In this document: positions 1 to 64,000 of the stretch, one piece after another
How positions within the stretch are numbered: the first letter of the stretch is position 1
Layout of the letters: every line of letters starts with the position of its first letter
NCBI RefSeq assembly: GCF_018413645.1
Contig: NZ_JAHCDA010000004.1
Span: 124,001 to 188,000, forward strand
Length of the DNA: 64,000 nucleotides
Direction of reading: 5' to 3'
From: Roseococcus pinisoli
GTDB taxonomy: Bacteria; Pseudomonadota; Alphaproteobacteria; Acetobacterales; Acetobacteraceae
Notes under the pieces: model-generated
Seen by the model: only the letters and a program-made list of their open reading frames with translations
Told to the model about the DNA's origin: nothing
The model's database searches: none
Program-made: the position numbers and the translations under genes

Positions 1-1179
1 CAGAAGAGCGATCACGCTGTCGTCAACCGGACGGAGAAGTCCCAGCTCGATCACCGCGTTCACAGATCCATCGACGCTGACAGGCAAAATGACGAGATGT
101 TTCGGCTTGTCTTGCCCCAAGGCAGAGCCGAACGAGAGATATCCTTCCGGGATGTCGCTCAGCACTTTGGGGCGATTTTCCACGGCAGCCTGGCCTAACA
201 AACCTTCCCGAAGTGCAAAACGCGCCGGGACCGAGGTGTCCTGCGGCACGCCGTAAGTCGAGGCGCGTCTATAGCCATCCTGGTCGCCAACGAAGACCGC
301 ACCGGCAACCGCGCTCACGTAGCCCGTCAGGAAGTCCAGGATGTTATTGCCGAGCTGCTCGATATGCTGGTCGCCCAGCATGGCCGACGACAGGCCGGCG
401 TGTCCCCCCTGGAGCCATTCCTCGCGCCGGCGGGCCAAGGTGGCCCGCCGAATCAAAAGGCTTACCGTCCCCGTCAGAAGGATACCCAGAAGGCCGGATA
501 GAAGGCCTGTCGCCAGGGCGGTATTCTGGGCGCTGTTCATCTCCTGGAGCCGGAGTGACCGCTGCAACGCTTCTTCAGCGGACATTGCCATGATCTGGGC
601 GCGGATCGCGTCCATTTCGGCCTTACCCCGGTCCGTCATGACCGCCGCCAGCGCGGCCTCAAGCGTCCGTGTCCGGCGAAGATCGATTGTCTCCACAAGT
701 TCGGCGAGTTTGGCGTCAACATGCTGTCGAAGCGCATTGACCCTGACTTGCTGCGCTGGGCTGTCCCGCGTCAACCGGGCGGCAGTATCGAGCTTTGATG
801 AGATCGAACCGACGGCGGCATTGTAAGGCTGAAGATACGCCTCGTCATTCGTCAGAAGAAATCCACGCTGGCCCGTTTCGGCGTCCTGCACGGTCGACAG
901 CAAATCATCGAGCACGACAATGACGTCATGAGACTGAACGATCCTCTGATTGCCCTCCCGCAAAGCCTGCAGGTTGAAATAAGCGACCGTGCCGCTGATC
1001 AGGAAGAAGACGACCGAGCCTGCGAGAGCAAAGGCGACGATGGGATCCAGTCCCAGGGTTCGCCGGAAGGTATCGGGGGTTCGGATTTGTCGGCTCATAT
1101 CAAATCCATCATCGATGGTTTCGGGCTGGCGGGAAGGCACGTCCCATTGACGGTCCGGCTCGACAGAGGCGGCGTCCAT
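1..1179 (-). CDS. CHASE3-GAF sensor protein, N-terminal part (runs off left edge)
   Basis: The frame is open from the left edge to an ATG at 1179 (393 codons visible); a second ATG at 1098 is also possible and both have only weak ribosome sites. Seen: a first membrane segment at about residues 47-68, then a periplasmic helical region with the CHASE3 hallmark DAETGQRGFLLTNDEAYLQPY near residues 99-119, a second membrane segment at about 221-243, and the start of a GAF-like domain from about 275 to the edge. In known proteins this order is followed by a histidine kinase or cyclase output domain, which lies outside the window, so the output is unknown. Codon use is less G+C-biased than in the neighbours (TTG, TTA, ACA, AGA occur). 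Confidence 0.8.
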   Translation of the reverse strand, partial: MDAASVEPDRQWDVPSRQPETIDDGFDMSRQIRTPDTFRRTLGLDPIVAFALAGSVVFFLISGTVAYFNLQALREGNQRIVQSHDVIVVLDDLLSTVQDAETGQRGFLLTNDEAYLQPYNAAVGSISSKLDTAARLTRDSPAQQVRVNALRQHVDAKLAELVETIDLRRTRTLEAALAAVMTDRGKAEMDAIRAQIMAMSAEEALQRSLRLQEMNSAQNTALATGLLSGLLGILLTGTVSLLIRRATLARRREEWLQGGHAGLSSAMLGDQHIEQLGNNILDFLTGYVSAVAGAVFVGDQDGYRRASTYGVPQDTSVPARFALREGLLGQAAVENRPKVLSDIPEGYLSFGSALGQDKPKHLVILPVSVDGSVNAVIELGLLRPVDDSVIALL

Positions 1180-1451
1180 CAGATTCCACTTTTATCGCTG
1201 TCAGGCGATCGCTACGAGAAGGGTACAGAGGCAGCGGCCAACAGCGATAAAAATTCCCGCGCCGGCAAAGTTGGCCACCCCGCGCGTTTCCTGGCTATTC
1301 GACACTTGTTCTAAAAGCATCCCAAAATGGGAAAGTAATGGCGGATCAAAGCATAAGGCGCAGCTAACAGCTCGGGGCAGCCGGCACAATTCGCTCGGCG
1401 ATTCGGGATGGCAAAGTCGCCAGATAACCATTCCAAGATGGAGAACCTGCC
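1180..1451. other. intergenic region between the sensor gene and selD
   Basis: This 272-nt gap separates two divergently transcribed genes. It contains the inverted repeat described at 1190-1252 and must hold both promoters. A short minus-strand reading frame exists here but shows no family resemblance. selD is preceded by a GGAGAA ribosome site at about 1438-1443. No promoter stands out. Confidence 0.5.
1190..1252. repeat. 12-nt perfect inverted repeat upstream of the sensor gene
   Basis: The arms TTTTATCGCTGT (1190-1201) and ACAGCGATAAAA (1241-1252) are perfect reverse complements separated by 39 nt. The palindrome GCGATCGC (1205-1212) lies just inside the left arm. It sits 11 nt upstream of the 1179 start of the sensor gene, where an operator or a long hairpin could act. 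No known motif was recognised. Confidence 0.55.
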
Positions 1452-2498
1452 ATGGACGTCCCGATGATCCGCCTCACCGAGCTCGCCCATGGCGGCGGCT
1501 GCGGCTGCAAGCTCGCCCCCTCCGTACTCCAGAGCCTGCTGGCAGACCAGCCGATGGCCGGCCCCTTCGCCCAGTTGCTTGTGGGCTCCGAGACCGCCGA
1601 CGACGCTGCGGTCTGGAAGGTGGATGACAACCTCGCCGTCATGGCGACGACCGACTTCTTCATGCCCATGGTCGACGATCCGGAGGATTTCGGCCGCATC
1701 GCCGCCACCAATGCGATCTCCGACATCTATGCCATGGGCGGCAAGCCGATCATGGCCCTGGCCATCCTCGGCATGCCCATCGGCAAGCTCGACCCCTCCG
1801 TGGTCCGGCGCATCCTGGCCGGCGGCGCGTCGATCTGCGCCGAGGCCGGCATCCCCGTGGCCGGCGGGCATTCCATCGACTGTCCCGAACCCGTCTATGG
1901 CCTGGCCGTGATCGGCCTCGGCCGGCCGGACCGCGTGCTGCGCAATACCGGTGCCCGGGCCGGGGACGCGCTGATCCTGACCAAGGGGATCGGCGTCGGC
2001 ATCTATTCGGCCGCCATCAAGAAGGGCCAGCTGCCCGAGGGCGCCTATGCCGAGATGATCGCCACCACGACCCTGCTGAACCGCGCGGGCGCGGAGCTCT
2101 CCGCCGACCCCGCGGTGCATGGCGTGACCGACGTCACGGGCTTCGGCATCCTCGGCCATGGGCTGGAGATGGCGCGCGGCTCGGGCCTGACCCTGCGCCT
2201 GCGGCAAGACGCGGTGCCCTTCCTGAAGCACGCGGAGGCGCTCGCGCAGCAGGGCTTCATCACCGGTGCCTCGCATCGCAACTGGGACAGCTATGGCCCC
2301 AGCATCGAGCTGCCCGCGGGATGCCCCGACTGGCAGCGCCTCCTGCTCGCCGATCCGCAGACCTCCGGCGGCCTGCTCATCGCCTGCGCGCCCGAGGCGG
2401 CGGAGGGAATGGTCGCGCGCCTCCAGGCCGGCGGCTACCCGCTGGCCCGGCGGATCGGCCGTGCCGAGGCAGGGCCGGCGCGCGTCGTGGTGGAGTGA
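1452..2498 (+). CDS. selD: Selenide, water dikinase SelD
   Basis: SelD makes selenophosphate from selenide and ATP, the selenium donor for selenocysteine and selenouridine. The 348-residue product has the usual length. The N-terminus carries the glycine-rich loop HGGGCGCK with Cys17, Cys19 and Lys20, matching the catalytic Cys and Lys of the E. coli enzyme; this SelD uses cysteine, not selenocysteine, there. Further on are the AIRS-like ATP-binding core ([18 protein letters not shown]) and a [13 protein letters not shown] segment. The ATG at 1452 follows a GGAGAA site; the ATG at 1464 would still keep the loop. It is the only selenocysteine gene of the window on the plus strand and lies about 5 kb from the selB end of the main cluster. 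Confidence 0.97.
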
Positions 2499-2552
2499 GG
2501 CAACCGCGGGGCGCGGCGGCGCATTCTCCCTGACAGCCGAGGAGAACCTCCG

Positions 2553-2888
2553 ATGCGCTTCATCCTTCCTATGACCGTCGCGCTGGCCTTCGCCGGGCCA
2601 GCCTTCGCCCAGGCGCCGCCAACGCCAGCGGTACCGTCCGGCCAGAGCACGGTCCAGGGCTGCAACCCGGCCGGCCGGGCCGAAGCCGCGACGCCGCCCG
2701 CCCGCGGCAGCGGGGACGGCACCGCCCCCGGCAATGCGGGGTCGACCGGTTGGACGGGCGGTACCGGCGGCTCGCATATCGGCACCAATACCCAGGGTGC
2801 GACGCGGGATTCGCCGACCTGGCAGGCGCCGACCGCCCGAGGTCTCGATCCCCTCGCCGCCCCGGCCCGACCGGAGCCCGCCTGCTGA
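2553..2888 (+). CDS. Small secreted protein of unknown function
   Basis: A 111-residue protein starting with a clear signal peptide (MRFILPMTVALAFAGPAFAQ, cleavage probably after AFA). The mature part is rich in Gly, Thr, Pro and Ala and has a motif of the type GDGTAPGNAGSTGWTGGTGG followed by SHIGTN and PTWQAPTARGLDP. I recall similar short exported proteins in alphaproteobacteria without known function. An AGGAG ribosome site lies upstream of the ATG. It follows selD by 54 nt and could be co-transcribed with it. A single cysteine is in the mature region near its start and another is the last residue. Confidence 0.75.
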   Translation: MRFILPMTVALAFAGPAFAQAPPTPAVPSGQSTVQGCNPAGRAEAATPPARGSGDGTAPGNAGSTGWTGGTGGSHIGTNTQGATRDSPTWQAPTARGLDPLAAPARPEPAC

Positions 2889-2919
2889 GGCAGGGGCGCC
2901 GGCCCCTCGGTTCCAGTCA

Positions 2920-2940
2920 GGCGGGCGGTGACCGCCCGCC
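2920..2940. terminator. Strong hairpin between convergent genes
   Basis: GGCGGGCGGT (2920-2929) is perfectly complementary to ACCGCCCGCC (2931-2940). With a realistic loop this leaves about 8 G+C pairs. A further GGGGC/GCCCC inverted repeat lies just upstream (about 2893-2907). The site is between the ends of the small secreted protein and the autotransporter, so a two-way terminator is likely, though no T-run follows on either strand. Confidence 0.5.
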
Positions 2941-2947
2941 CCCAGCA

Positions 2948-5900
2948 TCACCAGTTGAAGCGCACGGCCACCACGCCCTGCGTCGTCGAACGGCGCTCCC
3001 GCCCGTCCACGGACCAGCGGTGATCGATATGACCATAGAGGCTGGCCGTTTGCGTGATCCGGGCCGTGACGCCGACGCCGAGCTCGACCGAGGTATTGCC
3101 GAACCGGTTCTCGACCGCGGGTGACGCACCGAAGCTCGCGCGATCGGTGCCACCGAAGCCGTGCCAGAGATTGGCCTTGGCATAGGGCTGCCAGAGCGTG
3201 TTCGCATCGCGCGCGGTGTATTGCAGGCGCCCGCCGATCCGGCCGGTGACAGCGTCGTCCTCGTTCCAGCCGATCGTCGAATAGGCGTCCCGGCTGCGAT
3301 TGACCGAGACCGACTGATAAATGATCTGCGCCTGCGGCTCGAGCTGCCAGCGCTGGCTGAGGCGGAAGGGATAGCCGCCCTCCAGCGAGGCGGCGAAGCC
3401 AGAGCCGCTGGTGCTCATCCGTGCCTCGTAGAGCGACGTGGCCTTCGCATCGAACCAGTTCCCCTGGACCACCGCGTCCAGGTACCAGCCCGACGGTCCA
3501 AAATGGGTCCAGTAGGCGCCCACCGCCGGCCCGTTCAGCGTCAGGCGGCCAAGCCGAAGGTTCTGCTGGCCGAGCGCGAAGCCGCTGACATTGGAGGAGC
3601 GGTAGTCCGTATAGGCGACATAGAGGCCGACATGATCGCGATGGCCGTTGTCATGCTGGCTCCGATAGGCGTCGAAGCCCGCCTGTATCCCGACGAGGTT
3701 GGCATCGTTCACCCGGCTGTCGACCGTACCCGACCAGCGGCTGCTGCCGCGCTCGCCGATCAGGCGCATCCAGGTGCCGTTCGCGTAGCGGCGGGATTCT
3801 GGATTCTGCACGATGTTCATCTCCTCCCCGACCCGCTCATGCAGAGTGCCGAGGGTGGCGAGGCCCATGTGGCGCGCCATGGCCGGAATGGGCGCGTAGA
3901 GACCGACCTCGGGGCGGTAGAGCGGAATGACCGGGGGGGATGGGGGGGCAGGGTCGGTTGGCCCGATCGGCGGGGACGGCGGCCCCTGGACCAGGTTGGA
4001 GCGCAGGAACCAATCCTCCGCGCCGCTGCTTCCACCGCGGAACAGCCGGTATTCATAGGCGCCCGCCGTCACGCGACCAGCCAGGTTGAAGGCCCCCGGC
4101 TGCGTGGTCGCGCCATTCGTCGCCTGAACCAGACGGATGCCGTCAGCCAGCGTCAGCGCGCCGCCGCCGCCCGCATTCGTGACGGAAAGGGTCGTCGTGC
4201 CCGTCGCCGTGCCGCCCTTCACCACCAGGAGGTTGGTCGGCGAATTGTCGCTGCCGAGGACCGTGTTGAAGGCCATGCGCCCGCCCTGCCCGACATAGCT
4301 GCCGGTCGTCAGGCTCGAGAAGCCGCTGGCGAGGGGCGCGAACTGGATCAGGCCCGCATTGGTGACCGTGCCGGTCGCGTCGGAGGAGCCGGTGACGGTC
4401 CAGGCGCTGGCGCCATCCACACGAACATCGCCGGCATGCGTGGCCTGGCCGGTCCAGGCGCTGCCGAGCAGGTTGATATGGGCGGTATTGCCGGGAGCCG
4501 CGACGAGGTCGCCCGTCCAGTTGGTGGCATTGAAGGTCGCGTTCACGACGTTGTTCGCGCCGGTCACCGAAAAGATGCCGGCCACCCCGCCCAGGTTCGT
4601 CAGGTTGAGGGTCAGGTTGCTGGGCGCGGCGCCGCTGGTCACCGTGGCCAGGGCCAGGCGCCCGCCGACGAGGCCCGAGGAGATGGCGATGGGGCCGTTC
4701 AGCGAAATGTTCCCCGTCCCACCTTCGGCGAGAACGACCGGGCCCTGGCTCGAAGCCAGCGTCCCGCCGGTGACCGTCAGCAGGTTCGGCGCGGCCGAGG
4801 TGCCCCCCGCGATGTGAACGGCGGCCGCCCCGTTGCCCGACACCTGCGTCGCCACGTTCGACGCGGTCAGCGAGGCCCCATCCTGGGCGCTGAGGCCATG
4901 CGCAGAAGCGCCGGAGGTGGTCACGCTGCCGCTGTTCAAAACGACCGCGGACGCCGAGGCCACCGCGCCCAGCGCATTGGCACCCGAGGTGAGGATGGTC
5001 GTCCCCGTCGCCGCGAGATTGCCGCCAGCCTCGGCACGCACTCCCGTCGCGCCGATGCCGGAGGTGGTCACACTGCCGTTGTTCAGCGCGACCGTCGCCG
5101 CCGAGGCCACCGCGCCCAGCGCGTTATCCCCCAAGGTGCGGATGCTCGTCCCCGTCGCTGTGAGGTCGCCACTGCCCTCGGCGAGCACGCCCGTTGCCCC
5201 CGTCCCGGAGGTGGTCACGCTGCCATTGCTCAGCGCGACCGCCGCTCCCGAGGCCACCGCGCCCAGCCCATTGGCGCCCGAGGTGAGGATGGTCGTCCCC
5301 GTCGCCGTGAGATTGCCGCCACCCTCGGCACGCACGCCCGTGGCGCCGATGCCTGAGGTGGTCACGCTGCCATTGCTCAGAGCGACTGTGGCCGCCGACG
5401 CCACCGCGCCGAAGGCCGCGTCACCGGAGGTTCGAATGGTCGTCCCTGTCGCTGTGAGGTTACCGCTGCTCTCGGCGCGCACGCCCGTGGCGCCAAGACC
5501 GGAGGTGGTCACGCTACCACTGTTCAGAACGACCGCGGCCGCCGAGGCCACCGCGCCCAGCGCATTGGCGCCCGAAGTGACGATGGTCGTCCCCGCCGCT
5601 GTGAGATTGCCGCCGGTCTCAGCATGCACACCCGTGGCACCGAGGCCGGAGGTGGTCACGCTGCCGTTGTTCAGCGCGACCGTGGCCGCCGAGGCCACCG
5701 CGCCCAGCGCGTTATCCCCCGAGGTACGGATGTTCATTCCCGTCGCCGTGAGGTTGCCGCCACCCTCGGCACGTGCACCCGTGGCTCCCAGACCGGAGGT
5801 GGTCACGCTGCCGTTGTTCAGCGCGACCGTTGCCGCCGAGGCCACCGCGCCCAGCGCGTTGTCGCCCGAGGTAAGGATGGTCGTCCCCGTCGCCGTGAGA

Positions 5901-7237
5901 TTGCCGCCACCCTCGGCGCGAACGCCCGTGGCGCCCAGGCCGGATGTGGTCACGCTGCCGCTGTTCAGGACGATCGTGGCCGCCGAGGCCACCGCGCCCA
6001 GGGCGTTATCGCCCGAGGTAAGGATGGTCGTCCCCGTCGCCGTGAGGAGGCCGCCATTCTCGGCGCGCGCGCCCTGGGCGCCGGCGCCGTAAGTCCTGAT
6101 CGCACCGTTGGTGAGGTCGATCGACGCGCCGGCGCCGATGGCATAGGCGCCGTGCGCCCCCGCCCCCATGGTCGTGATCGGCACGTCCCGGGCGATGATG
6201 ATACCTTCGTTTGTGGCCCGGAGACCGCGGGAAGCGACGCCCAAGGTAAGGACAGAACCACCGGCGACGGTCACGCGGGTTCCCGCCTGGCTGGCGAAAA
6301 TGCCGTCCGATCCAGCGCCCCGCGTCTCGATCACGACGTTCGAGACCTCGATCTGCGAGGCGGTCCAGCCAGCAACGCCGTTGCCCACATCGCCTTCCGT
6401 CAGGAGAGAGCTGTCGGAAATGCTGATGATACCCGGACCTCCGGCGCTGACGACGGCGTCGCTCACCTCGCCCGTCATGTGGATCCGCATATTGGACGCC
6501 ACGATCTTGCTACCCTCATTGGCATAGAGCCCCCCGATTTCAGGGGCGGGGGAGTTGATCTCGCTGTTGGTGATCTCGATCCGGGAGCCAGTCCCCACGG
6601 CAAGAACGGTATGCGACATGCCGTCCACGCCGGAGGAGCTGAGCGTGAGCCCGTCACCAATGATCAGCCCCCCGCTCGACGCCAGAAGGGCTCCACCGAT
6701 ATTGCCGGCAGAAGCGACGGTCGCGTCGGTGATGGTGACGCGCGATCCGGCGCCGTCGGACACCACCCCGCTCGATTCTCCCGCCTGCGCATCGATCATC
6801 AGCCCGCGTGCCACGATCTGGCCGCCCGCCTCGGCACGGAGGCCATCAGCCCCTTGCGTCGTCACCGAGCCACCCGTCAGGTCGATGGTGCCCGGGCCGG
6901 CGGCGACAGCCCCTACCGCGTTCACGTTGCCGGTGGTGCTGATCGTGACGCCGATGCCCGTATAATCGCCGCCCGTCACACGGATGGCCGCGTCACTGGT
7001 GTTCTGGCGCGTCACGCCATTGTCCGTGCAGGAGCCGGAAGACATGTCGATAGCAGCCGGCGCGGCAGGGGAGCATTGCCCGTAGGCTATTTCCGGCAGA
7101 ATCAATGCCGTACTCAATAAGAGCGCCCCTCGAAGCCATTTTATTCCAGAGGCGCCGGAATCATGATCGATCCGCTCGACATCTGGATGACGGGTCGCAA
7201 GGGCAGCGGGCACGAGATCAAAGGAAATTCGGGACAC
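2948..7237 (-). CDS. Autotransporter (type V secretion) with tandem-repeat passenger
   Basis: About 1429 residues. A long N-region is followed by a hydrophobic signal (WLRGALLLSTALILPEIAYG) for Sec export. The passenger is Gly/Thr/Ala/Val-rich with eight 49-residue tandem units in its middle, fitting a beta-helix. The last 270 or so residues alternate in the manner of an outer-membrane beta-barrel and end in the aromatic sequence VAVRFNW, the usual barrel terminus. A proline-rich linker (PSPPIGPTDPAPPSPP) precedes the barrel. No ATG begins the frame. GTG at 7237 is chosen because GGGAG sits 6 nt upstream; a TTG at 7252 is possible. Function of the passenger (adhesion or other) is not shown by the sequence. 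It lies alone between selD and the Sec operon. Confidence 0.9.
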   Translation of the reverse strand: MSRISFDLVPAALATRHPDVERIDHDSGASGIKWLRGALLLSTALILPEIAYGQCSPAAPAAIDMSSGSCTDNGVTRQNTSDAAIRVTGGDYTGIGVTISTTGNVNAVGAVAAGPGTIDLTGGSVTTQGADGLRAEAGGQIVARGLMIDAQAGESSGVVSDGAGSRVTITDATVASAGNIGGALLASSGGLIIGDGLTLSSSGVDGMSHTVLAVGTGSRIEITNSEINSPAPEIGGLYANEGSKIVASNMRIHMTGEVSDAVVSAGGPGIISISDSSLLTEGDVGNGVAGWTASQIEVSNVVIETRGAGSDGIFASQAGTRVTVAGGSVLTLGVASRGLRATNEGIIIARDVPITTMGAGAHGAYAIGAGASIDLTNGAIRTYGAGAQGARAENGGLLTATGTTILTSGDNALGAVASAATIVLNSGSVTTSGLGATGVRAEGGGNLTATGTTILTSGDNALGAVASAATVALNNGSVTTSGLGATGARAEGGGNLTATGMNIRTSGDNALGAVASAATVALNNGSVTTSGLGATGVHAETGGNLTAAGTTIVTSGANALGAVASAAAVVLNSGSVTTSGLGATGVRAESSGNLTATGTTIRTSGDAAFGAVASAATVALSNGSVTTSGIGATGVRAEGGGNLTATGTTILTSGANGLGAVASGAAVALSNGSVTTSGTGATGVLAEGSGDLTATGTSIRTLGDNALGAVASAATVALNNGSVTTSGIGATGVRAEAGGNLAATGTTILTSGANALGAVASASAVVLNSGSVTTSGASAHGLSAQDGASLTASNVATQVSGNGAAAVHIAGGTSAAPNLLTVTGGTLASSQGPVVLAEGGTGNISLNGPIAISSGLVGGRLALATVTSGAAPSNLTLNLTNLGGVAGIFSVTGANNVVNATFNATNWTGDLVAAPGNTAHINLLGSAWTGQATHAGDVRVDGASAWTVTGSSDATGTVTNAGLIQFAPLASGFSSLTTGSYVGQGGRMAFNTVLGSDNSPTNLLVVKGGTATGTTTLSVTNAGGGGALTLADGIRLVQATNGATTQPGAFNLAGRVTAGAYEYRLFRGGSSGAEDWFLRSNLVQGPPSPPIGPTDPAPPSPPVIPLYRPEVGLYAPIPAMARHMGLATLGTLHERVGEEMNIVQNPESRRYANGTWMRLIGERGSSRWSGTVDSRVNDANLVGIQAGFDAYRSQHDNGHRDHVGLYVAYTDYRSSNVSGFALGQQNLRLGRLTLNGPAVGAYWTHFGPSGWYLDAVVQGNWFDAKATSLYEARMSTSGSGFAASLEGGYPFRLSQRWQLEPQAQIIYQSVSVNRSRDAYSTIGWNEDDAVTGRIGGRLQYTARDANTLWQPYAKANLWHGFGGTDRASFGASPAVENRFGNTSVELGVGVTARITQTASLYGHIDHRWSVDGRERRSTTQGVVAVRFNW
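4931..6106 (-). repeat. Eight tandem 147-bp units inside the autotransporter passenger
   Basis: The block shows exact 147-bp phase, with the landmark gagGTGGTCAC-type string at 4914, 5061, 5208, 5355, 5502, 5649, 5796 and 5943. Each unit encodes 49 residues following GSVTTSGLGATGVRAE, GGNLTATGTTILTSG, and NALGAVASAATVALNN with substitutions. The unit at 5960-6106 is the most divergent of the eight, and a degenerate ninth copy continues below 4931. There are no insertions or deletions between units. Confidence 0.9.
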
Positions 7238-7444
7238 GCTTTTCTCCCACAATATTCGCCGTTCCGGTCATATTCTGGTACATTCAAGTATATAATTTTC
7301 TTTAAAAGCAAATATTCCGGTAGTCGAATTTTGTGGAGAATGAAGATCTGAATTTCCGACAAAGGCACACCCCTGCCGTACGGAAGCGACGCCGGCCAGC
7401 CATTCTCGACAGGAAATGCGGGGCATGTCCGCTCAGCCGCGGCC
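7238..7444. promoter_or_regulatory. A+T-rich spacer upstream of the autotransporter
   Basis: The 207 nt between the autotransporter and the unknown gene at 7445 include a marked A+T-rich stretch (about 7268-7345, with TATATAATTTTC and TTTAAAAGCAAATATT) in otherwise G+C-rich DNA. It probably holds the autotransporter promoter on the minus strand. I could not pick a convincing -35/-10 pair; candidates such as TTCGAC with TTAAAG are weak. Low-G+C promoters of this kind are often targets of nucleoid silencing proteins, which is only an inference here. Confidence 0.4.
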
Positions 7445-7825
7445 TCAGGAGAGCTTCGTTTCTTCCAGAAGGAGGCGCAGGCCCTTCGAATTGAAGAACT
7501 CGCCGTCACGGATCAGCCTGCGATCCTCATGCAGCTTCCGCGTAAGGGCACCGAGGCGGGACCGCGCCTCGGAATCGGGCACCAGCCCCTCGCGCCCCGC
7601 CCGCCAGAAGACCACGCCCGACCAGCTCACCCCCGCCCCGGCGAAGAGCCGCGCCATCTCCGGCCAGCGCGTCTCGTCGCCCATCACATGCAGCCAGGCT
7701 CCGCGCAGCGGCGTCACGCTCGTCTCGCCGATCTCGACCAGCACGAAGAGCACGGTGAAATCCCCGGCCTCGCGATGGGTCGCGGTCAGCCATTCGTCGA
7801 AATCGGTGTCGATGTCGGGCCTCAT
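7445..7825 (-). CDS. Unknown protein at the 3' end of the Sec operon
   Basis: 126 residues, no signal peptide or membrane segment, mixed alpha/beta appearance. Segments such as FTVLFVLVEIGE and SWSGVVFWRAG suggest beta strands, and the C-terminus has FFNSKGLRLLLEE. No family was recognised. The chosen ATG at 7825 overlaps the stop of the selB frame as ATGA (7822-7825), and no ribosome site precedes it, so translation is probably coupled to ribosomes that have passed through the tRNA-Sec region. An upstream in-frame extension through the tRNA gene exists but is unlikely. The position suggests a link to selenoprotein synthesis or formate metabolism, but there is no direct evidence. Confidence 0.7.
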   Translation of the reverse strand: MRPDIDTDFDEWLTATHREAGDFTVLFVLVEIGETSVTPLRGAWLHVMGDETRWPEMARLFAGAGVSWSGVVFWRAGREGLVPDSEARSRLGALTRKLHEDRRLIRDGEFFNSKGLRLLLEETKLS

Positions 7826-9843
7826 GGGCGGGAGGTTGGCGGAAGAGAATGGGAGTCGAACCCACCCGGGACAGTCTCGCTGCCCCACCCGGATTTGAAG
7901 TCCGGACGCCCCACCGGGGACGACTCTCCTCCGAACAGGTCGACGCGGTGCGGATTGATCCGCCGCAGGTCGCCGCGACGCAAGGTTACGCCGTGGCGGT
8001 CGAGGAAATCCAGGATCTGGATCGCGACCTTGCGGCCGTTGTCCATGCGGTCGCGGAAGAGCGCCGCGGTGAACTCGCCGCCCTCACTGGTTGCGGCGAT
8101 GTCGATCGCGAACCCCACCATCTCGGCTGTGGTGGCGCGCAGAAAGAAATGGTCCTGCGCGATCTGGTCCAGCCGGCCGAGCCGCGCGCAGGCCTTCAGC
8201 AGGCGGCGGATCTCGGCCTCCGCCACGTCGAGCGTGCCCGCGAGGTCGCGCACGCGCGGCGGGCGGAACCGAGCCTCGCCGCCGAGCAGCGGCTCGATGC
8301 GGGCGTAGAGCGCCTCGTCGGCCGGATCGAGGCGGACCTCGTGGCCAGGCAGGCGCAGGAAGGCGCCCTCCAGCACGATCTCGCCGGCACGGGCCAGGCG
8401 CTCCAGCGCCGCCCGGAAGGCCGGGGCCGGAAGGCGCGGCTGGACCAGCATGCGCAGCCGCTCGCGGCCGAGGCCCTGCTGGTCCGCATTCTCCTCGTGA
8501 TAGCGCGCGAGCCCGGCGAGCAGGTTTTCGCGGAAGGCCGCCCAGCCTTCCTCGGAGAGCGTGAGGCGCGCCCCCTCCGCCTCGATGATCACGGCGCCCG
8601 AGGCCAGCGCCTCGGCCTCCGCAGGACCGAGCGCATGGTCGCGCGCGAAGGCGTTCAGCTCCACCTGATGCGGCGGGATGGCGAGGAGGCGCGCGAAGGC
8701 GCGGGCCGGCTCACGCTCCTGCAGGGCGTCCAACTGAGCGAGGCGCTCCGGCGTGCGCCGCTTTCTCGCGGGCGGCCTGAGATCCAGAAAGCGCCCGCCG
8801 CCGATGGTCCGCTGCGCCGAGACGTCGCGCAGGATGAAGCGGTCGCCCGCCGCCGCGGCGATGGGCCGGTCGAGCACCAGCTGCAACAGTCCGCGCCCTC
8901 CGGGCGCGACCGCCTCGCCCAGCGGCACGAGGCGCACGCCCACCTCCGCGCTGGCATGATGAAGCCGCGCGGGGAACCAGGCGCCGAGAGGCTTCGGCTC
9001 GCTCGCGAGGACGCGACAGGCGGCGTCGATCCGGTCGGTCGGCGCGTGCAGGGCGGGCGCGAGCACCATGTCGCCCCGCGCCACCGCCTCCTTCGAGATG
9101 TCGCGGCCGGCGATGTTCAGTGCGCAGCGCTGGCCGGAAAAGCCCCGCTCCGCCGGGCGGTTCTGCGCATGGAGGGAGCGCACCCGCGCCGCGATGCCGG
9201 AGGGGCTCACCACCACCTGGTCGCCCACCGCGACCGAGCCGGACAGCACCGTGCCGGTGACGACGGTGCCGGCGCCGGCCAGGGTGAAGCAGCGATCGAC
9301 GGCCAGGCGGAAGGCGCCCTGCCCGCTGGGCTCGGCCGTCGCCGCCTCGGCATAGGCCAGCGCCGCCTTCAGCGCCTCCATCCCCTGCCCCGTCTGCGCG
9401 GAGACGGGTAGGACCGGCGCCTGCGCCAGCGCGGTATCGGCCAGCAGCTCGTGCAGCTCGGCCGTGACCTCGGCGATGCGCTCGACATCGGCGAGGTCCG
9501 CCTTGCTCAGCGCCACCATCCCCCGGCCGACGCCGAGCAGGTCCAGGATGGCGAGATGCTCGCGCGTCTGGGGCATCACGCCGTCATCGGCAGCGACGAC
9601 CAGCAGCGCGAAGTCGATGCCGCTGGCGCCGGCCAGCATGGTGTGCACGAAGCGCTCATGCCCCGGCACGTCGACGAAGCCGATCACCCGCTCGCCATTG
9701 CCCTGCGGCATATAGGCGAAGCCGAGATCGACGGTGATGCCGCGCGCCTTCTCCTCCTTGAGGCGGTCGGTATCGACGCCGGTCAGCGCCTTCACCAGCG
9801 AGGTCTTGCCGTGGTCGATATGCCCCGCGGTGCCGACGATCAT
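7822..9843 (-). CDS. selB: Selenocysteine-specific elongation factor SelB
   Basis: A GTPase that binds Sec-tRNA-Sec and the SECIS hairpin. Seen: G1 GHIDHGKT, G2-region [13 protein letters not shown]3 DVPGHE, G4 LSKAD, domains 2-3, then the four winged-helix domains ending in [21 protein letters not shown], where the family normally ends. The reading frame continues about 35 more residues through the tRNA-Sec gene (…[11 protein letters not shown]…[10 protein letters not shown]) and stops at 7822-7824, overlapping the next gene as ATGA. Total 673 residues, 614 in E. coli. The ATG at 9843 overlaps the stop of the Sel1-repeat gene (ATGA). Whether the extra tail is made depends on competition with tRNA processing. 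Identity is certain; the natural C-terminus is not. Confidence 0.95.
7837..7932 (-). tRNA. selC: tRNA-Sec (anticodon UCA)
   Basis: A 96-nt gene with all marks of bacterial tRNA-Sec: an 8-bp acceptor stem (GGAGGAGA with TCTCTTCC, one G-U pair), an extended D arm, the anticodon stem-loop CCGGA-CTTCAAA-TCCGG with UCA in the loop, a long variable arm (GGGGCAGCGAGACTGTCCC region), a T arm with GGTTCGACTCC, discriminator G and an encoded CCA (7837-7839). The layout follows E. coli selC closely. It decodes the in-frame UGA of the formate dehydrogenase gene about 9 kb upstream in the same operon. The whole gene lies inside the 3' end of the selB open reading frame on the same strand. Confidence 0.97.
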
Positions 9844-10607
9844 CGCAGCGGCATCCCGGCGCGGCGCTCGGCTTCCTCGAGGCCGGCATCGTCCAGCGCG
9901 GCGCGCGCGGCCCCCAGGAAGGGGCGCGCCAGCCGGCTGCCGCCCGACTGCGCGCGCAGGAGCCAGGCCAGCGCCTCGACGGCATCGGGCTCGACACCCG
10001 TTCCCATGTGCAGCGCGGCGCCCAGCATGGCCTGGCCGTCGGCATCGCCCAGCTCGGCGCCCCGGCGCCACCAGGCGGCGGCCTTGGTGGGGTCACGCTC
10101 CACGCCCATCGCGTGGTGATAGAGCATGCCCAGCCGCGTCATCGAGGAGGCGATGCCGGCCTCGGCGGCGAGCAGCGCCCAGCGCCGCGCCTCCTCCGGA
10201 TCGGCGGGCATGACCTCGCCCTCCAGCAGCATCCAGCTGAACATGTCCTGGGCCAGCGCATCGCCCTGTTCAGCCGCGGCGCGGTAGAGCTTTTCCGCCC
10301 GCGCGGGATCGGGCTCCACCCCCTCGCCGCCACGCAGGTAGAGGGTGGCGAGGTTGCGCTGGCCCGGCGCGTAGCCGGCCTCGGCCGAGAGGGTGAGCCA
10401 TTTCAGCGCCAGGAGCGCATCCACCGGCACGCCCAGCCCCTCCACGAAGCAGCCGCCGATATTGGATTGCGCGCGGGCGTTTCCCGCCCGGGCCAGCGGC
10501 TCCCACAGCGCCAGGGCCGTGGCGTAGTCCCCTGCGCGGAAGGCGGCCATGGCCTCCTCCATGGGATCTGCGGTGGGCGCACGGCGAAGCCGGTCAAGCC
10601 AGGCCAC
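9840..10607 (-). CDS. Sel1-like repeat protein between selA and selB
   Basis: 255 residues with no signal peptide. It is built of about five to six Sel1-like (TPR-type) helical repeats of roughly 36 residues, for example [25 protein letters not shown]-like and [20 protein letters not shown]-like blocks, with the typical A-x-x-x-L-G-x-x-Y/L spacing. Such repeats bind proteins. The start overlaps the end of selA by 14 nt and the stop overlaps the selB start by 4 nt, so the three are probably translated as a coupled set. That placement suggests a helper of selenocysteine incorporation or of formate dehydrogenase assembly; this is inference. SLR proteins are common, so the assignment to the pathway rests on context only. 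Confidence 0.85.
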
Positions 10608-11964
10608 GAAGCGTCTCCAGGAAACCCGCCTCGTCCGTGAGGCAACGCAGGTCCAGCACCAGCGCGCCGTCCTGCATCCGGCCGATCACCGGCCGCTCCA
10701 GGCGGCGCAGCGCGGCGGCCAGCCCTTCCAGCTCCCGGCCGCGAAGCGCGATGAGGCGCAGGCCATGGCTCGGCAGCGTGTCGAGCGGCAGGGCGCCGGA
10801 GCCGATCTGGCTACGGCAGGCGCAGGTCTCGACCGCGAAGCCGGCGGGCAGCAGCGCGGCCACCGCCGGCGCCAGCCGCTGCGCCTGCGCGCCGATCCCG
10901 GCCGCGTCGCGCGCCAGGAAATGCAGGGTGGGCAGCCGCTCCGCCAGCCGGTCGGGATCGCGATAGAGCTTCAGCGTCGCCTCCAGCGCGGCGAGGCGCA
11001 GCTTGTCGACGCGGAGCGCGCGCTTCATCGGATTGCGGTTGATCGCCTCGATCAGGTCGCGCCGGCCGACGATGAAGCCCGCCTGCGGCCCGCCCAGCAG
11101 CTTGTCGCCCGAGAAGGTGACGATGTCCGCGCCCTCGGCGATCGCCTCGCGCACCGTCGGCTCCTTCGCGAGGCCCCAGCGCGAGAGGTCGACGAGCGTG
11201 CCGGAGCCGAGGTCGTTCAGCAGCGGTACCCCGGCCTCATGCGCGATGGCGGCCAGCGCCGCGCCGTCCACCTCGGCCGTGAAGCCCTCGATCCGGTAGT
11301 TCGAGGTATGGACCTTGAGCACGAGGCCCGTCTCCGGCCCCAGCGCGCCGCGATAATCCTTGGGGTGGGTGCGGTTGGTGGTGCCCACCTCCACAAGCTT
11401 CACGCCGGCGCGCGCCATGATGTCCGGCATGCGGAAGGCGCCGCCGATCTCGATCAGCTCGCCGCGGGAGACGATGGCCTCCCGCCCCGCGCCCAGGGAG
11501 TTGAGCGCGATGAGCACGGCCGCGGCGTTGTTGTTCACCAGCGTCGCGTCCTCGGCGCCGGTCAGCTCGCGCAGGAGCTCGCGCAGGTGATCGTCGCGCT
11601 CGCCGCGCCTTCCGGTGTCGAGCTCGAATTCCAGGGCCACGGCCTCGCGCATCGCCGCCGTCACGGCCTCGATGGCGGCCTCCGCCAGCACCGCGCGGCC
11701 GAGATTGGTGTGCAGCACCGTGCCGGTGAGGTTGAAGAGCGGCCGCAGCCGGGGGCGATAGCGCTCCGCGAGGCGATGCCCCACCGCCTCGGCCACCGCC
11801 TCGGCGTTGGGGAGCGGCGCCGAGGCGCCGGCACGCAGCTCGGCCAGCGTCGCGCGGATCGCGGCGGTGGCCTCCGCCCGGCCATGCCGCTCGATGGCCG
11901 GCCCGCACAGGCCCAGCACCCGGTCGACCGAGGGCAGGCCGCGAAGGTCGGGCTTGTCGGCCAT
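10594..11964 (-). CDS. selA: L-seryl-tRNA(Sec) selenium transferase SelA
   Basis: A PLP enzyme that converts Ser-tRNA-Sec to Sec-tRNA-Sec using selenophosphate. The 456-residue length fits the family. The PLP lysine lies in [14 protein letters not shown] (Lys288; Lys295 in E. coli). Also seen are [15 protein letters not shown] near residue 77, NNNAAAV near 144 and [12 protein letters not shown] near 249, all family landmarks. The ATG at 11964 is 2 nt after the fdhE stop, and the 3' end overlaps the Sel1-repeat gene. All selenocysteine factors except SelD are in this operon. Confidence 0.97.
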
Positions 11965-11966
11965 GG

Positions 11967-12887
11967 TCAGTAGCCGATCAGGAAGGGGCTGAAGCCGGCG
12001 CGGCGGTAGTCGGTCTCCCGCATCAGCAGGTCGAGGCCCAGGCTGGCGACGTCATCCGCCACGCATTCCAGGGAGGGGTTGCGGTTCTGGTAGAGGATCT
12101 TCACCCAGCTGCGGCAGGCATCGCAGGTCTCGGCCTTGATGGAGGCGTCCTCCTCCCCCTCGGCCGATTTGTAGCCGATGCCCTTGGTCGAGCCGCAGGC
12201 CAGGCACTTGATGCGGACCTCGTTCCAATGCGTGCCGCAGAAGGCGCAGCCGACATAGCGCACATTCTCCGTGCCCAGCCGCCCCGAGACGATGGAGGCC
12301 ACCGGCGGCCCGCCGCAGACGGGGCAGAGCCCGGTCTCGACGGGCACCAGCAGCGCCGGATCCAGCGAGGAGGCCAGGCGTGCGGCATGAACCTGCATCG
12401 CGGCCGAGAGGAAGAGGTGCGGCGACAGCGCCTCGAAGGGAATGGAGTCAGCAAGCACATTGCCGATCACCTCGTCGAGGATCTCGGCGGGTGCGCGGCG
12501 CAGCGCCTCCAGCCCCTCCGCGGCCTGCGCCGGCATGTCGAGCGTCGGGGCCTCATCGAGGAAGCGGGCGATGACCTCCCGCAGCTCCGCCGATTTCTCC
12601 AGCAGCTTGCGGTCGAGCGGCGGCATCTTTCCGGCCCGCGCGCGCTCCACCTGCTCGGGCGGGATCGGCGTGGCGGGCGGCAGGGCGGCGGCCAGCCGGG
12701 ACTGCAGTGCCGACAGCGCCGAAAGGAATCGCAGATAGGGCGCGAGCTGGCTGCTTTCCGCCAGCTCCGCGAAGCGCTCGGCACGGCCGGAGAACAGGCC
12801 CGCCGGCTCGGGCAGGACGGCGAAGGGGGGCCTGACGATGCGCCCGATCATGGAGGGATCGGGCTGTAATCCTGAGAAACCGGACAT
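11967..12887 (-). CDS. fdhE: Formate dehydrogenase accessory protein FdhE
   Basis: FdhE is a cytoplasmic iron-binding factor needed for activity of exported respiratory formate dehydrogenases. The 306-residue product shows the family's C-terminal cysteine pairs: [22 protein letters not shown] and CDACRSW, which coordinate metal. The N-terminal half is helical. It lies 40 nt after the cytochrome b subunit gene and 2 nt before selA. The ATG at 12887 has a GAGGTTCC stretch upstream as a modest ribosome site. Confidence 0.95.
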
Positions 12888-12927
12888 GGAACCTCATGGG
12901 CCGAACCGGCCACCACGTGACAGCGAG

Positions 12928-13641
12928 CTACTTGGCCGGGTCGATCCTACGCCGTCCGACCAGCTGGCGCAGCCATTTCCGGTGGTGCCGCCAGGCCCAT
13001 CCGCCCGTCACCGTGCCGCGCGTCATCGCGCTGAGCGTCCCTCGCGTCCAGAAGGCCGCATAGACGTGCAGGATGAAGATGCAGATGATCAGCACGGCCG
13101 CGATGGAGTGGACGAGCACCGCGACGCGGCGGACATCGATGGGCGTGGCCTCGCCGAAATACTGGTCCCAGATCAGGATGCCGCTGGCGATCAGCACCAG
13201 GATCAGCCCCGTCATTCCCCAGAAGATGAACTTCTGACCGGCATTGTACTTGCCGAGCTCGGGCAGCCTTTCCTCATGGCCGGCGACGACGTCGCCGATG
13301 CGCTTCACCCAGACGACGTCGGTGCGCTCGGGCAGGTTCGCGCGCCAGAGCTGGAAGAAGAAGATGAAGAAGCTGACGAAGAGCACCACCCCGATCCAGG
13401 GATGCAGCAGCCGCGTGTTCTGACCGCCGCCGAACAGCCCCGTCAGGAAGAACAGCGCCGGGGTGAAGAGCGCGAGGCCCGACAGCGCGAGCAGGATGAG
13501 GCTCGTCGCCGTGATCCAGTGGTTGAGCCGCTGCAGCGGCCCGTAGCGGTTCACGGTGACGGGAGGACCGGAATGGACGGCATCGCTGGGCTGGGCGCTG
13601 CCGTCGGGAATCGTGTTCTGGCTCATCCGGTTCTGGTTCAT
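12928..13641 (-). CDS. fdoI: Formate dehydrogenase cytochrome b556 (gamma) subunit
   Basis: A membrane subunit that passes electrons from the beta subunit to the quinone pool through two b hemes. Four hydrophobic helices can be seen, beginning with [19 protein letters not shown] near residue 36. The FdnI/FdoI pattern [11 protein letters not shown] precedes the first helix, and histidines in helices 1, 2 and 4 fit heme ligands. Length 237 against 211-217 in E. coli; the extra residues are a polar N-terminal tail. ATG 13641 overlaps the beta-subunit stop (ATGA); an ATG five codons later is an alternative. Confidence 0.93.
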
Positions 13642-14636
13642 CCGGGCCGCTCCTCGGAATCGGGGGGCGGGACAGGCCGACCCTCGACCAGCTTCTCCGC
13701 ATTCTCCTCATCCTCGCGGGAGACGCGGTTGGCGCGGCCGAAGATGCCGTGCATCAGGCTGCCGACCGCCGCGAAGCCCATGACGGCCAGGCCGACATAC
13801 TTCGTCATGCCCTTCCAGGTCTCGACCAGCGGCGAGATGCGCGGGTTCTCCGGCAGGCCGGAATAGATGCCTGGCTGGTCGGCATGGTGCAGCACGTACA
13901 TCACGTGCGTGCCACCCACGCCCGGCGGGTCATAGAGGCCGGCATTGGCGAAGCCGCGCGACTTGAGGTCGGTGATGCGCTCCTGCGCGTGGCGCGTCAT
14001 GTCCTCCTTGGTGCCGAAGACGATGGCCTGGGTCGGGCAGGCCTTGGCGCAGGCCGGCCCCTGCCCGACGGCCACGCGGTCCGAGCAGAGGGTACACTTG
14101 TAGGCGCGGTGATCGGCCCGCGAGATGCGCGGGATGTTGAAGGGACAGCCCTTCACGCAGTAGCCGCAGCCGATGCAGTTGTCGTGGATGAAGTCCACGA
14201 TGCCGTTGGTGTATTGAACGATGGCACCGGGCGCCGGGCAGGCCTTGAGGCAGCCCGGATCGGCGCAGTGCATGCAGCCGTCCTTGCGGATGAGCCATTC
14301 GAGATTGTTCGTCTCGGGGTTCACCCATTCCGAGAACCGCATGAGGGTGAACATGTCCTCGGTGAGGTCATGCGGGTTCTCGTAGACGCCCGTGTTCACG
14401 CCGATCGCCGGGTTGGTGTCGTTCCATTCGACGCAGGCCGACTGGCACGCCTTGCAGCCGATGCACTTCGAGACGTCGATCAGCTTCGCCACGGCCGTGA
14501 GCTGGCGCTGGGGCGCCGGCAGGCTCGAGGTCGCGGAACGGCGCAGCAGGTCCTGCGGCCCGAAATTCGCGGCCAGCGCCCGGACCGGCGGATTGCTCAC
14601 CGCCGTCCGTGGCTGTTCGGCCATGGTCCCACTCAT
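13638..14636 (-). CDS. fdoH: Formate dehydrogenase iron-sulfur (beta) subunit
   Basis: 332 residues. Four cysteine clusters bind [4Fe-4S] centres: [36 protein letters not shown] and CTLCSDR with CAKACP. A single C-terminal membrane helix ([20 protein letters not shown]) anchors it beside the cytochrome b subunit. It accepts electrons from the selenocysteine/molybdenum subunit in the periplasm. Both ends overlap neighbours as ATGA, a fully coupled arrangement. Whether it is closer to FdnH or FdoH cannot be told from sequence alone; I use fdo names by convention. Confidence 0.95.
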
Positions 14637-17600
14637 GACACGACTCCCGGCGGCGTTGTGGGTTCGATGTTGACGAGGAACGCCTTGAAGCCTGGCGTCT
14701 CGATATTCGCGTCACCCACGAAGGGCGACAGCGTATTGGCGTTGAAGCCCTTCCGCGCGGCGCCGGTGAAGCCCCAGTGGATCGGGATGCCGACCACATG
14801 GACCACGCGCCCGCCGTCGCAATGCAGCGGCTGGATGCGCCGCGTCACCACGGCCTTCGCCTTCACCGAGCCGCGCTTGGACCAGACGCGCACCCAGCCG
14901 CCCCCGGTGATGCCCCGCATGGCCGCGAGCTCATGCGAGATCTCGACGAAGAACTCCGGCTGCAGGGCCGCATTCACCCTGTTGTGCTTGGTCCAGTAGT
15001 GGAAGTGCTCCGTGAGGCGGTAGCTCGTCGCCGCGAAGGGGAATTCCTCCGAATTGCCGAAGCGCGCCACGTCGCTCTCGAAGATGCGCGCCACCGGGTT
15101 GCCGCGCATCCTGGGGTTCAGGACGTTCGGCACCGGGCTCTCGAAGGGCTCCATATGCGCGGGGAAAGGCCCGTCCCGCATCATGCCGCGCGTGAAGAGG
15201 CGCGAGCTGCCCTCCTGGTTCATGATGAAGGGCATGACCTGGTCGGGTCGCGCCGTCGGTGCGATGTCCGGCACGTCGTAGCCGGTCCATTGGGTCCCGT
15301 TCCACTCGAGCAGCTTGCGGGACGGATCCCAGGGCTTGCCCTGCAGGTCGGCCGAGGCGCGGTTGTAGAGCGTGCGCCGGTTGAGCGGCCAGGCGAAGGT
15401 CCAGTTGGGATAGACGCCCACCCCGTCCGGATCCTCGGTTCCGCGGCGTGCCATGTTGTTGCCCGCCTCGTTGAAGCAGCCGGAATAGATCCAGCAGCCG
15501 GACATGGTGGAGCCGTCGTCCCGCAGCTGGGAGAAGTTCACCACCTGCTTGCCGGCCTGGACCAGCACCTTCGACGGATCGGCCGGATCGGTGAGGTCGA
15601 CGAGCGCGCGCCCGTTGATCTCCTTCGCCAGCTCCTCCGGCGTCGGCTGGTTGGGATCCTCGTATTGCCAGGAGAGGTTGAAGATCGGATCCGGGAAGGC
15701 GCCGCCCTCCTTGCGGTAGAGCTCCCTCATCCGCAGGAAGATCTGCGACATGATCCAGACGTCGTTGCGGGCCTCGCCGGGCGGCGTCGCCGCCGGCCAG
15801 AACCACTGCAGCCAGCGGCCGGAATTGGTCAGCGAGCCCTCATCCTCGGCGAAGCAGCTGGTGGGCAGCTGGATCACCTCGGTGCGAATGCTCGCCGGGT
15901 TCACGTCGTTGTACTCGCCGTGATTCTCCCAGAAGCGCGACGTCTCCGTCTCCAGCGGGTCCATGGTGACGAGGAATTTGAGCTTCGACAGCGCCGAGGT
16001 GGACTTGCCGCGATCCGGGAAAGCCATCAGCGGGTTGAAGCCCTGGCAGATATAGCCGTTCACCCGCCCCTGGTTCATCAGCTCGAACATCCGCAGGATG
16101 TCGTAGGACGGTACGTCGAGCTTCGAGAGGTAGTCGTAGCACCAGTCGTTCTCGGCCGTGGCGGCTTCGCCCCACATGGCCTTCTGGAAGCTCACCATGA
16201 ACTTCGGATAGTTCTGCCAGTAGCTGGTCTGGCCCGGCCGCAGCGGCTTGAACTGCCGCGACTTCATGTAGGTCGCGTAGTCGGTCTCCGCCTCGGTCGG
16301 CATGTTCAGGTAGCCGGTGAGCAGGTGCGACATCAGGCCCATATCGGTCAGGCCCTGGATGTTCGAATGGCCGCGCAGCGCGTTCATGCCGCCGCCGCGC
16401 ACGCCGATATTGCCCAGGATGAGCTGGAGCATCGCCATGGCGCGGATGTTCTGCGAGCCGTGCGAATGCTGCGTCCAGCCGAGCGCGTACATCGACGTCA
16501 TGGTCTTCGTCGGCGTCGAGCATTCGGAGATCATCTGCGCGACGTGCAGGAACTTGTCCTGCGGCGTGCCGCAGATGCGCTGCACCATCTCGGGCGTGAA
16601 GACCGAGACGTGCTGCTTCAGCAGGTTCCAGACGCAGCGCGGGTGCTGCAGCGTCTCGTCCACGCGGGCGAAGCCGTCCTCGCCCATCTCGTAGTCCCAG
16701 CTCGTCCGGTCGTAGTCGCGCTTCTCCTCGTCATAGCCGGAGAAAAGGCCGTCGCTGTAGGAGAAGCCTTCCTTCACGATGAAGGAGGCGTTGGTGAAGG
16801 CCTTGGTGTACTCCCACTGCACGCGGTCGTTCTGGATGCAGTAGTTGATCACCCCCAGCAGGAAGGCGATGTCCGAGCCCTGGCGGATCGGCGCGTAGTA
16901 GTCCGCGACCGAGGCCGTGCGCGTGAAGCGCGGGTCCACGACGATCAGCTTCGCGCCGCGGTGGGCCTTCGCCTCCGTGACCCATTTGAAGCCGCAGGGA
17001 TGCGCTTCCGCCGCATTGCCGCCCATGACGACAACGAGATCGGTGTTGCGAATGTCGGTCCAGGAGTTGGTCATCGCTCCACGGCCAAATGTCGGGCCCA
17101 AACTGGACACCGTGGGGCCGTGTCAGACGCGCGCCTGGTTATCGAATCCTACAATGCCGAGCGTCTTGGCGACCTTGAAGGTCGTCCAGGCCGTCTCGTT
17201 GGTGGTGGCCGAGGCCGCGAGCATGCCGGTGGTCGTCCAGCGGTTCACGGTGACGCCGGCCTGGTTGCGGGCGATGAAGTTCGCGTCGCGATCGTCCTTC
17301 ATCAGGCGCGCGATCCGATCCAGCGCCTGGTCCCAGCTGATCCGCTCGAAGCGGTCCGAGCCGGGGCGGCGGAGCATCGGATAGCGGAGGCGCGTTTCCG
17401 ACTTCACGAAGTCCTTCAGCGCCGCGCCCTTGGGGCAGAGCGTGCCGAGGTTCGTGGGGTGGTCCGCATCGCCTTCGACGTGCAGGAGCTCGGCATGCTC
17501 CCCCTTCCGGACGTCGCCGCGCGAATACAGGATCACGCCGCAGGCGACCGAGCAGTAGGTGCAGGTGTTTCGCGTCTCGGTGGTGTTCACCAACTTGAAG

Positions 17601-17722
17601 GGCCGGACATGGGCGGCGACCGCGGCCTCCGCCTCCCCGAAGCCCATCGCCGTCACCGAGGTGGCCGCGACACCCGCACCCGCCACCTTCAAGAGGCTGC
17701 GGCGCGAGAGTTCGACGTTCAT
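14633..17722 (-). CDS. fdoG: Selenocysteine-containing formate dehydrogenase, major (alpha) subunit
   Basis: Oxidises formate to CO2 at a molybdopterin centre with Sec ligand. The gene is read through an in-frame UGA (17123-17125, codon 200). Flanks read [25 protein letters not shown], the classic FdnG/FdoG Sec context (Sec196 in E. coli). The product is 1029 residues, E. coli about 1015. The N-terminus has a Tat signal ([17 protein letters not shown]) and then the cysteine cluster CTYCSVAC with LCPKG for [4Fe-4S]. Downstream of the UGA the remaining 829 residues are intact with no other stop. ATG 17722 follows GGGAGG. A standard annotation would split it into two false genes at the UGA. First gene of the operon; the 3' end overlaps fdoH as ATGA. 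Confidence 0.97.
17080..17125 (-). promoter_or_regulatory. Sec UGA codon and SECIS hairpin
   Basis: Directly 3' of the UGA (17123-17125), CACGGCC (17122-17116) pairs perfectly with GGCCGTG (17086-17080), a 7-bp stem enclosing 29 nt. An upper stem GTCC-AGTTT-GGGC can form within it. This matches the position and general shape of the bacterial SECIS that SelB binds, which must start right at the UGA. The upper loop differs from the GGUCU loop of E. coli fdhF. The upper-stem model was drawn by eye. Confidence 0.75.
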
Positions 17723-17754
17723 TCTGACCCTCCCATCCAAGGAGTTAGGCCACG

Positions 17755-17784
17755 AGCAGACTGCGCGGCGCCGATCCAAGTCAA
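17755..17784 (-). promoter_or_regulatory. Possible promoter of the formate dehydrogenase-Sec operon
   Basis: On the minus strand TTGACT (17784-17779) is followed after 18 nt by TCTGCT (17760-17755). The -35 is good and the -10 poor. It would give a leader of about 26 nt ahead of the ATG at 17722, including the GGGAGG ribosome site. An activator might be needed. Confidence 0.3.
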
Positions 17785-17835
17785 GGAGAAACACCCCATC
17801 GACCGGCACGTTGCCCGCGGCAGAAAATCACGAAT

Positions 17836-17849
17836 CCGGAACGTTCCGG
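17836..17849. promoter_or_regulatory. 14-nt perfect palindrome upstream of the formate dehydrogenase operon
   Basis: CCGGAACGTTCCGG is self-complementary over 14 nt and lies about 50 nt upstream of the proposed -35 and about 115 nt upstream of the fdoG start. Its place suits an activator-binding site. It is also just 21 nt after the end of the metallopeptidase gene on the same strand. No regulator is assigned. Confidence 0.35.
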
Positions 17850-17869
17850 TGATGCGTCGCAATAGGGAA

Positions 17870-18589
17870 TCATCCCACCCGCTGCAACGCAGCTCCATGC
17901 CGTCGCAGCCATTCCGTCGCGGCATGGCGATGCGACGTCAGCGTTTCGACCAGCGCCCAGAAGCGGTCAGAATGATTCATCTCGCGCAGATGCGCGACCT
18001 CATGCGCCACCACGTAGTCGAGCACCCATTCCGGCGCGAGGACGAGCCGCCAGGAGAAAGCCAGCGTGCGGTCGGGCGCGCAGCTGCCCCAGCGGGTGCG
18101 GGTGTCCTTGAGGCGGATGGCGCGCGGCGCGACGCCCAGGGCCTCGGCATGCGGCCGGGCGGCGATGCCGATCCGCCGCAGCGCCTCGGCGCGCAGGAAG
18201 TCCTTCACGCGCCGGGCGACGAAGGCCTGGTCGCCCGTCACCACCAGCGCCCCATCCTCCAGGAAGGCCGCGCCGCGCCGCGAGGGGTCGTGCCGGATCA
18301 CGTGATCAGTGCCCCCGATGGGCACAACCGCGCCCGGCTCGAAAGGCCGCTCCGGTGCCAGGGAGCCAAGCCGTTGCATGATCCAGCCCGCATGCTCCGA
18401 CAGCAGCTCAAGCCCATGCCGGCGGGCCGCGCGCTGGGGAAGCGTGATCACCACGGCGCCCTCCACGGGATCGATGCGCAGCGAGACCCGCCGGGCCCGG
18501 GTCGAGCGCCGCCACACCACCGGGCAGGGCTCGGGTGGCAGAAGAGGATCGCGCCTGAGCTCGATCGTCTCGGATTCGGGAAGCGGCAT
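17870..18589 (-). CDS. YgjP-like zinc metallopeptidase (DUF45/SprT-like)
   Basis: About 239 residues from ATG 18589; a longer frame up to 18676 is open but would run into the start of the divergent gene. The C-terminal half has the family signature: TRWGSC near residue 149, then VVAHEVAHLREMNHS with the HExxH zinc site and a third histidine, followed by DRFWALV. The N-terminal part has the RRSTRARRVSLRID strand pattern typical of this family. Substrate is unknown for most members. It precedes the formate dehydrogenase operon on the same strand with a 147-nt gap, so it is probably independent. Confidence 0.85.
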   Translation of the reverse strand: MPLPESETIELRRDPLLPPEPCPVVWRRSTRARRVSLRIDPVEGAVVITLPQRAARRHGLELLSEHAGWIMQRLGSLAPERPFEPGAVVPIGGTDHVIRHDPSRRGAAFLEDGALVVTGDQAFVARRVKDFLRAEALRRIGIAARPHAEALGVAPRAIRLKDTRTRWGSCAPDRTLAFSWRLVLAPEWVLDYVVAHEVAHLREMNHSDRFWALVETLTSHRHAATEWLRRHGAALQRVG

Positions 18590-18663
18590 GCCGCAGAATG
18601 TCGGGAGCTGCGGCCCGGGTTCAACGGTTGACAGGCACGGGCGCCCCCCACCCACTGCAAAGG

Positions 18664-19539
18664 ATGAGCGCCGCACGGATCCTGCCGAGTCTCCTCATCC
18701 TCGGCAGCATCTGGGGACTCAGCCCAGCCATCGCGAAGAAGGCCCTCGCGGCGGGCATGCCTGGCCTCGGCTTCGGCTTCTGGGCGGCCCTGGGATCGGC
18801 CCTGCTGCTGGCCACGGTCTGCCTGATCCGCCGCATCCCCATCCGGCTGGACCGCGCGCATCTGCGCTACTATGCGGGCGCCGGCCTTATGGGCTTCGCC
18901 CTCGCCAACCTCATCGCCTATACGGCACTGCCGCATATCCCGGCCGGCTTCTTCGCGCTGCTCATGCCGCTGGTGCCCATGCTGACCGTCACCGGCGCCT
19001 CGCTGCTGGGGCAGGAGCGGCTGAACCTCCGCAGCGTCGGCGGCACGGTGCTCGGCTTCGCGGGCGTGGCGCTGGCCATGGCGCCCGGCGCCGCCCTGCC
19101 CGATCCGTCGCTCATCGGCTGGGCGCTCTTCGCCGCCCTCTGCCCGGTCTGCTACGCCACCTCCAACCTGATCGGCGTGCAATGGGCGCCGCGCGGGACG
19201 CAGCCGCTGGGCGCCGCCGCGGGCGCGCTCTTCGCCGCCTCCCTCTTCCTCGGGGTGATGAGCCTCGCCTCCGGCCAGTTCCATGTGCCCGGGGAGGTTC
19301 CGCTCCGGACCGAGGCCCTTCTCCCGCTGCAGATGATGCTGACCGGGATGGCCTATCTTCTCTACTTCCGGCTGCTGGTGACCGCCGGCAGCGTGACCAC
19401 GAGCCAGTCGGGCTACATCGTCACCATCATGGGCGTCGTCTGGGGCGTGGTTCTCTTCGAGGAGCGGATGGGCATCCTCACCCTCCCCGCCGCGGCGCTG
19501 GTCTTCTCCGGGCTCTGGCTGGTGACCAACCGCCGCTGA
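18664..19539 (+). CDS. EamA/DMT-family transporter
   Basis: 291 residues with ten hydrophobic helices in two EamA halves; the second half includes TSQSGYIVTIMGVVWGVVLFEE. Members export amino acids or other metabolites at the inner membrane; the substrate cannot be told here. The first helix starts with LILGSIWGLSPAIAKKAL, a common DMT opening. The frame is open further upstream, but ATG 18664 best fits the family N-terminus. It is divergent from the metallopeptidase gene with about 74 nt between starts. Confidence 0.88.
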   Translation: MSAARILPSLLILGSIWGLSPAIAKKALAAGMPGLGFGFWAALGSALLLATVCLIRRIPIRLDRAHLRYYAGAGLMGFALANLIAYTALPHIPAGFFALLMPLVPMLTVTGASLLGQERLNLRSVGGTVLGFAGVALAMAPGAALPDPSLIGWALFAALCPVCYATSNLIGVQWAPRGTQPLGAAAGALFAASLFLGVMSLASGQFHVPGEVPLRTEALLPLQMMLTGMAYLLYFRLLVTAGSVTTSQSGYIVTIMGVVWGVVLFEERMGILTLPAAALVFSGLWLVTNRR

Positions 19540-19598
19540 TCGCGGTCATTCCCATCGGTGATTGGCTTCGGCCGGCGGCGCGGTGGCATGGTCCGGCC

Positions 19599-20093
19599 AT
19601 GGACACGAACACCACCCCCTACACAGCCCCGACCGAGACGCGCATCGGCCACGTCCACCTCAAGGTGGCCGACATCCCCCGCGCCCTGGCCTTCTGGCAC
19701 GGCGTACTGGGGCTGGAGGTGATGATCCAGGGGCCGAGCGTCGCCTTCCTCTCGGCGGGCGGCTACCACCACCACATCGCGCTCAACACCTGGGAAAGCC
19801 TGGGCGGCTCGCCGCCGCCGGCCGGCCATACGGGTCTGTACCATGTGGCGATCCTCTACCCGGACCGGGCGTCGCTGGCCGGTGTACTGCAGCGCGTCCT
19901 CGCAGCCGGCATCCAGCTGGAGGGCGCTTCGGACCATGGCGTGAGCGAGGCGCTCTACCTCCGCGACCCGGACGGCAACGGCGTCGAGCTCTACCGCGAC
20001 CGCCCGCGCGAGGAATGGCCGAAGGACGATCAGGGCCGCATGACCATGTACACGCGGCGGCTGGACGTAAGCGCGCTGCTGGCCGAGGCCTGA
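19599..20093 (+). CDS. VOC (glyoxalase/dioxygenase) family protein
   Basis: 164 residues forming two beta-alpha-beta-beta-beta modules. The metal-ligand positions are present: His in GHVHLKVAD, His in LYHVAILYP and Glu in RDPDGNGVELYRDRP. This pattern resembles catechol-2,3-dioxygenase-like proteins of the CatE/YfiE type rather than lactoylglutathione lyase. Substrate unknown. It starts 60 nt after the transporter gene and may be co-transcribed. The end is only 1 nt from the end of the convergent Bug protein gene. Confidence 0.85.
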   Translation: MDTNTTPYTAPTETRIGHVHLKVADIPRALAFWHGVLGLEVMIQGPSVAFLSAGGYHHHIALNTWESLGGSPPPAGHTGLYHVAILYPDRASLAGVLQRVLAAGIQLEGASDHGVSEALYLRDPDGNGVELYRDRPREEWPKDDQGRMTMYTRRLDVSALLAEA

Positions 20094-20094
20094 G

Positions 20095-21045
20095 CTACTC
20101 GCGCGGCAGCCGGGGCAGGATGGCGCGGACGGCCGCGCGATCCTCGGCCCAGAAGCGCGCGAACTCGGCCGGGCCCATCAGCGCCTCGCCCTCGCCCATG
20201 CGCTGCATCGCCGCCTGCACGACGGGGCCGGCGACGGCCTCCCGCAGCAGGCGCTCGGTCGCCTGGACGGTTTCGGCCGAGGCGCCCGCCGGCAGGAAGA
20301 TCCCCCGCCAGCCCAGGAAGACGAGCTCCGTCCCCGTCTCGCGGAAGGTCGGCGTCTCGGGCAGCGAGGGGTGCCGTGCCTCGGTGGTGATGGCGATGGG
20401 GCGGAAGATCGCCCCGCTGCCCTGGCTCAGAACCTGGGCCGGCGGCACGGGGATCAAGTCCACCTGCCCGGCCAGCACGGCGGCGGTCGCGGGGCCGGTG
20501 CCCTGGAAGGGCACGTGCAGCAGCTCGATGCCCGCGCTCGCGGCGAAGCGCTCGGCCACGACATGCGCGAAGCTCAGCGGGCCCGGCGTCGCATAGGTCA
20601 GGCGGCCCGGCGCCTCGCGCGCCGCGGCGATGACCTGCGGCAACGTGCGCAGCGGGCCGTCGGGGCGCGTCGCGAGCACGAAGGGCGAGGTCGCGATCCG
20701 CATCACCGGCACGAAGTCCTCGGCCTTGTAGGTCGTACGGCCGGCCTCGAGCAGGATGGACATGGGCGAGCCATCGGCCTGCAGCAGCGTCGTCCCGTCC
20801 GGCGCGGCGCGCGCCACGGCGAGGGAGCCCACGGCGCCCGAGGCCCCGGCCCGGTTCTCGACGATCGCCGCCCGGCCCATGGCCGTCATCTGCTCGGCGA
20901 TGGCACGGGCAAGCAGGTCGGCGCTGCCGCCCGGCGGATAGGGAATGACGAGCCGGAGGGCGCGGGACTGTGCCCGCGCGGAAGAAGCCAGTGCCGGCGC
21001 AGCCAGCACCGGCAGGGCCCACAGGGCCCTGCGTGACAGCGACAT
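20095..21045 (-). CDS. Bug/TctC-family periplasmic binding protein
   Basis: 316 residues. A signal peptide with twin-Arg-like start (SRRALWALPVLAAPALASSARAQ) precedes the Bug fold. Landmarks are RLVIPYPPGGSADLLARA near residue 31, VENRAGASGAVG near 62 and the LPETPTFRETG region, all standard for the tripartite tricarboxylate transporter binding protein family. The matching TctA and TctB membrane genes are not in the window, so this is an orphan binding protein, which is common for the family. Substrate unknown; carboxylates are likely. Confidence 0.92.
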   Translation of the reverse strand: MSLSRRALWALPVLAAPALASSARAQSRALRLVIPYPPGGSADLLARAIAEQMTAMGRAAIVENRAGASGAVGSLAVARAAPDGTTLLQADGSPMSILLEAGRTTYKAEDFVPVMRIATSPFVLATRPDGPLRTLPQVIAAAREAPGRLTYATPGPLSFAHVVAERFAASAGIELLHVPFQGTGPATAAVLAGQVDLIPVPPAQVLSQGSGAIFRPIAITTEARHPSLPETPTFRETGTELVFLGWRGIFLPAGASAETVQATERLLREAVAGPVVQAAMQRMGEGEALMGPAEFARFWAEDRAAVRAILPRLPRE

Positions 21046-21075
21046 TCCGGCTTCCTCCGCCAGCTTCGCGGGCGG

Positions 21076-22364
<1,289 letters not shown>

Positions 22365-22365
<1 letters not shown>

Positions 22366-23525
22366 CAGCCGGTACCTTTCTGAATCGGGACGGCGCGATG
22401 GCCATCCCATAGATATGTGCAGCGCAGGGCGCTGGCCTGATCGGCGGCCGAAAGGGCGGCCACCGTCGCGAAGCCCTCGTCGCGCAACGCCGCGCCAGCG
22501 GCGGCGGTGGTGCCGAGGGGCAGGAAGCAGCGCGGGCGGGACGGCGCGGGAGGCGCCGCCCGAAGCACGGCGTCCGGGTAGAGGGTCATGCCCGTGGCCG
22601 GCTCGTCGTTGACCGACAGGTAGCGGCCCCCGCGCGCGAGCTCGCCCGTGCGGCCCGGACCGAAGATCGTGAAGGCCACGCCCACATGATACTGGAAGCC
22701 GCGGAACTCCACCGGATCCAGCGTGACGCGCAGGTCCGGCGCGCGGGCGGCGATGGCACCGATCACGCTGGCGGCGTTCTCGGCGATGGCGCGCGCGGCC
22801 TCGGGCAGGTCGGCGGCGCGCAGCACCTCGATCGCCTGGGCCGCCGGCCCGGCGGCGGCCAGCAGGCGGGGCAGCAGCGCCGCGATCGGCCCCGCGCCTT
22901 CCGCCAGTGCCGTCACCGCGGCCGCATCCTTGCGGTCCAGCGCGTGGATCAGGCGATCGGTCAGCGCGGCGCCGATTCCGGCGGCGGCCAGCAGGGCATG
23001 GGCCATGCGCGGCAGGGTCACGTCCAGCGTGATGCCGGTGACGCCGACCCGCGCCAGCGCCTCGGCCGCGACCAGCGCGACCTCGGCATCGGCCTCGGGC
23101 GCGGCGCCGCCGATCAGCTCGATCCCGGCCTGGGGAAGCTGGCGGGCGGGCGCCAGCTCGGACCCACGGACCCGCAGCACCTGGCCGGAGTAGCAGAGCC
23201 TGAGCGGACGTGCCTGGAGGCCGAGGCGCGTCGCGGCGATGCGGGCCACCTGCGGCGTCGTGTCGGCGCGCAGGCCCATCATCCGCTGGCTGACCGGGTC
23301 CATGAGGCGGAAAGTCTGCTCCGAGACCGCGGCGCCGGACCCGGCGAGCAGCCCCTCCTCGAATTCCAGGAGAGGGGGCTTCACCCGCTCGTAGCCGTAG
23401 CGGCAGAAGCCCTCCATCAGCGCTTCGACGAGCGCAGCCTCCTGCTCCGCCTCAGGCGGCAGCAGATCCATGAGCCCAGCCGGTAGAAGGCCGGGCGGCG
23501 AAAGCGGGTTGGCGGCGTCATTCAT
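22365..23525 (-). CDS. hisZ: ATP phosphoribosyltransferase regulatory subunit HisZ
   Basis: 386 residues related to the catalytic core of histidyl-tRNA synthetase but without its anticodon domain. It activates short HisG in the first step of histidine synthesis. Seen: [10 protein letters not shown] near residue 17, [17 protein letters not shown], then motif-2-like [18 protein letters not shown] and [12 protein letters not shown]. hisG is not in the window. The chosen ATG 23525 matches the family N-terminus; the frame is open far upstream but overlaps the divergent lipoprotein gene. Confidence 0.93.
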
Positions 23526-23553
23526 CCCGTACGGGTGTGTGGCAGCGAGAAGG

Positions 23554-23582
23554 CTGACGGGCAAGATGCGGTATGCCAGAAT
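23554..23582 (+). promoter_or_regulatory. Promoter for the lipoprotein gene, possibly leaderless
   Basis: CTGACG (23554-23559) and CAGAAT (23577-23582) are separated by 17 nt and differ from the consensus at one and two positions respectively. The -10 ends 7 nt before the ATG at 23589, so transcription would begin at or next to the start codon. No ribosome site precedes that ATG, which fits a leaderless message. Confidence 0.4.
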
Positions 23583-23588
23583 AACGTC

Positions 23589-24125
23589 ATGAAGCGCCGC
23601 GCCCTCCTTGCCCTCTCCCTCCCTGCGGCCCTTCTGGGCGCCGGCTGCGCGGAGGATCCCTCGCAGAGCTACCTCTGGGGCGTCGGCGATCCGATACGGG
23701 GAACGGCGCTGAACGCGACCCGCATGCTGGGCGACACCTCGCGCTGGGACGGCGATCCTGCGGGGGCAGCCATCGCCGCCGCGCAACTCGAATTCCTGGC
23801 CCGCAGCTTCCGCGAGGACCCGATCTGGTCCGTCCGGGCCAGCACGGCCACGGTGCAGGAGCTCCAGCAGGCCGTGCTGCAGATGCGCGAGGCGCTGGGA
23901 ATCAGCCCGACGGCCCCCAATGCCGTCATCGAGCAGCTGCTGCGCCAGGCCGGGGAAGCGCTGCGGGCGGGCAGCCAGGCCCGCGCCCTGGCCGCGCTTT
24001 CGGGACCCAACTTCATCGTCCCGCCGCAGGAAGTGCTGCGGCGGCTGGGCAGCCTGCCGCGGCTCAACCGTGTCTCCGCCGCCGCCGGCATGGCCGGGAA
24101 CGACGCCTTCCGCCGTCCCCGCTGA
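23589..24125 (+). CDS. Lipoprotein of unknown function
   Basis: 178 residues starting MKRRALLALSLPAALLGAGC; LGAGC fits a lipobox with Cys20 as the lipidated residue. The mature part is alpha-helical and Ala/Arg/Gln-rich with no recognised domain. It contains LARSFREDPIWSVRASTATV and a VPPQEVLRRLGSLPRLNR segment near the end. Divergent from hisZ with a 63-nt shared spacer. No function can be assigned. Confidence 0.8.
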   Translation: MKRRALLALSLPAALLGAGCAEDPSQSYLWGVGDPIRGTALNATRMLGDTSRWDGDPAGAAIAAAQLEFLARSFREDPIWSVRASTATVQELQQAVLQMREALGISPTAPNAVIEQLLRQAGEALRAGSQARALAALSGPNFIVPPQEVLRRLGSLPRLNRVSAAAGMAGNDAFRRPR

Positions 24126-24134
24126 GGCCGGGCT

Positions 24135-24683
24135 TCAGCCGAAGGGGTCGGGCGTGCCTTCGGGCAGCGGCACGCGGGCCACGTTCAGGGTAAGGCCCAC
24201 GGCGACGTAATAGCCGCAGATGCCCAGCAGCTCGGCCACGCCCTTCTCGCCGAATCGCGCCTTCGCCGCCTCGAAGGCCGCGTCGCTCACATCCTTGTCG
24301 CGATGGAGCTCGCTGCAGAAGCGATAGACGGTGGCCTCGTCCTCGGCCATTCCCTCAGGCGGGCGGCCGAGGCGCACGGCCTCGGCGATCGCGGGCTTCA
24401 GCCCGCCCGCGAGCGCCAGCGGCAGATGCGCGAACCATTCGTACCGCGCCTCATAGGCCTTGGCCGTGATGATGATCGCGAGCTCGGAGAGGCGAGCGGG
24501 GAAGCTGCTGTCCCAGCGCATGAAGCGGCCGACATTCTGCAACCGCTCGGCCATGTCGGGGCTGTGCAGCCAGGCCGGGAAAGGCCCGCGCACGCCCGAG
24601 CGCGCCCCGGAGGCGATGCTTTCCGCGACCTCGCGCTGGCGCGGGTCCATGGTCTCGGGGGTGAGCGTAGTGAAGCGGGTCAT
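24135..24683 (-). CDS. Carboxymuconolactone decarboxylase-family protein
   Basis: 182 residues, all-helical. The CMD/AhpD pattern LSELAIIITAKAYEARYEWFAHL-like appears near residue 84, followed by the GLKPAIAEAVRLGRPP segment. The CxxC pair of redox-active AhpD members is absent, so a peroxidase role is unlikely. Related proteins act on lactones or have unknown roles in aromatic degradation, which would fit the dienelactone hydrolase nearby. It is 114 nt downstream of the flavin reductase gene on the same strand. Confidence 0.85.
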   Translation of the reverse strand: MTRFTTLTPETMDPRQREVAESIASGARSGVRGPFPAWLHSPDMAERLQNVGRFMRWDSSFPARLSELAIIITAKAYEARYEWFAHLPLALAGGLKPAIAEAVRLGRPPEGMAEDEATVYRFCSELHRDKDVSDAAFEAAKARFGEKGVAELLGICGYYVAVGLTLNVARVPLPEGTPDPFG

Positions 24684-24797
24684 GGACGTTTCCTGCGGCT
24701 TGTTGCGGCGACGATCCGCCCTTCGGTGCTCCCACCTCGGACGACCGTCGCCGGATTGCCGCGAGGATGCCGCGCGGCCGCGGAATCGCCAATGGCG

Positions 24798-25295
24798 CTA
24801 GGCGGCGACGCCCACGCGCCGGTAGTCGCGCGCAAAGTAGAGCAGCGCCGCGTCCACGCCCTCGCCCAGCCGGATGGCCTCGATCTCGGCGAAGACGACG
24901 AGGTGCGTGCCCTTCTCCACCATGTCGGTGATGCGGCCGTCGAAGGCGACCATCGCGCCCTCGAGCGCCGGTGCCCCGGTGGCCAGCGTGCTCCAGCCGC
25001 CGCTGCCGAAGCGGGCCTCGCCTTCCACGCCCGTGAAGCCCGCGAAGATGCCCGAAAGCTCCTGCTGCTCGGCCGAGAGCGTGTTCACGCAGAGCACGCC
25101 GTTCCGCCGGAAGACCTCGGCCGAGGAGACGCCCTTGTTCATGCAGACCAGCAGGGTCGGCGGGCTGTCGGTCACGCTACACATCGCGCTGGCCGTGAAG
25201 CCGGCCCGCCCGGCAGGGCCGTCGGTCGTGATGATGTTCACCGCGGCGCACAGCCTCGCCATGGCATCCCGGAATTCCTTACGCTCGACGGGCAT
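24798..25295 (-). CDS. Flavin reductase family protein
   Basis: 165 residues of the split-barrel FMN-binding fold. GFTASAMCSVTDSPPTLLVCMN near residue 33 is the family FMN-binding strand, and HLVVFAEIEAIRLGE near the C-terminus is also typical. It resembles HpaC/RutF types that supply reduced flavin to a monooxygenase; no monooxygenase gene is adjacent. No signal peptide. The start MPVERKEFRDAM fits the family. Confidence 0.87.
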   Translation of the reverse strand: MPVERKEFRDAMARLCAAVNIITTDGPAGRAGFTASAMCSVTDSPPTLLVCMNKGVSSAEVFRRNGVLCVNTLSAEQQELSGIFAGFTGVEGEARFGSGGWSTLATGAPALEGAMVAFDGRITDMVEKGTHLVVFAEIEAIRLGEGVDAALLYFARDYRRVGVAA

Positions 25296-25504
25296 TACCG
25301 ATCCTCACTGCATCTGCTCAATCTGATCCACGACACCATGGCCGAAAATCGCGCCTGTGTATCCTCACCGCCGCCCGCAGGCCGCGGCCCTTCTTCGGAT
25401 CGGGATGTGGTGGTTCCACAGGGCGGATGCAGCGAGCATGGTGCGTCGGCGCATCCTCCGTTAGATGGCTTTCATCGGCAACAATGCCAAGGGAGTTCAA
25501 GATC

Positions 25505-26227
25505 ATGGCCCAGATTCAGATCCCCGCCGCCGACGGCTCCGGCAGCTTCGACTGCCTCGTCGTCGAGCCGAAGGCCCCGCAGGACGGCGCGGCGCCGGCC
25601 GCGCGCGGCGTGGTCGTGCTCCTGCAGGAGATCTTCGGCGTGAACAGCGCCATGCACGCCCTGTCCGAATGGGTGGCCGATATGGGCTTCATCGCCCTCA
25701 CGCCCGACCTCTTCTGGCGGCAGCAGCGCAACGTGGTGCTGGAGCCCGACCAGGGCCAGGACCAGTGGGAGCAGGCCTTCAAGTTCATGAACGGCATGGA
25801 CCAGGAGAAGGCCGTGGCCGACATCGCCGCCACCATCGCCCATGGCCGCGCGATCGCCGGCGCGAACGGCAAAGTGGGCACCATGGGCTTCTGCCTGGGC
25901 GGCCGCCTCGCCTTCAAGGCCGCGACCGGCACCGATGCGGACTGCAACGTCAGCTACTACGGCGTGGGCCTCGACGGGCTGGTGGCGGAGAAGCCGGCCT
26001 TCCGCGGCCCGCTGCTCATGCACATCGCCGAGAAGGACAAGTTCGTCCCCGCCGAGGCGCAGGCCAAGATCCTCGAAGGCGTGAAGGCCAATCCCAAGGT
26101 CAGAGCGCATGTCTATCCCGGCGTCGACCACGCCTTCGCGCGCATGGGCGGCCATTCCTGGGACGGCCGCGCGGCGACCATCGCCAATGGCCGCACGGCG
26201 GAATTCCTCGTGAAATACGTCGGCTAA
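25505..26227 (+). CDS. Dienelactone hydrolase family protein
   Basis: 240 residues with alpha/beta-hydrolase fold. The nucleophile elbow GFCLGG carries Cys, as in carboxymethylenebutenolidase. The catalytic His is in PGVDHAFAR, the acid probably Asp in HIAEKDKFVP. An early Glu in LLQEIFGVN matches the Glu that positions the Cys. In aromatic degradation such enzymes open dienelactone to maleylacetate, but many family members act on other esters. The chosen ATG precedes AQIQIPAADGSG, typical of the family. Confidence 0.9.
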   Translation: MAQIQIPAADGSGSFDCLVVEPKAPQDGAAPAARGVVVLLQEIFGVNSAMHALSEWVADMGFIALTPDLFWRQQRNVVLEPDQGQDQWEQAFKFMNGMDQEKAVADIAATIAHGRAIAGANGKVGTMGFCLGGRLAFKAATGTDADCNVSYYGVGLDGLVAEKPAFRGPLLMHIAEKDKFVPAEAQAKILEGVKANPKVRAHVYPGVDHAFARMGGHSWDGRAATIANGRTAEFLVKYVG

Positions 26228-26277
26228 GGTCACACTTCGTCGCAGCGGGCGGCGCGGCGTCATGGCATGATCGCGCC

Positions 26278-27567
26278 ATGACGCCGCTCGCCGCCCATGC
26301 CGCGATCCGCTTCGGCCTCGGCAACCGGCCGGAGGCGCAGCTTCCGGCCGATCCGCGGGCCTGGCTCACCGGGCAGATCAGCCCCCTGCCCGAGGCGCCC
26401 GGCCCCAGCCTCGCCGAGGCCTTCGCCGCCCAGCGGCAACGCCAGCGCGACCCGACGAGCCAGGCCGTCAGCGACCTGTTCCGCACGGAAGCCCTCGCCT
26501 GGTCCACGCGGATGATCACGACCACGGCCCCCTTCGCCGAGCGCTGGGCGAATTTCTGGACCAACCACCTCACCACCAGCCGCCGCGCCGGCCAGGCCAC
26601 CGTCATGCTGGGCCACTACCAGCGGCTGGCGATCCGCGCCCATGCCTTCGGCCGGTTCGAGGACATGCTCCTCGCCGCCTATCGGCACCCGGCCATGCTC
26701 TTCTACCTGGACCAGTCCGGCTCCATCGGCCCCTCCAGCCCCGCGGGGCAGCGCGCCCGCCGCGGCCTCAACGAGAACCTCGCCCGGGAGTGCATGGAGC
26801 TGCACACCGTGACGCCCGCCGCCGGCTACAGCCAGGAGGATGTGACGACCCTGGCGCGTCTCCTGACCGGCTGGTCCGTCGGCCGGGGCGCGCCGGCCAA
26901 CGAGCCGGAAGGCTTCCTCTTCCGGGCCCGCGCCCATGAGCCGGGCGACAAGATCCTGCTGGGCCGCACCTTCCCCGAGGGCGAGGAGGGGGGCGCCGAG
27001 GCGCTGCGCTTCCTGGCCGGCCATCCCGCCACGCATCATGCGCTGGCGCTGAAGCTCGCCCGGCATTTCGTGGCCGATGCACCGCCGGCGCCGGCGGTCG
27101 CGCGCATCGAGGCCGCGCTGCGCGACAGCGGGGGAGACCTCGCCGCCGCCGCTCGGGCGGTGGTCGCCGCGCCGGAGGCCCGTGCGCCGCTGCGCAAGCT
27201 CCGCAGCGGGCAGGACTATGCCATCGCGGTGCTGCGCGCGCTCGGCCTCGGCGATGAGGGCGCGCCCATGCTCCTCGGCACCCTGGCCCGGCTGAACCAG
27301 CCGCTCTGGACCGCGCCCGCGCCGATCGGCTGGTCCGACGAGGCGAGCGAATGGGCCGCGCCCGAGCAGCTCATGCGCCGCCTGGACTGGGCAAGCGAGA
27401 TCGCGGGCCGCACGGCCGCCGCCGGCGTGATCGAGCCCGAGCCGCTGGGCGAGGTCCTGCTCGGCCCCCTCGCCCGTGCCGAGACCATGGCCGCCGCCCG
27501 CCGCGCCGGATCGGTGCGGGAGGGCCTGCTGCTGCTGCTGGCTTCCCCGGAGGCGCAACGCCGATGA
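26278..27567 (+). CDS. DUF1800 family protein, copy 1
   Basis: 429 residues of the DUF1800 family. Landmarks: AAHAAIRFGLGNRPE at the start, ERWANFWTNHLTTSRR near residue 87, the signature RRGLNENLARECMELHTVT near 161, and the TGWSVGRG segment. No signal peptide is obvious. Function unknown; DUF1800 is nearly always followed by a DUF1501 gene, as here. The stop overlaps the start of that gene (ATGA). The pair is repeated 2.56 kb downstream. Confidence 0.92.
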   Translation: MTPLAAHAAIRFGLGNRPEAQLPADPRAWLTGQISPLPEAPGPSLAEAFAAQRQRQRDPTSQAVSDLFRTEALAWSTRMITTTAPFAERWANFWTNHLTTSRRAGQATVMLGHYQRLAIRAHAFGRFEDMLLAAYRHPAMLFYLDQSGSIGPSSPAGQRARRGLNENLARECMELHTVTPAAGYSQEDVTTLARLLTGWSVGRGAPANEPEGFLFRARAHEPGDKILLGRTFPEGEEGGAEALRFLAGHPATHHALALKLARHFVADAPPAPAVARIEAALRDSGGDLAAAARAVVAAPEARAPLRKLRSGQDYAIAVLRALGLGDEGAPMLLGTLARLNQPLWTAPAPIGWSDEASEWAAPEQLMRRLDWASEIAGRTAAAGVIEPEPLGEVLLGPLARAETMAAARRAGSVREGLLLLLASPEAQRR

Positions 27568-28763
27568 GCCCCAACCTGCGACGACGCAGCTTCCTCCTCG
27601 GCCTCGGCGGCGCGCTGGCGCTGGGTGGCAGCCGGATGGCCCTCGCCGCCGGCCCGCCGGGCGAGAAGCGCCTCGTGGTCGTGCTGCTGCGCGGCGCCAT
27701 GGACGGGCTTTCGGCCGTGCCGGCCTATGGCGATCCCGCTTTCGCTGCGCTTCGCGGCCCCCTGGCCCTGCCGGAGCCCGGCCAGGAGGGCGGCGTGCTC
27801 GACCTCGGCGGGCGCTTCGGGATGCATCCTTCGCTGGCCAGGCTGCACGCCCTCTATGCCGCCAACCAGGCGCTGGTGCTGCACGCCATCGCCGGCCCCT
27901 GGCGCAGCCGCAGCCATTTCGAGGCGCAGGACCTGCTGGAAAGCGGCGCCACGCAACGCCTGCCCGATGGCTGGCTCAACCGCGCGCTCAGCGCGATGCC
28001 GCCCGAGCCGCCGGGTGCCGCGCGACGCGGCCTCGCGGCCGGGCTCGACGTGCCGCTGCTGCTGCGCGGCCCGGTGCGGGTCGGCAGCTTCGCGGCGCGG
28101 GCGCGCAACCGGCCCGACACCGAGACGCTGGCGCTGCTCGCGCGCTGGCACGCGGCCGACCCGCAGCTCGGCCCCGCCTTCGCGGAGGGGCTGCGGGCCC
28201 GCGGCTTCTCGGCCGAGGCGCTGGCCGGGCAGGCGCCGCCGCCGCGCGGCGTCAACGGCTTCCTCGTGCTGGCGGAATCCGTGGGGCGCCTGCTCGCCGA
28301 TCCGCGCGGGCCGCGCGTGGCGGCCATGGAGCTCGACGGCTGGGACACCCATGCGGCGCAGGCCCAGCGCCTGGGCAATACGCTGCGCGTGCTGGACGAA
28401 GGGCTGGACGCGCTGCGCGCCGGCCTCGGCCCCGCCTGGTCGCAGACGGCGGTGCTGGTGATGACCGAGTTCGGCCGCACCGCGCGCATCAACGGCACGC
28501 AGGGCACCGATCACGGCACCGCGGGCGCCGCCTTCGTGCTGGGCGGCGCGGTGCGCGGCGGCCGCGTGCTGACGGACTGGCCCGGCCTCGGCCCCGGCCG
28601 GCTCTTCGAGAACCGGGATCTGGCGGCGACGATGGATCTGCGCCGCGTCGCCAAAGGCCTTCTGGCGGATCACCTCGGGCTGGGGGCTGGCGCTCTCGCC
28701 CGCGCCTTCCCCGAGAGCGGCGACGCGCCGCCACTCCCGGACCTCGTCGACCGGTCGGCCTGA
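27564..28763 (+). CDS. DUF1501 family protein, copy 1
   Basis: 399 residues. A Tat-like signal (RRRSFLLGLGGALALGGSR) starts the protein, so it is exported folded, perhaps with a metal. The body resembles the sulfatase/phosphatase superfamily: LVVVLLRGAMDGLS near residue 35, VAAMELDGWDTHA near 252, VLVMTEFGRTARINGTQGTD near 296 with HGTAG. These match metal-site segments of that superfamily, but no activity is established. Coupled to the DUF1800 gene upstream. Confidence 0.92.
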   Translation: MSPNLRRRSFLLGLGGALALGGSRMALAAGPPGEKRLVVVLLRGAMDGLSAVPAYGDPAFAALRGPLALPEPGQEGGVLDLGGRFGMHPSLARLHALYAANQALVLHAIAGPWRSRSHFEAQDLLESGATQRLPDGWLNRALSAMPPEPPGAARRGLAAGLDVPLLLRGPVRVGSFAARARNRPDTETLALLARWHAADPQLGPAFAEGLRARGFSAEALAGQAPPPRGVNGFLVLAESVGRLLADPRGPRVAAMELDGWDTHAAQAQRLGNTLRVLDEGLDALRAGLGPAWSQTAVLVMTEFGRTARINGTQGTDHGTAGAAFVLGGAVRGGRVLTDWPGLGPGRLFENRDLAATMDLRRVAKGLLADHLGLGAGALARAFPESGDAPPLPDLVDRSA

Positions 28764-28841
28764 CGCGGCGCGACCGACGCGACAAAGCGTCTGCATTTCT
28801 GCGCATACTTTCCGGCGGCGGCCGTGCCATGTTTTTCCGCC

Positions 28842-30128
28842 ATGACGCTGCTCGCCGCCCATGCCGCGGTCCGCTTCGGTCTCGGCGCGCGCCCCGACAT
28901 GCCGGCGCCCGCCGATCCCGCAGCCTGGCTCACCGCCCAGATCGCCACCCTGCCGGAGCTGCCGGGGCCGGGGCTCGGCGAGATCCAGGCCGCGCTCCGC
29001 GCCCAGCGGCGCGACATCCGGCACCCCGGCGTGGGCGACATCCTGCGTACCGAATCCACGGCCTGGGCGACGCGCATGATCACCGCGCGCCGGCCCTTCG
29101 CCGAGCGCTGGGCGAATTTCTGGACCAACCACCTGACCGTGAGCCGCCGTGCCTTCCAGACCGCGGCCTGGCTCGGCCACTATCAGCGCACCGCCATCCG
29201 CCCCCATGCCTTCGGCCGCTTCGAGGAGCTGCTCCTCGCCGCCTACCGGCATCCGGCGATGCTGAGCTACCTCGACCAGACCAATTCCACCGGCCCCCGC
29301 AGCGTCATGGGCCGGCGCGGCCGCGGGCTGAACGAGAACCTCGCACGCGAATGCCTGGAGCTGCACACCGTCACGCCGGCCGGGCGCTACGCCCAGCGGG
29401 ACGTGACCGCCCTCGCCCGCCTGCTCACGGGCTGGTCCGCCGGCCGGGGCGAGCAGTTCCGCGAGGAGGACGGCTTTCTCTTCCGTGCGGAGGCGCATGA
29501 GCCCGGGCCGAAGCAGCTCCTGGGCCGCGACTTCCCCGAGGGCGAGGAGGGCGGCGCCGAGGCGCTGCGCTTCCTCGCGAACCATCCGGCCACCTATCGC
29601 GCGCTGGCGGCCAAGCTGGCGCGGCACTTCGTGGCCGACGCCCCGCCGCGCGCTTCCGTGACCTGGATCGAGGACGCACTGCGCAACAGCCGGGGCGACC
29701 TCTCCGTCGTCGCGCGCGCTCTCCTCGCCGAGCCGGAGGCGCAGCGGCCGCTGCGCAAGGTCCGCAGCGCGCAGGACTTCGCCATCGCGGTGCTGCGGGC
29801 CCTGGGCTTCGGCGCCGAAGCCGCGCCGGTGCTCCTGGCCACGCTCACGCGGCTGAATCAGTCCCTCTGGAACGCGCCCGCACCCGATGGCTGGTCCGAC
29901 GAGGCGGCCGAATGGGCGGCGCCGGAACAGCTCATGCGCCGGCTCGACTGGGCGGACGAGCTGGCGGGCCGCACGACGGCGGGCGGCGGGGCCGATCCCG
30001 GCGCCTTGGCCGATACCTTCCTCGGTGCCCTCGCGCGCGGCGATACCCTGGCCGTGATGCAGCGCGCCGGCTCGGCGCGGGACGCAATCGTGGTGCTGCT
30101 CGCCAGCCCGGAGGCGCAACGCCGATGA
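28842..30128 (+). CDS. DUF1800 family protein, copy 2
   Basis: 428 residues, clearly a paralog of the gene at 26278-27567, with roughly three-quarters of residues identical by eye in the core (ERWANFWTNHLTVSRRAF, GRGLNENLARECLELHTVT). The start is chosen to match copy 1 (MTLLAAHAAVRFGLG). Differences concentrate in the linker regions and the C-terminal 30 residues before the shared LLASPEAQRR ending. The stop again overlaps the following DUF1501 start. It lies 78 nt after copy 1 of DUF1501. Confidence 0.92.
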   Translation: MTLLAAHAAVRFGLGARPDMPAPADPAAWLTAQIATLPELPGPGLGEIQAALRAQRRDIRHPGVGDILRTESTAWATRMITARRPFAERWANFWTNHLTVSRRAFQTAAWLGHYQRTAIRPHAFGRFEELLLAAYRHPAMLSYLDQTNSTGPRSVMGRRGRGLNENLARECLELHTVTPAGRYAQRDVTALARLLTGWSAGRGEQFREEDGFLFRAEAHEPGPKQLLGRDFPEGEEGGAEALRFLANHPATYRALAAKLARHFVADAPPRASVTWIEDALRNSRGDLSVVARALLAEPEAQRPLRKVRSAQDFAIAVLRALGFGAEAAPVLLATLTRLNQSLWNAPAPDGWSDEAAEWAAPEQLMRRLDWADELAGRTTAGGGADPGALADTFLGALARGDTLAVMQRAGSARDAIVVLLASPEAQRR

Positions 30129-31318
30129 ACACGCCCCGCCGTTCCCTCCTGCTCGGCCTCGGCGGCGCGATGGTGGCGGGCCGCTCGCGCCTGGCCCTCG
30201 CCCAGGGCCCGGCGGGCGACCGGCGCCTCGTCGTGGTGCTGCTGCGCGGCGCGCTCGACGGGCTGGCGGCCGTCGCGCCCTATGGCGATGCGGATTTTGC
30301 CGCCCTGCGTGGGCGCCATGCCCCGCCCGAACCCGGGCAGGAAGGCGGCACGCTCGACCTCGGCGGCTTCTTCGGCCTGCATCCCGCTTTGCCGAAGCTG
30401 CATGCGCTGTACCGCGCCGACCAGGCGATGGTGCTGCACGCCATCGCGGGTCCCTGGCGCAGCCGGAGCCATTTCGAGGCGCAGGACTTCCTGGAATGCG
30501 GCGCGACGCAGCGTCTCTCGGATGGCTGGCTGAACCGCGCCCTGGCGACCTTGCCGCCCGAGCCGCCCGGCGCCGCGCGGCGCGGCCTGGCCCTGGGCAT
30601 CGACGTTCCGCTGCTGCTGCGGGGGCCGGCGCGCGTGGGCAGCTTCGCCTCGCGCAACCGCACGCGGCTGAACACGCCGCTTCTCGCCGCCCTCGCCCGG
30701 CTGCACCGCACCGACCCGCAGCTCGGCCCCGCCTTCGCCGAGGGGCTGCGCGCGCGCGGATTTTCCGCGGCCGTGCTCGCGGGCCAGGAGCCGCCACCGC
30801 CGGGCACCGGTAGCTTCGCCTCCCTGGCAGGATCGGCGGGGCGGCTTCTGGCCGATCCGCGCGGGCCGCGCGTCGCCGCGCTCGAGCTCGGCGGCTGGGA
30901 CACGCACGCGACTCAGGCCCCCCGGCTGATCGGCGAGCTCCGCGCGCTGGACGAAGGACTCGACGCGCTGCGCCTCGGCCTCGGCGAGGCCTGGTCGCAG
31001 ACGGCGGTGCTGGTGATGACCGAGTTCGGCCGCACCGCGCGCATCAACGGCACGCAGGGCACGGACCACGGCACGGCGGGCGTCGCCTTCCTGCTGGGCG
31101 GCGCGGTGCGCGGCGGCCGGGTGCTGGCCGACTGGCCGGGCGTCGCGCCCGGGCGGCTCTTCGAGAACCGGGACCTGGCGCCCACGCTGGACCTGCGGCG
31201 TGTGGTGAAGGGGCTGCTCGCCGAGCATCTCGGCCTGAACGCGGCGGCGCTGCTGCGCGCCTTCCCCAATAGCCGCGACGCCGATCCGCTGCCGGGCCTG
31301 CTCACCGAGCCGGCCTGA
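30125..31318 (+). CDS. DUF1501 family protein, copy 2
   Basis: 397 residues, paralog of the gene at 27564-28763. Tat-type signal with PRRSLLLGLGGAM. The same metal-site-like segments occur (VVVLLRGALDGLA, LELGGWDTHA, VMTEFGRTARINGTQGTD, HGTAG). DNA is identical to copy 1 over 73 nt (30990-31062 against 28435-28507) although flanking DNA differs, which hints at conversion or strong constraint. The last 17 nt overlap the convergent uraH-like gene. Confidence 0.92.
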   Translation: MNTPRRSLLLGLGGAMVAGRSRLALAQGPAGDRRLVVVLLRGALDGLAAVAPYGDADFAALRGRHAPPEPGQEGGTLDLGGFFGLHPALPKLHALYRADQAMVLHAIAGPWRSRSHFEAQDFLECGATQRLSDGWLNRALATLPPEPPGAARRGLALGIDVPLLLRGPARVGSFASRNRTRLNTPLLAALARLHRTDPQLGPAFAEGLRARGFSAAVLAGQEPPPPGTGSFASLAGSAGRLLADPRGPRVAALELGGWDTHATQAPRLIGELRALDEGLDALRLGLGEAWSQTAVLVMTEFGRTARINGTQGTDHGTAGVAFLLGGAVRGGRVLADWPGVAPGRLFENRDLAPTLDLRRVVKGLLAEHLGLNAAALLRAFPNSRDADPLPGLLTEPA

Positions 31319-31667
31319 CCTCCGCATAGGTCGTGTAGCCATGCGGCGTGACCAGCAGCGCCACATGGCAGGGCGCGGCGGCGCCGAGGCCGAAGCCCAG
31401 GGTCACGCGATCGAGGAATGGGGGTTCCGGCAGGTCGAAGCCCTCCGCCCGGAAGTAATCCGCCACCCGGAAGACGAGCTCGTAGCGGCCGGGGCGGAAG
31501 TCGGTCTCCGGCAGCAGGCCGGCCGGCGCATGGCCGTCGGACCGGGTGATTCCCTCCGCGAGAAGGACGCGCCCCTCCTCCCCCTCCTGCCGGAACAGGC
31601 GAAAGCCCATCCCGGCGGCCGGGCGGCCCTGGGCCATGTCCAGAACATGCGTGGAAAGCCGGTCCAT
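31302..31667 (-). CDS. uraH: 5-hydroxyisourate hydrolase-like (transthyretin family) protein
   Basis: 121 residues. The N-terminal family signature LSTHVLDMAQGRPAAGM and the central TDFRPGRYELVF are present, as is the PCHVALLVTPHGYTTY strand near the end. These carry the family's two His and one Arg catalytic positions. HIU hydrolase opens 5-hydroxyisourate in urate breakdown. The usual C-terminal Tyr-Arg-Gly-Ser is missing: after GYTTY the protein ends AEVRPAR. The end overlaps the convergent DUF1501 gene by 17 nt. The catalytic competence is therefore uncertain. Divergent from the M20 amidohydrolase. Confidence 0.8.
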   Translation of the reverse strand: MDRLSTHVLDMAQGRPAAGMGFRLFRQEGEEGRVLLAEGITRSDGHAPAGLLPETDFRPGRYELVFRVADYFRAEGFDLPEPPFLDRVTLGFGLGAAAPCHVALLVTPHGYTTYAEVRPAR

Positions 31668-31761
31668 CCTCGTCCCCGTCAAGGAAATGCAAGGCTGACG
31701 CGCGCTCGCCCTCGCTGGCAAGGCTATAGGAGTTGTTCTAATTCCCGCGCAGGAGGCCCGC

Positions 31762-33042
31762 ATGCCCGATCCCGTTGCCCCGAACCTCGTCGCTGCCGTC
31801 AGCGAGGCGCGCCAATGGCAGCGCCTGATGGAGATGGGCGCGATCGGGGGCTTCTCCGACGCCGACGGCAATGAGGGCGTGAACCGCGCCTGCCTCACCG
31901 ACCTCGACCGCCAGGCGCGACGCCTGCTGATCTCCTGGGCCGAGGCGATCGGCCTCACGGCCAGCACCGACATCCTCGGCAACCTCTTCCTGCGGCACGA
32001 GGGCACGGATCCGACGCTCCCGCCCGTCGTCACCGGCAGCCACATGGACAGCCAGCCGCAGGGCGGGCGCTTCGACGGCATCTGGGGCGTGATCGCCGCC
32101 TTCGAGGCGGTGCAGGCGCTGCGCGAGGCGGGCATCGCCACGCGCCGGCCCGTCGAGGTCGTGGCCTGGACCAACGAGGAGGGCGGCCGCTACGCACCGG
32201 GCTGCATGGGCAGCATGGCCTATGCCGGCTACGCCCCGCCGACCACCTGGGACGCCGTGACCGACAAGGACGGCATCCGCTTCGGCGACGCGCTGGCCGA
32301 GCACCTGGCGCTGGAAGCCGACATCGCGCGCCGCCCGCTCGGCACCGTCGAGGGCACGGCGCCCTTCGCCTATGTCGAGGCGCATATCGAGCAGGGCCCG
32401 CGCCTCGAGGCCGAGGGTTTCGACATCGGCGTCGTCACCGGCATCCAGGGCAGCCGCTGGTTCCTGGTCGAGATCAACGGCAAGTCCGACCATGCGGGCA
32501 CCACGCCGCTCGGCCTCCGGCGCGACGCGGTGCAGGACATGCTGCGGGCGATCACCGCGCTGAACGCCCTGATGCACGACCCTTCCGACGTGCTGCGCTT
32601 CACCGTGGCCCATATCGAGGTCGAGCCGAACACGTCCAACAGCGTTGCCGCCGTCGCGCGCTTCACCATCGACTTCCGCCACCCGGACAATGCCGTGCTC
32701 CAGGCGCGCGGCAATGCCATCGAGGGCGTGATCCAGGCGGCGCTGAAGACCTGCACGGCCAAGGTGACCGAGCGCTTCCACGCCATCCCCACCGACTTCG
32801 CGCCGCTGGTGCCCGATGCGGTGGAGGGCGCCGCGCGCGCCCAGGGCCTGCGCGCCCTGCGGCTTCCCTCCGGCGCCTTCCACGACGCCCAGTTCATCCA
32901 CCCGCTATGTCCGACCGGCATGATCTTCGTGCCGTGCCGCGCCGGTGTCTCGCACCATCCCGCCGAATATGCGGAGCCCGGGGCCCTCGCGGCCGGGGCA
33001 AGGGTGCTGGCGCAGGTGCTGGCCGATCTGGCGAACCGATAG
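31762..33042 (+). CDS. M20 Zn-dependent amidohydrolase (allantoate amidohydrolase / N-carbamoyl-L-amino acid hydrolase type)
   Basis: 426 residues. Metal-site segments of the hydantoinase/carbamoylase family can be seen: GSHMDSQPQGGRFDG near residue 92, TNEEGGRYAPGCMGS near 137, VEAHIEQGPRLEAEG near 205 and the SHHPAE near the end. Substrate residues cannot separate ureidoglycine/allantoate from carbamoyl-amino acid use. The neighbouring HIU hydrolase-like gene favours ureide breakdown; a hydantoinase lies 10 kb away. GGAGG precedes ATG 31762. Confidence 0.9.
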   Translation: MPDPVAPNLVAAVSEARQWQRLMEMGAIGGFSDADGNEGVNRACLTDLDRQARRLLISWAEAIGLTASTDILGNLFLRHEGTDPTLPPVVTGSHMDSQPQGGRFDGIWGVIAAFEAVQALREAGIATRRPVEVVAWTNEEGGRYAPGCMGSMAYAGYAPPTTWDAVTDKDGIRFGDALAEHLALEADIARRPLGTVEGTAPFAYVEAHIEQGPRLEAEGFDIGVVTGIQGSRWFLVEINGKSDHAGTTPLGLRRDAVQDMLRAITALNALMHDPSDVLRFTVAHIEVEPNTSNSVAAVARFTIDFRHPDNAVLQARGNAIEGVIQAALKTCTAKVTERFHAIPTDFAPLVPDAVEGAARAQGLRALRLPSGAFHDAQFIHPLCPTGMIFVPCRAGVSHHPAEYAEPGALAAGARVLAQVLADLANR

Positions 33043-33050
33043 GCAGGATC

Positions 33051-34295
33051 ATGACCGACCAGTTCTCCCTCCCCAAGGACCGCATCCGCACGCTGCTGCT
33101 GGAGGGGATTTCCAGCACCGCCGTCGAGCTGCTGGGCCAGGACGGCTACAACAACATCGAGCGCGAGAAGAAGGCGCTCGAGGGCGCGGCGCTGAACGAG
33201 GCGATGCGCGGCATCCACATGCTGGGCATCCGCAGCCGCACCAACGTGACCGAGGAGGTGCTGAGCCACGCCGACCGGCTCATCGCCATCGGCTGCTTCT
33301 GCATCGGCACCAACCAGGTCGATCTCGACGCCGCCCGGCACCGCGGCATCCCGGTCTTCAACGCGCCCTTCAGCAACACGCGCTCCGTCGCCGAGCTCAC
33401 GCTCGGCGAGATCGTCATGCTGCTGCGCGGCATCTTCCCGAAGTCCACCGCCGCCCATGCCGGGCAGTGGGACAAGTCGGCCGACGGCTTCCGCGAGGTG
33501 CGCGGCCGCACCCTGGGCATCGTCGGCTACGGCAATATCGGCAGCCAGCTCTCCGTGCTCGCCGAGGCCTTCGGCATGCGGGTGATCTACTTCGACACGG
33601 CGACCAAGCTGCCCCACGGCAATGCCAGCCGCTGCGGCTCGCTGGACGAGCTGCTGCACTGGTCGGACGTGGTGACCGTGCACCTGCCCGAGACGCCGGC
33701 GACCATGAACCTCATGGGCGCCGAGCAGATCGCCAAGATGAAGCCGGGCAGCTTCCTCATCAACAATGCCCGCGGGACCATCGTGGACGTGCCCGCGCTG
33801 GCCGCGGCCCTGCGCGCCGGTCACCTGGCGGGCGCGGCGCTGGACGTCTTCCCCGAGGAGCCCAAGCGCAACGGCGACCCCTTCATCTCCCCGCTGCAGG
33901 GCATCGACAACGTGATCCTGACGCCGCACATCGGCGGCAGCACCGAGGAGGCGCAGTCGCGCATCGGCGAGGAGGTCGCGCGCAAGCTCGTCGACTATTC
34001 CGACACCGGCAGCACCGAGGGCGCGGTGAACTTCCCGCAGGTCGCGCTCCCGGCGCGCCCGACGGGCACGCGCTTCATGCACGTGCACCGCAACGCGCCC
34101 GGCGTTCTCGGCAATGTGAACCAGGTCTTCGCCAAGCGCGGCGTCAACATCGCCGGCCAGTACCTGCAGACCGACGGCGAGATCGGCTACGTCGTGGTCG
34201 ATGCCGGCGCGACGCGGGAGAGCGAGGCGATCCTCGCGGAGCTGCGGGCCCTGCCCCACACCATCCGGGCGCGGCTGCTCTACGAGCGGGACTGA
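33051..34295 (+). CDS. serA: D-3-phosphoglycerate dehydrogenase (ACT-domain type)
   Basis: 414 residues, close to the E. coli SerA length (410). It oxidises 3-phosphoglycerate in serine synthesis. NAD-binding loop GIVGYGNIGSQ near residue 158, the catalytic Arg in NNARGTIVD, Glu in DVFPEEP and His in TPHIGGSTEEAQ are all present. A C-terminal ACT domain (RFMHVHRNAPGVLGNVNQVF) suggests feedback by serine. It begins 8 nt after the amidohydrolase stop, an odd partner, so co-transcription may be accidental. SD-like GGCAGGA lies upstream. Confidence 0.92.
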   Translation: MTDQFSLPKDRIRTLLLEGISSTAVELLGQDGYNNIEREKKALEGAALNEAMRGIHMLGIRSRTNVTEEVLSHADRLIAIGCFCIGTNQVDLDAARHRGIPVFNAPFSNTRSVAELTLGEIVMLLRGIFPKSTAAHAGQWDKSADGFREVRGRTLGIVGYGNIGSQLSVLAEAFGMRVIYFDTATKLPHGNASRCGSLDELLHWSDVVTVHLPETPATMNLMGAEQIAKMKPGSFLINNARGTIVDVPALAAALRAGHLAGAALDVFPEEPKRNGDPFISPLQGIDNVILTPHIGGSTEEAQSRIGEEVARKLVDYSDTGSTEGAVNFPQVALPARPTGTRFMHVHRNAPGVLGNVNQVFAKRGVNIAGQYLQTDGEIGYVVVDAGATRESEAILAELRALPHTIRARLLYERD

Positions 34296-34317
34296 GCGGC
34301 GCCGGTCCGGCGCGGGA

Positions 34318-34638
34318 TCAGCGACGGAGGCGCCGGCGCCTCCGGAAGCGCCACCAGTCCTGCGCCGGCCCCAGCAGCAGCAGGGGCGAGGCCGCCAGCG
34401 TCAGCAGCGCGAAGACGGCCGACGCCTCCCGCGCACCGGAGGCGAAGGCCGCCACCGTCACGCCGGCAAGGCCGCCCACCACCAGCAAAGCCAGGGCGAA
34501 AAGTCCCAGAATCAACCGATGCCGCCCGGACAGCCATTCGGGCGGGGGCGGAAGCGTTTCTCGAGCCTCGCCGTCGCGCCCGACGTCGTAGGTCCTGCTG
34601 GGGTCTAGGCCGAAGGGCCTGTCGGAATCGGGCGGCAC
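34318..34638 (-). CDS. Small membrane protein of unknown function
   Basis: 106 residues. Two hydrophobic helices (LILGLFALALLVVGGLAGVTV at about 43-63 and ASAVFALLTLAASPLLLLG at about 71-89) are flanked by a polar N-terminal part and a very basic tail (RFRRRRRLRR). No family recognised. The basic tail suggests the C-terminus is cytoplasmic. It runs against serA with a 22-nt gap. Confidence 0.6.
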   Translation of the reverse strand: MPPDSDRPFGLDPSRTYDVGRDGEARETLPPPPEWLSGRHRLILGLFALALLVVGGLAGVTVAAFASGAREASAVFALLTLAASPLLLLGPAQDWWRFRRRRRLRR

Positions 34639-34750
34639 GGGGGCAGCTTCGTTTCACGGCCGAAGCGCTCGACCGCGAGGTTTCGCGAGGCGCCGGCCGG
34701 CGGTGATTCCGCGCGGCGGCGTCGGCCGGATCCTAGAGCATTTTCAAAGG

Positions 34751-34764
34751 GGGCGGAATCGCCC
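34751..34764 (-). terminator. Weak hairpin downstream of a small membrane protein gene
   Basis: GGGCG (34751-34755) pairs with CGCCC (34760-34764) across GAAT. On the minus strand the hairpin is followed by CCCTTTGAAAATGC, a poor T-run. It lies 13 nt after the stop of the gene at 34777-35079. Confidence 0.35.
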
Positions 34765-34776
34765 ACGAAAGCCCGC

Positions 34777-35079
34777 TTAGCGTCGCACCACGACGAAAAG
34801 CGGCCCGGGCTCGATCCCCATGCGGCGCAGGCGCCGGCGGCGCCACCACATCGAGACGCTGGCCACCAGCGCCGCGCCGATCACCACCGGCAGCAGCAGG
34901 CCGATGAAGAAGATCGCCAGGGCCACCAGCAGCAGGCCGCCCGCGACGAGGGCGATGAGAAGCGCAATCCGGCTCGTCCCCGCCAGCACGGCGTTGAGGC
35001 CGCTGGGGCGCGGCGGATCGCGGAACTCGCCCTCTGGCGTCATGTCCAGGACCGGGGGGCGATGCATAGGGTCGCTCAT
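34777..35079 (-). CDS. Small membrane protein of unknown function
   Basis: 100 residues. A polar N-terminus with LDMTPEGEFRDPPRPSG is followed by a long hydrophobic region of one or two helices (about residues 36-75, with ALLIALVAGGLLLVALAIFF) and a basic WWRRRRLRRMG stretch. Similar in layout to the neighbouring 106-residue protein, though sequence similarity is limited to the basic tail. Divergent from the otnK-like gene with 95 nt between starts. Confidence 0.65.
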   Translation of the reverse strand: MSDPMHRPPVLDMTPEGEFRDPPRPSGLNAVLAGTSRIALLIALVAGGLLLVALAIFFIGLLLPVVIGAALVASVSMWWRRRRLRRMGIEPGPLFVVVRR

Positions 35080-35174
35080 GCTGGCGATGTTGCCCTTCCT
35101 GGCCGGCGCTTCAACCCCCGTTTGCCGATGTTCCGCCCGCGTCCTAAATCCGGAAGGTCATTGGAGGGAACATC

Positions 35175-36437
35175 ATGCCGCTTCTCGGCTGCATCGCAGA
35201 CGACTTCACCGGGGCCACCGACCTCGCCAGCACCCTCGTCCGGCAGGGGATGAGCGCCGTCCAGGTCATCGGCGTGCCGGAGGGACCGCTGCCGGAGGCG
35301 GATGCCGTCATTATAGCGCTGAAGTCGCGCACCATTCCGGTGGCCGAGGCCGTCGCGCAGTCGCTGGCCGCCTGCGAGGCGCTGCTGGCGGCCGGCGCGA
35401 AGCAGTTCCTCTTCAAGTACTGCTCCACCTTCGACAGCACGGATGAGGGCAATATCGGCCCCGTGGCGGAGGCGCTGCTGAAGCGGCTCGACGGCGGCTT
35501 CGCCATCGCCTGCCCTGCCTTCCCGACCAACGGCCGCACCATCTACCAGGGCCACCTCTTCGTCGGCGGCGCGCTGCTGAACGAGAGCGGGATGGAGAAC
35601 CATCCGCTGACGCCCATGCGCGACGCCAACCTGGTGCGCGTCCTCGGCCGGCAGACGGAGGGCAGCGTGGGCCTGCTGCCCTTCGGCGTGGTGGAACGGG
35701 GCACGGGCGCGATCCGTGCCGAGGTGACCAGGCTGCGCGAGGGCGGGCGCCGCTTCGCGATCGCCGACGCCATCACCGACGCGCATCTCATGGCGCTCGG
35801 CGAGGCCTGCGCGAACCATGCGCTGATCACCGGCGGCTCGGGCATCGCCATGGGCCTGCCGGAGAATTTCCGCCGTTCCGGCCTGCTGCCGGCGCGCGGC
35901 GATGCGGGCGCGCTTCCCGAGGTGGGTGGTCTCGCCGCCGTCATCGCCGGCTCCTGCTCGCGCGCGACGCTCGGACAGATCGGCGTGGCGCGCGATCATG
36001 TGCCGACGCTGGAGCTCGACGCGCTGGCGACGCCGGACGCCGCCGCCCTCGCCCGCCAGGCGAAGGAATGGATGGCGGACAAGCTCTCGGCCGACCGCCC
36101 CGTCGTGATCGCCGCTTCCGCGCCGCCCGATCGCGTGGAGGCGCTGCAGAAGAAGCTGGGCCGCGACGCGGCGGGCGCCCTGGTGGAGGAAGCCATGGCG
36201 GAGATCGCCGACGCGCTGGTCGCCGCCGGCGTGCGGCGCCTCGTCGTCGCGGGCGGCGAGACCTCGGGCTCGGTGGTGCAGCGCCTCGGCGTGCGCAGCC
36301 TGCGCATCGGGGCCGAGATCGATCCAGGCGTGCCCTGGACGCATGCGACGCCGGACAGCGCGCCGGAGGGCATGCTGCTGGCGCTCAAGAGCGGCAATTT
36401 CGGCGCGCGCGACTTCTTCCTGAAGGCCTTCCAGTGA
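35175..36437 (+). CDS. otnK: Four-carbon acid sugar kinase (3-oxo-tetronate kinase type)
   Basis: 420 residues of the DUF1537/SBD family. It phosphorylates 3-oxo-tetronate at O4 in the breakdown of four-carbon acid sugars. N-terminal GCIADDFTGATDLASTLV is the family signature; FKYCSTFDSTDEGNIGPVAEAL, CPAFPTNGRTIYQGHLFV and the C-terminal VVAGGETSGSVVQRLG nucleotide-binding segment are present. Followed with a GTGA overlap by the matching aldolase-type decarboxylase, the normal otnK-otnC order. The dehydrogenase of the pathway is not adjacent. Confidence 0.92.
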   Translation: MPLLGCIADDFTGATDLASTLVRQGMSAVQVIGVPEGPLPEADAVIIALKSRTIPVAEAVAQSLAACEALLAAGAKQFLFKYCSTFDSTDEGNIGPVAEALLKRLDGGFAIACPAFPTNGRTIYQGHLFVGGALLNESGMENHPLTPMRDANLVRVLGRQTEGSVGLLPFGVVERGTGAIRAEVTRLREGGRRFAIADAITDAHLMALGEACANHALITGGSGIAMGLPENFRRSGLLPARGDAGALPEVGGLAAVIAGSCSRATLGQIGVARDHVPTLELDALATPDAAALARQAKEWMADKLSADRPVVIAASAPPDRVEALQKKLGRDAAGALVEEAMAEIADALVAAGVRRLVVAGGETSGSVVQRLGVRSLRIGAEIDPGVPWTHATPDSAPEGMLLALKSGNFGARDFFLKAFQ

Positions 36438-37054
36438 CGGAAGAGGCGCAGCGCCGGCTGCTCGTCGAGCTCGGCGCCTCGCTCTTCCAGCGCGGCTACA
36501 GCGTCGGCAGCGCGGGCAATATCAGCATCCGGCTGGAGGACGGCTATCTGATGACGCCGACCAACTCCTCACTCGGGCGGCTGGAGGCGGCGCGCATCAG
36601 CAAGCTCGACCGCGACTGGAACCACGTGGACGGCGACAAGCCGACCAAGGAGGTCTTCCTCCACCGCGCCTTCCTCGATGCGCGGCCGGAGGCGGGTGCC
36701 GTCGTGCACCTGCACAGCACCTACGCCACCGCCATCTCCTGCTTCGAGGAGGCGGTGATCCCGCCGCTCACGCCCTATTTCGTGATGCGCGTCGGCCGCA
36801 CGCTGCCGCTCATTCCCTACTACCGGCCGGGCAATCCGGAGATGGAGCCCGCTGTGCATGCGGCGGCGAAGGGCGCGAAGGCGGTGCTGCTGGCCAATCA
36901 CGGCCCGGTGATATGCGGCGCCACGCTCATCGATGCCGTGAACGCGGCCGAGGAGCTGGAGGAAGCGGCCAAGCTCGCGCTGCTGCTGCGCGGGATGTCG
37001 CCGCGGCTGCTGACGCCGCCCCAGGTGGACGACCTGCTCACCACCTTCGGCTAA
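36434..37054 (+). CDS. otnC: 3-oxo-tetronate 4-phosphate decarboxylase (class II aldolase family)
   Basis: 206 residues beginning at GTG 36434, which overlaps the otnK stop as GTGA. Class II aldolase/adducin fold: GSAGNISIRL near residue 24, TPTNSSLG, KEVFLHRAF with the acid, HLHSTYATA zinc histidines near 93, and LLANHGPVICG near 153 with the third His. It would decarboxylate the product of OtnK to dihydroxyacetone phosphate. The partner gene makes the assignment firm. Confidence 0.9.
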   Translation: MTEEAQRRLLVELGASLFQRGYSVGSAGNISIRLEDGYLMTPTNSSLGRLEAARISKLDRDWNHVDGDKPTKEVFLHRAFLDARPEAGAVVHLHSTYATAISCFEEAVIPPLTPYFVMRVGRTLPLIPYYRPGNPEMEPAVHAAAKGAKAVLLANHGPVICGATLIDAVNAAEELEEAAKLALLLRGMSPRLLTPPQVDDLLTTFG

Positions 37055-37060
37055 CCGCAT

Positions 37061-37092
37061 AAAAAAGGCGCCGCCCCGCGAGGGGCGACGCC
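37061..37092 (-). terminator. Intrinsic terminator of the histone-like gene
   Basis: GGCGCCGCCCC (37067-37077) pairs with GGGGCGACGCC (37082-37092) across GCGA, with one mismatch. Read on the minus strand the hairpin is followed by six T residues (37066-37061), a textbook terminator for the gene ending at 37118. It may also serve the convergent otnC. Confidence 0.8.
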
Positions 37093-37117
37093 GGTATCGC
37101 ACAAGCCGAGTGCGTGA

Positions 37118-37903
37118 TCAGTCCGCCTGGGTCTCCGACGCCTCAGGCACCGACGTCACGACCGGGGCGACGGCCGCAGCCTGCGCCAGCTCGGCCTTCT
37201 TCGCGGCGCGCGTGACGGCAGCCTTGCGGGCGGCTTCGGCGCGCTTCGGATCCTTCGCCTTCACTGCCTTCTCAGCCTTGACCGCCTTCGCGGGCTTGGC
37301 CGCCTTCACGGGCTTGGCCGCCTTGGCAGCGGGCTTCTTCGCAGCGACGGCCTTCTTCGGAGCAGCAGCCTTCTTCGCGGGAGCGGCCTTCTTCGGAGCA
37401 GCCTTCTTTGCGGCGACGGCCTTCTTCGGAGCGGCCTTCTTCGCGGCAACGGCCTTCTTCGGAGCAGCCTTCTTCGCGGCGACGGCCTTCTTCGGAGCGG
37501 CCTTCTTCGCGGCGACAGCCTTCTTCGGAGCAGCCTTCTTCGCGGCGACGGCCTTCTTCGGAGCAGCCTTCTTCGCGGCAACAGCCTTCTTCGGAGCGGC
37601 AGCCTTGCGGGCCGGAGCCGCCTTCTTCACCGCTGCGGCCTTGCGGGCCGGAGCAGCCTTCTTCGCCGTGGCGGCCTTGCGCGCCGGGGCGGCCTTCTTC
37701 GCAGGCGCAGCCTTCTTGGCGGCGGCGGCCTTCTTAGGCGCAGCCTTCTTCGCGGGAACAGCCTTCTTCGCGGCGGGCTTCTTCGCCGCGGCGACACGAC
37801 CACGCGCGGTCGCGGGCTTCTTCGCGGTGCGGCGCGCGCCGGCGGCCACAGCCATGGCTTGAGCGCGCGGCTTGGCGTCAGTGGTGTCGATGGTATCGGT
37901 CAT
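37118..37903 (-). CDS. Lys/Ala-rich histone H1-like protein
   Basis: 261 residues, over half Ala and Lys with Pro and a few Arg. The centre consists of an 11-residue unit AVAAKKAAPKK repeated about seven times in a row, encoded by a near-identical 33-bp repeat; flanks hold AAPARKAA variants. This is the pattern of eukaryotic histone H1 tails and bacterial H1-like proteins such as AlgP, which bind DNA non-specifically. The N- and C-terminal ends (MTDTIDTTDAK; VAPVVTSVPEASETQAD) are not repetitive and are acidic. AGGAGAAC precedes ATG 37903. Repeat number is expected to vary between strains. Confidence 0.87.
   Translation of the reverse strand: MTDTIDTTDAKPRAQAMAVAAGARRTAKKPATARGRVAAAKKPAAKKAVPAKKAAPKKAAAAKKAAPAKKAAPARKAATAKKAAPARKAAAVKKAAPARKAAAPKKAVAAKKAAPKKAVAAKKAAPKKAVAAKKAAPKKAVAAKKAAPKKAVAAKKAAPKKAVAAKKAAPKKAAPAKKAAAPKKAVAAKKPAAKAAKPVKAAKPAKAVKAEKAVKAKDPKRAEAARKAAVTRAAKKAELAQAAAVAPVVTSVPEASETQAD
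37384..37600 (-). repeat. 33-bp tandem repeats in the histone-like gene
   Basis: On the plus strand the pattern ggccttcttcggagc + agccttcttcgcggcgac recurs about seven times with only a few changes (GCA/GCG, GGCGAC/GGCAAC). Each unit encodes 11 residues, AVAAKKAAPKK. Limits are approximate. Confidence 0.75.
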
Positions 37904-38457
37904 TCTTGTTCTCCTATGCGCCGTGGCGCTCCAGACCTGGATGATGGCTCGCCGCGGCGCCTTGCCGCGGCGGAATGCAGAGACAATTCACTCGGCAGGC
38001 GACGTGCCCCGCGGGAGAAGGATCGGCGCGCCATCTGCGCTTCCACCGGCATCAGGCGACGGCCCATGCCTCTCTTCCGCAGCGGCCGGAAAGTGAACCT
38101 CCTGACAACGGAACTGCGCAGACCCGATCCTGGATCATCCTTACCTGCTCGACGCGCGCCCTGCCCCACGATCCGATCCTGATGATCGCCATTCTCGCGG
38201 TGCTCGCGCCGGCGCTCTCATGCAAGCGAATCGCTCGTCAATGCGTGCGTTTGCAACGCTATCGGAATGCGCGAGTTGCGTGTCAAACACATTCTGCGTT
38301 TGCGCTTGGTTTTTCGCGCACGACGCCGCAGCGATGCAGCACGCGATCCCACGAAAAAGGCCGCCCGATTGCTCGGGCGGCCTTCGTCTTTCCGCGTCGG
38401 AAGCACGTTCGTCGACTTCCCGCAGACCGCGCGAAAGCGGCCGGCGGCAAGGGTTTC
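37904..38457. other. Intergenic region between histone-like gene and prpC
   Basis: The largest gene-free gap in the window (554 nt). It contains a G+C-rich hairpin near the 5' end of the histone-like message (GCCGCGG 37951-37957 with CCGCGGC 37965-37971) and the prpC terminator at 38352-38384. Parts (about 38210-38340) are lower in G+C. Open frames here have no family resemblance. A small RNA cannot be excluded. Confidence 0.5.
38352..38384 (-). terminator. Intrinsic terminator downstream of prpC
   Basis: AAGGCCGCCCGA (38357-38368) and TCGGGCGGCCTT (38373-38384) form a perfect 12-bp stem with a 4-nt loop TTGC. On the minus strand it continues CCTTTTTCGT, a short T-run, so it ends the prpD-prpC transcript about 75 nt after prpC. 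Confidence 0.8.
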
Positions 38458-39591
38458 CTAGCGCGCGCTCATCGGCGGCACCGGCCGCTGCTCGAGACCG
38501 GTGTAGACCGACAGCGGGCGGATGAGCCGGTTGTCCGCCAGCTGCTCGAACACATGCGCCGACCAGCCGGTGATGCGGCTGCACACGAAGATCGGCGTGA
38601 AGAGCGGGATGTCGAAGCCCATCAGGTAGTAGGCAGGGCCCGCCGGGAAATCGAGGTTCGGGTGGATGCGCTTCTCGTCGAGCATCACCTTCGCGAGCAC
38701 GGCGGAGGTGTTCATCCACCGCTTGTCGCCCACGACCTCCGCCATGATCTCGGCGTATTTCTTCATCGTCGGCACGCGGCTGTCGCCCGACTTGTAGACG
38801 CGGTGGCCGAAGCCCATCACCAGCGCCTTGTGGTCGAAGCGGCTGCGCAGCCAGGCCTCCGCCTCCTCCGGCGAGGGGATCTCCTTCAGCATGTGCATCA
38901 CCGCCTCGTTGGCGCCGCCATGCAGCGGGCCCTTCAGCGCCGCGATGCCGGCCGTGATCGCGCCATGGATGTCCGCCATGGTCGAGCTGACGGTGCGGGC
39001 AGTGAAGGTCGAGGCGTTGAAGGTGTGCTCGGCGTAGAGGATCATCGAGACGTCGAAGGCCCGGACGACCTCCTTCGCCGGCACCTTGTCGAAGACGACC
39101 TTGAAGAAGTTCTCGCAGTAGGAGAGCGACGGATCGGGCGCCACCGGCTCGAGACCCTTGGAGAGGCGGAAGGCTGCGGCGACGGCCTGCGGGGCCTTGG
39201 CGAAGATGCGCATGGCCTTGCGGCGCTGCGCGGCATCGCTGATGTCGGCCCATTCCGGGTCCTCCATCCCCATGAAGCTCACCGCGGTGCGGATCGCGTC
39301 CATCGGATGGGCGGTCTTCGGGAATTCGCGGATGACCTTCAGCAGCGCCGGGCTCAGCGCACGGTTGGCCTTCTCCTCGTCCTGGAAGGCCTTGAGCTGG
39401 GCGGCATTCGGCAGCTCGCCGTTCCAGAGCAGGTAGGCCACCTCGTCGAAGCTCGCCTGCTCGCAGAGGTCCTGCACGGCATAGCCGCGATAGGTGAGGC
39501 TGTTGGTCTCCGGCATCACCTTGGAGATGCTGGACTCGTCGGCATAGACGCCGACGAGGCCCTTGCGGATTTCGGGGGCGGTTTCGCTCAT
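38458..39591 (-). CDS. prpC: 2-methylcitrate synthase / citrate synthase
   Basis: 377 residues, the length of short type-II-like methylcitrate synthases. The catalytic His are in GPLHGGANEAV and GFGHRVYKSGDSR, the Asp in NLDFPAGPAYY. YADESSISKVMPETNSLTYRGYAV near the start is typical of PrpC. It condenses propionyl-CoA with oxaloacetate and often accepts acetyl-CoA. Next to prpD it belongs to the methylcitrate cycle; prpB is not in the window. ATG 39591; the gap from the prpD stop is 68 nt. Confidence 0.9.
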   Translation of the reverse strand: MSETAPEIRKGLVGVYADESSISKVMPETNSLTYRGYAVQDLCEQASFDEVAYLLWNGELPNAAQLKAFQDEEKANRALSPALLKVIREFPKTAHPMDAIRTAVSFMGMEDPEWADISDAAQRRKAMRIFAKAPQAVAAAFRLSKGLEPVAPDPSLSYCENFFKVVFDKVPAKEVVRAFDVSMILYAEHTFNASTFTARTVSSTMADIHGAITAGIAALKGPLHGGANEAVMHMLKEIPSPEEAEAWLRSRFDHKALVMGFGHRVYKSGDSRVPTMKKYAEIMAEVVGDKRWMNTSAVLAKVMLDEKRIHPNLDFPAGPAYYLMGFDIPLFTPIFVCSRITGWSAHVFEQLADNRLIRPLSVYTGLEQRPVPPMSAR

Positions 39592-39659
39592 CGACTGCTT
39601 CCTCTCGTCCTGTTTGTTCGTGGATCCGGGCTCGGATGGCCGCGCCCGGATCGTCCGGC

Positions 39660-41213
39660 TCAGAAGATGCCGGGCTTGCTTTCGAGGAGCGTGCCCTTCG
39701 GCAGCGCAACATTGAGCGCGCCGAGCTCGCCCGCCTTCAGGCTCGTCAGGTTCTCGGCCGCGTCAATGAAGCGGTTCGCCTCGCGGGCGGTGATGATCCC
39801 GTCCGTCAGGGTGCGGAACTTGTTGATGTAGTCGGCCCGCACGAAGGGGCTCGCGCCGCGCGGATGGGCATTGGCGACGCCGAGCTCGTCCACCAGCTTC
39901 GTGCCGTCCTTGAACAGGATCTCGACGCGGCCGCCGAAGGCCAGCGTCTCGGGATCGCGCGAGTGGTAGCGCTCCGTCCACTCCGGCGCCTCGGTCGTCT
40001 CGATCTTGTGCCAGAGGCGGACCGTGTCGGCGCGGCCGGCGCGCTTGGGCGCGTAGCTATCGACATGGTGCCAGCGGCCGTCCTGCAGGGCGACGGCGAA
40101 GATGTACATGATCGAGTGGTCGAGGGTCTCGCGGCTCGCCTTCGGGTCCATCTTCTGCGGGTCGGCCGCGCCGGTGCCGATCACGTAGTGCGTGTGATGG
40201 CTGGTGTGGATGATGATCTTCTCGATCGCGTCGAAGTCCTTGATCTGCTCGCGCATGCGGAAGGCGAGGTCGATCAGGGCCTGGCTCTGGTACTCGGCCG
40301 AGTGCTCCTTGGTGTAGCTGTCCAGGATGGCGCGCTTCGGCTCGCCGGCGCCGGGCAGCGGCACCTCGTAGTAGGTCGGGTCGTAGACCGTCTTGCGGCC
40401 CTTGCTGTCGGCCTGCGTGCGGCCGGAGAGCACCCAGGCGATCACGCTGTCCTCACCCTCGTAGATCGGGCTCGGCGCGCCCTCGCCGCGCATGCAGCGG
40501 TCCACCGCCTCGATGGCGAGCTTGCCGGCATGGGCGGGCGCATAGGCCTTCCAGGAGCTGATCTCGCCCTTGCGCGACTGGCGGAAGGTGATGGAGGTGT
40601 GCAGCGCCTGCTGGATGGCCTGGAAGACGACCTCCTGCTTCAGGCCCAGCAGCGTGCCGATGCCGGCCGCCTGGGCCGGGCAGAGATGCGCGATATGGTC
40701 CACGCGGTGCTCGTGCAGGCAGATGGCGCGCACCAGGTCGATATGGATCTCGTAGCCGGTCGCGAGGCCGCGCAGCAGGTCACGGCCCGAGCGCTCCATG
40801 GTCTGCGCCACCGCCAGGATCGGCGGGATGTTGTCGCCGGGGTGCGAGTAGTCGGCGGCGAGGAAGGTGTCGTGCATGTCGAGCTCGCGCACCGCGGTGC
40901 CGTTCGCCCAGGCGGCCCATTCCGGGCTCACCGTCGTGCCGGCGGGCATGCCGAAGACGGTCGCGCCGCCCTTCTTCGCATGGCCGAGCGCCATGCCGCG
41001 CGCCGAGACGACCGGGCGGCGGTTGATCGCCGCGATGGCGACCGAGGCGTTGTCGATGATCCGGTTGATGATCATCTCCGACACGTCCTTCTGGACGGCG
41101 GTCTTGTCGGTCGCGACGCCCGCGATCTTCCAGGCGAGCTGGTCCTCGCGCTTCAGCAGCGCCTTGGAGGGGTGAACTTTGACGGCGTGCTTCTGCATTC
41201 GCGCTTTCCTCAT
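39660..41213 (-). CDS. prpD: 2-methylcitrate dehydratase (MmgE/PrpD family)
   Basis: 517 residues. Landmarks of Prp[14 protein letters not shown] near the start, [11 protein letters not shown]-like segment, [28 protein letters not shown], and [15 protein letters not shown]. It dehydrates 2-methylcitrate in propionate use; iron is not needed in this family. ATG 41213 or, five codons on, ATG 41198 ([10 protein letters not shown]) could be the start. It is first in the prpD-prpC operon, divergent from the hydantoinase gene. Confidence 0.92.
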
Positions 41214-41331
41214 TTCCTCATGCCGGCTTGGCGGCCCATCCGCGCGCGCCTAGCCTGATTCCTAAGCCTTGACGGGGCGCCATCCTAGGCGCCCCGCGAT
41301 GCAGCGCAACATGGGTGAAGGATTTCCGAGG

Positions 41332-42705
41332 ATGGCATTCGATCTGGTGGTACGGGGCGATCTGGTGCTGGCGGACCGTGTTCTGGAAAGCGGCTGGATC
41401 GGCGTCTCGGACGGCGTCATCTCCGCGATCGGCCAGGGCGCGCCTCCGGCCGCAACCGAGGTGGCGGACCACCGCGGCAAGCTGATCTTCCCGGGTCTGG
41501 TCGACGGCCATATGCACACGAGCAGCGCACTGGGCTGGCCCGGCATCGAGGGCGCCTCCAGGACGGCGGCGGCCGGCGGCGTCACCACCTGCGTGGACAT
41601 GCCCTACGACATTCCCCGGCCGGTGACCGACACCCGGATCCTCGCCGAGAAGATCGCGGTGGTGAACGCCTCCAGCCATGTGGACATGGCGCTCTACGGC
41701 ACCATCCGGAAGGATGGCGGCGTGGAGGAGATCGCGGGCCTCGTGGCGGCCGGCGTCTGCTCCTTCAAGCTCTCCACCTACGAATACGACGCGGTGCGCT
41801 TCCCGCGCATCGACCACACGACCATGGAGGCCGCCTTCCGCGAGATCGCGAAGACCGGGCTGATGGTCGGCATCCACAACGAGGACCAGGAGATCGTGGA
41901 GGGCGCGATCGCCGCCGCCCGGGCAACCGGCCGGACCGATCCCATCATGCATGCCCGCACCCGCCCGCCGCTCTGCGAGACCATGGCGGACCTCGCCATC
42001 TTCGAGATGGCGCTGGAGACCGGCGCGCATGTCCACATCGCGCACTCGTCCCTGGCGCGCGGCTTCGACCTGGCGGAGATGTTCCGCAAGCAGGGTGCCA
42101 AGACCTCCGGCGAGGCCTGCATCCAATACCTCTGCATGACGGAGGACGACCTCGTCCGGCTCCAGGGGTTCGGCAAGTGCAACCCTCCCTTCCGCACGGC
42201 CGACGAGGTGGAGCGGATGTGGCAGAGCGTGGCGGAGGGCAAGGTCGCCTATGTCTCGACCGACCACGCGCCCTGGCCCCGCCCGAAGAAGGAATACAAC
42301 GGCGACATCTTCGCCTGCGGCGCCGGCCTCACCGGGCTGCAGAGCTTCGCGCCCCTGATGCTGACCCTGCTGGAGCAGCGCGGCCTGCCCGTGACGCTGC
42401 TGGCCTCGCTCTGCGCCGAGCGCCCGGCGAAGTTCCACGGCCTCTTCCCCAAGAAGGGCGCGATCCGTCCCGGCTGCGATGCCGACCTGCTGGTGATGGA
42501 GCGCGGCGAGTTCCGCTTCGACGCCGACCAGATCCAGGACCGGGAGGAGAATCGCTGGTCGCCCTATGACGGCATGGCGATGAAGGGCCGCGTGGCCGCG
42601 ACCTATCTGCGCGGCGGCTGCATCTGGAACGGCAAGGAAGTCTTGGCCAAGCCGGGCGCCGGCCGCTTCGTGCCGCGGCAGCACAAGGAAACCTTCCTGG
42701 GCTGA
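41332..42705 (+). CDS. Hydantoinase/allantoinase-type cyclic amidohydrolase
   Basis: 457 residues of the dihydropyrimidinase superfamily. Metal-site residues: DGHMHT near residue 59, a Lys to be carbamylated in CSFKLSTYEYD, His in GIHNED, HIAHSS, and the Asp in STDHAPW. TDLLVMERGEF-like sequence in the C-terminal part is typical. The adjacent D-carbamoylase gene favours a hydantoinase; allantoinase is a close alternative. The start MAFDLVVRGDLVLAD fits the family. It does not overlap its neighbour (68 nt gap) but runs in the same direction. Confidence 0.87.
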   Translation: MAFDLVVRGDLVLADRVLESGWIGVSDGVISAIGQGAPPAATEVADHRGKLIFPGLVDGHMHTSSALGWPGIEGASRTAAAGGVTTCVDMPYDIPRPVTDTRILAEKIAVVNASSHVDMALYGTIRKDGGVEEIAGLVAAGVCSFKLSTYEYDAVRFPRIDHTTMEAAFREIAKTGLMVGIHNEDQEIVEGAIAAARATGRTDPIMHARTRPPLCETMADLAIFEMALETGAHVHIAHSSLARGFDLAEMFRKQGAKTSGEACIQYLCMTEDDLVRLQGFGKCNPPFRTADEVERMWQSVAEGKVAYVSTDHAPWPRPKKEYNGDIFACGAGLTGLQSFAPLMLTLLEQRGLPVTLLASLCAERPAKFHGLFPKKGAIRPGCDADLLVMERGEFRFDADQIQDREENRWSPYDGMAMKGRVAATYLRGGCIWNGKEVLAKPGAGRFVPRQHKETFLG

Positions 42706-42773
42706 GGCGCCATCGCGAAAAGGGGTGGCGGGGCGGCCTTGTCACGCCGCCCCCCTCGGGGCAGCCTCCCTCC

Positions 42774-43718
42774 ATGCCTCGTCTTCTCACGCTTGCCGGT
42801 GCGCAGACCGGTCCCATCCAGCGCGCCGACACCCGCGCGCATACGCTGGACCGCCTCATCGCCCTGCTGGAGCAGGCGGCGAGAGCCGGCGCGCAGCTCG
42901 TGGTCTTCCCCGAGCTGCCGCTCACCACCTTCTTCCCGCGCTGGTTCATCGAGAACACGCAGGAGCTCGACACCTATTTCGAGCGGGAAATGCCCAACGC
43001 GAACTGCCAGAAGCTCTTCGACCGCGCGCGGGAGCTGAAGGTCGGCTTCTACCTCGGCTATGCCGAGCTGACGCCCGAGGGCCAGCGCTTCAACACCGCC
43101 ATCACCGTGGGGCCGGACGGCCAGATCCTCGGCAAGTACCGCAAGATCCACCTGCCCGGCTCGGTGGAGCCCCGCGCCGGCTCCCGCTTCCAGCAGCTCG
43201 AGAAGCGCTATTTCGAATATGGCGACCTGGGCTTCCCCGCCTTCCGGGGCGCCCCCGAATGGAACCGCCCGGTGATGGGCATGCTCATCTGCAACGACCG
43301 GCGCTGGCCCGAGGGCTGGCGCGTCTATGGCCTTCAGGGCGTCGAGCTGATGGTCATGGGCTACAACTCCGCCGCCTACGACCCCAATGGCGGCGAGAGC
43401 GAGAGCGCGGAGCTGCGCACCTACCACTCCACCATGGCCGCCCAGTCCAATGCCTACATGAACGCCACCTGGGCGGTCAGCGTGGCCAAGGCGGGCGACG
43501 AGGACGGCTCCGGCCTGATTGGCGGCTCCTGCATCGTCAGCCCCAACGGGCTGGTCGTCGCCCAGGCGAAGACCCTGGCCGACGAGGTGATCGTCGCGGA
43601 GATCGACCTCGACGACTGCCTCCAGGGGAAGGAGAAGATGTTCAACTTCGCCCAGCACCGCCGCCCGCAATGGTACGGGCGCATCGTCGACCAGGTCGGC
43701 GCCGAGGCGCCGGAGTAG
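42774..43718 (+). CDS. N-carbamoyl-D-amino acid hydrolase (nitrilase superfamily)
   Basis: 314 residues; the Agrobacterium D-carbamoylase has about 304. The catalytic triad is visible: Glu in VVFPELPLTTFFPRW, Lys in GKYRKIHLPG and Cys in MLICNDRRWPEGW, each with the wording of D-carbamoylases and not of general amidases. It removes the carbamoyl group to give the D-amino acid, CO2 and ammonia. Paired with the upstream cyclic amidohydrolase it forms a two-step hydantoin-to-D-amino acid route. Confidence 0.92.
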   Translation: MPRLLTLAGAQTGPIQRADTRAHTLDRLIALLEQAARAGAQLVVFPELPLTTFFPRWFIENTQELDTYFEREMPNANCQKLFDRARELKVGFYLGYAELTPEGQRFNTAITVGPDGQILGKYRKIHLPGSVEPRAGSRFQQLEKRYFEYGDLGFPAFRGAPEWNRPVMGMLICNDRRWPEGWRVYGLQGVELMVMGYNSAAYDPNGGESESAELRTYHSTMAAQSNAYMNATWAVSVAKAGDEDGSGLIGGSCIVSPNGLVVAQAKTLADEVIVAEIDLDDCLQGKEKMFNFAQHRRPQWYGRIVDQVGAEAPE

Positions 43719-43732
43719 GAGCCGCTCCCTCC

Positions 43733-45307
43733 CTACGCCTTCCGGATGTTGTGGAAGAGCGGGAAGCCGTTGAGCATTCCCGTGATCGAGCGGCGGAAGG
43801 CGAAGGGCTGCATCCAGGCGCCGGTCGGGATGTAGGGCACGTCCTGCCAGGCCTGCTGCTGGAGGTCGTGGCAGATGCGCTGCTGCTCGGCGGGCGTGCC
43901 TGCATCCATGAACTCGTCGCGCAGCGCCTCGATCCGGGGTGAGTCCGGCCATCCGAAGGGGCCGTTGCGGCCGAGCCCGCGGACGTAGGATTGCGTCGCG
44001 GGCGAGAGCGCGATGACGCCGGGAATATAGTTGCACCAGACGCTCCAGCCGCCGCGGTCCAGCCCTTCCTTGTTCGCGAGCCGCGGCAGCACGGTCCCCC
44101 AGTCCAGCGCCTGGTAGTCCAGGTTGATGCCCACCTTGCGGAACATGTCGGCGGCGAGCTGGCTCATGGCATTGAGCGAAGGCAGGTCGGTCGGCACCAG
44201 GAAGACCACGCGCTCGCCCCGATAGCCGGCGGCCTCCAGGTCCCGCTTCACCTTGTCGAAGCTGCGCGGGCCGGTCATCGCCTCGATCCCGGCCTCGTTC
44301 GCCATCGGGCTGCCCGGCAGGAAGAAGCCGCAGCGGTCGTTCCAGAGGGAGCGCTCCTCCCCCATCACCGCCTGCATGTATTCGGTCTGGTTGACGCCGG
44401 CGAGGAAGGCCCGGCGGATCGCCGGATTGTCGAAGGGCGGCACGAGGTGGTTGAAGCGGATCATCCCCATCAGCCCGCCGCGCTCCTTGGCTTCCACCAG
44501 GATGTCGCGGTGCCGGCGCAGCAGCGGCAGCAGGTCCGGCTGGGGCTGCTCCCACCAGTCCACCTCACCCGATTGCAGCGCGGCCGCCGATGTCGCCGCG
44601 TCCGGGATGGTCACCCATTCGACGCGGTCCACATGCACCACCTTCGGCCCGGCCGCGAAGCTGGGCGTGCCGGAGGAACGCGGCACATAGCCGTCGAACT
44701 TCTCGTAGACGTTGCGCGATCCCGCCACGCGCTCGCCGGCCAGGTAGCGGAAGGGGCCGCTGCCGACCATCTCGGTGACCTGCACATTGGGCGGCGTCGA
44801 GGCCAGGCGTTCCGGCAGGACCGGACAGAAGGAGGAGGGCTTGGCCAGCGCCGACGGCAGCAGCGGAAAGGGCTTCTTCAGGCGGAACTGGATCACCCGG
44901 TCCGAGACGGCGCTGAGCTCGTCCGTCGCCGCGCGCAGGTTCTGCCCGAAGGCGTCGACCCTCGTCCAGCGATCGACACTCGCTACCGCATCACGCGCGA
45001 GCACCGGCGTGCCGTCATGGAACTTCATCCCCTCGCGGAGCGTGAGCCGCCAGGTGCGGCCGTCATTCTCGACGACATGGCCCTCGACCATCTGGGGCTG
45101 CGGCATGAAGGAATCGTCGAGGCCGTAGAGCTGGTCGTAGACCAGGAAGCCGTGATTTCGCGTGACCAGCCCGCTGGTGAAGACCGGGTCCAGCAGCGCG
45201 AGATCGGCCTGGGGGACGAAGCGCACCACGCTGCGCCGCTGCGCGGCGGCCGGTGCCGACAAGGTGGCCGCACCGGCGGCGGAGGCGAGGAAGTCACGAC
45301 GCTTCAT
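43733..45307 (-). CDS. ABC transporter substrate-binding protein (SBP_bac_5, peptide/nickel type)
   Basis: 524 residues with a signal peptide (MKRRDFLASAAGAATLSAPAAA; KRRDFL is Tat-like). The binding-protein family pattern WRLTLREGMKFHDGTPVLARD and the VRFVPQADLALLDPVF opening are present. No permease or ATPase genes follow, so it works with components encoded elsewhere. It lies 30 nt downstream of the amidase gene on the same strand and probably shares its transcript, suggesting that it imports an amide or peptide that the amidase cleaves. Confidence 0.88.
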   Translation of the reverse strand: MKRRDFLASAAGAATLSAPAAAQRRSVVRFVPQADLALLDPVFTSGLVTRNHGFLVYDQLYGLDDSFMPQPQMVEGHVVENDGRTWRLTLREGMKFHDGTPVLARDAVASVDRWTRVDAFGQNLRAATDELSAVSDRVIQFRLKKPFPLLPSALAKPSSFCPVLPERLASTPPNVQVTEMVGSGPFRYLAGERVAGSRNVYEKFDGYVPRSSGTPSFAAGPKVVHVDRVEWVTIPDAATSAAALQSGEVDWWEQPQPDLLPLLRRHRDILVEAKERGGLMGMIRFNHLVPPFDNPAIRRAFLAGVNQTEYMQAVMGEERSLWNDRCGFFLPGSPMANEAGIEAMTGPRSFDKVKRDLEAAGYRGERVVFLVPTDLPSLNAMSQLAADMFRKVGINLDYQALDWGTVLPRLANKEGLDRGGWSVWCNYIPGVIALSPATQSYVRGLGRNGPFGWPDSPRIEALRDEFMDAGTPAEQQRICHDLQQQAWQDVPYIPTGAWMQPFAFRRSITGMLNGFPLFHNIRKA

Positions 45308-45337
45308 GGCACGCTCTCTCCGATCGGGATGGGAAGG

Positions 45338-46756
45338 CTATTGCACGAGGGGCGGCCTCTTCTGGGCCCAGGGCCGGGCCTGCTCGAAGGCGGCGCTGGC
45401 CTGCAGCACGCCCAGATCGTCGAAACGCCGGCCGACGATCTGCAGGCCGACGGGCAGGCCGGCCGGCGTGAAGCCGCAGGGGATGCTCGCCGCGGGGCTG
45501 CCGGACCAGTTGAAGGGGTAGGAGAACTCGGCCCACATCAGCCAGTCCCACTCGTGCTGCGGCCAGTGCTCCGGCTGCAGCCGGTCCGCCGGGAAGGCGG
45601 CGACGCTCACAGCCGGCGAGAGCAGGAAGTCGTAGCCCTCCATGAACTCATGGATCTTCTGGATGTAGTCGAAGCGCCGGAGCCGCATCTGCATGAACTG
45701 CGATGCCGTGAAGCCCGAGGCGTATTTGATCATCGCCACGAAGCCCGGATCCATCCGGCTCTCGAATTCCGGCAGGGCGTCGATCCGCCCGCTGAAGGTC
45801 GCGGGCCAGAAGAAGCGCGCGAGCTCGGGCCCGAGGGGGCCCCAGTCGGGCGTCACCTCCTCGACATGGGCGCCCATCGCCTCGAAGGCCGTGACGGCCT
45901 TGGCCACCACCTCCGCCACTTCGGGATCGACGCGCGCATGGCCGAAATCGGGGCTGTAGGCGATGCGCCGCCCCTTCATGTCCGCGGCCTTGAGCTGGCC
46001 CGCATAGTCCTGCGGCGGCGCCTCGAGCGAGGTGTAGTCCCACACATGCGGCCCGGCCATCGCCTGGGTCATCAGCGCGGCATCCTCCACGCTGCGGGTC
46101 AGCGGGCCGATATGGGTGGCGAGGTCGTTGTTCGACATCGGCCAGTTCGGCACCCGCCCATGCGTCGGCTTGAGCCCGTAGACGCCCGAGAAATGGGCGG
46201 GCATGCGGATGGAGCCCGCGCCGTCGCCGCCCTGGTGCAGCGGCCCGTAGCCGCTGGCCGCCGCCACCCCTGCGCCGGAGGAGGAGGCGCCGGCATTCAG
46301 CCCCTTGCCCCAGGGGTTGTGCGTGATGCCGGAGATCATCGCCTGGCTCACGCCCTTCCAGCCCCATTCGCCGGCCGAGGTCGTCTTGCCCGTCATCATC
46401 CCGCCGGCGTCGGCGAGGCGGCTGACGCAGGGCGCGTCCACATCCGGGATGGTGCCCTGCAGGACGGCGGTCGAGAAATCGGTCTGCACGCCCTTGGTGT
46501 GCTGCAGGTCCTTGATGGTGAAGGGGATGCCTTCGAGCAGCCGCGCTTCCTCGCCCTTGAGGAAGACCGCCTCGGAGCGCTTCGCGGCTGCCAGGGCATG
46601 CTCGGGCGTGGTGCGCATCATGGCGTTCACCCGCGGCTCGATCCGCTCCATGCGGTCCAGCACGGCCTTCGCGACCTCGACCGGCGAAAGCTCGCGCTTG
46701 CGGTAGAGCGCGCCGAGCTCCCTCACCCCCAGATAGCCGATCTCGTCGTTATCCAT
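45338..46756 (-). CDS. Amidase (amidase-signature family)
   Basis: 472 residues. The Ser-cisSer-Lys catalytic set is visible: Lys in PFTIKDLQ near residue 80, cisSer in NAGASSSGAGVAAASG near 152, and Ser in GGDGAGSIRMPAHFSG. Hydrolyses a carboxamide to acid and ammonia; the substrate is not given by the sequence. Not GatA, since the expected gatC/gatB partners are absent. First gene of a probable operon with the binding protein. Confidence 0.88.
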   Translation of the reverse strand: MDNDEIGYLGVRELGALYRKRELSPVEVAKAVLDRMERIEPRVNAMMRTTPEHALAAAKRSEAVFLKGEEARLLEGIPFTIKDLQHTKGVQTDFSTAVLQGTIPDVDAPCVSRLADAGGMMTGKTTSAGEWGWKGVSQAMISGITHNPWGKGLNAGASSSGAGVAAASGYGPLHQGGDGAGSIRMPAHFSGVYGLKPTHGRVPNWPMSNNDLATHIGPLTRSVEDAALMTQAMAGPHVWDYTSLEAPPQDYAGQLKAADMKGRRIAYSPDFGHARVDPEVAEVVAKAVTAFEAMGAHVEEVTPDWGPLGPELARFFWPATFSGRIDALPEFESRMDPGFVAMIKYASGFTASQFMQMRLRRFDYIQKIHEFMEGYDFLLSPAVSVAAFPADRLQPEHWPQHEWDWLMWAEFSYPFNWSGSPAASIPCGFTPAGLPVGLQIVGRRFDDLGVLQASAAFEQARPWAQKRPPLVQ

Positions 46757-46890
46757 TCGCCTCAGCCTCCGATCGCACAGCCGGTACAGCCCGCATCGAG
46801 GAGGCGAACCTCTGGCGTTTCCCAGGGCCCTTTCCGGGCCTCTCCGTCATTCACTGGCCCGGGCCGCATGGCGCGCCCCGGGCGGTCGGG

Positions 46891-48048
46891 TCAGTCCCGT
46901 GCCGGCCCGAACTCCGCATCCCGGTGCACCCAGGCGCTGATCACGAGTCCGAAGCCGATCATGGTGGTGAGCATGGCCGAGCCGCCATGCGAGATCAACG
47001 GCAGCGGCACGCCGCCCACGGGAATGCTCCCCGTCACCATCGCCACGTTCACGAAGATATAGAGGAAGTAGTTCGTGCCGAGCCCGATCGCGAGCAGACG
47101 CCCGAACTGGTGCTTGCAGCGCAACGCCACCAGGAAGCAGAAGGCCACCACGAGCATCAGCAGCGTCAGCGTCCCCATCGCGCCCACCAAGCCGAACTCC
47201 TCGGCGATCATGGTGAAGATGAAGTCGGTCTGCTTCTCGGGCAGGAAGTTCAGGTGGCCCTGCGTTCCCTGGAGGAAGCCCTTGCCCCAGAACCCGCCCG
47301 AGCCCAACGCGATCTTGGACTGGATGATGTTGTAGCCGGCGCCCAGCGGGTCGGATTCCGGATCCAGGAAGGTCGTGATGCGGGCGCGCTGATAGTCGCG
47401 CAGATTCTCGTAGACGATGGGCACCGCGGCCACGGCGCCGCCGATGACGATCGCAAACTTCCACCAGCGCACGCCCGCGGCCCAGAACATCACCCCGCCC
47501 AGCACGGCGGTGATGAGCGAGGTGCCGAGGTTGGGCTGCTTGAAGATGAGCCCCACGGGCACGAGGATCAGGATCGCCGGCACCACCAGGAAGAAGGGAT
47601 TGCCCACGCGCTCCCAGCTCGCGCGATGGAACCAGGCCGCCAGCGTCAGCGCCAGGATGATCTTCATCAGCTCCGAAGGCTGGAGCTGCAGGGGCCCGAG
47701 GTCGATCCAGCGCTGCGCGCCCTTCCCCACCTCGCCATGCAGCGCGACCATGACGAGCAGGCCGACGCCCACCACATAGGCGACGGGCGCGGCGCGCGCG
47801 ATCAGCCGGATGTCGATGAAGCCGATGCACAGCATCATCACCAGGCAGAAGCCGAAGCGCAGCGCGTGCTTGGTGGCGTAGAGGTCCGGATTGCCGCTGC
47901 CGGCCGAATAGAGGGCGACATAGCCCACCGCCGCGACGGCGCAGAGCAGCAGCACGAAGATCCAGGGGATCTGCCAGAGCTTCTGCAGGATCCCCGACCC
48001 GCGGTCGCGGGTGAGCAGGCGCTTCTCGAAGACGGTCGAGCCGGACAT
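46891..48048 (-). CDS. rodA: Peptidoglycan glycosyltransferase RodA
   Basis: 385 residues of the SEDS family, ten membrane helices. Polymerises glycan strands in the elongasome with PBP2. The motif GKGAQRWIDLGPLQLQPSELMK is the SEDS hallmark with the essential Asp; FGHL-like HLNFLPEKQTDFIFTMIAEEFG and the final GSIPVGGVPLPLISHGGS segment also fit. It is the last gene of the mre operon, after a 147-nt gap holding a strong hairpin. Confidence 0.95.
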   Translation of the reverse strand: MSGSTVFEKRLLTRDRGSGILQKLWQIPWIFVLLLCAVAAVGYVALYSAGSGNPDLYATKHALRFGFCLVMMLCIGFIDIRLIARAAPVAYVVGVGLLVMVALHGEVGKGAQRWIDLGPLQLQPSELMKIILALTLAAWFHRASWERVGNPFFLVVPAILILVPVGLIFKQPNLGTSLITAVLGGVMFWAAGVRWWKFAIVIGGAVAAVPIVYENLRDYQRARITTFLDPESDPLGAGYNIIQSKIALGSGGFWGKGFLQGTQGHLNFLPEKQTDFIFTMIAEEFGLVGAMGTLTLLMLVVAFCFLVALRCKHQFGRLLAIGLGTNYFLYIFVNVAMVTGSIPVGGVPLPLISHGGSAMLTTMIGFGLVISAWVHRDAEFGPARD

Positions 48049-48139
48049 TTTACTTGGCCCTCAGACGCCGGGCGTCGGCTCCGCCGGCTTGGCTTCGCCG
48101 CAAGACGGATGCGCCGATGGGATAGGCCGTGGGGCGGCG

Positions 48140-48158
48140 CCGGCCGCCTTGCGGCCGG
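48140..48158. other. Intercistronic hairpin between mrdA and rodA
   Basis: CCGGCCGC (48140-48147) and GCGGCCGG (48151-48158) form a perfect 8-bp stem with a CTT loop; the flanks allow an alternative GCCGGCC/GGCCGGC pairing. No T-run follows. It might be an RNA-processing or stability element that lowers rodA output relative to mrdA. Confidence 0.45.
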
Positions 48159-48195
48159 AGGCCGGCGGTTCGCTCAGCAGCTTGGAGGCATGTCG

Positions 48196-50130
48196 TCACC
48201 GGCCGCTGCGCTCGGCATCGGCGACGCGCGCGCCCGGCTGCGGCACCGCGCGGAAGCGGTTGAAGGTCTCGACGATGGCATCGCGCGCCAGCGGCGCCGC
48301 GGCGGCGGAGCCCGAGGTGCCGTGCTCGACCACCACGCTCACCGCATAGAGCGGGTTGTCGTGCGGCGCGTAGCCCACGAAGAGCGCATGCGGCCGGTAT
48401 TCGCGCGGCAGGCTCTCCACGCGGAAGCCGCGCTCCCGCTGTTCGCGGGAGACGCGACGCACCTGCGTCGTGCCGGTCTTTCCCGCCATCTGCCCGTAGC
48501 CGCTGGGCAGGCGCCCGATGCTGGCCGTGCCGCCCGCCTCGTTGACGACCGCCCACATGGCATCGCGCATCAGCCGCAGATCGCGCTCGGCGATGCCCAT
48601 GCTGGGCCAGTCCTCGGGCCGCCCGCCCCGCGCCGGCCGGCCGCCGATGCTGCGGGTGAGATGCGGCTGCACGGCCCGGCCGGTCGCGAGACGCGCGGTC
48701 ATGGTGGCGAGGCTGAGGGGCGTGAGCTGATAGAAGCCCTGGCCGATGCCATGCACCACCGTATCGCCCAGCGCCCAGCCGCGCCCCTGCGCCTCACGCC
48801 ATTCGCGCGTGGGCACCAGGCCGCGCCGAGCCCCCGGCAGCTCGATGTCGAGGTCGACGCCGAGGCCGAAGCGCCGGGACATGGCGGCGATCCGGTTGAT
48901 GCCGAGCCGCCGGGCCATCTCGTAGAAATAGACGTCGCAGCTCAGCTTGAGGGCGGTGCGCTGGTCGAGCGCGCCATGGCCGCCGCGGTTCCAGCAGTGG
49001 AAGCGGCTTTCGCCCAGGTCGAAATGCCCGGGGCAGCTCACCCGCTCATAGGGCGTGGTGACGCGCGCTTCGAGCGCCGCCAGCGCCACCACCATCTTGA
49101 AGGTGGAGCCCGGCGCGTAGAGCCCGTTGGTCGCCTTGTTGATGAGCGGCGTGGCGCGGTTGTTGGTCAGCTGCCGCCATTGCGCGTTGGAGACGCCGGA
49201 GTTGAAGACGTTCGGGTCGAAGCTCGGCTGGCTCGCCATGGCCAGCACCTCGCCATTGCGTGCGTTCATCACGACGACCGAGGTTCCCTCCTCGATCCGT
49301 CCGCGAATGGCCTTCTGCAGCTCCGTATCGACGCTGATCTCGATGTCCTGGCCCGGCTGACCCTCGCGCCGGTCGAGCTCGCGGATGACCCGGCCGACGG
49401 CATTCACTTCGAGCTGTACGGAGCCCGCGCGGCCGCGCATCGCCAGATCGTGGAAGCGCTCGATGCCCGACCGGCCGACCCGGATGCCGGGCAGTTGCAG
49501 CAGCGGGTCGCCGTCCATGTCGCGCTCGGCGGGCGGCGCCACATAGCCCACGATATGGGCGAGGTGCTCCGCCTCCGGATAGATGCGCGTGGTGCCGACG
49601 TCGATCAGGATGCCCGGCAGGTCCGGCGCGTTCACCTCGATCCGCGCCATGTCCTCCCAGGTCAGGAACTCGCGCACGATGACGGGGACGAAGCGGCGGC
49701 GGCGGCGCATCTCGCGCTCCACCCGCGCCCGCTCGTGCTCGCCGAGGGGGACGATGCGGCTGAAGGTCTCCAGCGTGGCGCCGACGTCGGAGGTCTGCTC
49801 GGCGACCAGCAGGGCCCGCCAGTTCAGGCGGTTGCCGGCCACCACCTGGCCATTGCGATCCAGCACACGGCCGCGCGGCGGCGACAGCAGGCGCGCGGAA
49901 AGCCGGTTCTCCTCGGCCAGGGTCGCATAGCGCTCCCCCTGCTCGACCTGGAGCGTGTGCAGCCGGTAGCCGAGGAAGCCGAAGAGCCCGAGCTGCCCGC
50001 CCGCCAGCAGCAGGGCGCGCCGCGTGAAGACGGAGCGGCGCTGCTCCTCCTCCCGCTTCACGCCGCGCATGGTGAAATTGGCGATGCCGCCCTTCTCGCG
50101 GCGCAGGCGCAGCAGGCGTGGCAGCTTCAT
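48196..50130 (-). CDS. mrdA: Penicillin-binding protein 2 (elongasome transpeptidase)
   Basis: 644 residues. An N-terminal membrane helix (ALLLAGGQLGLFGFLGYRL) is followed by a class B dimerisation domain (SPPRGRVLDRNGQVVAGN) and the transpeptidase: SxxK in APGSTFKMV, SxN-like SCD in LKLSCDVYFYEMA, and KTG in MAGKTGTTQ. Cross-links peptidoglycan during rod growth. ATG 50130 overlaps the mreD stop (ATGA). Length is near the E. coli 633. Confidence 0.95.
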   Translation of the reverse strand: MKLPRLLRLRREKGGIANFTMRGVKREEEQRRSVFTRRALLLAGGQLGLFGFLGYRLHTLQVEQGERYATLAEENRLSARLLSPPRGRVLDRNGQVVAGNRLNWRALLVAEQTSDVGATLETFSRIVPLGEHERARVEREMRRRRRFVPVIVREFLTWEDMARIEVNAPDLPGILIDVGTTRIYPEAEHLAHIVGYVAPPAERDMDGDPLLQLPGIRVGRSGIERFHDLAMRGRAGSVQLEVNAVGRVIRELDRREGQPGQDIEISVDTELQKAIRGRIEEGTSVVVMNARNGEVLAMASQPSFDPNVFNSGVSNAQWRQLTNNRATPLINKATNGLYAPGSTFKMVVALAALEARVTTPYERVSCPGHFDLGESRFHCWNRGGHGALDQRTALKLSCDVYFYEMARRLGINRIAAMSRRFGLGVDLDIELPGARRGLVPTREWREAQGRGWALGDTVVHGIGQGFYQLTPLSLATMTARLATGRAVQPHLTRSIGGRPARGGRPEDWPSMGIAERDLRLMRDAMWAVVNEAGGTASIGRLPSGYGQMAGKTGTTQVRRVSREQRERGFRVESLPREYRPHALFVGYAPHDNPLYAVSVVVEHGTSGSAAAAPLARDAIVETFNRFRAVPQPGARVADAERSGR

Positions 50131-50666
50131 AGCGCGAGCTCCGCGCGGTGCATGGCGGTGTGAAGGCGCGTCAGCGCCCAGGCCAGGACCGGATAGAGGC
50201 CGACGGAGATGCCGACCTGCGCGAGCGCCGGCATGGTGGGCGGAATGTGCCAGCCGAGCACCGCCTCCAGCCCCCAGCCCAGCGCGGCCGCGCCGGCGGC
50301 GAAGGCGCAGTAGATCAGCCAGGCCGACAGGAAGGATTGGCGCACCAGCACGTCCCGCCAGCGCAGCGCCACGCCATGCACCACCAGCAGCGTCAGGATG
50401 CCGGCCCCGAGCGGCGAGAAGGACAGGAGGTCCTGCAGAAGGCCGAGGAGGAACACCACGGGCGCGGGCATGGCAGCCGGCCGGAAGATCGTCCAGAAGA
50501 AAATGCCCGGCAGCGCCAGCGCCGCGATGAGCCCGGGCACGTCCACGGGAACGGCCGCGAAGATGATCAGGAAGGCCGTGAAGACGGCCGGGAACCCTGC
50601 CCTCGCGCCGGCATCGAGCCGGCGCAGCAGACCCATGGGCGGCTCCTGCCGGCCCTTCGCTTGCAT
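50127..50666 (-). CDS. mreD: Rod shape-determining protein MreD
   Basis: 179 residues, five or six membrane helices and little else, as in other MreD. Bears VVFLLGLLQDLLSFSPLGAGILTLL, a family segment. Overlaps mrdA by 4 nt and begins 4 nt after mreC. Assignment rests on hydrophobicity, segment and position. Confidence 0.9.
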   Translation of the reverse strand: MQAKGRQEPPMGLLRRLDAGARAGFPAVFTAFLIIFAAVPVDVPGLIAALALPGIFFWTIFRPAAMPAPVVFLLGLLQDLLSFSPLGAGILTLLVVHGVALRWRDVLVRQSFLSAWLIYCAFAAGAAALGWGLEAVLGWHIPPTMPALAQVGISVGLYPVLAWALTRLHTAMHRAELAL

Positions 50667-50670
50667 GAGG

Positions 50671-51540
50671 TCAGCGCCTGCCGGAAGGCCGCGGCTCGGG
50701 CCGCGCCACCGCCTCGGGCGGCAGGATGCCGGAGAGGCCGAAGTCGAAGAGGCGCAGCACGTCCAGGCGATCGAGCTGGGCGAAGAGCTCGACCTCGGCC
50801 GCGCCGCTCTCGCTCCAGCGCACCACGCCGACCGGCAGGCCCGCGGGGAAGGCCCCAGCCTGGGCGCTGGTCACCACGCGGTCGCCCTCGCGCGGGGTCA
50901 CGCCTTCGGGCCAATGCTGCAGGCGCGGCCGGGCAGTGTTGCTGCCGACCATGATGGCCCGCGCCCGGCTGCCCTCGAGCGTCACGGGGATGCGGCTGTT
51001 GATGTCGGTCGCGAGCAGGACGCGGGCGGAGCGGCTGCCCACCTCGGTCACGCGGCCGGCGAAGCCGCGCTCGTCCAGCGCGATCTGGCCCTTGCGGATG
51101 CTGTGCTGCGGCCCGGCGGCCAGGAGCACGGCGCGCGCATAGGTGCCGCCGGCATCGGCGACGACGCGGGCGGTGCGGTACTGCGGCGCAGGCTCGGGCA
51201 CCCAGGTGAGCTGGCGGCGCAGCAGCGCGTTCTCGGCCTCGAGCGCGAGCGCCGTCGCCTGCCAGCGCCGGAGACGCTCATTCTCCTCGACCAGGCGCGC
51301 ATTCTCGGTCCGCATGGTCCAGAGCGTCCCGATCTCGGTGACGGTGTCGCGCACGGCCGAGACCGGCTGGCGCACCGCGCCCCAGATCGGCGAGAGGGCA
51401 TCGGCGATGGCCATGCGGCTGCGCTCGATCAGCAAGGCATCCGCCTTGCCGAGCAGCATGGCACCGAAGGCCGCCGCGATCAGCACCGGCAAGGAAAGCC
51501 GGGTGAGGGCCTGGCGCAGGGGGATACTGAGACGGATCAT
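50671..51540 (-). CDS. mreC: Rod shape-determining protein MreC
   Basis: 289 residues. An N-terminal membrane helix (LPVLIAAAFGAMLLGKA), a periplasmic coiled-coil (RTENARLVEENERLRRW) and the beta-rich C-terminal domain (ARVVADAGGTYARAVLLAAG, GFAGRVTEVGSRSARVLLATD) are all visible. It scaffolds PBP2 and RodA on the cell wall side. 109 nt after mreB. Confidence 0.95.
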   Translation of the reverse strand: MIRLSIPLRQALTRLSLPVLIAAAFGAMLLGKADALLIERSRMAIADALSPIWGAVRQPVSAVRDTVTEIGTLWTMRTENARLVEENERLRRWQATALALEAENALLRRQLTWVPEPAPQYRTARVVADAGGTYARAVLLAAGPQHSIRKGQIALDERGFAGRVTEVGSRSARVLLATDINSRIPVTLEGSRARAIMVGSNTARPRLQHWPEGVTPREGDRVVTSAQAGAFPAGLPVGVVRWSESGAAEVELFAQLDRLDVLRLFDFGLSGILPPEAVARPEPRPSGRR

Positions 51541-51649
51541 CAGGTCTCCGCCAAATCTCTTAAGCGTTCGGGAGCCGATTCACGTCGCCGGCGCGGCTGC
51601 CTGCGACCATCGGCCCCCGGGAAATCAATTCGCTATCAATACATCAAAA

Positions 51650-52944
<1,295 letters not shown>

Positions 52945-54528
52945 TTATTCTGCCGGGGCGACGGCCGGCGGCTCCGTCCGCTCGCGCTTCACGAGCAGCT
53001 TGTTCAGCGCATGCACATAGGCGCGGGCCGAGGCGACGATGGTGTCGGTATCCGACCCCTGCCCGTCCACGAGCTTGCCGTCTTCCTCGATGCGAACGGT
53101 CACGCGCGCCTGGGCGTCGGTGCCGCCGGTCACGCTCTGCACGGCGTAAAGCTTCAGGTTCCCGCCATGCGGGACGGCCTGGCGGAGGGCGTTGAAGGTC
53201 GCGTCCACGGCGCCGTCGCCGCCCGACATGCCCTCGACCTGCTCGCCATCGACCTCCAGCACCACGGTCGCCATCGGGCGCGTGCCCATGCCGGTCGCCA
53301 CCGTCATGCCGGTGAGCTTGATGCGCTCGTGAGCCCGGCCCACCTCGTCGTCGACCAGGGCGGCGATGTCCTCGTCGTAGACAACCTTCTTGCGGTCGGC
53401 GAGGTCCTTGAAGCGCTTGAAGGCGTCGTTCAGCTGGTTGTCGCCCACCTCGTAGCCCAGCGTCTTCAACCGGTCACGGAAGGCGGCGCGGCCCGAATGC
53501 TTGCCCAGGATGATGGAGTTGGTGGTCCAGCCCACGCTCTCCGGCGTCATGATCTCGTAGGTGCTCGCATCCTTCAGGACGCCGTCCTGGTGGATGCCGC
53601 TCTCATGCGCGAAGGCGTTGCGGCCGACGATGGCCTTGTTCGGCTGCACGTCGAAGCCCGTGATCGTGGCCAGCAGCTTCGAGGTGCGCAGGATGCGCTT
53701 GTTGTCGATGCAGGTGCGGAGCTTCAGCGCGTCCTGTCGGGTGCGCAGCGCCATCGCCACTTCCTCGAGCGCCGCATTGCCCGCGCGCTCGCCGATGCCG
53801 TTGATGGTGCACTCGATCTGCCGCGCGCCGGCCTGGATCGCAGCCAGGGTATTCGCCACCGCCAGGCCCAGGTCGTTATGGTTATGGGCCGAGAAGATCG
53901 CCTTGTCGGCGTCCGGCACCTTGTTCATCAGCGTCGAGAAGATCAGGCCCATATCGGCCGGCAGCGAATAGCCGACGGTGTCGGGGATATTGATCGTGGT
54001 GGCGCCGGCCTTGATGGCCGTCTCGACGCAGCGGCACAGGAAGTCGAGGTCGGAGCGCGAGCCGTCCTCGGCCGACCACTCGACGTCGGCCGCGTGGTTG
54101 CGGGCCAGGGAGACGCTGTCGGTGATGCGCTGCAGGACCTCCTCGCGCGTCATGCGCAGCTTCACGCGCATGTGCAGGTCGGAGGTCGCGAGCACGATGT
54201 GGATGCGCGGCCGCGCGGCGGGCTTGGTGGCCTCGGCGGAGGAAAGGATGTCGGCCGCATTGGCGCGGCTCAGGCTGGCGATGACCGGCCCGTCCTTGGA
54301 GAAGCGCTTGGCGATGGACTCCACGCTCGCGAAGTCGCCGGGGCTCGCGATCGCGAAGCCGGCCTCCAGCACGTCGGCGCCCAGCTCGTGCAGGGCCTCG
54401 GCCATGCGCAGCTTCTCGTCGAGGTTCATGGAGAAGCCCGGCGACTGCTCGCCGTCACGCAGCGTCGTGTCGAAAATGATGATGCGGCCGCTGTCCAGCT
54501 TGCCGAAGGAAGGATGGTCGATGCTCAT
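52945..54528 (-). CDS. leuA: 2-isopropylmalate synthase
   Basis: 527 residues from ATG 54528; an ATG/GTG a few codons upstream is less likely. The first committed leucine enzyme joins acetyl-CoA and 2-oxoisovalerate. FDTTLRDGEQSPG near the start, metal-site HNHNDLGLAVAN near residue 206, and the GIHQDGVLKD loop are present, and the C-terminal leucine-feedback domain is complete. It is preceded by a leucine-rich leader peptide. The 2-oxoisovalerate route is completed by ilvBHC in this window. Confidence 0.97.
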   Translation of the reverse strand: MSIDHPSFGKLDSGRIIIFDTTLRDGEQSPGFSMNLDEKLRMAEALHELGADVLEAGFAIASPGDFASVESIAKRFSKDGPVIASLSRANAADILSSAEATKPAARPRIHIVLATSDLHMRVKLRMTREEVLQRITDSVSLARNHAADVEWSAEDGSRSDLDFLCRCVETAIKAGATTINIPDTVGYSLPADMGLIFSTLMNKVPDADKAIFSAHNHNDLGLAVANTLAAIQAGARQIECTINGIGERAGNAALEEVAMALRTRQDALKLRTCIDNKRILRTSKLLATITGFDVQPNKAIVGRNAFAHESGIHQDGVLKDASTYEIMTPESVGWTTNSIILGKHSGRAAFRDRLKTLGYEVGDNQLNDAFKRFKDLADRKKVVYDEDIAALVDDEVGRAHERIKLTGMTVATGMGTRPMATVVLEVDGEQVEGMSGGDGAVDATFNALRQAVPHGGNLKLYAVQSVTGGTDAQARVTVRIEEDGKLVDGQGSDTDTIVASARAYVHALNKLLVKRERTEPPAVAPAE

Positions 54529-54611
54529 CGCGCGTTCTCGCAAATTCGAGGTTTCCCGTTAAATCCCCGTAAGGGGTCCCCTGAGCGTCGCGGGCCGCTA
54601 TCGGCCGGGCG

Positions 54612-54713
54612 TCACACCCAGGGGCAGGAAAGTCGAAGCGGAAGGAGGGCAAGCGAAAGCGCCCGGGGCCGAAGCCCGGCAGACATCGCAGCAGTCGCGG
54701 TCCGCATCGCCAT
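54612..54713 (-). CDS. Probable leucine leader peptide of leuA
   Basis: A 33-codon frame ending 83 nt before the leuA start. The last part reads ALSLALLPLRLSCPWV, with six Leu in eleven residues, then a stop. Starts at codons for 54713, 54707 or 54686 give 33, 31 or 24 residues; ribosome sites are weak. Downstream, CCCC of 54581-54560 region can pair with a GGGG before it (AGGGGACCCCT) or after it (CCCCTTACGGGG, then ATTT), two exclusive hairpins as needed for attenuation. Leu-rich leaders before leuA are known in proteobacteria. Pairings drawn by eye. Confidence 0.6.
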   Translation of the reverse strand: MAMRTATAAMSAGLRPRALSLALLPLRLSCPWV

Positions 54714-54816
54714 GGAGCCATGCTTAGCCGCCGAATTCGTCCGGATCAAGAGCGATAGGGAGATGGACGCGCCGCAAGCTTCCCGGCCAAGCTCCCCCAA
54801 AATCGGGAGGAAACCC

Positions 54817-55785
54817 ATGCGTCGCCTGTTGCTCGCGCTTTGCGCGCTGCTGCCTTGCCTGCCCGCGGCCGCCCAGGACTGGCAGCCCGACCGCCCCGTC
54901 CGCATCATCCTGCCCTTCCCGCCCGGCGGCGCGACGGACCTCATCGCCCGCGTCCTGGCCGAGCGCGCGAGCCGCGACCTGCCGCATCGCTGGGTGGTGG
55001 AGAACCGCTCGGGCGCCAACGGCAATATCGGCATGGCAGCCGCCGCGCAGGCCGCGCCGGACGGCTACACGCTGGGCGCCTGCACCATCGGCAACTGCGC
55101 CATCAACGCCGCGATCTACGCGCGCATGCCCTTCGACATCGAGCGCGACCTGGTGCCGGTCTTCTGGAGCGGCAGCGTGATGAACGCCATGGTCGTGCGC
55201 CCGTCCCATCCGGCCCGCAGCTTCCAGGACTTCGTGGCCTGGGCGAAGCAGGCGGGCAATCAGGTGAGCTACTCCTCCTCGGGCTTCGGCAGCTCCAACC
55301 ACCTGCTGCCCGAATTCCTGAACGGGCGCCTCGGCCTGCACATGGTCCACGTGCCCTTCCGCGGCGGCGCGCCCGGCATGCAGGCGGTGATCGCCGGCGA
55401 CACGCAGATGATGTTCGAGAACACGCCGACACTGATCGGCGCCATCCGGGGCGGGCAGCTCCGCGCGCTCGCGGTCAGCGGCTCCACGCGCGATCCCGCC
55501 TTGCCCGACGTGCCGACGCTGGAGGAATCCGGCGTGCCCAATGCCGTCATCGAGCCCTGGTTCGGCTACATGGCGCCGCGCGGCACCCCGGCGAACGTGG
55601 TCGCGCGGCTCAACGCGCTCCTCAACATGGCACTGGCGGACGAGACGGTGCAGGCCCGCCTGCGCGACCTCGGCACGCGGCCCGAAGGCGGCCCGCCGGA
55701 GCGCTTCGTCGCGCATGTCCGCAGCGAGATCGCGCGCTGGCGCGAGGTGGTGGAGGTCAACCGCATCGAGCGCATCAACGAGTAG
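54817..55785 (+). CDS. Bug/TctC-family periplasmic binding protein
   Basis: 322 residues. Signal peptide MRRLLLALCALLPCLPAAAQ then RPVRIILPFPPGGATDLIAR, VENRSGANGNIG and VPFRGGAPGMQAVIAG, the standard Bug landmarks. GGGAGG sits 6 nt before the ATG. No transporter membrane genes are near. It shares only the family pattern with the first Bug protein at 20095-21045 (not a recent duplicate). Divergent from leuA. Confidence 0.92.
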   Translation: MRRLLLALCALLPCLPAAAQDWQPDRPVRIILPFPPGGATDLIARVLAERASRDLPHRWVVENRSGANGNIGMAAAAQAAPDGYTLGACTIGNCAINAAIYARMPFDIERDLVPVFWSGSVMNAMVVRPSHPARSFQDFVAWAKQAGNQVSYSSSGFGSSNHLLPEFLNGRLGLHMVHVPFRGGAPGMQAVIAGDTQMMFENTPTLIGAIRGGQLRALAVSGSTRDPALPDVPTLEESGVPNAVIEPWFGYMAPRGTPANVVARLNALLNMALADETVQARLRDLGTRPEGGPPERFVAHVRSEIARWREVVEVNRIERINE

Positions 55786-55791
55786 GCGCGG

Positions 55792-57588
55792 TTACTCGGG
55801 GCAGGCGCGCCGCCGGGCGCCCTCCCCGTCTTCCTCGATGCAGCGGTGCCGGCGATAGACGCGCCCGTCATACCGCCAGGTGGTGACGAGCCGCGCTTCG
55901 CCCTCGCCGCGCGCGCGGATGGTGACCTCTCGCGCCTGGGTCCGGATGGGTGGTTCCAACCGCAGGCTCTCCCCGACATCCTCCAGGACCAGGCGGTAGC
56001 CGCGACCCTCGCGCGCCGCGATGGTGAAGCCGCAATTCGCCGGGCCGCACTCGCCCCGGATGATCCAGGCACCGAGGCCGGGTGCCAGGCTGACGAGCTC
56101 CGGCGCGTCCGGGACGCGGGCGGGCGCCTCCTCCCAGGGCAGGCTCGGTCCCGGCACCTGCGCTAGGGCCGCCAGGCGGCGATGGCGCCAGAAGGCCAGC
56201 CGCTCCGGCATCAGCCGCGGGCTCGCGGCGCCGCGCCCGGCGAGCTCCTCGGCGATGTCGGCACGGTCGAGGCCGATGGCGACGGCGATGGGCGCATCCC
56301 CGGCGACGGGCGCGTCGGGCGGGGCCATTTCCAGAATCGCGGCCAGCATGTCGCGGTCGCCTTCGCGGGCCGCTTCTAGCCCGCCGAGGCAGCCCATGAA
56401 GCGGGCCAGCATGTCGCCCGCCGCCTCGCGGTCAGCGACGGCAACGACGGTCCGCGCGAGCTGCGGCTCGGCCGTACAGGCCAGGGCGCCGAGGAAGCTG
56501 GAGAGATCGGCGGGGCGGAGGCCGGCCTCGAGCATCGAGGTCACGACCGGGAGCTCGTGCCGCGCGACCAGCTGCGGCCAGAGGCGCTGGCTCGGCTCCT
56601 CCGCCATCACGGCGGCGAAGGCATTGGCCGGGCAGCGGCGCAGGAGGGTTTCGGTCGTGCCGCGCAGCAGCTCCGCCTGTCCGGGCGCCTCGGCCTCGTC
56701 GGGAAGGGCCAGCCAGCCGCGGATCGCCGGGCCGGGCAGCGCCGCGCAAAGCGCCGGCTCCTGCGCCGCCTCGAGCAACGCACCCCACCGGCCGCGCAGC
56801 GACTCGGCGCGCGGCGCCCGCTCCACGAGGACTTCCTCGCCGAGCTGCGCCAGCACGGGCCGGCGCCGCCTTTCACCATCCTGCGGATCGAGGGCGGGAG
56901 CGCCGAGATCGAGCGCCGCCAGCCGTCCAAAGGCGCCCTCTCCTTCCTCGCCGGGCGGCACGAGGCGGAGCAGCGCCGCGAGCGCGTCGGGGTAGGGCCG
57001 AAGCCCGGCCGCCAGCATCGCTTCGACCAGCGTGGGCGGCGGCCGCCGCGCCGGGTGCGTGAGCATGGTGAAGGGCAGCGAGCAGGCCGGCGATGCCGCC
57101 TGTTCCGTGGGAATCATCGGCAGCACTGCGGCGGCCGCCGCGAAATTCGCGCCCTCGCGGCCGAAGATGAGCTGGCCCAGCAGGGTGCAGCGGCGCTCGG
57201 GCACGGTGAGGCTCGCGACGCGGAGGAACAGCGCCTCCTCCCCGGCAATCGAGGCCAGGCGCGACACCAGCGATCCGCCCGAGCCGCCCACCGCGCCCGC
57301 GATCGGCATCTCGGGACCGAAACCCGCATGATGGGCCGCCTCGGCGAAAGCCAGGACCGTGCCGCGCGTGGCCTCGTCGGGCGTAGCGGCCAGCGCCTCC
57401 GTCAGCGCGAAGGCGGCCGGATGGGAGGCGGGGCGGTCGGGACGCGCACCCGCGGCCAGCGCAGCCGCGGCGCCCCAGGGATCGCGCGCGGCGATCGCGG
57501 CCAGCAACGCGGCTTCCGGATCCTCCTGGGCGGGCGCCGGAAGTGCCGTCAGCAGCGTCAAAAGAAAGAACATCAATCGGGCGATCAT
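55792..57588 (-). CDS. Large secreted protein of unknown function
   Basis: 598 residues from ATG 57588. A signal peptide (MIARLMFFLLTLLTALPAPAQ) is followed by a long, Ala/Leu-rich, largely helical region with repeated AALAAGARPDRP, AMLAAGLRPYPDALAALL and MLEAGLRPADLSSFLGAL segments; the spacing suggests ankyrin-like helix pairs but the ankyrin consensus is weak. The last 100 residues look beta-rich (GYRLVLEDVGESLRLEPPIR, REVTIRARGEGEARLV) and contain four Cys (GECGPANCGF, HRCIEE, RRRACPE). No family recognised. Convergent with the Bug gene (6-nt gap), divergent from the OmpA-like gene. Confidence 0.7.
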   Translation of the reverse strand: MIARLMFFLLTLLTALPAPAQEDPEAALLAAIAARDPWGAAAALAAGARPDRPASHPAAFALTEALAATPDEATRGTVLAFAEAAHHAGFGPEMPIAGAVGGSGGSLVSRLASIAGEEALFLRVASLTVPERRCTLLGQLIFGREGANFAAAAAVLPMIPTEQAASPACSLPFTMLTHPARRPPPTLVEAMLAAGLRPYPDALAALLRLVPPGEEGEGAFGRLAALDLGAPALDPQDGERRRRPVLAQLGEEVLVERAPRAESLRGRWGALLEAAQEPALCAALPGPAIRGWLALPDEAEAPGQAELLRGTTETLLRRCPANAFAAVMAEEPSQRLWPQLVARHELPVVTSMLEAGLRPADLSSFLGALACTAEPQLARTVVAVADREAAGDMLARFMGCLGGLEAAREGDRDMLAAILEMAPPDAPVAGDAPIAVAIGLDRADIAEELAGRGAASPRLMPERLAFWRHRRLAALAQVPGPSLPWEEAPARVPDAPELVSLAPGLGAWIIRGECGPANCGFTIAAREGRGYRLVLEDVGESLRLEPPIRTQAREVTIRARGEGEARLVTTWRYDGRVYRRHRCIEEDGEGARRRACPE

Positions 57589-57689
57589 CAAAATCCTCCG
57601 CGCCGCATCTTTCTGCCACGAACCGCCGTGACACAAACCCTGCCAAGCGCCACAACGGCGACCACGGCCCAATCCAAGGAGAGTCGCAC

Positions 57690-58208
57690 GTGACCGCCCC
57701 CCTCACCCGCTTCGCGCTGATCGCGCCCCTGCTCGCGATGGCCGCCTGCGCCCAGATTCCGGCCGCCGAGCCGGTCACGGCCGCCCCCACGCCGCCGCCG
57801 GCCGCCGCCGCCGTCCCCCCGGCCGAGCCCGCCGCGACGCGCAGCGTCGAGGGCATGCGCGCCCTGCCGATCTTCTTCGAGCCCTGGTCCGCCTCGCTGG
57901 GCGAAGCCGCCGAGACCGCGCTGCGCGAGGCGTCGGATCTCGCCCGTGCGCATCCTGAGGTCCGCATCCTGGTGGTGGGCTACGCCGACCCTCGCGGTTC
58001 GCGCGAGGCCAATGTGATCCTGTCGCGCCTGCGCGCCCGCGTGGTCAGCGACTTCCTGGTCGAGAACGGCGTCGCGCAGAACCGCCTCCGCATCCAGTAC
58101 ACCGGGCCGGTCGCCGGCATGGAGGGCATCCAGAGCCGCCGCGTCGAGGTTCGCGTGGACCGCGGCCAGCAGCAGCCGCGGCAGCGGACGCGCCCCGCGG
58201 CCCGCTGA
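57690..58208 (+). CDS. OmpA-like lipoprotein
   Basis: 172 residues from GTG 57690, preceded by AGGAG. Signal peptide with lipobox-like LLAMAAC; Cys18 would be lipidated. A Pro/Ala-rich linker is followed by an OmpA/Pal-type peptidoglycan-binding domain: PIFFEPWSASLGEAAETAL, VLVVGYADPRGSREANVILS-like and SRLRARVVSDFLVENGV. It probably links outer membrane and cell wall. A related but shorter protein follows. Confidence 0.83.
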   Translation: MTAPLTRFALIAPLLAMAACAQIPAAEPVTAAPTPPPAAAAVPPAEPAATRSVEGMRALPIFFEPWSASLGEAAETALREASDLARAHPEVRILVVGYADPRGSREANVILSRLRARVVSDFLVENGVAQNRLRIQYTGPVAGMEGIQSRRVEVRVDRGQQQPRQRTRPAAR

Positions 58209-58339
58209 ACCACGCTTTCGAGGCCTTGAGACTCGTCGTGATCCGTCCTGCGGATCGCGACGATATCCTCCTCCCCTCGCGGTAACCTTGTGCCACTTCG
58301 GGTGTTGGGGCTTTGCTAACCCACCCGAAGGAAACCTCC

Positions 58340-58795
58340 ATGGTTCTCAAGCCCTTCCTTGGCGCTCTCGCTGCGATTGCGCTTCTCAGCGCTTGTTCGA
58401 GCCCGCCGCCGCCGCGTCCCGTGGCCCAGGCCCCCGCGGTTCCCGTCACCCCGCCGCCTGCCGCGCCCACGGGCGATGGCCGCGTCGCCGCCATCCGCTT
58501 CGATGCCAATTCCAACGTCCTGACGCCGATGGCGCGCGCCGAGCTCGGCCCCGTCCTCGACCGGCTGATGGCCAACCCCAACACCCCCGTCCGCATCACC
58601 AGCTATTCCACGCGCGAGGCCATGCCGCTGTCGCGGGAGCGCACGCAGGCCATCCGCGCCGCCCTCACCGATCGCGGCGTCAGCAGCAGCCGCATCCGCG
58701 TGCTGAACGCGCGCCCCATGGCGAATTCGGATCCGGATGTGGTGCAGGTCGAAGTGCGCGGCCCGGCCTCGCGGGCGCAGACCCCGCGCGCCTGA
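58340..58795 (+). CDS. OmpA-like lipoprotein, short
   Basis: 151 residues. Signal peptide with lipobox LLSAC (Cys19). Pro/Ala linker, then a degenerate OmpA-like region: RVAAIRFDANSNVLTPMARAEL, RITSYSTREAMPLSRERTQAIR and VSSSRIRVLNARPM. Structurally like the upstream gene (same linker and domain order), 131 nt apart, so possibly an old duplicate or co-regulated pair. AAGGAAACCTCC gives the ribosome site. A strong terminator follows. Confidence 0.78.
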   Translation: MVLKPFLGALAAIALLSACSSPPPPRPVAQAPAVPVTPPPAAPTGDGRVAAIRFDANSNVLTPMARAELGPVLDRLMANPNTPVRITSYSTREAMPLSRERTQAIRAALTDRGVSSSRIRVLNARPMANSDPDVVQVEVRGPASRAQTPRA

Positions 58796-58820
58796 TCGCG
58801 CCCCAGACGCCCACAGCGAA

Positions 58821-58860
58821 GGCCGCCGGAGCTCCCCTCCGGCGGTCTTTGTCGTTTCAG
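58821..58860 (+). terminator. Intrinsic terminator after the OmpA-like pair
   Basis: GGCCGCCGGAG (58821-58831) and CTCCGGCGGTC (58837-58847) form an 11-bp stem (one G-U pair) with a 5-nt loop, followed by TTTGTCGTTT. It ends the lipoprotein transcript just before the convergent metallopeptidase gene. Confidence 0.8.
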
Positions 58861-59927
58861 GCTTTCCGCAGCCTGCCATGAGTGAGCGACTGGACGAAGC
58901 CGAGCTTCGCCACGACCGCGGGCGAGAGCACGAAAGGGTAGAGGTCGGGGACGCCCATGCTGCGGTTGAGGCTGTTCACCGCAACCGTCAGCGGCACCCA
59001 GGCCTCCATCACCGCGGCGATGTCCGTGCTGCGATAGGGATCGAAATCCACCTCGGTCGAAAGGTCGCCACTGCGGTCCACGCGCGGCGAGACCTCGAGG
59101 CCGAGGGCACGCGCCATCTCCAGCGTGTCGACGATGTGCAGGTAGTGGGCCCAGGTCTCGGCGAAGTCCTCCCAGGGGTGGGCGGTCGCGTAGGTGCTGA
59201 CGAAATGTTCCTGCCAATCGGCCGGCGGCCCCTGCTCGTAGTGCCGCTGCAGGGCCTGGCCGTAATCCTCGCGATCGTCACCGAAGACCGCGCGGCAGGC
59301 CTCCAGCTGCCCGCCATCGCGGACCAGCCGGTCCCAGAAATAATGGCCGGATTCGTGCCGGAAATGGCCGAGCAAGGTGCGGTACGGCTCGCCCAGCGCG
59401 CTGCGCCGCGCGGTCCGCTCGGCATCGTCCGCCTCCACCAGCGCGAGGGTGATGAGGCCGTTGTCGTGGCCGGTCATCACCTTCTGGATGTCCTGCGGCT
59501 GGTCGGCCAGGAAGTCGAAGGCCAAACCGCTTTCCGGATCGTCCTCCCGGTTCGCCAAGGGCAGGCCGAGACGCAGGAAGCTGTAGACCGCCCGGCGCTT
59601 CGCGACCTCGATCTCCCGCCAGCGCTGCCGGTTCAGCGGATCCGAAAGGTCGGGGATGGTGCGGTTGTGCCGGCAGGCGAGGCAGAAGCGCTCGGCGGAT
59701 TCAACTAGCACCAGCCAGTTGCAGGCCTCCTCGGCGGCATTGTCGCAGAAGCGGAAGCTGCGGTCCGTCGCTGCCTTGGCGACGTAGTCGCCCGCCTCGG
59801 GGGCCGGCTCCAGCGCGGAGAGGATATTGACCTCGGGCAGGTAGCCCAGGGGCGCGCCGCATTTGACGCAGGAGGTGTTCTCGAAATGCAGCACCTGGCT
59901 GCAGTTCTGGCATCGGAAGAGACGCAT
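58857..59927 (-). CDS. Zinc-ribbon putative metallopeptidase
   Basis: 356 residues. The N-terminus has a rubredoxin-like zinc ribbon (CQNCSQVLHFENTSCVKCG), a second Cys pair is at RFCLACRHNR, and HFRHESGHYFWDRLV provides an HExxH-type zinc site (HESGH) with a following acid. This is the layout of the putative zinc-binding metallopeptidase family, function unknown. ATG 59927 places the ribbon at the start; an upstream ATG at 59972 is possible. Last 4 nt overlap the terminator region. Confidence 0.85.
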   Translation of the reverse strand: MRLFRCQNCSQVLHFENTSCVKCGAPLGYLPEVNILSALEPAPEAGDYVAKAATDRSFRFCDNAAEEACNWLVLVESAERFCLACRHNRTIPDLSDPLNRQRWREIEVAKRRAVYSFLRLGLPLANREDDPESGLAFDFLADQPQDIQKVMTGHDNGLITLALVEADDAERTARRSALGEPYRTLLGHFRHESGHYFWDRLVRDGGQLEACRAVFGDDREDYGQALQRHYEQGPPADWQEHFVSTYATAHPWEDFAETWAHYLHIVDTLEMARALGLEVSPRVDRSGDLSTEVDFDPYRSTDIAAVMEAWVPLTVAVNSLNRSMGVPDLYPFVLSPAVVAKLGFVQSLTHGRLRKA

Positions 59928-60025
59928 GTCGCGATCCTTGCCCCGCGGGAGGTGGGCGGGGTCCGGCGACACAATGCGGTATCCGCCGCGGGAGTTTCAC
60001 CCCCCGCGACGGAATCCGGCAGACC

Positions 60026-61063
<1,038 letters not shown>

Positions 61064-61100
61064 CTATGAAGCTAGGGTTACGTGGATTCGGTCGGGCAGC

Positions 61101-61616
61101 CTAGGCGGCGATGTGAGAAGTGCCGCGCGCGATGGCGACGGCGCCCGTCCGGCTGATCTCGGCGAGGCCCAGCGGACGCATGAGCGTGCAGAAGGCATCG
61201 ATCTTCTCGCCCGCGCCGGTCATCTCGAAGACGAAGCTCTCCGTCGTCGCGTCGACCACCCGCGCGCGGAAGGCATCGGCCAGGCGCAGCGCCTCGACGC
61301 GATGGTCGCCCTTGCCGATCACCTTGATCAGCGCGAGCTCGCGGACGAGGTGCGGCCCTTCCTGCGACAGGTCGGACACCCGGTGCACGGGCACCAGGCG
61401 GTCGAGCTGCGCCTTGATCTGCTCGATCACCATGTCCGTGCCGGTGGTGACGACGGTGATGCGCGACAGGCGCTTCTCCTCGTCCACCGCCGCGACGGTC
61501 AGGCTTTCGATGTTGTAGCCGCGGCCCGAGAAGAGCCCCACCACGCGGGCCAGGATGCCGGCCTCGTTCTCCACCAGCACGGCGATGGTCGCCGTGCGCG
61601 TCATGTTGTCCGACAT
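61101..61616 (-). CDS. ilvH: Acetolactate synthase small (regulatory) subunit
   Basis: 171 residues with an N-terminal ACT domain (IAVLVENEAGILARVVGLFSGRGYNIESL) and the C-terminal regulatory domain (ELALIKVIGK, VFEMTGAGEKIDAF). It binds valine and activates the large subunit. Begins 4 nt after the ilvB stop, so the subunits are co-translated. Confidence 0.96.
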   Translation of the reverse strand: MSDNMTRTATIAVLVENEAGILARVVGLFSGRGYNIESLTVAAVDEEKRLSRITVVTTGTDMVIEQIKAQLDRLVPVHRVSDLSQEGPHLVRELALIKVIGKGDHRVEALRLADAFRARVVDATTESFVFEMTGAGEKIDAFCTLMRPLGLAEISRTGAVAIARGTSHIAA

Positions 61617-61620
61617 CGGC

Positions 61621-63417
61621 TTATACCAGGACCTTACCTTCGTCGGTGACGGATCGGGCGTTCTGCTCCTGATCCGGCCCCATGATCATTTCGTTGTGAG
61701 CGGCGCCCGAGGGGATCATCGGGAAGCAGTTCTCGTCCTTGGCGACGCAGATATCGGCGATCACCGGGCCGGGATGGGCCAGCATCTCCTTGATCACGTC
61801 GTCGAGCTGGTCGGCGCTCGTCGCGCGGAGGCCCTTGGCGTGGAAGGCATCGGCGAGCTTCACGAAATCGGGCAGCGCCTCGGAATAGCTCTCGGAGTAG
61901 CGGCTGCCGTGCAGCAGCTCCTGCCACTGGCGCACCATCCCCATGTACTCGTTGTTGAGGATGAAGACCTTCACCGGCAGGCGGTACTGCGCGAGCGTGC
62001 CCATCTCCTGGATGTTCATCAGGATGGAGGCCTCGCCGGCGATGTCGATGCACAGCGCGTCCGGATGGGCAATCTGCACGCCCATCGCCGCCGGCAGGCC
62101 GTAGCCCATGGTGCCCAGGCCGCCCGAGGTCATCCAGCGGTTCGGCTTCTCGAAGCCGAAATACTGCGCGGCCCACATCTGGTGCTGGCCCACCTCGGTG
62201 GAGATGAAGGTGTCGCGCCCGGTCTCGCGCGTCAGCTCGTACAAGCGCCGCACCGCGTGCTGCGGCTTGATGATGGAGCCTTCCTGGACGTAGGCGAGGC
62301 ACTTCTTCTCACGCCACTCGTCGATCAGCTTCCACCAGGCCAGCTGCTCCGTCTTGGCGACGGGCGTCGGGTCCTGCTTCCAGCACTCGATCAGCGCAGC
62401 GAGCACCTGGCGCGCATCACCGATGATGGGCACCTGCACCTCGACGTTCTTGTTGATCGAGGAGGGGTCGATGTCGGCGTGGATCTTCTTCGAGTTCGGG
62501 CTGAAGGCGTCGAGCCGGCCCGTGATGCGGTCGTCGAAGCGCGCGCCGACGTTCAGCATCACGTCGCAACCATGCATTGCGAGGTTCGCCTCGTAGGTCC
62601 CGTGCATGCCCAGCATGCCCAGGAACTGCGGGTCGCTCGCCGGGAAGGCGCCGAGGCCCATCAGCGTGTTGGTGCAGGGCATGCCCGTGAGGTGCACGAA
62701 CTCCGCCAGCAGGCGCGAGGCCTCGGGGCCGGCATTGATCACGCCACCGCCGGTGTAGATCACCGGCCGCTCGCTGCGCTTCAGCAGGCGCACGGCCTCC
62801 TGGATGCGCGCGGGGTCGGGCGCCGTCACGGGGCGGTAGCTGCGGTGCTCGGTGGTCGGCGCCGCCACATAGGGCGCCGGCTTGATCAGGATGTCCTTCG
62901 GCAGGTCGATCACGACCGGCCCGGGGCGGCCGCTGCGCGCCACGTAGAAGGCCTCGTGCACCGTCTTCGCGAGGTCGTCGCTGCGCTTCACCAGGTAGTT
63001 GTGCTTGGTGGCGGGGCGCGTGATGCCGGTGGTGTCGGCTTCCTGGAAGGCATCGTTGCCAATGAGGTGCGTGGGCACCTGGCCGGTCAGGCAGACAACG
63101 GGAATGCTGTCCATCAGCGCGTCCACGAGGCCGGTCACGGCATTGGTGGCGCCGGGGCCCGAGGTCACGAGCACCACGCCGACCTTGCCGGTCGAACGGG
63201 CATAGCCCTCGGCGGCATGCACCGCCGCCTGCTCGTGACGCACGAGGATGTGGCGGATGGCATTCTGCTGAAAGAGCGCGTCGTAGATCGGAAGGACGGC
63301 GCCTCCGGGATAGCCGAAGATGACCTCGACGCCCTGGTCCTTCAGCGCGCGGAGGACGACTTCAGCGCCCGGGCGCTGGTCCGTCGTTGCGGTGGAGGAC
63401 GTGATGGCGGCGGACAT
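61621..63417 (-). CDS. ilvB: Acetolactate synthase large (catalytic) subunit
   Basis: 598 residues, TPP enzyme forming acetolactate or acetohydroxybutyrate. GYPGGAVLPIYDAL near the start, catalytic Glu in RHEQAAVHAAEGYAR, and the TPP motif DIAGEASILMNIQEM…ILNNEYMGMVRQWQ. The TPP motif has Gly-Glu where E. coli has Gly-Asp, a form I know from other alphaproteobacteria. A GGAAAG site precedes the ATG; a possible promoter overlaps the end of miaA. First gene of ilvBHC. Confidence 0.96.
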   Translation of the reverse strand: MSAAITSSTATTDQRPGAEVVLRALKDQGVEVIFGYPGGAVLPIYDALFQQNAIRHILVRHEQAAVHAAEGYARSTGKVGVVLVTSGPGATNAVTGLVDALMDSIPVVCLTGQVPTHLIGNDAFQEADTTGITRPATKHNYLVKRSDDLAKTVHEAFYVARSGRPGPVVIDLPKDILIKPAPYVAAPTTEHRSYRPVTAPDPARIQEAVRLLKRSERPVIYTGGGVINAGPEASRLLAEFVHLTGMPCTNTLMGLGAFPASDPQFLGMLGMHGTYEANLAMHGCDVMLNVGARFDDRITGRLDAFSPNSKKIHADIDPSSINKNVEVQVPIIGDARQVLAALIECWKQDPTPVAKTEQLAWWKLIDEWREKKCLAYVQEGSIIKPQHAVRRLYELTRETGRDTFISTEVGQHQMWAAQYFGFEKPNRWMTSGGLGTMGYGLPAAMGVQIAHPDALCIDIAGEASILMNIQEMGTLAQYRLPVKVFILNNEYMGMVRQWQELLHGSRYSESYSEALPDFVKLADAFHAKGLRATSADQLDDVIKEMLAHPGPVIADICVAKDENCFPMIPSGAAHNEMIMGPDQEQNARSVTDEGKVLV

Positions 63418-63450
63418 GGCGGTACGGTCTTTCCGGTTGATGACGCTGGA

Positions 63451-63479
63451 GGCTTACGAGCCATGTTGCGGCGCGTCAA
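63451..63479 (-). promoter_or_regulatory. Possible ilvB promoter overlapping the miaA stop
   Basis: TTGACG (63479-63474) and TAAGCC (63456-63451) are 17 nt apart on the minus strand. The TAA in the -10 is the miaA stop codon. The predicted start is about 25 nt before ilvB. The -10 is poor. Confidence 0.3.
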
Positions 63480-64000
63480 CCGCTTCGTGAAGAAACGCGA
63501 AGAGCTCAGGGTTATTTCTTTCCGAAAATTGCTCAAGTCCCGCAATCCGCGCATCTATCCTATGCGCGCTCCGCGGTTCGACCAGGGCCTGGTGGCGGAA
63601 CCAGGTGGCCTGCCGCTTGGTGTAAGCCGCTGTATTCGCGATCGCGCGGCGGCTGGCCTCGGCTTCCGGGATCTCTCCCCGGAGCATCGCGGCGAGCTCC
63701 GGGACCCCGTGCGCGCGCATGGCAGGCAGCGCGGGATCGAGACCCTGGCGCAACAGCTCGGCGACCTCCTCCACCGCGCCGCCCGTCATCATGGCGGCCC
63801 AGCGCTCCTCGATCGCGCGGCGCAGCGCCTCGCGCGGCGGGTCGATCAGGATCGCGCGGAAGCGATAGGGCGCGGGCGGCAGGGCGGGCGCCTCGCGCTG
63901 CCAGGAGACGAGGCTGCGGCCCGTGCTGCGCCAGACCTCGTAGGCCCGTGCGATGCGCTGGCTGTCGGAGGGGCGGAGCCCCGCATCCTCCGCGTGCAGC
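63454..64000 (-). CDS. miaA: tRNA dimethylallyltransferase MiaA (C-terminal part, runs off right edge)
   Basis: About 181 C-terminal codons are in the window. LRPSDSQRIARAYEVWRSTG-like sequence and SLVSWQ near the edge are the MiaA substrate-binding region, followed by ELAAMLRGEIPEAEASRRAI and YTKRQATWFRH, both standard for MiaA. It adds dimethylallyl to A37 of UNN-reading tRNAs. The N-terminal P-loop lies beyond the edge. tRNA-Sec carries the same A37 context in other bacteria, so it may be one of its substrates. Confidence 0.93.
   Translation of the reverse strand, partial: LHAEDAGLRPSDSQRIARAYEVWRSTGRSLVSWQREAPALPPAPYRFRAILIDPPREALRRAIEERWAAMMTGGAVEEVAELLRQGLDPALPAMRAHGVPELAAMLRGEIPEAEASRRAIANTAAYTKRQATWFRHQALVEPRSAHRIDARIAGLEQFSERNNPELFAFLHEAVDAPQHGS

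Follow-up and report, generated by a model that had tools for sequence, protein, structure and literature searches.

In Roseococcus pinisoli the gene for the selenocysteine tRNA (selC, tRNA-Sec) lies wholly inside the reading frame of selB, and that frame runs on to overlap the start of the next gene. Is the open frame across the tRNA simply a consequence of a stop-free sequence, or is it kept, and what might it serve? We approached this question through a window of 64,000 nucleotides (the whole stretch of R. pinisoli DNA analysed, numbered from its first letter) and through related loci from other genomes.

A tRNA gene within the selB frame

The locus is made up of the following elements.

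7822–9843, minus strand: selB, selenocysteine-specific elongation factor, 673 amino acids (NCBIfam TIGR00475)
7837–7932, minus strand: selC, tRNA-Sec (UCA), 96 nt including the encoded CCA, entirely within selB (Rfam RF01852, ARAGORN)
7825–7836, minus strand: 12-nt tail from the tRNA 3′ end to the selB stop codon, its final base being the A of the ORF2 ATG
7822–7825, minus strand: ATGA, 4 nt shared by the selB stop and the ORF2 start (ORF2 ATG, 7825–7823)
7445–7825, minus strand: ORF2, sel-operon-linked conserved protein, 126 amino acids (no Pfam or NCBIfam match)

The selB frame starts at an ATG (9843–9841) and extends for 673 codons to a TGA (7824–7822). Its product matches TIGR00475 with 422 bits (cut-off 242) over residues 1–628 and has the winged-helix domains PF09106, PF09107 and PF21214 of Pfam; against the nearest SelB of solved structure, the alignment extends to residue 625. 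The closest SelB relatives are those of Roseococcus sp. SYP-B2431 (86%) and a Rubritepida metagenome-assembled genome (MAG; 84%). The last residue of the conserved core is F637 (...RVDLF), and 36 further codons precede the TGA. This 36-residue C-terminal extension consists of the codons of the tRNA-Sec sequence plus 12 nt. Nucleotide 1 of the tRNA (7932) is the first position of a selB codon and the linker between SelB and the tRNA is 0 nt long, such that the extension opens with Gly (GGA, 7932–7930) and its tRNA part closes with Pro, encoded by the CCA of the tRNA (7839–7837). An earlier note on this DNA had described a selB frame that continues past the core, crosses the complete tRNA-Sec gene and ends in ATGA with the next gene; our analysis confirms this over 36 codons, and the R. 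pinisoli genome has no stop after VDLFG, the point at which a shorter SelB would have spoken against that description.

The tRNA itself is recognized by the RF01852 covariance model at 81.4 bits (gathering cut-off 47; 7932–7841) and by ARAGORN (7933–7837, anticodon TCA). There are 12 other RF01852 matches in the genome, all at or below 52 bits: seven, checked with ARAGORN, are tRNA-Ser, Gly, Leu or Tyr, and the remaining five score at most 35.6 bits. The gene at 7837–7932 is the sole tRNA-Sec found in the R. pinisoli genome. When it is folded with about 20 nt on each side, the minimum-energy structure is not a cloverleaf, and its stability does not exceed that of shuffled sequence (z +1.3); the centroid fold retains the acceptor, D, anticodon and variable arms. 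We also considered an RNA switch in which GGGUGGG of the tRNA T-arm pairs with CCCGCCC before the ORF2 ATG, and rejected it because relatives have not conserved the tail sequence.

The sel operon and its surroundings

Upstream of selB and elsewhere in the window lie further genes and elements of selenocysteine metabolism or of the same operon.

9840–10607, minus strand: Sel1-repeat protein gene (Pfam PF08238), with an ATGA overlap with the selB start
10594–11964, minus strand: selA, L-seryl-tRNA(Sec) selenium transferase (TIGR00474, 572 bits)
17070–17128, minus strand: SECIS element (RF01989), with an in-frame UGA at 17125–17123 in the context ARVUHGPT
1470–2399, plus strand: selD, selenophosphate synthase (TIGR00476, 420 bits; contig positions 125470–126399)

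On the minus strand the order is a gene at 12887–11967, which we take to be fdhE-like, then selA, the Sel1-repeat gene, selB and ORF2, with gene ends that overlap or nearly touch. The selenocysteine system of R. pinisoli looks complete, because a SECIS element and UGA codon lie nearby, in what is presumably a formate dehydrogenase-like protein, and selD is present on the other strand. Downstream of ORF2, a long repetitive ORF of 1434 amino acids with a TTG start occupies 2948–7252 of the minus strand and has the look, we assume, of an autotransporter adhesin. Between it and ORF2 the G+C content falls to 54% (7000–7499), as against 67% and 70% in the adjoining 500-base stretches.

Nesting is conserved in some relatives and dispensable

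We examined 193 loci (L001, L009–L056 and L059–L202), 192 of which have a tRNA-Sec by ARAGORN (L201 has none and was dropped) and 180 of which are distinct, 12 having been left out as repeats with 650 identical bases around the tRNA; L057 and L058, with weak SelB matches and no tRNA-Sec, were also dropped. In 73 of the 180 no SelB was found just upstream on the same strand, the flanks retrieved being short and a number of contigs breaking off there. The other 107 have SelB directly upstream on the same strand, and its stop codon precedes the tRNA at 66 loci, lies within the tRNA at 19 and comes after it at the 22 nested ones. A further 14 loci (L203–L216) comprise one nested case (L205), one with the stop inside, three with the stop before and nine without SelB upstream. 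Stops inside the tRNA cluster at nucleotide 46 (12 loci: the Dyella/Luteibacter type, Tardiphaga, one Acetobacteraceae with TAG, and others), nucleotide 54 (four loci) and nucleotide 20 (three loci). Nesting is not essential, given that selB stops ahead of the tRNA in 66 of the 107 loci and within it in 19.

A frameshift in relatives that removes the extended frame had been named beforehand as evidence against this reading of the nesting, and earlier stops and frame shifts do occur: selB stops earlier in 66 of the 107 loci and overlaps the tRNA in another frame in seven (three from Ancylobacter and the four with stops at nucleotide 54). No ORF2 homologue was found in the flanks of any of those seven.

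The frame, rather than the peptide, appears to be kept

The R. pinisoli tRNA-Sec gene has no stop in any of its three forward frames. Because all three are stop-free, as they are in 19 of the 22 nested loci, an open frame across tRNA-Sec is no evidence of coding by itself; among the 66 loci with an earlier selB stop, the frame from nucleotide 1 of the tRNA is open in 31, and all three frames are open in 17. Composition gives no sign of coding either. GC by codon position is.73/.44/.86 in the SelB core,.74/.66/.69 in pooled linkers and.72/.75/.66 in pooled tails, which thus show no core-like bias, although the pools are small, with 171 and 154 codons, and the tRNA part does not lend itself to this kind of test. 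Linker and tail sequences are also not conserved among nested loci. As linker and tail lack a protein-coding signature, it seems to be the frame, and not the extension peptide, that is kept.

What does rise above chance is the conservation of phase among relatives. In each of the 22 distinct nested loci the selB frame meets the tRNA in phase 0, through 10 different linker lengths of 0–45 nt that are all multiples of three, and L205, a 23rd nested locus, does likewise. In the 47 stop-before loci whose SelB match extends to the end of the core, linker length modulo 3 is 0, 1 and 2 in 11, 14 and 22 cases, these linker counts leaving out 20 of the 107 loci in which the SelB match falls short of residue 636. 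We then counted linker changes, with each linker taken to begin where the SelB match ends, by unordered parsimony on a midpoint-rooted FastTree phylogeny of SelB from 99 of the 107 loci (SelB match extending to residue 627 or further, no stop, length of 200 amino acids or more). For each count the tree was first cut down to the tips of the group in question. The nested tips (22) require at least 11 changes of linker length, none of them frame-changing. The frame changed in 8 of 12 linker changes in the Dyella-type clade (23 tips), in whose flanks no ORF2 was found, and in 24 of 31 among other stop-before loci (37 tips, with linkers no longer than 124 nt). With changes treated as independent, and with minimal counts from a non-random sample, Fisher's p is 0.0013 for nested against Dyella-type loci and 7e-6 against the other stop-before loci, and 0 of 11 has a probability of 6e-6 under a one-in-three rule; lineages that shift frame and then meet a stop, such as Ancylobacter and the nucleotide-54 loci, fall outside the nested set by definition.

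The register extends to the downstream gene. Wherever ORF2 adjoins a nested locus its start overlaps the selB stop (16/16; 15 ATGA and one TGATG). The distance from the tRNA to the ORF2 ATG is 8, 11, 14, 23, 26 or 44 nt, and none of the seven changes in it inferred by parsimony is out of register. Where ORF2 follows the tRNA at a short distance (19 loci, listed by hand, 8 to 44 nt), linker phase is 0 in 17, compared with 27 of 68 others. The earlier note had proposed comparing selB–selC spacing in related genomes, and this comparison supports the nested structure and its coupling to the next gene, the frame entering the tRNA in phase 0 in 22 of 22 loci and overlapping the downstream start in 16 of 16.

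Individual loci show that the association is not strict. ORF2 lies 1.4–2.3 kb away in L012 and L018, which are still nested and whose selB ends at an unrelated TAG, and no ORF2 was recognized in the nested L014, L021, L064 and L145. In L019 ORF2 has moved away and the selB stop precedes the tRNA. The stop also precedes the tRNA in L061 and L092, yet both have an ORF2 homologue close behind it, that of L092 being distant (33% identical). In L011 selB stops inside the tRNA and a long reverse-strand ORF ends 11 nt past it; L098 (genome G395), identical around the tRNA, has ORF2 about 4 kb off. Overall, the comparisons make a modest case that the tRNA-crossing frame is kept where ORF2 follows directly.

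ORF2 is conserved and linked to the sel operon

We named ORF2 from its position and the Roseomonas context, not from a sequence match to ORF1 or ORF2 of Mukai 2021. The protein is conserved (20-sequence alignment), and its structure model is a confident alpha/beta fold (pLDDT 90). The window protein has no match in Pfam or NCBIfam, Pfam searches of 19 relatives gave only weak, scattered and unconvincing matches (E of 0.015 or more), an ORF2 profile has no match among PDB sequences at E ≤ 1, and Foldseek has none for the model at E ≤ 0.001. Within the fetched flanks, a homologue lies downstream in 23 of the 107 loci with SelB directly upstream of tRNA-Sec. A search of 60 relatives returned six matches. 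Five are strong, and every one of these comes from a genome with tRNA-Sec; the genome behind the sixth, weak match (E 7e-4) has none. No Shine–Dalgarno-like sequence precedes ORF2 in R. pinisoli (anti-SD pairing energy +1.9). In relatives, coupled ORF2 starts average −4.0 kcal/mol compared with −2.0 for base-shuffled sequence, and some starts do carry SD-like sequence, 4 of 16 being at or below −6.

A probable single message with two fates, and the alternatives

We think that the locus is probably best explained, as a whole, by a single message with a tRNA-crossing frame that serves the restart on ORF2 and with two mutually exclusive transcript fates. The anatomy and the conservation of the frame up to ORF2 in relatives are direct observations. 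We infer the single transcript, the coupling, the excision of the tRNA from that transcript and an effect on the ratio of SelB to tRNA-Sec. One sel-operon message would give both tRNA-Sec and SelB. With the SelB frame extended across the tRNA gene, ribosomes would end SelB at ATGA and restart on ORF2, a gene that in R. pinisoli lacks a Shine–Dalgarno-like site of its own. A transcript translated whole would yield SelB with its 36-residue tail and then ORF2; one from which the tRNA is cut out by RNase P and 3′ processing would be left as a stop-less SelB message and a separate ORF2 message whose leader measures 11 nt. The idea that a transcript may give either tRNA or a full message follows from known tRNA processing and is the hypothesis put forward in Mukai 2021. 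The least certain step is a homeostatic effect on SelB relative to tRNA-Sec. Several observations count against this account: nesting is dispensable; L012 and L018 keep the frame with ORF2 at a distance, and L014, L021, L064 and L145 with none recognized; selB stops before the tRNA in L061 and L092 despite an ORF2 homologue nearby; some coupled ORF2 starts carry SD-like sequence; and the minimum-energy fold of the flanked tRNA is not a cloverleaf. More tentative than this account as a whole, and in our judgement somewhat doubtful, is the idea that selection holds the tRNA-crossing frame as the ribosome's route to ORF2, so that one cut at the tRNA silences SelB and ORF2 together. If true, ORF2 would be a partner in the selenium pathway, its dose tied to uncut messages.

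A rather unlikely alternative is that selC has its own promoter inside selB, making tRNA supply independent of the operon message and leaving the frame to serve ORF2 translation only. As the linker is 0 nt, any such promoter would have to sit in coding sequence. A sigma-70 consensus search of 7300–8400 found no promoter-like site ahead of tRNA-Sec, although promoters of the host group need not fit that consensus. Synonymous-site conservation before the tRNA, which a promoter might impose, was likewise absent: in a weak test over the last 20 core codons of 16 nested Acetobacteraceae-type loci, conservation at fourfold sites was not raised (0.575 and 0.603 versus 0.568; Dyella-type control, 0.567 and 0.633 versus 0.526). 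The separate selC promoter that the earlier note had listed against its own reading was therefore found by neither search, both being weak tests.

The nesting might instead be a passive by-product, selC having landed at the end of selB, where a stop-free tRNA lets the frame run on and nothing depends on it. The openness of 19 of the 22 nested tRNA-Sec genes in all three frames, the lack of codon-position GC bias in linker or tail and the absence of full nesting in 85 of the 107 loci with SelB just upstream are all consistent with this, but it predicts neither the 0 of 11 frame-changing linker changes nor the 16 of 16 ORF2 overlaps, and we consider it unlikely. Very unlikely, finally, is a functional SelB C-terminal tail that binds RNA or stabilizes the protein. 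The tRNA-encoded part is indeed highly similar among nested loci, and Mukai 2021 (PMC8124441) noted that the extension may matter in Roseomonas without a clear tRNA remnant; the similarity is, however, accounted for by tRNA conservation, linker and tail are unconserved and without a coding signature, alignment with the nearest SelB of solved structure goes no further than residue 625, short of the extension, and the full extension is missing from 85 of 107 relatives.

Relation to previous work

The earlier note had left open whether such nesting with a coupled downstream gene had been described; it is already in print. Mukai 2021 (Int J Mol Sci 22:4605, PMC8124441) reported that selB contains a whole tRNA-Sec gene in a range of Alphaproteobacteria, Rhodospirillales and Roseomonas among them, with a selB stop that overlaps the next start, tRNAs of 96 or 93 nt, remnants and losses, as well as partial overlaps in Dyella and Luteibacter. 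The same paper hypothesized that processing of the tRNA turns the SelB transcript into a nonstop message and puts the following ORF on a leaderless one. Both the nesting and the homeostasis idea are restated in reviews of 2022 and 2026. The R. pinisoli locus shares with the published cases a whole selC in the selB ORF, an extension that starts with Gly (GGA) and whose tRNA part ends with Pro (CCA), a 96-nt tRNA, the stop/start overlap with the next ORF and the model of exclusive tRNA or SelB production; nothing essential differs, the linker here being 0 nt. A tRNA-Lys nested in cox1 of Armadillidium vulgare mitochondria, as cited in PMC8124441, also lies wholly within a protein frame of the same direction, and the account given there hypothesizes that its processing competes with the message; unlike R. 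pinisoli, it concerns a compact mitochondrial genome and an unrelated gene pair. The nesting is thus real, conserved and already known, and both the observation and the processing inference are a rediscovery. In the available parts of the literature on nested tRNA-Sec we found no experimental test of the tRNA-excision switch.

Frame-change counts and the comparison with loci lacking ORF2 go beyond the text of Mukai 2021 (PMC8124441). The new element is modest: judging from the loci compared, the frame through the tRNA appears to be kept where the next gene adjoins. Such a result lifts the nesting above an annotation curiosity and directs attention to ORF2, which is conserved and has no assigned function. 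A tRNA that is read both as RNA and as codons would force a choice on every transcript, and nesting could in this way balance SelB against tRNA-Sec without a regulator.

Other configurations of selB and tRNA-Sec

Several loci in the survey are unusual in their own right. In L014 (Pararoseomonas baculiformis), the nested tRNA near 4436–4531 has the anticodon loop CGTCACG, compared with CTTCAAA in relatives; the customary T preceding the anticodon has been lost, no ORF2 was recognized downstream, and this is possibly a decaying tRNA. The SelB of L023, a Candidatus Eremiobacteraeota MAG, is placed within the Dyella-type clade, reflecting either transfer or a wrongly binned contig. In L067, from an alphaproteobacterium, selB stops in an ATGA just before the tRNA, and a small frame from that ATG reads across the tRNA in phase 0 to a stop on its far side. 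Four loci from one genus of R. pinisoli's family (L147, L153, L166 and L188) end selB in another frame at nucleotides 54–56 of the tRNA with TAA, TGA, TGA and TAG, respectively, so the stop is kept at one place while its codon varies. In Ancylobacter (L031, L040 and L054) selB stops in another phase at nucleotides 20–22, with the TGA in the D-arm sequence GGTGAGG, which is a further type of partial selB/tRNA-Sec overlap.
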